From the IMG/VR virus record IMGVR_UViG_3300025168_000650, positions 1 to 24,235 of that record: 24,235 bases of DNA; one strand, written 5' to 3'. The translations under genes and the position numbers were made by a program. Below, in pieces: positions 1 to 24,235 of the stretch. Each line of letters opens with the position of its first letter. The first letter of the stretch is position 1. The notes under the pieces are model-generated. The model saw only the letters and a program-made list of their open reading frames with translations. It did no database searches and was not told the DNA's origin. The DNA comes from a virus.

Positions 1-504
1 CAAGGTGTTTCACGCTATACTAAGCTTAACTTGCAAAGCTATTCACGCTACGGAACAGTAGAGTTTAGAGGTCATCAAGGCACGCTTGATTTTACTAAGA
101 TTGTTGCATGGGTTGCATTAACTCAAAACATTACTCTTAAGAGTAAAACCAAAGTTAAGCAGACTAACATTAAATATAATAATAACATGTATAATCTTTT
201 GCTCTCTACAGGGTGGGCAACTAGAGACGGCAAGAGATTAAGAGCCAAGAGCTTGGCTTGTCATTCGCTTTGTTCCTATATCATTGAAAGGCAATTGCAT
301 TTTGGCTTTCATAATGTTGCTCCAACTCTATTGGCTTATGAAGTGCCAATGTCGTCAACAAATGCCAAGATTGTTGCAACTCAAGCAATGGTAAATCTTA
401 GGAATCATATTTTAGAATCTTACCAAAATATGCGAGGCAATGAGATTGCGATTTGTTTAGATGATGACAGAATAAGATCTTTCATTGATGAGATGAACCT
501 TTGA
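1..504 (+). CDS. Amidoligase family protein, C-terminal part (5' end cut by window edge)
   Basis: The frame is open from base 1, so the gene starts upstream and only the last 167 residues are visible. They include SRYTKLNLQS followed by RYGTVEFRGHQGTLD and a KIVAWVALTQ segment. From memory this is the C-terminal signature of the amidoligase family (glutamine-synthetase-like fold COOH-NH2 ligases), which make amide bonds between a carboxylate and an amine with ATP. The TTG at 31 is only an in-frame codon, not a likely start. A rho-independent terminator follows 23 bases after the stop. The next gene encodes glutamine amidotransferase and gamma-glutamylcyclotransferase domains, a combination I recall as typical of amidoligase neighbourhoods. 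The substrate cannot be told from sequence; cell-wall or protein-peptide modification are the usual proposals. The family call is fairly secure, the role is inference. Confidence 0.72.
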   Translation, partial: QGVSRYTKLNLQSYSRYGTVEFRGHQGTLDFTKIVAWVALTQNITLKSKTKVKQTNIKYNNNMYNLLLSTGWATRDGKRLRAKSLACHSLCSYIIERQLHFGFHNVAPTLLAYEVPMSSTNAKIVATQAMVNLRNHILESYQNMRGNEIAICLDDDRIRSFIDEMNL

Positions 505-526
505 TTGGATCAACATAACCTACAAG

Positions 527-555
527 AAACCCTTTCATTTTGAGAGGGTTTTTTT
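527..555 (+). terminator. Rho-independent terminator of the amidoligase gene
   Basis: AAACCCT (527-533) pairs with AGGGTTT (545-551) across an 11-base loop, and the T run 549-555 follows. It lies just after the amidoligase stop codon and fits the end of that transcript. Confidence 0.75.
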
Positions 556-658
556 GTGTCTATATGCTTCGCTTAGATTGCTTTGCTTGTCTTAATACTT
601 GGCAAATATTCAAGGCAATTCTAGAGCGTTTTAGGCGTGTTTATTTGGCTTTCTTTTT

Positions 659-775
659 CTGTCTGTCTGTCTGTCTTTGCTCTATCTGTCTTTGCTTTGC
701 TTTGAGCTTTGCTTGAGCTTTGCTTGAGCTGTCGCTGTCGATCTCTCAAGCGTTCACGCTGTCGCTGTCTGTCAT
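659..775. repeat. Simple-sequence stretch: CTGT tetranucleotide run and TTTGCT/GAGCT repeats
   Basis: Bases 659-675 are (CTGT)4C. Then come repeats of CTTTGCTT and TTGAGCTTTGC, and two GCTGTCGCTGTC units flanking CTCTCAAGCGTTCACGC. One minus-strand frame is open through part of this and would encode an Arg/Gln/Lys-rich peptide, but it has no ATG start and looks like a by-product of the repeats. Confidence 0.55.
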
Positions 776-784
776 TTTAAATCA

Positions 785-855
785 GGGAAGCTCAGGGAAT
801 TTAATTTATCGCTGGGAAGCTCAGGGAATGGCTATTCCTGGGAAGCTCTGGGAAG
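785..855. repeat. Three iteron-like copies of a GGGAAGCTC repeat
   Basis: GGGAAGCTCAGGGAAT occurs at 785-800 and 814-829, with a variant GGGAAGCTCTGGGAAG at 840-855, at spacings of 29 and 26 bases. Each unit has two half-sites of type C(A/T)GGGAA, giving six in about 70 bases, all in the same orientation. This resembles an iteron or multi-site binding array; no binding protein can be assigned. Confidence 0.65.
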
Positions 856-942
856 TCCGTTATTAAAAATCGGTCTAAAAGGTGCATATAATAAGGGATC
901 TATAAAAAGCTTATGAATAAAGAAAGGGAATAAATAACCTAT

Positions 943-978
943 AAAGGGTAACCTATTTTTAAAGGGTAACCTATTTTT
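943..978. repeat. Perfect 18-base tandem duplication carrying GGGTAACC
   Basis: AAAGGGTAACCTATTTTT occurs at 943-960 and again directly at 961-978. Each copy centres on GGGTAACC(T), the same dyad core that recurs through the plus-strand half of the window. Confidence 0.8.
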
Positions 979-991
979 TGTATCGGAATAA

Positions 992-1033
992 AAAAGGGTG
1001 ACCCATTTAATTTACAAAGGGGTTACCCTTTTT
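992..1033 (+). terminator. Terminator-like hairpin built from two GGGTNACCC dyads
   Basis: AAAAGGGTGACCC (992-1004) can pair with GGGTTACCCTTTT (1020-1032), 13 pairs with one G-U, and a T run 1029-1033 overlaps the 3' arm. No gene lies directly upstream, so it may insulate the downstream promoter or have another role. Each arm is itself a near-palindrome, so a protein-binding site is equally possible. Confidence 0.5.
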
Positions 1034-1201
1034 GCCCTATATTGATTATGCCAATCGCCTGCAATCCCTTTATTTAAGCCAATCCATGCACCAGCCTTCA
1101 CCAGCTAAAACGCCTGACCTGTGGCTGCACAAGATCCGGATCTCCGTCAGGGGCTGAGGGGACCAAAAATTGTAGAACAAGAACGCACTAAAAAAAAGTC
1201 A

Positions 1202-1230
1202 TTGACAAATAGTGAACAGGTGTACACAAT
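1202..1230 (+). promoter_or_regulatory. Sigma70-like promoter for the amidotransferase operon
   Basis: A perfect TTGACA (1202-1207) is followed by 17 bases and CACAAT (1225-1230, 4 of 6 to TATAAT). It gives a leader of about 30 bases before the ATG at 1267. The leader is AT-rich with no clear Shine-Dalgarno sequence. AGAACGCACT lies 12 bases upstream (1180-1189); the same ten bases abut the promoter at 3485. Confidence 0.5.
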
Positions 1231-1266
1231 ACAGGTTAAATTATAACTATTAACAATAAATATCAT

Positions 1267-2187
1267 ATGTGCTTAATTATACATAAACCAAAAAACAAAC
1301 GTATCCCTGTTAGGGTACTAGAGAAAGCCAAAATCGTGAATCCTCACGGCTTCGGCATTACTTATCTTGATGACGGCAAGACCTTGCGTTCTCTATCATA
1401 CAAGAGCGTTAACAAGCTAGTCGACACGGACAGACCTATTGTGTGTCACTTTCGCTTTGCCACTGTAGGTTCTATCAACCTATCCAATGTTCACCCATTC
1501 GCCATTGATGACAAATACATTTTGTATTCTAATGGTACAGTCAAAGGCTACGGCACAGATGCCGTTTCCGATGTAGCGTACATTGCAAGCGATGTCTTGC
1601 CAAGGCTTCGCAAGAAAGATTGGTTACCCTTTTTGGAATTAACTGAAACACGGTTTGCTCTTATCGATGTTAAAAACGGCAGAGTCAAAAGAGTCGGCAA
1701 GTGGTTCGATCAAGGTGGTGTCTATTACTCAAAGAACAATTGCTTTGTGTACGATATGCAGAGAGGTAACGACAAGCATAGGGTCGCAGTCTATGGGACT
1801 CTCAAGAGAGGCTACGGCAATCATAGGTTGCTTGCTGATTCGGAGTTCATTGGCAAAGCCAAGACCGAAGATAGCTATCCCTTGCTTGTAAATGGGTTAC
1901 CCTATTTGTATGATGAAATAGGTGTAGGTGAGCAAGTCAGATTAGAAGTCTATGATGTAGACGATAAAACCTTTGATGCATTGGATTCATTGGAGGGACA
2001 TCCTACATTTTATGAGAGACGAAAGATTTGGGTTGCAATGGACGATTGGAGCAAGGCAGAGTGTTGGGTCTACTTCATCAATCAAGAGCTTCCTAGAGGC
2101 ACTACAAGAGAGCAGATGTGCTATAGCTACACAGGACAAAGCTTTCAACGAAACAACGCTTGGTACGAATCTTGTATCAAGGATTAA
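1267..2187 (+). CDS. Class II glutamine amidotransferase fused to gamma-glutamylcyclotransferase
   Basis: This 306-residue protein has two enzyme domains. Residues 1-163 read as a class II glutamine amidotransferase: Cys2 directly after Met is the expected N-terminal nucleophile, with HFRFAT (61-66), SNVHPF (73-78) and SNG (88-90) as counterparts of the usual H-R-AT, NxHPF and HNG motifs. Residues 171-306 read as a gamma-glutamylcyclotransferase/AIG2-like domain: YGTLKRG at 176-182 and the expected catalytic Glu243 in DSLEGHPTFY. The first domain would take ammonia from glutamine; the second cleaves gamma-glutamyl-amine bonds, releasing 5-oxoproline. The neighbouring amidoligase would form the related bond, so a peptide-modifying pathway is likely. 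The substrate is unknown. No Shine-Dalgarno is visible, but the start is fixed by Cys2. The gene heads a three-gene unit. Confidence 0.85.
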   Translation: MCLIIHKPKNKRIPVRVLEKAKIVNPHGFGITYLDDGKTLRSLSYKSVNKLVDTDRPIVCHFRFATVGSINLSNVHPFAIDDKYILYSNGTVKGYGTDAVSDVAYIASDVLPRLRKKDWLPFLELTETRFALIDVKNGRVKRVGKWFDQGGVYYSKNNCFVYDMQRGNDKHRVAVYGTLKRGYGNHRLLADSEFIGKAKTEDSYPLLVNGLPYLYDEIGVGEQVRLEVYDVDDKTFDALDSLEGHPTFYERRKIWVAMDDWSKAECWVYFINQELPRGTTREQMCYSYTGQSFQRNNAWYESCIKD

Positions 2188-2217
2188 TAAAACAAAAAAC
2201 AGAAAGGAAATATTATT

Positions 2218-2643
2218 ATGCCAAATTGGGTAACAACTATTATAAATATAGAAGGAGAACAGAAAGATTTAGATGCTTTCAAAAAGTTCTCTATTAACGA
2301 CAATTATTATGTCCGAGAGGAAAAGCTTGAAGACAGAAGGATCTTGTTTGATTTCGGTAGGTACATACCAATGCCGAAAGATGAAGAATGGTACAATTGG
2401 AATTGTGACAATTGGGGTACTAAGTGGAATGCTAACTATGTCGATTGGGGAGAAGAAACAGAAGGCGAAATACGCTTACAGTTTGATACGGCATGGGGTC
2501 GTATCTCAGACAAGCTATGGGAGGCTATTAAAGCAAAGTTTCCTACTCTTGTTTTCGACCTATCAGCAGACGAAGAGGCAGGATTTTTTCACTCAGATAC
2601 AATTGATGGAAGAATCGTAGATACAGAGGGGGAAAGAAAATGA
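2218..2643 (+). CDS. Api92-like phage protein (ferredoxin-like fold)
   Basis: 141 residues. It starts MPNWVTTIINIEG, has IPMPKDEEWYNW near residue 50, WGTKWNANYVDW near 75-86, and an FDTAWGRISDKLWEAIKAKF segment near 98-117. This N terminus and the WGTKW and F-x-TAW boxes match, from memory, the Api92-like proteins with a ferredoxin-like domain found in many phages and mobile elements, whose function is not established. AAGGAAA about ten bases upstream supports the start. The end overlaps the next gene by four bases (ATGA), so the two are translationally coupled. The tryptophan and acidic content is marked. The family call is good, the function unknown. Confidence 0.72.
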   Translation: MPNWVTTIINIEGEQKDLDAFKKFSINDNYYVREEKLEDRRILFDFGRYIPMPKDEEWYNWNCDNWGTKWNANYVDWGEETEGEIRLQFDTAWGRISDKLWEAIKAKFPTLVFDLSADEEAGFFHSDTIDGRIVDTEGERK

Positions 2644-3011
2644 TTACATTAACTCAACTGATATTAGTCCTGTGCCTTGTCGAGAGTTCTCTTGATCCTA
2701 ATGCTATAGGAGATGGAGGCGATGCCGTTGGGATATTGCAGATTCATGAATGCGTGATTCAAGATGTCAATCGGATCTACAAGACGGATTATAACCTTAA
2801 TGACAGATACGATCCTATGCTATCCAAAATGATATGCAGAAAGTATTTGAGCCATTGGGGTAAAGTCTACACTAAAAGAACAGGAAAAGAACCTACTGCC
2901 GAGATTCTAGCGAAGATATGGAATGGTGGAGCGTTAGCTTATGAAAAAACAAACCCGAAGGTTGTGGAAAGGCTTGACGCATATTGGAGAAAGGTGCATA
3001 AACTTTTGTAA
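2640..3011 (+). CDS. Lysozyme-like (SLT-type) muramidase, probable endolysin
   Basis: 123 residues. The segment VESSLDPNAIGDGGDAVGILQIH (residues 14-36) matches the transglycosylase/lysozyme core: catalytic Glu15 in ESSLDP, then AVGILQIH. Later IWNGGALAYEKT (about 93-104) fits the family's WNGG-Y motif. Such enzymes cut the N-acetylmuramic acid to N-acetylglucosamine link in peptidoglycan. The catalytic Glu is only 15 residues from the N terminus and sits at the end of a hydrophobic helix (LTQLILVLCLV), so there is no room for a cleavable signal peptide; export would need a holin or the helix itself. It overlaps the previous gene by ATGA, and GGGGG precedes the start. It is probably the lysis enzyme; a virion-associated wall hydrolase is less likely, since it is far from the structural genes. 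Confidence 0.72.
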   Translation: MITLTQLILVLCLVESSLDPNAIGDGGDAVGILQIHECVIQDVNRIYKTDYNLNDRYDPMLSKMICRKYLSHWGKVYTKRTGKEPTAEILAKIWNGGALAYEKTNPKVVERLDAYWRKVHKLL

Positions 3012-3035
3012 ATAGTAGTTATGATATAGTAGTGT

Positions 3036-3069
3036 AGAGAGGTAGCCGAAAGGTTGCCTCTCTTTTTTT
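3036..3069 (+). terminator. Strong rho-independent terminator after the muramidase gene
   Basis: AGAGAGGTAGCC (3036-3047), a GAAA tetraloop, then GGTTGCCTCTCT (3052-3063) form a 12-pair stem with two G-U pairs, followed by a run of seven T (3063-3069). It closes the operon that starts at 1267. Confidence 0.92.
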
Positions 3070-3338
3070 GTGCCGATTTAGGGGGATGCCTAGGTATGCA
3101 CTACATTGAGAAAACGAATCCTAGGGCATTCTAAGGGCTTCTTTTTGGCAGATTCATACAGATAACCTAAATAAAACTCTATTATGGCGATTGTGGCTTT
3201 CTGTATTTGAAAACCTCACAAAGAGTAATTGGAGACAGGGGAACACAATCCCTGACTTTACCAGCAGGCCCAGTAATTTGCTGCAAAGCACTAAGTTGTT
3301 GTTTACTAGGGTGTTAAGGTTTTATTTCAATAAAAAAG

Positions 3339-3374
3339 GGGTGACCCTTTCTATAAAAGGGGTGACCCTTTTTT
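3339..3374. repeat. Two direct copies of the GGGGTGACCC dyad with T tail
   Basis: GGGGTGACCC at 3338-3347 and 3359-3368, each preceded by A runs and followed by T runs. A run of six T (3369-3374) follows the second, so terminator activity for plus-strand transcripts is possible. Each unit is nearly self-complementary without a loop, which also fits a dimeric protein's operator. Confidence 0.65.
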
Positions 3375-3484
3375 GTATACAAATGTGATACGAAAGTGGC
3401 ACACGGTACTATATATAGGGGTTACCAAGAGATTAGTCACTAGATGTTGTGCTTCTGGGAAAAAGGTGAAGCTGCAGAACGCAC

Positions 3485-3513
3485 TTGACAGGTGCCGGTA
3501 AGAATGCTAGAAC
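3485..3513 (+). promoter_or_regulatory. Extended -10 promoter, probably giving a leaderless mRNA
   Basis: TTGACA (3485-3490), 17 bases, then TAGAAC (3508-3513) preceded by TGC, i.e. an extended -10. Transcription would start about seven bases later, at or next to the A of the ATG at 3520. That gene has no Shine-Dalgarno, so a leaderless transcript is likely. AGAACGCACT (3476-3485) overlaps the -35 box and also occurs upstream of the promoter at 1202. Confidence 0.6.
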
Positions 3514-3519
3514 CTGATT

Positions 3520-3786
3520 ATGTCAATAAACAATAAATACATAGAAGTAATACAAAATTACCAAAAGAATGCAGACTATTCGACAGAACAAGCTAAAGAG
3601 CTAGTCCAGGCATTCGGAGACGAAGTCCCTTTTCCTAGTGAAGAGGAGCTTAATGCACTAATAACTGAAATCAGGGAAGAGTGCCATAAAAAGCTAAGTG
3701 AACACATTAGTGATGAGTTCTTAGCGTACCAAGCAATAATACTGCACCTCACTAGAGGTATAGGTATAGGAACATATACAGTATAA
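3520..3786 (+). CDS. Small acidic protein of unknown function, first gene of the replication block
   Basis: 88 residues, not recognised. It is largely helical in appearance, with Glu/Lys-rich segments (STEQAKELVQAF, EEELNALITEIREECHKKL) and a glycine-rich end (GIGIGTYTV). No membrane segment or known motif is seen. It directly follows an extended -10 promoter whose expected start site coincides with the ATG, so it is probably the first-translated product of this block. Its early position and small size would fit a host-takeover or regulatory protein, which is inference from position only. A minus-strand ORF over the same bases is rejected as a shadow. Confidence 0.6.
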   Translation: MSINNKYIEVIQNYQKNADYSTEQAKELVQAFGDEVPFPSEEELNALITEIREECHKKLSEHISDEFLAYQAIILHLTRGIGIGTYTV

Positions 3787-3791
3787 ATAAA

Positions 3792-4109
3792 ATGCACCAA
3801 AAAAATATCACATTAGAAGAAGTAGAAATACAAGAAGGTAACAATTTGTATTCATACGATGCTGAAATCGAAGTTCACTATAGTATTGAAGAATGCGAGT
3901 GCGACACCGATAGAGGTACAAAAACATGGGAAGAAGTAAATATAGATGATATGCTACTTGTTTCCTTTTATAAATTCCAAGAAGGCGATGATGCTTACGG
4001 AGGCAATATGTGGATACAATTACTTAAAGCAGATATGCCTAAAGAGTCTTGGGAGTTCTTAAAACAGAAAGTTCTAGACGAAAGTTCAGAATTTGTATTT
4101 GATAATTAA
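3792..4109 (+). CDS. Acidic protein of unknown function
   Basis: 105 residues, not recognised. It is rich in Glu and Asp, with a short ECECDTDRG cluster near residue 35 and aromatic-rich strands (VSFYKFQEGDD, NMWIQLLKADM). It may be a small alpha/beta protein. It follows the previous gene by five bases, which implies co-transcription, and the AT-rich spacer has no Shine-Dalgarno. No signal peptide or membrane helix. A DNA-mimic or inhibitor role could be imagined from the charge and early position but nothing in the sequence proves it. Confidence 0.6.
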   Translation: MHQKNITLEEVEIQEGNNLYSYDAEIEVHYSIEECECDTDRGTKTWEEVNIDDMLLVSFYKFQEGDDAYGGNMWIQLLKADMPKESWEFLKQKVLDESSEFVFDN

Positions 4110-4110
4110 T

Positions 4111-4254
4111 ATGGAATACTCAGAAGAAATACTACAAGAGCTTCTTAACATAGGGGCGGAGGAATCAAAGCAAGGGAATTTTTCCCTTTTGGATCATATA
4201 ACAACTGCAATTCAAATCGTAGAGAACAGAAAGGGGCATAAGATATGTGGGTAG
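4111..4254 (+). CDS. 47-residue unknown protein
   Basis: A short ORF, MEYSEEILQELLNIGAEESK through to HKICG, starting one base after the preceding stop and overlapping the next start by ten bases. The first part reads as an amphipathic helix and the middle has FSLLDHITTAIQIVENRK, again helical. The tight spacing on both sides and the lack of any other gene in this interval support it. Function unknown; the codon count is too small for a fold call. Confidence 0.45.
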   Translation: MEYSEEILQELLNIGAEESKQGNFSLLDHITTAIQIVENRKGHKICG

Positions 4255-4559
4255 TAATATACAAAGCAGATCAAGTGGTCAGAACCTACCACCAAACGTT
4301 CAAGACTAGAGCAGAAGCGAAGTCTTGGATGCTCGAATACATAGAGTACGGAGGCTCTGGTGCGTTGCTCTGTAGGGCAACTGAGGGCTTCGGTAGCCTA
4401 TTGTACGATGATGATGACCTGCCATTAGAGATGCAGTCAGATCACAAACTAAACGAAGTACTAAATGACATGGAGTCCAATGGCATATGCGAAAAGAACA
4501 ACAGAATTATACATTCATCGGAAAGCACGCTAAAGAGTACGGAATCAATAACGCAGTAG
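4245..4559 (+). CDS. Small protein of unknown function overlapping the replication gene
   Basis: 104 residues. The N-terminal part (MWVVIYKADQVVRTYHQTF, then TRAEAKSWMLEYIEYGG) looks like a compact beta-alpha domain of the sort found in many tiny phage proteins. It is followed by an acidic segment, YDDDDLPLEMQ. The last 25 residues overlap the next gene by 73 bases in a different frame and are low in complexity, so this tail may be unimportant. AGGGG lies about nine bases before the ATG and supports the start. Not recognised. Confidence 0.55.
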   Translation: MWVVIYKADQVVRTYHQTFKTRAEAKSWMLEYIEYGGSGALLCRATEGFGSLLYDDDDLPLEMQSDHKLNEVLNDMESNGICEKNNRIIHSSESTLKSTESITQ

Positions 4560-4951
4560 TACTGCATACCATAATCTACTTTGTATTATCTAATAGAAGA
4601 CAGAAACTCAACCTTCACAAGGGAAAGTATTGGGTCTTTAACTCTAGTACAAAGTGGATTTATTTTTTTCCATTTTTATCTCAGCACCAAATATACAGGT
4701 GTCTTAAAGACCTTGTCAAAAAAGGTGCAGTCATTGAAGATTCTTTCAACAGAAAAGGCTACGACAAAACACTGTGGCACACACTATCAGATGCCGTCCT
4801 CAAGGATTGCGTTAAAGATTCTTATTGGAAAAACAGAATGCGAAAGCCTCTTGCAAAACTGCAAAAGGGTACTTGCAAATCTGCAAGACCAATACCAAAC
4901 ATAAATACAACAATAGATACAGATGTCCTAGATGGGATAGAACCTTATTAA
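4487..4951 (+). CDS. Winged-helix replication-type protein
   Basis: 154 residues. Residues about 45-85 read KGKYWVFNSS, FPFLSQHQIYRCLKDLVKKG, then DSFNRKGYDKTLWHTL. From memory this is the winged-helix pattern of phage replication-initiation and DnaD/RepA-like proteins: a tryptophan-bearing first helix, PFLS-xxQI-RxL as recognition helix, then a beta wing ending in D-T-W-x-xL. The N terminus (FIGKHAKEYGINNAVVLHTI) also fits these proteins. A GGAG lies 11 bases upstream of the ATG. A basic, Lys-rich tail follows the domain. It probably binds origin DNA or helps load the DnaB-type helicase encoded at 9890. DNA binding is fairly secure; the origin role is inference. Confidence 0.65.
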   Translation: MRKEQQNYTFIGKHAKEYGINNAVVLHTIIYFVLSNRRQKLNLHKGKYWVFNSSTKWIYFFPFLSQHQIYRCLKDLVKKGAVIEDSFNRKGYDKTLWHTLSDAVLKDCVKDSYWKNRMRKPLAKLQKGTCKSARPIPNINTTIDTDVLDGIEPY

Positions 4952-4953
4952 TT

Positions 4954-5118
4954 ATGGGAAAAGGAATGCAACCGAAAAAGGGCTACAATCAAAAAGCCTA
5001 CGAAAATAATTACGACTCCATCAATTGGAGTTCAACCCGAAACAAATCAAAAGCCAATGATGACAACAAGATTATTAACGAAACAAATGTCCAAAACAAA
5101 AATCAAAACAAAAACTAA
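4954..5118 (+). CDS. 54-residue basic, Asn-rich protein
   Basis: Start chosen at the ATG two bases after the preceding stop; an upstream in-frame ATG at 4825 would overlap the replication gene by over 120 bases and is rejected. The protein begins MGKGMQPKKGYNQKAYENNYDSINW. I recall similar MGKG-x-xP...Y-x-x-NYD-x-I short proteins in many phage genomes, without known function. The second half is a low-complexity Lys/Asn stretch ending NVQNKNQNKN. It sits between the winged-helix and exonuclease genes, so a link to DNA metabolism is possible. Confidence 0.5.
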   Translation: MGKGMQPKKGYNQKAYENNYDSINWSSTRNKSKANDDNKIINETNVQNKNQNKN

Positions 5119-5121
5119 GAA

Positions 5122-5883
5122 ATGAGTGACGGACATTTTTACAACTGCAAGGGTGAACCATTCTTAACTGATGCTTCGACACCTGCACAAGCCAAGAAGG
5201 TTAAAGCGTTGCCTTCTGTTACAACTATCCTGGGGATTCAAAAGAATGAGTTCCTAGACGAAATATGGGGGCCTAGGAAATTAGTAGAGCTTGCTAGAGA
5301 GTTCCCGTTTGCAAGCACGACAGAGCTTAAAGATATGCGTTACGGATTCAGGATAAATCCGGAAAATGGGTCACCCATTAAATCATCGGACTTTGGTACA
5401 GCAGTTCACGCTAGGCTAGAAGACAGGATTAATTACTTGATGCACGGGAAAGAACTTCAAACAAAAGTTTCACCCTTCGATGGATGGGCTGATCCTTTTA
5501 TTGAGTTCATTGCTAAGAATAAAATTGAGCCTTTGCATTGCGAAAAGATACTGTACTGCAATAGGGATAAGTCAGCAGGTTCAGTAGATTTTATAGCAAA
5601 GGTACAAGGCAAGTACCATCTATTTGACTACAAGTGCCGAAACACTAAAGGCACAGGTGGCAAGTTCTACGAAACAAAAGACTGCACGCAGTTGGCTATT
5701 GAATCCAAGTGGCTGCAGAAGGACTTGGGTTTAGATTACGAACCTGCCATAACTAGTGTCTGCATATGCACCGAGAGTAGAAACCATTACCATAAAAATT
5801 GGAATAGTACTCAAATGCGTAAAGGAGTGCAACGCTTTAGGCACTTAGCTAAACTCTATTGGATGGATTGGATGCGTAAATGA
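5122..5883 (+). CDS. PD-(D/E)XK exonuclease, RecB/Cas4-like
   Basis: 253 residues. The pattern of a RecB-family nuclease is visible: PSVTTIL near 31-37, FGTAVHARLED (91-101) with His96, CEKILY with Glu141, GSVDFIA with Asp156, then FDYKCR with Asp169 and Lys171, and a following Gln190 in CTQLAIES. His, Asp, Asp-x-Lys and Gln are the expected metal-binding and catalytic positions. In phages such enzymes work as recombination exonucleases paired with a single-strand annealing protein, and an Erf gene lies about 2.6 kb downstream. The gene starts three bases after the previous stop and ends with an ATGA overlap into the next. Direction of resection and cofactor cannot be read. Confidence 0.78.
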   Translation: MSDGHFYNCKGEPFLTDASTPAQAKKVKALPSVTTILGIQKNEFLDEIWGPRKLVELAREFPFASTTELKDMRYGFRINPENGSPIKSSDFGTAVHARLEDRINYLMHGKELQTKVSPFDGWADPFIEFIAKNKIEPLHCEKILYCNRDKSAGSVDFIAKVQGKYHLFDYKCRNTKGTGGKFYETKDCTQLAIESKWLQKDLGLDYEPAITSVCICTESRNHYHKNWNSTQMRKGVQRFRHLAKLYWMDWMRK

Positions 5884-11579: not shown

Positions 11580-14500
11580 ATTGGTTTAATTCTACTGCTA
11601 AGGCTGATTCGGCAGCTTCTTCAAAAATAGTTTGATATTTTTGGGTAATATTCTTCCTAAATAAAGGGTCTGCATCAGCGTTATCTTGGATAGCTCTTAT
11701 AGAGTTTAATCCAAAGAATAAACTAGTATTAAGGGCAGTCATAGTCTTATCATATGATTCCTGAGTAAGCATCTTCTTAAAGTGCGTAGGGTCTTTAATT
11801 TCTTTAGCGAGCATTAATGCACCGTATCTATCTCTTACAGTGCCTGGTATATCACTTATAAATGCCTTGAATCCACTTTCATTACCAGCACCACTAACCT
11901 TGAACTTACCTAACTTGCTTGGATCAATAGAAAACTTTTGCATACCTTCGTTCATCAATTTAATACTATCGTATTTTTTTCTACCGAGTAATCTAACTAA
12001 AGCATCTCTGTTTCTTATTAACTGAGCATCCATAGCCACTGGATCCCAAATCGCTTCACCTGCTACATTTTTCTGAGCAGAATTATGTACCTTTGAACTA
12101 GACTTAGTTGTTAAACGCTGGTACACGGCTTGCTTAAATGCTGGCAATGCGTCTGCGTTTTTTTCTGTCATTATCTTTATGAATTTATCTATTTCGTCAG
12201 GAGAAGATTTTAGTATTCCATCTATAAAGGACTCCATTGTAGCTTGATTTTTAGGAAGTGGCAATGAACCTTGGTTGAACAATTTTATTAACTTCTGAGA
12301 GGTTAAGTTATCAAGAGCATTTTTTTGAATAACTTCTTCTTTAGCAATCCTAAGTATTTCTCTTTCAGAACCCTCAACCCCTTGTTTCATTAGTCTGTCA
12401 AATGTTTCCGCAGTTAATCCATCTATATAATCATCTGCATTATCTGTAAACTGTTTTAATGATTGTAAAGTATTGTATTTAGCACTGAAACTATTTTTAC
12501 CTTTTCCGGGGAAAAGAACATTAGCTATATCAAAATCTTTCTCAGTAAGATTTAAATTCTTCTTGTAGATAGGTTTACCTGCTACTAGTCCTTTAGAACT
12601 TAACCATTGATCTTGAAGTAATCTTCGAGTAGTAGGATCGTTTCCCGCAGCTCTTAAGAAGTCTTTAATACTCTTAGGATTCATAAGTGCTTTATCCAAA
12701 ACAGCAGTGCCACCACTTTCAAATCTAGGCAATTTGAACGGTTGACCATTTTGTGCTTTTAAAATAGCACTGCTATAGCTATCCCCTAGCTCAGAATCTA
12801 TAGACTTAAATACATCGCTAATTCTGTAAGGAAGCACTACTTCTTGGAAATTTTTATTTGCATCCAAGTATGACTTTCTTAGTCCAGGACTAACGGTAGG
12901 ATCTTTAAGCATTGTTCCCCTTAGGTTTCGCAATGAGTTCGTTATATTCCTGTATTCAGCCGCATTGAATCCAGGAGTAGCTGAACCCCTTAATGTCTTA
13001 GTCTCTAGCTCTTGTATTATTTCATTCAATTGCTTAAACGAAATTGTTTCACCGGACTCTACTAATTCTTTCAATGAAGTAGCTGCACGACCTGCAGTTG
13101 TTCTAGCATTTGGTGCAAGTACAGAAAGTATTTCACCTTCCATATCTGTTATAGCTTGGTTTTTTCTTTTCGTGAAAATATTAGCAACTCTTCTTGCGTC
13201 TACATTTACTCCTAGATCTTCAAAAGTATCACTAATCAATTGAAATGTGTTTCTACTTGATGCTTCTACTTCTACGTATTGATTGGCAATTTTTTGTTGT
13301 AGTGATTGACCTGTTTGTTCAGGTGAAAGTGCTTGGGGAGCACGGACATTTTTGGATCTCTTATTTAGCTCTGCGTTAAATATCTCTGTTGCTTTTTTTC
13401 TAGCTTGTTTATCTAAACCTTTAGGTATACCTTCTTTAATCGCAATTTTTTCTGCACTTAAATTTTCCAAGGTTCGAACTATACTACCAATATCATCAGA
13501 GTACTGTTTTTGAACCGTTTCAAGAGATTCACGAAGTATTTGCTCGGATTGTTCTGCAGTAATTTCACCTGCACCAAATTGTTTCTGTATATTTGCTTCA
13601 GCTAATTCTCTAGATTCTGCGAACATTTTAGCAACTGCACTATTAGGATATTTAGAAGCTAAATCTTGGGCTCTTTGTAAAGATGTCCCTCCTTTTTGAA
13701 CGAATACAGGTACTCTTTTAGTGCTATTTTCTAGAACAGACATAGCTTGTTCAGTCGCTTCTTTAGCACCTTTTACGCCAAGAAATGTTTTAACTGGTGC
13801 TTTGCCTGTTCCCATGGTAAGTAAATTTAAACCAAAATTAATACCACCTTCTGTTGCTCTGTATGCAGCAATTTCAGCTGGATCTACATCTAAGTCAAAT
13901 GCGGATCTAGCTATTACATCCTGTGTTGCACCTACAGCAGCCTCTGTTCCTGCTGCTACGCCTGAAGTAGCAAGAAGTGATGCTCCACCTGTAAAAGGAG
14001 CTTTTATTAATGTAGCAGTACCTGCAGCTATTCCTGATCCAATTGGAACTATATCTCCGGCTAAATCCGCAGTAAAGTCAGCTAGGTCTTTATCAAATGA
14101 ATCATAAAATCCCCACTTCCCTGTTTCGGGTTTTTTGAATAAAATCTTTTGTTGACCACCTAAGTTGGCGGAGAATACATTTTCATCACCGAACTCTCTC
14201 CTAAGCACCGCTTCTCTATCGCTTTTGTTCCTAAGGAAATCCATTCCAAAGCGTTTACCTAAGTCGGCACTTTGACTGTAGTCAAATTCTTCTTCGCCTA
14301 TACCTAGGAGTAGTGGTATTCTTGTAGAATAAAACTCTTCAGGATCATCTAGTTTTAACTCTTTTTTTTCTGTGTCTATTGTACCAGACTGTACTGATCC
14401 AAATCTACCAGGTTGATACACTTTAGGTGCTTCTTCTCTTACTTTTTCTATAACCCTAGGACCTTCGGATAACTCAGCCTTGACTCCTTGTCTTCTTTGC

Positions 14501-14613
14501 TTGTATTCATTTAATAAAATCTGAATGTCTCCTATAGCTTCTTCATTTCCTGTACTAGCCAAAGCATCAGCGTTTTTAATAGCGTTAATTAAATCCGAAT
14601 TACTTAAATTCAT
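11578..14613 (-). CDS. Large internal virion / DNA-ejection protein
   Basis: 1011 residues, the last gene of the virion block. The N terminus includes ADLGKRFGMDFLRNKSDREAVLRREFGDENVFSANL and KWGFYDSF, followed by a Gly/Ala-rich apolar stretch (SGIAAGTATLI, GGASLLATSGVAAGTEAAVG, about 190-235). The rest is long, charged and helical (EQSEQILRESLETVQKQY, FNAELNKRSKNV). This layout fits podovirus internal proteins that leave the capsid and form a conduit for DNA. No enzymatic motif (SLT, peptidase) is seen. The apolar Gly/Ala segment may enter or span a membrane. It overlaps the gene before it by a TAATG junction. The call rests on size, position and composition. Confidence 0.6.
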   Translation of the reverse strand: MNLSNSDLINAIKNADALASTGNEEAIGDIQILLNEYKQRRQGVKAELSEGPRVIEKVREEAPKVYQPGRFGSVQSGTIDTEKKELKLDDPEEFYSTRIPLLLGIGEEEFDYSQSADLGKRFGMDFLRNKSDREAVLRREFGDENVFSANLGGQQKILFKKPETGKWGFYDSFDKDLADFTADLAGDIVPIGSGIAAGTATLIKAPFTGGASLLATSGVAAGTEAAVGATQDVIARSAFDLDVDPAEIAAYRATEGGINFGLNLLTMGTGKAPVKTFLGVKGAKEATEQAMSVLENSTKRVPVFVQKGGTSLQRAQDLASKYPNSAVAKMFAESRELAEANIQKQFGAGEITAEQSEQILRESLETVQKQYSDDIGSIVRTLENLSAEKIAIKEGIPKGLDKQARKKATEIFNAELNKRSKNVRAPQALSPEQTGQSLQQKIANQYVEVEASSRNTFQLISDTFEDLGVNVDARRVANIFTKRKNQAITDMEGEILSVLAPNARTTAGRAATSLKELVESGETISFKQLNEIIQELETKTLRGSATPGFNAAEYRNITNSLRNLRGTMLKDPTVSPGLRKSYLDANKNFQEVVLPYRISDVFKSIDSELGDSYSSAILKAQNGQPFKLPRFESGGTAVLDKALMNPKSIKDFLRAAGNDPTTRRLLQDQWLSSKGLVAGKPIYKKNLNLTEKDFDIANVLFPGKGKNSFSAKYNTLQSLKQFTDNADDYIDGLTAETFDRLMKQGVEGSEREILRIAKEEVIQKNALDNLTSQKLIKLFNQGSLPLPKNQATMESFIDGILKSSPDEIDKFIKIMTEKNADALPAFKQAVYQRLTTKSSSKVHNSAQKNVAGEAIWDPVAMDAQLIRNRDALVRLLGRKKYDSIKLMNEGMQKFSIDPSKLGKFKVSGAGNESGFKAFISDIPGTVRDRYGALMLAKEIKDPTHFKKMLTQESYDKTMTALNTSLFFGLNSIRAIQDNADADPLFRKNITQKYQTIFEEAAESALAVELNQ

Positions 14614-15869
14614 TACTTTATATTTGGTGATTTTGTGTACTTAGCTGCTATTATATCAACATCTGTTTGCATTCCTTCACCTTTTTCGTTTTCAAAATTC
14701 TTTAACTCTGAGTTAAATACATCCTCTGCTTTAGGACCTTCGTAATCTGATAATCTTCCACCGGCTTTTGCGTGCTTCAAGTAAGCGTCTTTTGCTTGCA
14801 TGGTTGCTATAAGTATTCTCCTAGCACTACGCAATCTTCCAAGATTTTGTTCTACCGTTAGTTTCGGATTATAAGCAGCGGCTACTAATCTTTCAGCTTC
14901 TTTTTGTGTAAACTGAGCACCAAGGGTAGCTCTTAAGGATTGGAATACAACTCCCATAACTCTATTAACTGCGTCTTGTTTAATAGGAGCAAGAGCAGAT
15001 TGCATAGAGTCTTTAAATCCAGCAAACTGAGGCAGATAATCGGTGAATCCTCTTGTTTGTAATTCACCTGATTCTAGTTGTCCGATAAGATCATCGTAAG
15101 TATTTATATTGCCAAGTGCTACAGCTCTATCTGTTAATTCGTATTGTGCTAATGTTTGACCTGATTCTTCTTCAAATTTAGTTTGAAAAGGAGTAGCTTT
15201 AGGTGCTTCAGGAATTAACGATTCTGCTTCAATAGAACCTGTTCCCATTCTAGTATATTTAGTATCAGGTTTTCCATCATTATCAGTATCTACATCTATA
15301 GAATCTCCTATTTGTTCTAGACCTTCTATGAACTTTTTGTCATCCCCTTTATCAGTTTTTGAAAGACTTTGGCTTGTAACTTCGTAAAGAGTTTTTCCAT
15401 CTTGCACTATAGGTTTTACATTAGCAGCACCTAAACCTTCTAATTCAGCTTCAGTTACCACCAAAGGTTGAGGTTTACTCATTAGTTTCATTTGCTCAGT
15501 TATAGCATCTTGCCTAATTGCTTCTTCCTCTAGCCTTAACAATTCTTTGGCATTTTGAATATCAGTTAATCCCTCTATTTGTGCTAAAACATTATCGTCT
15601 TTAGATAATGACTTCAAGGCGGCATTAAATGTATCTGTGCCTTGTTTGCCTGCTAGACCACTTTCGGCTAGCAATGGAGATAAAGCGGACATTCGAACTT
15701 CCTGTTCATCTTTGTCTATTTTTTTTTGGACTATACCTTGTACAGTTTTATTAACTGAATCAGATAATCCTATTATAGCTTGTTGTTCTAGAGCATTAGC
15801 CTTAATAAGAGGGCTAATGTCTTGCATTGCTAATTGTTCGTTTATTGCTGTTCCTACTTGAAATGCCAT
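14613..15869 (-). CDS. Internal virion / ejection protein
   Basis: 418 residues. The N-terminal half is helical and charged (NEQLAMQDISPLIKANALEQQAII, KKIDKDEQEVRM), and the C-terminal half has VFQSLRATLGAQFTQKEAERLVAAAYNP and LRSARRILIATMQAKDAYLKHA, of a type I recall in phage injection proteins. Residues 192-202 read DVDTDNDGKPD, a DxDxDG calcium-loop-like sequence. It lies between two other ejection-type genes, the usual set of three in podoviruses. GAGGA before the ATG supports the start. Its end forms a TAATG junction with the 1011-residue protein gene. Confidence 0.58.
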   Translation of the reverse strand: MAFQVGTAINEQLAMQDISPLIKANALEQQAIIGLSDSVNKTVQGIVQKKIDKDEQEVRMSALSPLLAESGLAGKQGTDTFNAALKSLSKDDNVLAQIEGLTDIQNAKELLRLEEEAIRQDAITEQMKLMSKPQPLVVTEAELEGLGAANVKPIVQDGKTLYEVTSQSLSKTDKGDDKKFIEGLEQIGDSIDVDTDNDGKPDTKYTRMGTGSIEAESLIPEAPKATPFQTKFEEESGQTLAQYELTDRAVALGNINTYDDLIGQLESGELQTRGFTDYLPQFAGFKDSMQSALAPIKQDAVNRVMGVVFQSLRATLGAQFTQKEAERLVAAAYNPKLTVEQNLGRLRSARRILIATMQAKDAYLKHAKAGGRLSDYEGPKAEDVFNSELKNFENEKGEGMQTDVDIIAAKYTKSPNIK

Positions 15870-15872
15870 AAT

Positions 15873-16934
15873 TTATCCTCTTCTATTGTATTGTACTTGA
15901 AAATCGGGCATTTGATAGCTTCCATCGGAATTATAAAATCCGCCTGTTCCTGCTACACTTCCCGCTGTTGTAGATCCTGCACCTCCGTTTTGACCAAAGT
16001 TTAACATACCTCTAGCATTCCCTAAGTTGAACCCTGGATTTCCAAAATTAAATCCACCATCATTACTAGGTTGAATACCTTGCATAGCTAAATTACCTAT
16101 AGATGAAATAGTATCTCCTACAATCCTACCTTGAGCTGCAGTAGTCTGAGCCTGTACTTGGGCTTTACCCATACGCATATTTCCAATATTTAAATCCTGT
16201 GCCATTCCTAAATTAATAGCTTGACCTGGATCTGTTACTATAGCTCCTAAAGGAGTCTGAGAGTAAATTTGTTCTTCTGCACTAGGAGAACCAAATAAGA
16301 ATTGATAAGGATCAACTTTTGTTGCACCGACTGCACTCCTAGCTCTTTGTCTTGCAAGAGCCGCTTGATTAGATAAAGCATCTGAAGCCCCTGAACGACC
16401 TAGTATAAGTTGTGCAACTGCTGATTCACCTCTACCACGACCTTGTCGAACTGCTCCCGATAATGCAGTTTGTTCGGCTTGTCTTGCTCTCTCTCCCTGT
16501 AATGGTGATCTAGCTTCTCCTGTAAGTCTTTCAGCTTCATCTATTTCCGTTTGAGCTAATCCTCTAAGTCTTGGGTCTTCTAGAGTTTCACGAATATCAT
16601 CACCGTACTGACCTATTAAACCTAATTGACGAACTTTAGAATCTTCTTGAATGTCTCTTATACCTGTAGCTTTAAGCCTTGATAATTCTTGAAATTGAGG
16701 AATAAGTTCTTTTTCACGACCAAGTAATGCACTCATAGCATCTGAACCAAACATACCTTCTGAACCGTAAAAATCTTTTAAAATACTACCGGGATCTCTT
16801 TGTGCATCTATTGCACTTTGGATTCCTCTTTGTGTTTGTTTTCCCGCTTTTCCCGCAGCTCTACTTGCCATGTAACCACTTGCTACATTTCCCGCTGCTC
16901 CTAATGCTAATGCTGTTCCTGTTGCTATTGCCAT
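15873..16934 (-). CDS. Internal virion protein, Gly/Ala/Gln-rich
   Basis: 353 residues. The N terminus, MAIATGTALALGAAGNVASGYMASRAAGK, is a Gly/Ala-rich apolar helix as in small phage ejection proteins. The middle is helical and Arg-rich (SPLQGERARQAEQTAL, VRQGRGRGESAVAQLILG). The C-terminal 90 residues are Gly/Asn/Gln-rich (GGFNFGNPGFNLGNARG) and end in a polar tail. The order within the block (tail proteins, then fibre, acetyltransferase, this protein and two larger ejection-type proteins) suits a core/ejection component. AAGGAA eight bases before the ATG supports the start. It is one base from the acetyltransferase stop. Confidence 0.58.
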   Translation of the reverse strand: MAIATGTALALGAAGNVASGYMASRAAGKAGKQTQRGIQSAIDAQRDPGSILKDFYGSEGMFGSDAMSALLGREKELIPQFQELSRLKATGIRDIQEDSKVRQLGLIGQYGDDIRETLEDPRLRGLAQTEIDEAERLTGEARSPLQGERARQAEQTALSGAVRQGRGRGESAVAQLILGRSGASDALSNQAALARQRARSAVGATKVDPYQFLFGSPSAEEQIYSQTPLGAIVTDPGQAINLGMAQDLNIGNMRMGKAQVQAQTTAAQGRIVGDTISSIGNLAMQGIQPSNDGGFNFGNPGFNLGNARGMLNFGQNGGAGSTTAGSVAGTGGFYNSDGSYQMPDFQVQYNRRG

Positions 16935-16935
16935 C

Positions 16936-17379
16936 TTAAAGTTCCTTTATATAAGTTGTTTCTGCTAATTTGTAGTTCATTGCTTTGTAAAATTTTTTTA
17001 ATTTTTCGGGCATAGATGTTTCTAAATGAATCATCATAAGTCTTTCTGCACCAATTTGTTTTGCGTATTTTTCTGCTGCCCTAAATAGTTTTATTCCTCC
17101 ACCTCTGTGTTTTTCATCTACGAACCAAAATGCTTCTTGGACAACTAAAGCTCCATCTTCTAACGAAGGGGAATTTATTAATCCTATTCCACCTATAATA
17201 TCATCTTCATCAAGTAATCCTAGTATCTTTCCTACTCCTGTTTCTATTAAGTTCAACCAAGTAAATGCCCACTTGTCTTCATTTAATGTTTTTTTCTTGT
17301 ACGGCATTTTTTCATAAAAAGGTAATAAAGCTGTATGCAATTCAATTAGTTCTTTATGTTCTCTTAAAGATACAATCAT
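16936..17379 (-). CDS. GNAT-type acetyltransferase
   Basis: 147 residues from the ATG at 17379, which forms a TAATG junction with the collar-fibre stop; an in-frame GTG 18 bases upstream would add METNCL. The core has GKILGLLDEDDIIGGIGLIN, then EAFWFVDEKHRGGGIKLFRAAEKYAKQIGAERLMM and FYKAMNYKLAETTYIKEL. HRGGGIKLFRAAE is the acetyl-CoA phosphate loop (R-x-x-G-x-G/A equivalent) and FYKxMNYK the usual terminal strand of the GNAT fold. Similar acetyltransferase genes occur among virion genes of T7-like phages. The target is unknown; it could act on host or virion protein lysines. Confidence 0.75.
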   Translation of the reverse strand: MIVSLREHKELIELHTALLPFYEKMPYKKKTLNEDKWAFTWLNLIETGVGKILGLLDEDDIIGGIGLINSPSLEDGALVVQEAFWFVDEKHRGGGIKLFRAAEKYAKQIGAERLMMIHLETSMPEKLKKFYKAMNYKLAETTYIKEL

Positions 17380-18020
17380 TAAGCAGTTCGTTTCCACATG
17401 TATGCTACTACATACGGTGGCATATTGTCGTGAGATCCTCCTCCAGGAGCTGTTCCTCCTCCTCCAGTGTTTGTTAAAAGATTAGCTCTTCCATAAGAAC
17501 TATCACTGCCGGTAGTAGTAGTATGACCATTATTTTCGTGGAAAAAAGTTCTTTCAGTTTCTCCAGATGGGTCGGTTTGACCTCCTCCATCAATTTTATA
17601 ATAAGCAGCACCACTGTGAGTGTGCCCTGGAATTTGAGCATTTGTTAAAGTAACAGTCTTAGATCCACCTGTATCTGTTAAGTCATTAAAATCCGAATCT
17701 GTAGAATCTTGACTTACTATTAATTTCCCATCACCGTATCTCTCCCAAGTTCCGAAACCCATTAATGTACCAGGGTTAGTGGCTACTCCTGCATTTATAT
17801 ATATAGAACCTACAGGGTAAAGATTAATTAATAAAGCGGATGATACTTCAGACAATGTAATTGCATTAGGAGCAATACTTAATCTGCCACCTGATAACGC
17901 AACTTTAGTATTGTCTGTTGCACCTGATCCAAATGTAGCAGCATCAAGCATTTGATTAAGCTTTCCTGCTGTAAGTTGTTCGCCATTTGCGAAAGTTTTT
18001 CCTTTAGTTATTACTGACAT
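17379..18020 (-). CDS. Tail fibre protein with collar-type domain
   Basis: 213 residues. An N-terminal module (TFANGEQLTAGKLNQMLDAAT) starts like many fibre proteins. After it, YPVGSIYINAGVATNPGTLMGFGTWERYGDG, TGGSKTVTLTNAQIPGHTHSG and a final SHDNMPPYVVAYMWKRTA form the phage tail-collar-like signature: PVGSIY, GTWERYG, QIPGHTH and PPY-x-x-YMWKR. These domains end receptor-binding fibres, where the HTH histidines may bind metal. The protein probably trimerises and touches the host surface. Repeated Gly/Thr loops (GGGGTAPGGGSHDN) lie between the conserved parts. Confidence 0.85.
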   Translation of the reverse strand: MSVITKGKTFANGEQLTAGKLNQMLDAATFGSGATDNTKVALSGGRLSIAPNAITLSEVSSALLINLYPVGSIYINAGVATNPGTLMGFGTWERYGDGKLIVSQDSTDSDFNDLTDTGGSKTVTLTNAQIPGHTHSGAAYYKIDGGGQTDPSGETERTFFHENNGHTTTTGSDSSYGRANLLTNTGGGGTAPGGGSHDNMPPYVVAYMWKRTA

Positions 18021-18021
18021 A

Positions 18022-18738
18022 TTATCCGTACTGTAAGCACCCCTGAATTGTTAAAGTTGTTTCTTTAGTATCTCCACTTAAAGTTGGTTTAAGAACTAAA
18101 TTAGTTTGTCCAGAATTTACCGGAACCATAACAGTTCCCCTAACTTGTTGTTGATTGTCTTCTGGAGTTAATGCTTGTTGACCCAAAAGAACTACGTCTG
18201 TTCCATCAGGCATAGTTGCTTTTACATCCGCAATAGTATCACCGCTAGTTCTTCTAACTTTAGCAGTTATTTCTACAAAAAAAGCTCTTATTTTACTAGT
18301 GCTTAATCCACCACCTCCCGCAAAATTAGCTATAGGGTATGTATGAGTAGTGGTAGATGAATCCGTTTGTGTTATATTCGTAGAAGAATTACTAGTAATA
18401 TTTATATAAGCAGGTATTAATGAATCAGCGTAAGCTTTAATGTTACCTTGAGTCGCCCCTATAGTATCACTAGTTCCTAGTGCGTCATCATTTTTTAATA
18501 TACCTGTATTACCTACAATAGGTATGCTTACATTTCCTGAGCCTAAGCTACCTAGTACATTTGATGTAGTAATAGTCGCTAACTTAGTTACCGCAATAGC
18601 AGCATTAGATGCTACATCTGCGTTGGCTATTGCTGTTACCGTTGCACTATTTACGTGATTATTAAGAGTAGTTTGAGTAATAGTATCACTACTACCGAAT
18701 CCACTTCCACTGTTTAAACCTGATGCTACTGTTGCCAT
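18022..18738 (-). CDS. Fibre-like structural protein
   Basis: 238 residues, Ser/Thr/Ala/Asn-rich. SDTITQTTLNNHVNSATVTAIANADVASNAAIAVTKLA resembles, from memory, the N-terminal repeats of marine phage fibre proteins. The second half is strand-rich (ISNSSTNITQTDSS... KIRAFFVEITAKVRR, NLVLKPTLSGDTKETTLTIQG) and may form a beta-sandwich tip. It overlaps the beta-propeller gene by TAATG and ends one base before the collar-fibre gene. A fibre or tail-appendage role is supported by both composition and position. Confidence 0.62.
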   Translation of the reverse strand: MATVASGLNSGSGFGSSDTITQTTLNNHVNSATVTAIANADVASNAAIAVTKLATITTSNVLGSLGSGNVSIPIVGNTGILKNDDALGTSDTIGATQGNIKAYADSLIPAYINITSNSSTNITQTDSSTTTHTYPIANFAGGGGLSTSKIRAFFVEITAKVRRTSGDTIADVKATMPDGTDVVLLGQQALTPEDNQQQVRGTVMVPVNSGQTNLVLKPTLSGDTKETTLTIQGCLQYG

Positions 18739-21575
18739 TATATTGCTTTAAAGTCTGAATTAAATGTTATACCTCCTGATACTTCAACTGCTCGCAGTTT
18801 AGGTCTACCTTTTGTATTGTCAAATTGCAAATCTATACCGTAAGCTCTTTTGTTACCTATTCTACCACGAATGGAAACACTTTCATTAGCGGGCAAATCT
18901 TCATTACCATTTAGCGAATGCAATGTTCCTAATTGTATGCCCTCTTGGTCTATATTTTCTGTATTCGCTGATATAGTAAAGTCAGTTGGAACACCATTGG
19001 ATTCGCACTGAACCTCGAAGTCCCTCCATTTTTTACGATCTATATCAGTAAATGTAAATTGTCTTGTTCTAGCTTTAGCAAGTACATCTTTAGACTCGGC
19101 ACTAGTGCTACCTATAGTGGTTATAACCGCATCTTGACCTGATTCATTTACATCTAGCATATGGATTCCGCCTAATGAATTAATAGCGTACACTGCTCTG
19201 TTTAAACCTTTACCAGCTACAATTAACTCTAATATATCAAAATTTGCATCATCTACTGTATCAACAGATTCCCATTGTTTGTTTAGAAAATTATATATAA
19301 TAATAGCATTATTAGTAATAGATCCATCAATAGGAACTGCTAAATAGTATCTGTTATCAAAATAAGCCGAACAAGCATTAGATGCGTACTCTTGATTTAT
19401 TCTAGATATAGTTGAATTAATAGGCTCGCTTAACGGTAATGCAGTTCCCCTTAGATTGTATTCATCTACGAATGATATACCGTATACCCCGTTGTCGGAT
19501 AAAAACAAAACCTCTGATCCTATCTGTTCTATACTCTTTCGAGCTAAGCAACCAACTTCATCTGTCACTTGTTTAACAGAAGCTGTAGATAAATTAACTG
19601 TATTAAATACAGTATGAATACTGTTTCTATTAAATATAATTAACTGATCGTTAGCAAAGGATTGAAATCCTACTACAAAATCTGCTGAACCTGCGTTAAA
19701 TCTAAACTGACTAAAAATTTGATCGTATGTATCTGAGTCTAATAAATCAGACAAAAGTACTTCATCTTTAATATTCCTAAATGTTATACCTGAGTCTAGC
19801 ACTTCGTATCTATAAGGTACTACTAATCTTTTATTATGATATGCACCAAATGAAGCAGCAGGCATATGAGTAAATCCTAAACCTTCTGAAACTGTTCTCT
19901 GAAATGAACACCCAGAAGCCCTTACATTTGCTTGTGTTTTAATAGATTGTTTTTGGTCTTCTTGTACCAAAAATGAAAAGCCAGCTTTAGGAGTTACGGT
20001 AGCACTCCCAGAAGTATCATTTGAACCAGAAGCTGATGCTAATTCTACGGTAAAGGATGTAGAACTAGGTACTGATGCTACCACATTGTTTCCATTGAAT
20101 TGGCTTACGTTAGAGTCTGCTATTGCAATTGGTTGGTTAATTTTTAATCCGTGGGCACTATCAGTAGTAATAGTAAGCGTATTAGTGCTTCTTACAATAC
20201 CGGGACTAGAAGATACTCCACCTCCTACTGCTGATGCGGACTCAAATACTTCCTTGACTGTAAATCTAGCTCTCTCTGTTCGTTCAGCAATAAAATTAAC
20301 TTGGTCATTTCCAACTGTTTCAAATAACCCAGAGGTATTGTTTGAATTATCAAGACAAGTTATGCGTTGTCCTACACTAACATCAACATCATTAACAACT
20401 GTAAAAACGTTATTTATAAAAGCATTGTCTTTCGCAGCTGTTGATATTACTTGTGGTTGAGTATAAGTTCCTGTAGGTACTACATTAAATAATGGTTTAA
20501 CAAAAGCTGAAGTTGCTGACAGGTCTGAAGTTCCGTTATCAGTACCACTAGATGCAGTGTACGTAAATGTAGTATTTCCTGTTTTAGTAATAGTGTACTG
20601 ACCTATTACTACTGTACTACTAATATTAGGTGCTCCTGTAATTTCTATAAAATCTCCAGTAATTAAATTATGATTACTAAAAGTTGTAACTGTAGTAGTT
20701 CCATTACCCGAAGAAGTTACTACAGAAGAAATATCCTTAGGTTCAAAAAATAATTTATTTTCAAGGGCAGCTTGTCCGTCTCTAAATATAATGCTTTTGT
20801 TAAACACTTGTATAATATCAGACTCAAGGGGTATTGTTTCTCCTGTTTTTAAATTAATATCAAATGTTTCTTCACTTGTAGTATTGTAAGCTACTACCTT
20901 AGAATTAGATGCTAACAAAATGTATTCTTCTTCGGCAACTGTATTTGGGTCACTGAACTTGCATCCGCAGGTAACCTCGGATACTGCTGAATCATTAAAT
21001 ATAACTGCACCACCAGAAGGTAAAAATTTAGGAGGAGTACCTGTTGTAAAATCTTCAGGTGTAAATCTAATAGTGCTAGTACCTAGTACTAGGTTTGCAC
21101 CCTCTGTAACAGTCAGCGTAGGACTACTACTACCTACAGTGTATTTTAATGTACTACCAGTAGTTCCTGCAATTGTAGTGTGAGATCCGTTTACATTGTC
21201 ACCGTTAGAAACAATATCGTTTACCTCTACAGTATCACCTACTGATAAATTATGTGCTTCATTGGTAGTAAGAGTAATTGTTCCTGAAGAAGCTGTAGCA
21301 TTTGTAATAGTATGCGGCAGAAGTAATGAAGTGCTATCTGATTCTGCGGGCAGTCTTAGTGCTGTTCCGCTTACTGCAAATGGAGCTAGTTTATTATCTA
21401 CACCTTTACGTACTTGCCATTGACCATTAATGTCTAATCTAGCGTTATTAGATTCCTGTAGCATGCCTTTAGGCAACTGATCAGGACGCAGACGATTATT
21501 GAAACCAATAAAACCTCTATCGGATTCTTCGGCAATTTTGTCATCGCCTACTCCATATGCATCATAACCAGCCAT
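18738..21575 (-). CDS. Large tail (nozzle or stabilisation) protein with FCCH-like repeats
   Basis: 945 residues from the ATG at 21575 (TAATG junction, GGAAG seven bases upstream); an ATG 12 bases earlier is less likely. The N terminus, DRGFIGFNNRLRPDQLPKGMLQESNNARLDINGQWQVRKG, is a hallmark I recall from tail tubular/DNA-stabilisation type proteins. Three related beta modules follow: ITLTTNEAHNLSVGDTVEV, TTVTTFSNHNLITGDFIEI and LTITTDSAHGLKINQPIAI, matching phage repeats that databases label E1 FCCH domain. The middle and C-terminal part (LSDNGVYGISF, FDNRYYLAVPI, IIIYNFLNKQWESVD) suggests a beta-propeller. It likely forms the tail tube end. Confidence 0.7.
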   Translation of the reverse strand: MAGYDAYGVGDDKIAEESDRGFIGFNNRLRPDQLPKGMLQESNNARLDINGQWQVRKGVDNKLAPFAVSGTALRLPAESDSTSLLLPHTITNATASSGTITLTTNEAHNLSVGDTVEVNDIVSNGDNVNGSHTTIAGTTGSTLKYTVGSSSPTLTVTEGANLVLGTSTIRFTPEDFTTGTPPKFLPSGGAVIFNDSAVSEVTCGCKFSDPNTVAEEEYILLASNSKVVAYNTTSEETFDINLKTGETIPLESDIIQVFNKSIIFRDGQAALENKLFFEPKDISSVVTSSGNGTTTVTTFSNHNLITGDFIEITGAPNISSTVVIGQYTITKTGNTTFTYTASSGTDNGTSDLSATSAFVKPLFNVVPTGTYTQPQVISTAAKDNAFINNVFTVVNDVDVSVGQRITCLDNSNNTSGLFETVGNDQVNFIAERTERARFTVKEVFESASAVGGGVSSSPGIVRSTNTLTITTDSAHGLKINQPIAIADSNVSQFNGNNVVASVPSSTSFTVELASASGSNDTSGSATVTPKAGFSFLVQEDQKQSIKTQANVRASGCSFQRTVSEGLGFTHMPAASFGAYHNKRLVVPYRYEVLDSGITFRNIKDEVLLSDLLDSDTYDQIFSQFRFNAGSADFVVGFQSFANDQLIIFNRNSIHTVFNTVNLSTASVKQVTDEVGCLARKSIEQIGSEVLFLSDNGVYGISFVDEYNLRGTALPLSEPINSTISRINQEYASNACSAYFDNRYYLAVPIDGSITNNAIIIYNFLNKQWESVDTVDDANFDILELIVAGKGLNRAVYAINSLGGIHMLDVNESGQDAVITTIGSTSAESKDVLAKARTRQFTFTDIDRKKWRDFEVQCESNGVPTDFTISANTENIDQEGIQLGTLHSLNGNEDLPANESVSIRGRIGNKRAYGIDLQFDNTKGRPKLRAVEVSGGITFNSDFKAI

Positions 21576-21862
21576 TAGCACTTCCATCTACGCCTAGCTT
21601 GGCGTATCCTTGAGTTGGGATCGTTTTGTGTTTTAGCAGAACTTCTTTTTAATTGACCAAGTGATCGTGCACAGTAAGACTTTCTACGCTTAGCATCCTT
21701 ACTACCCTTCTTAGGACTTCCTGTAACGGCAGTTTTAAGCTTTGACCCTGGGTTTGCCTTACGATAAGCAGCAACGCCCTTCTTAGTCATTCCTGCACCG
21801 CTTTTGGTAGATCTGTAATTACCACCTTTTCCTGTAGTTTTTCTGATAGGTTTTTCTGCCAT
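21575..21862 (-). CDS. Small basic protein, DUF6321-like
   Basis: 95 residues. GMTKKGVAAYRKANPGSKLKTAVTG and KKGSKDAKRRKSYCARS match my memory of the DUF6321 type of short phage proteins; function unknown. It is strongly basic (Lys/Arg-rich throughout) with Cys64 and a terminal Cys95. TAATG junctions sit on both sides. Binding to packaged DNA or RNA is a reasonable guess from charge. Confidence 0.65.
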   Translation of the reverse strand: MAEKPIRKTTGKGGNYRSTKSGAGMTKKGVAAYRKANPGSKLKTAVTGSPKKGSKDAKRRKSYCARSLGQLKRSSAKTQNDPNSRIRQARRRWKC

Positions 21863-22107
21863 TACTTTTTACTTTTTACTTTTGCTTTTGATGTATTTGC
21901 TACGAATTGTTTTCCTTTTGATCCTGCTGCTTTTTTCTTTCTAGCAGTGGACGCTCTTTCAGATTTACTTAAACTCTTGGCTTTAGCCATAGGTAAGCAA
22001 CGATCTGGATTCTTTTTGTTTTTCGAAGTTCCGCAAGGTCCTTTAATCGAACCATCAATGCCAATACGAACCCAGTTTTGTTTTCTCCAGTTTGCAAGCT
22101 CGCCCAT
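21862..22107 (-). CDS. Small basic protein of unknown function
   Basis: 81 residues. It has a tryptophan-bearing start (MGELANWRKQNWVRIGIDGSIKGPCG), then two cysteines (25 and 37) in a Lys-rich stretch, then LSKSERASTARKKKAAGSKG. This looks like other short basic proteins of marine phages that I cannot name with certainty. TAATG junctions couple it to both neighbours. The end is almost pure Lys/Ser/Ala/Val (AKVKSKK). Confidence 0.6.
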   Translation of the reverse strand: MGELANWRKQNWVRIGIDGSIKGPCGTSKNKKNPDRCLPMAKAKSLSKSERASTARKKKAAGSKGKQFVANTSKAKVKSKK

Positions 22108-22247
22108 TATTTCTTTTTACGTTTAGAACCTTTTGCGTAATTAGGGTCTTTGCAATACTTAGAAGCTGCCATATTTGCATAGGCACTAGGGTACTTGTCG
22201 AAAGTTCTACGAGCCCAAGCAATTCCTTTTTTGCATATCTTAGCCAT
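22107..22247 (-). CDS. 46-residue basic protein
   Basis: The product begins MAKICKKGIAWARRTFDKYP and continues SAYANMAASKYCKDPNYAKGSKRKKK. I recall very similar short proteins in marine podoviruses, so this is real although unnamed. It has two cysteines (5 and 27). TAATG junctions at both ends support the call. A plus-strand ORF over the same bases is a shadow. Confidence 0.65.
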   Translation of the reverse strand: MAKICKKGIAWARRTFDKYPSAYANMAASKYCKDPNYAKGSKRKKK

Positions 22248-22363
22248 TACTTACAGCTACCTTTCATATTCTTAGCCATTTTCTTTAGCACTTTAGATTG
22301 ACCCGCATGAGTTTTGCTAGCTTTATCTAATCCTTTAGCTACTTTAATTAATTTTCTATTCAT
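22247..22363 (-). CDS. 38-residue basic protein
   Basis: The product is MNRKLIKVAKGLDKASKTHA followed by GQSKVLKKMAKNMKGSCK. It is Lys-rich, amphipathic in pattern, and ends with a single Cys next to Lys. It is linked by TAATG to the next gene and its start lies in a TAATG with the one before it. Function unknown; nucleic-acid or membrane binding is possible from the charge and helix pattern. Confidence 0.55.
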   Translation of the reverse strand: MNRKLIKVAKGLDKASKTHAGQSKVLKKMAKNMKGSCK

Positions 22364-22476
22364 TATTTAAGTTTCTTTCTTTTTAAGGCTTTAAAATCAG
22401 CTCCTGTAATTTTGTTACGAGGAGGTGCTATTCTAGCTAGTTTTTTTTGTTTAGGACTGTATTTGCTAAAGGGCAT
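22363..22476 (-). CDS. 37-residue basic protein
   Basis: The product is MPFSKYSPKQKKLARIAPPR followed by NKITGADFKALKRKKLK. The APPRNKITGADFKALK section looks conserved to me from other phage genomes. It is Lys/Arg-rich. TAATG junctions sit at both ends. The gene is short, but the chain of coupled neighbours makes a chance ORF unlikely. Confidence 0.58.
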   Translation of the reverse strand: MPFSKYSPKQKKLARIAPPRNKITGADFKALKRKKLK

Positions 22477-22631
22477 TATTTTTTGCCTTTCAACCGATTG
22501 ATTCCAGTTCCTTTTTTCTTTGTACTGGTAGTTGAACGATTTTTAGCAGGCATTGACCCTTTTTTCGTTTGTTTTCCTTTAAATGGTGGTCTTCCTAGTT
22601 TACTTCCGTATGTTCCTTTTCCTGATGGCAT
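22476..22631 (-). CDS. 51-residue basic protein
   Basis: The product begins MPSGKGTYGSKLGRPPFKGK, then has Ser/Thr/Lys repeats, and ends GTGINRLKGKK. The GKGTYGSK-x-GRPP start is one I recall in other marine phages. Gly/Lys/Arg-rich and probably disordered; RPP and Lys runs recall minor-groove-binding segments. It starts the TAATG chain; 27 non-coding bases separate it from the gene upstream. Confidence 0.58.
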   Translation of the reverse strand: MPSGKGTYGSKLGRPPFKGKQTKKGSMPAKNRSTTSTKKKGTGINRLKGKK

Positions 22632-22658
22632 AATGTTTTGGGTTATTAATGTTTTAAG

Positions 22659-22868
22659 TTATAAGTGTTTTTGTATTGAATCGTAAAATGCTCTAGATCT
22701 TGGTGTTGAGTTAGGCCCTGATTTTGTGTCAGTTCCTAAGCCTTTTATTGCTTTTCTTTTTGTGGGAGATTTAACTCTTCTTTTAATTTCTTTAGCAATC
22801 TTAGGTGCATTCTTTGCAACAAAAGGTAAAGACATTTGGACTGCTCTTGCTACAATTGGTAAAGGCAT
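22659..22868 (-). CDS. 69-residue basic protein with apolar N terminus
   Basis: MPLPIVARAVQMSLPFVAKNAP is a mildly apolar helix, followed by a Lys/Arg-rich part (KIAKEIKRRVKSPTKRKAIKG) and a polar tail ending YDSIQKHL. GGGGAGA ten bases before the ATG supports the start. Possibly membrane-associated, but the apolar part is short. Two bases separate it from the preceding gene's stop. Not recognised. Confidence 0.55.
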   Translation of the reverse strand: MPLPIVARAVQMSLPFVAKNAPKIAKEIKRRVKSPTKRKAIKGLGTDTKSGPNSTPRSRAFYDSIQKHL

Positions 22869-22870
22869 AA

Positions 22871-23182
22871 TTATTTTTCTCCCCGTTTGTTTTTAAAGTA
22901 GCAGAATGCTACAAAGGCTGTCATGATAAGAGCTGCTATAAATCCGGCATCGGCTGGTTCTGGTATACTTGGGTAATCAACTCCTAGTCTGTAATCAAAC
23001 TCATCCCAAGTGTACTGAATGCCCTCGAACTGCAAGCCGTCAAACTCTTGCCTAAGATAACTAGGTTCATCTGGAATAAAGAAAAATCCGTAGCTTTGAA
23101 TGGTTTCTGTAGCTATGGGCTCTATTTGAATTAAAGGAAACTCCTCTTCTTCTGTTGGAAATAATTGGTACTCGTGACTCAT
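22871..23182 (-). CDS. Single-span membrane protein with PEP-CTERM-like C terminus
   Basis: 103 residues. The first 70 are acidic and aromatic (TEEEEFPLIQIEP, GIQYTWDEFDYRLG). The end reads PSIPEPADAG (71-80), a hydrophobic segment to about residue 95, then KNKRGEK. Pro-Glu-Pro, a membrane helix and a basic tail are the features of the PEP-CTERM sorting signal recognised by exosortases in Gram-negative bacteria. No N-terminal signal peptide is seen, which a true exosortase substrate would need. Alternatives are a C-tail-anchored membrane protein, or a holin or spanin-like lysis factor. It sits in the late block beside another small membrane protein and overlaps it by four bases (ATGA). Confidence 0.6.
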   Translation of the reverse strand: MSHEYQLFPTEEEEFPLIQIEPIATETIQSYGFFFIPDEPSYLRQEFDGLQFEGIQYTWDEFDYRLGVDYPSIPEPADAGFIAALIMTAFVAFCYFKNKRGEK

Positions 23183-23349
23183 TTTTTAAATAAAGATGTT
23201 ACTATTGATTTAAATTCGTTAAATATTTTAACAATGAAATTATTTTTAGGTAGAAACATTGCTACGATAGATATTATACCAATATAAGCAAATAACATAC
23301 CTGAAAGATTGTCCTTGTAGTTATCAAAGATGTATTTAAAAAATTCCAT
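23179..23349 (-). CDS. 56-residue single-span membrane protein, possible holin
   Basis: The product starts MEFFKYIFDNYKDNLSG, has one hydrophobic span (MLFAYIGIISIVAMFLP, about 18-34) and a Lys-containing C-terminal part ending TSLFKK. Size, one membrane helix and basic end fit a small holin, but nothing is specific. The ORF is coupled to the next gene by ATGA and lies two bases after the preceding stop, which argues that it is real. Confidence 0.55.
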   Translation of the reverse strand: MEFFKYIFDNYKDNLSGMLFAYIGIISIVAMFLPKNNFIVKIFNEFKSIVTSLFKK

Positions 23350-23351
23350 TT

Positions 23352-23762
23352 TTATTTTTTAATATAATTTTTGTACGCTTCCATTTGTTTTTTCGTTGCC
23401 TTTGCACTTGGGTCACCAGAATATATTCTAGCAAATATAGTTTGTTTTATAGCGTCATCATTATTTTCATAAGCAGTTCCTTTAAAAAAATCTCTTTGCT
23501 CATCCGATATATCTACATTTGGAACAAATTCTTCATCATTCATTTTTAGTCTCAAGGCTTCATTCATAGCAACTGCTGTTTTGTTAACACTGAAATCCGA
23601 GTACGGATTTAATATTATATCGCCAGTTTCAAAACTAGCCATACCTCCGACTTTTGGATTTTCCTTAAAATATTCATTTTCTCTGTCAAATAACTTATTT
23701 CTTATTTTATAACCTAAAAGTTTTTGATTTACTCTTTGTTGTGCGAATTGTTTTGCGTTCAT
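23352..23762 (-). CDS. Protein of unknown function in the late block
   Basis: 136 residues, charged. VGGMASFETGDIILNPYSDFSVNKTAVAMNEALRLKM (38-74) looks like a compact, conserved-type domain, with Gly/Asn/Tyr at turns and NEALRL as a helix. It slightly resembles the layout of a metallopeptidase helix but has no HExxH. The C terminus is Lys-rich (KATKKQMEAYKNYIKK). It follows the acidic-protein gene by three bases. A structural or internal protein role is inferred only from location. Confidence 0.55.
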   Translation of the reverse strand: MNAKQFAQQRVNQKLLGYKIRNKLFDRENEYFKENPKVGGMASFETGDIILNPYSDFSVNKTAVAMNEALRLKMNDEEFVPNVDISDEQRDFFKGTAYENNDDAIKQTIFARIYSGDPSAKATKKQMEAYKNYIKK

Positions 23763-23765
23763 TAG

Positions 23766-24235
23766 TTACATTACTGGTGATACTATTGTTGTGTCATCTT
23801 CGTTGATCGGGGTTTCTACTTTAGGTAGCTCTTCCTTGACTTCTTCTATTTCTTCCTCTATTTCTTCCTCAAGTGTATCTTCTTCATCAGACTCTTCCTG
23901 TTCTTCATTTATTTCTGATTCTGTACTTTCTTCTGTATCTGTTTCTGATTCATTACTTTGATCCTCGGAGACAACGGGCACGGGCTCGGAAACGGGTTCG
24001 GAGATTTCTTCGGCACTGCTTTCGACTATAGTCTCTGCTTTCTCAACAAAGGTCTGAGCAACTTCTAGCTTTTCTTGGATGACTCCTTGTCCCCAGTGGT
24101 CAATGTCTTCAAAGGTTACAAATGTTTCTACTACAGCTGAAACGAACATAGGGGGCTCTATACGCTCCTCTACGATGTCATTGGCTACTGAGGCTACGAA
24201 CACCTCAGTTTGATCCAAAGCGACTCCAGTCTGTG
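23766..24235 (-). CDS. Acidic, Glu/Ser-rich protein, N terminus beyond the window
   Basis: The frame is open to the window edge, so the start is probably outside; a TTG at 24218 would give 150 residues but is unlikely. The visible N-terminal part (VANDIVEERIEPPMFVSAVVETFVTFEDIDHW) is folded-looking. Residues after about 75 are a low-complexity Glu/Ser/Thr/Asp run (EEQEESDEEDTLEEEIEEEI) with repeated EPV units. Such tails are usually disordered. It heads the visible part of the late block, before a row of very basic proteins. Whether the charges are complementary partners is speculation. A scaffold-like or DNA-mimic role is possible. Confidence 0.5.
   Translation of the reverse strand, partial: QTGVALDQTEVFVASVANDIVEERIEPPMFVSAVVETFVTFEDIDHWGQGVIQEKLEVAQTFVEKAETIVESSAEEISEPVSEPVPVVSEDQSNESETDTEESTESEINEEQEESDEEDTLEEEIEEEIEEVKEELPKVETPINEDDTTIVSPVM

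Follow-up and report, generated by a model that had tools for sequence, protein, structure and literature searches.

The window, i.e., the whole stretch of DNA analyzed here, comprises the 24,235 nt of virus record IMGVR_UViG_3300025168_000650. At its left end (positions 1–504, + strand) lies the C-terminal part of an amidoligase gene of the Amidoligase_2 family (Pfam E-value 4e-8), which is open at the window edge and has its 5′ end outside. This is followed on the same strand by a terminator-like hairpin (527–551), AAACCCTTTC-ATTTT-GAGAGGGTTT and then a T run, recognized from its fold energy and by sequence inspection. Further downstream, a gene on the + strand (1267–2187) encodes a 306-aa fusion protein, in which an Ntn class II amidotransferase-like domain (residues 1–165, positions 1267–1761, with Cys2, Arg63, Asn89, Gly90, and Asp102) precedes a GGACT/AIG2-like cyclotransferase domain (residues 173–306, positions 1783–2184, with catalytic Glu243). 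Upstream of the fusion gene, we found an operator-like array of four GGGTNACC(C/T) palindromes (946–1028, at 946, 964, 996, and 1020) and, in a consensus scan, a candidate sigma-70-like promoter on the + strand with 10 of 12 matches (TTGACA-17-CACAAT, 1202–1230); the promoter call is weak, sigma-70-like sites being no commoner in this region than in shuffled sequences. Two + strand genes come after the fusion gene, encoding a 141-aa protein that weakly resembles the Api92/DUF1281-like ferredoxin fold (2218–2643; Pfam E-value 0.01, phrog_12644 E-value 2e-11) and a small protein with an SLT (lysozyme-like transglycosylase) domain (2640–3011; Pfam E-value 4e-8). Operon-like packing is seen only for these two genes and the fusion gene.

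We evaluated the amidoligase through its relatives as well as through the fragment itself. The open reading frame at 1–504 matches positions 203–244 of the 245-position Amidoligase_2 profile (33.7 bits for a cut-off of 22), and the N-terminal ligase motifs were read in relatives, the window copy being without that part. Contigs L009–L011, in which the fusion protein is 92% identical to that of the window, contain the whole ligase: in L009, it is encoded at 4200–5312, is 370 aa long, and matches profile positions 3–244 (E-value 1e-26, 94.6 bits for the same cut-off of 22). Across an alignment of 15 amidoligases, acidic, His, and Arg positions are near-invariant, with the motifs (L009 numbering) ExE, E87, HxH, N207, E218, and R220. 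The structural model of the L009 protein (pLDDT 84.8) has its best fold matches among glutamine synthetases (Z about 14), and its matches include GmaS, a 1-naphthylamine glutamine synthetase homologue, and YbdK (Z about 13–14). The phage ligase has a predicted glutamine synthetase fold in common with these enzymes, yet it is only 11–17% identical to them and belongs to the Amidoligase_2 branch. An earlier note on this DNA had called an amidoligase fragment at the left edge and had asked whether the missing N-terminal part might lack ligase motifs. The call stands on the Pfam match and on complete homologues in L009 and elsewhere, and the full-length ligases of relatives carry both the motifs and the modeled glutamine synthetase fold. 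Positions 1–504 thus encode the C-terminal end of an amidoligase with a glutamine synthetase fold, the fold being the one predicted for its full-length relatives.

For the fusion protein, the two domains were identified by different kinds of evidence. Residues 173–275 match the GGACT/AIG2-like cyclotransferase profile with an E-value of 1e-21 (78.1 bits, cut-off 22.8), and the closest structures to this domain are human and mouse GGACT (Z 18–19, 30–32% identity), with a 5-oxoproline complex among the matches. The likeness to GGACT (PDB 3jub and 1vkb, fold Z about 19) includes a YGTLKRG motif and the placement of Glu243 as Glu82, whereas in the phage protein the domain, at about 30% identity, sits C-terminal to an Ntn domain, and in group-2 relatives the protein is extended at its C-terminus by a zinc-ribbon-like CxxC...CxxC tail. 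Class II Ntn amidotransferases have a catalytic N-terminal Cys, exposed through Met removal, together with Arg, Asn-Gly, and Asp. This residue set is complete in the N-terminal domain (Cys2, HFR63FAT, N89-G90, and D102), and the nearest solved folds are EgtC, the Ntn gamma-glutamyl hydrolase of the ergothioneine pathway (Z 13.5), and the GlmS glutaminase (Z 13.1), i.e., a tie. The phage domain shares with both the Ntn fold and the Cys, Arg, Asn-Gly, and Asp site, but is shorter and has no synthase partner in its chain. By sequence, the match to class II amidotransferases is weak (E-value 2.6e-4) and below the Pfam cut-offs, at 20.4 bits vs 23 for GATase_4 and 14.9 vs 27 for GATase_6, and the EgtC equivalog TIGR03442 is missed by the fusion protein with 16.9 bits vs a cut-off of 218.65. 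Because of these sub-threshold scores, we name the domain amidotransferase-like on fold and residues, outside GATase_4 and GATase_6. The two domains in one 306-residue protein proposed in the earlier note are therefore confirmed, the cyclotransferase by Pfam and the Ntn domain by residues and fold. Its further suggestion, that the fusion allows direct substrate passage, finds no support: in the model of the fusion protein (pLDDT 87.8, pTM 0.59), both domains are well predicted, but the linker between them (residues 162–168) has a pLDDT below 50. Since this linker is predicted to be disordered and no fixed interdomain interface or arrangement is predicted, direct channeling was rejected.

The same fusion was then sought in other phages. 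The best 80 of 219 relatives in a viral-contig profile scan were kept and, together with other scans, yielded the 76 distinct sequences examined here. Nearly all of these homologues span both domains, while a few distant ones (L131 and L132) cover mainly the N-terminal half. Residues C2, R63, N89, G90, and D102 are the same in all 57 sequences of one alignment and in all 72 trimmed sequences, and Y176-G177-T178-L179 and E243 are invariant in the aligned sets, so that Cys2 and Glu243, for which variation among homologues had been raised as a possible objection, do not vary there. A coverage of at least 80% of the query was reached by only three of 50,697 named phage records, which suggests that the fusion is mainly a protein of uncultured phages. 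The BFVD structure library contains a comparable full-length protein of viral origin, A0A516LQR1, and a search of cellular contigs had one Cytophagales MAG contig (L115) among the matches listed; cellular copies beyond L115 may exist.

Overall, the amidoligase and the fusion form a recurrent pair. The amidoligase gene lies upstream of the fusion gene on the same strand at 68 of the 76 loci, including 67 of the 70 with at least 1.1 kb of upstream sequence, and the spacing between the two varies between some ten bases and about 4 kb, the long distances (up to about 4 kb) occurring in group-2 relatives. In the window, the two genes are 763 bp apart, and the hairpin region between them (521–560) folds at −17.6 kcal/mol (z −4.9), with 0 of 200 shuffles as good, although the hairpin was absent from the list returned by a simple terminator scan. 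Given this strong terminator-like hairpin and the 763 bp gap, ligase and fusion are probably not one operon, and the hairpin probably ends the amidoligase transcription unit. The genes are nonetheless connected by their upstream regions. Palindrome strand matches number 19 in the window vs 0.65 expected, and the palindrome GGGTNACCC, often within AAAGGGTNACCCTTT, is arrayed before both genes in the window's subclade. Specifically, GGGTNACC(C) sites number 3–6 per 600 bp upstream of the ligase and 3–10 per 600 bp upstream of the fusion, for an expectation of 0.2–0.4 per whole locus. Palindrome arrays are absent in relatives L044–L046, L055, L057–L061, and C75C1. With shared arrays before both genes, joint control by a single phage protein suggests itself, and in the window's subclade ligase and fusion are probably switched on together through these operator-like sites.

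The genes downstream of the fusion are far less constant. The 141-aa protein gene occurs near the fusion at 8 of the 76 loci, a minority of relatives, and the SLT gene, the muramidase gene that the earlier note had placed in the same operon, is a genuine SLT-domain gene but is not conserved with the amidoligase–fusion pair. The hint toward peptidoglycan drawn from this neighbor is weakened accordingly, the SLT gene being next to the fusion at only 4 of the 76 loci and the amidoligase probably outside that operon, and we rejected a peptidoglycan target as far as it was deduced from the SLT neighbor.

Related gene sets have been described before. PMC10580990, PMC6256558, and PMC5498523 attribute the amidoligase–amidotransferase–cyclotransferase context to Iyer and colleagues, in agreement with the earlier note. 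The same papers describe a set of amidoligase, amidotransferase, cyclotransferase, ATP-grasp, and second ligase as known in many podoviruses, and propose that this multi-gene cassette modifies peptidoglycan and prevents superinfection (PMC5498523, PMC6256558, PMC10580990). In the cassette of Iyer 2009 and Hardies 2013, as outlined there for RIO-1, PA11, LUZ24/tf, and phiEco32 relatives, Amidoligase_2, class II amidotransferase, and cyclotransferase genes of tailed phages are clustered in the early region, as they are here. Compared to the RIO-1/PA11/phiEco32 cassette, however, the amidotransferase-like and cyclotransferase domains of the present family are fused (about 285–405 aa in total), and the Ntn domain is compact, at about 165 residues. 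ATP-grasp and COOH-NH2 ligase genes were found in 0 of 11 fusion-bearing records, including the complete genomes C75C1 and MW202828, by a search that detected two control phages and that a very divergent ATP-grasp could escape because of its single-sequence query. With the ATP-grasp and second ligase not found and the domains fused, the pair appears to be a reduced, fused variant of the known cassette.

Amidoligase cassettes of phages have been on record since 2009. A reduced pair, i.e., one ligase and one two-site fusion that are near-universal in the relatives examined, makes the question of their substrate testable with two proteins. We tentatively propose, at slightly less than even confidence, that the two genes form a gamma-glutamyl module of tailed phages, in which the ligase attaches a gamma-glutamyl group and the fusion removes or trims it. 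GmaS-type relatives of the ligase form gamma-glutamyl amides in an ATP-dependent reaction. From its predicted fold, the amidoligase would catalyze the ATP-dependent condensation of a carboxylate with an amine and, by analogy with GmaS-type enzymes, would most likely put glutamate on the amine via the gamma carboxyl. The fusion would act in the opposite direction with its two active sites, the EgtC/GlmS-glutaminase-like Ntn site liberating glutamate by hydrolysis of glutamine or of a gamma-glutamyl amide and the GGACT-like site releasing 5-oxoproline from a gamma-glutamyl amine. Between them, the two proteins would place a gamma-glutamyl group on an amine of host or phage origin and take it off again, or trim it. 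Such a model fits the gene anatomy without any need for a channel; it also draws on the invariant active sites, the frequent upstream amidoligase, the fold matches of all three domains, and the shared palindromes. Counting against it, glutamine-synthetase-fold amidoligases could also amidate other carboxylates, the Ntn domain scores below the Pfam amidotransferase cut-offs, the ligase of group-2 relatives can be up to about 4 kb away from the fusion, and several relatives have no palindrome arrays.

Amidation of another carboxylate is what the next reading assumes. The Ntn domain would then be a true glutaminase that supplies ammonia to the amidoligase, which would amidate a carboxylate, for instance that of peptidoglycan D-Glu in the manner of MurT/GatD, and the cyclotransferase would clear gamma-glutamyl by-products. 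This has in its favor the fold match to the GlmS glutaminase with the full class II residue set, the SLT gene as a neighbor of the window's fusion, and its nearness to the view taken of the larger cassette in the papers cited above, in which modification of the host wall or surface blocks superinfection. The equal match of the Ntn domain to EgtC and GlmS cuts both ways, and the SLT neighbor is present at only 4 of 76 loci. Moreover, ligase and fusion are separate genes, often kilobases apart, which leaves no fused channel for ammonia, the linker is predicted to be disordered, and the search of 11 fusion-bearing records revealed neither the ATP-grasp nor the second ligase of the published cassette. 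We consider this ammonia-supply reading unlikely.

More doubtful still is a role as metabolic helper or in counter-defence, in which the pair would make or destroy a small gamma-glutamyl metabolite, e.g., a polyamine derivative, a glutathione-like thiol, or a defence signal, and no macromolecule would be modified. Small gamma-glutamyl amides are the substrates of GGACT and EgtC relatives, and the fold matches of the fusion to both proteins would suit such a role, as would the auxiliary-metabolism role proposed for a comparable set of genes of phage ZRK32 (PMC10945688). However, nothing in the gene neighborhood points to a metabolite, and a counter-defence function gains nothing from PADLOC, which gave no match with a library of defence rather than counter-defence proteins. 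Membership in a defence system was itself rejected, as there was no PADLOC match.

Beyond the gamma-glutamyl module, the alignment of fusion homologues revealed an in-frame stop codon in a subset of relatives. Neither this codon nor the sharing of palindrome arrays by the two genes came within the view of the earlier note, both being visible only in relatives. In the window, Trp119 is encoded by TGG (1621–1623, + strand), and residue 119 is an invariant Trp in homologues without UGA at this position. In one group-2 clade, the aligned codon is UGA: this clade includes 13 distinct sequences with identities down to about 57% (L136, L079, L133, L134, L122, L116, L123, L137, L160, L161, L162, L181, and L183). 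The viral contigs of these relatives are fragments, and code use was evaluated on six whole UGA contigs. In these, about 360 Trp positions of homologous genes are TGG, TGA ends 2–7 genes per contig, and a filtered tblastn test found no other in-frame TGA with consistent homology support; a suppressor tRNA with a UCA anticodon was not found in the UGA contigs. Global recoding of UGA was rejected on the TGG use, the terminal TGA stops, and the lack of a UCA tRNA.

Downstream of the UGA, pN/pS ratios at codons 120–165 are 0.11–0.36 in deep pairs, consistent with purifying selection after the stop codon. Internal re-initiation was rejected, since there is no conserved start just downstream and codons 120–165 are under selection. 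In the predicted model, a chain ending at residue 118 is without the final strands of the Ntn domain. Such a truncated product is probably inactive, and the enzyme level would then be set by readthrough. The strongest synonymous constraint of the gene starts at the UGA and spans about the next ten codons (P about 0.0005 by column shuffling, a test that takes columns as exchangeable), and no such window was present in two TGG control sets. A hairpin core, a candidate stimulatory RNA structure, is predicted there in 12 of 12 sequences, with z-scores of +0.6 to −3.1, often no better than shuffles, and no covariation. The UGA-A context was discarded as evidence of leakiness, because 47 of 63 homologues with TGG likewise have an A directly 3′ of this codon.

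Taken together, purifying selection past the UGA, the use of UGA as a stop elsewhere, the lack of a suppressor tRNA, and the 3′ synonymous constraint make programmed readthrough of UGA119 the best reading of these sequences. On balance we lean toward the view that, in the UGA phages, the fusion enzyme would be expressed only by such readthrough, helped by a 3′ RNA element, with the enzyme level set at translation, e.g., by release factor 2 or Trp-tRNA supply. The alternative, that the UGA is not programmed and reflects phages or hosts reading UGA as Trp, selenocysteine insertion, or pseudogenes, appears distinctly unlikely. It would account for the position of the UGA at an invariant Trp, as expected of sparse recoding, and the weak hairpin predicted 3′ of the UGA is also in its favor. 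Yet a UGA-as-Trp code conflicts with the TGG positions, TGA gene ends, and lack of a UCA-anticodon tRNA in the six whole contigs, while pN/pS well below 1 after the UGA argues that these genes are not pseudogenes. Selenocysteine is opposed by the aligned residue, which is Trp, and a bacterial SECIS was rejected on this wrong residue class (Trp, not Cys) and on the lack of an Rfam match at the UGA.

Programmed readthrough of UGA119 would have a partial precedent. In phage Qbeta, a leaky UGA read as Trp yields the extended A1 protein, and the UGA-bearing relatives putatively share with it a leaky, Trp-inserting UGA in a phage gene and an extended product. They differ from Qbeta in being DNA phages, with the UGA inside an enzyme domain, conserved 3′ nucleotides, and a readthrough that is predicted. 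Searches of the open-access literature turned up no description of UGA readthrough in an enzyme of a DNA phage, which is weak evidence of novelty. If read through, this would be a rare and unusual instance, for a DNA phage, of a stop codon bypassed within the gene of a metabolic enzyme, and Trp insertion at UGA119 would restore the residue common to all other homologues.

Interrupted fusion genes are also found outside the main clade. L127 (= L046) has a UGA at the Trp119 codon but is separate from this clade, and L044 and L045 have a UGA at codon 40; UAA or UAG in place of UGA was not seen among the interrupted homologues. Because several of the UGA sequences are closely related, they represent few independent lineages, i.e., some four deep lineages in addition to L127 and L044/L045. 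Jointly with programmed readthrough, and with the same leaning toward it, we suggest that UGA arose within the fusion gene at least twice more, at the same codon in L127 and at codon 40 in L044/L045.

In-frame UGA codons were found in the gene for the amidotransferase-cyclotransferase fusion of several relatives (loci L136, L079, L133, L116, L123, L160-L162, L127 (=L046) and L044/L045), where they either replace the codon for the otherwise invariant Trp119 (codon 118/119) or sit at codon 40. In these relatives, the fusion frame 3' of the UGA is unbroken and under selection, and in their main clade synonymous constraint begins at the UGA itself. The UGA is a candidate for programmed readthrough in DNA phages.

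The palindrome GGGTNACCC, frequently embedded in the longer AAAGGGTNACCCTTT, is far more abundant than expected by chance. It occurs at window positions 946-1028, 1894, 3339-3368, 5368, 8319 and 11544-11573, clusters 5' of the amidoligase gene, of the fusion gene and of one more gene, and also forms arrays in relatives L009, L012, L013, L015, L049, L051, L053 and L056. It is probably the operator for a phage regulator. Separately, a 25-nt direct repeat with core GGGAAGCTCAGGGAAT is present in three imperfect copies at window positions 776-855, in the gap separating the amidoligase gene from the fusion gene.

Fusions of group-2 relatives (e.g., L064 2637-3722 and L112 5001-6083) carry, C-terminal to the cyclotransferase domain, a zinc-ribbon-like CxxC...CxxC tail, which the fusions of the window's clade lack. 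In L004, L006 and L008 (MEP402, ctgrD200 and MEP401, respectively), the gene directly after the amidoligase encodes an Ntn amidotransferase-like protein that lacks the cyclotransferase domain, an arrangement possibly representing an unfused relative of the pair. A fusion homologue is also encoded on L115 (WTJX01000555.1), a contig that binning assigned to a Cytophagales MAG; L115 may be a phage contig or a pointer to the host group.
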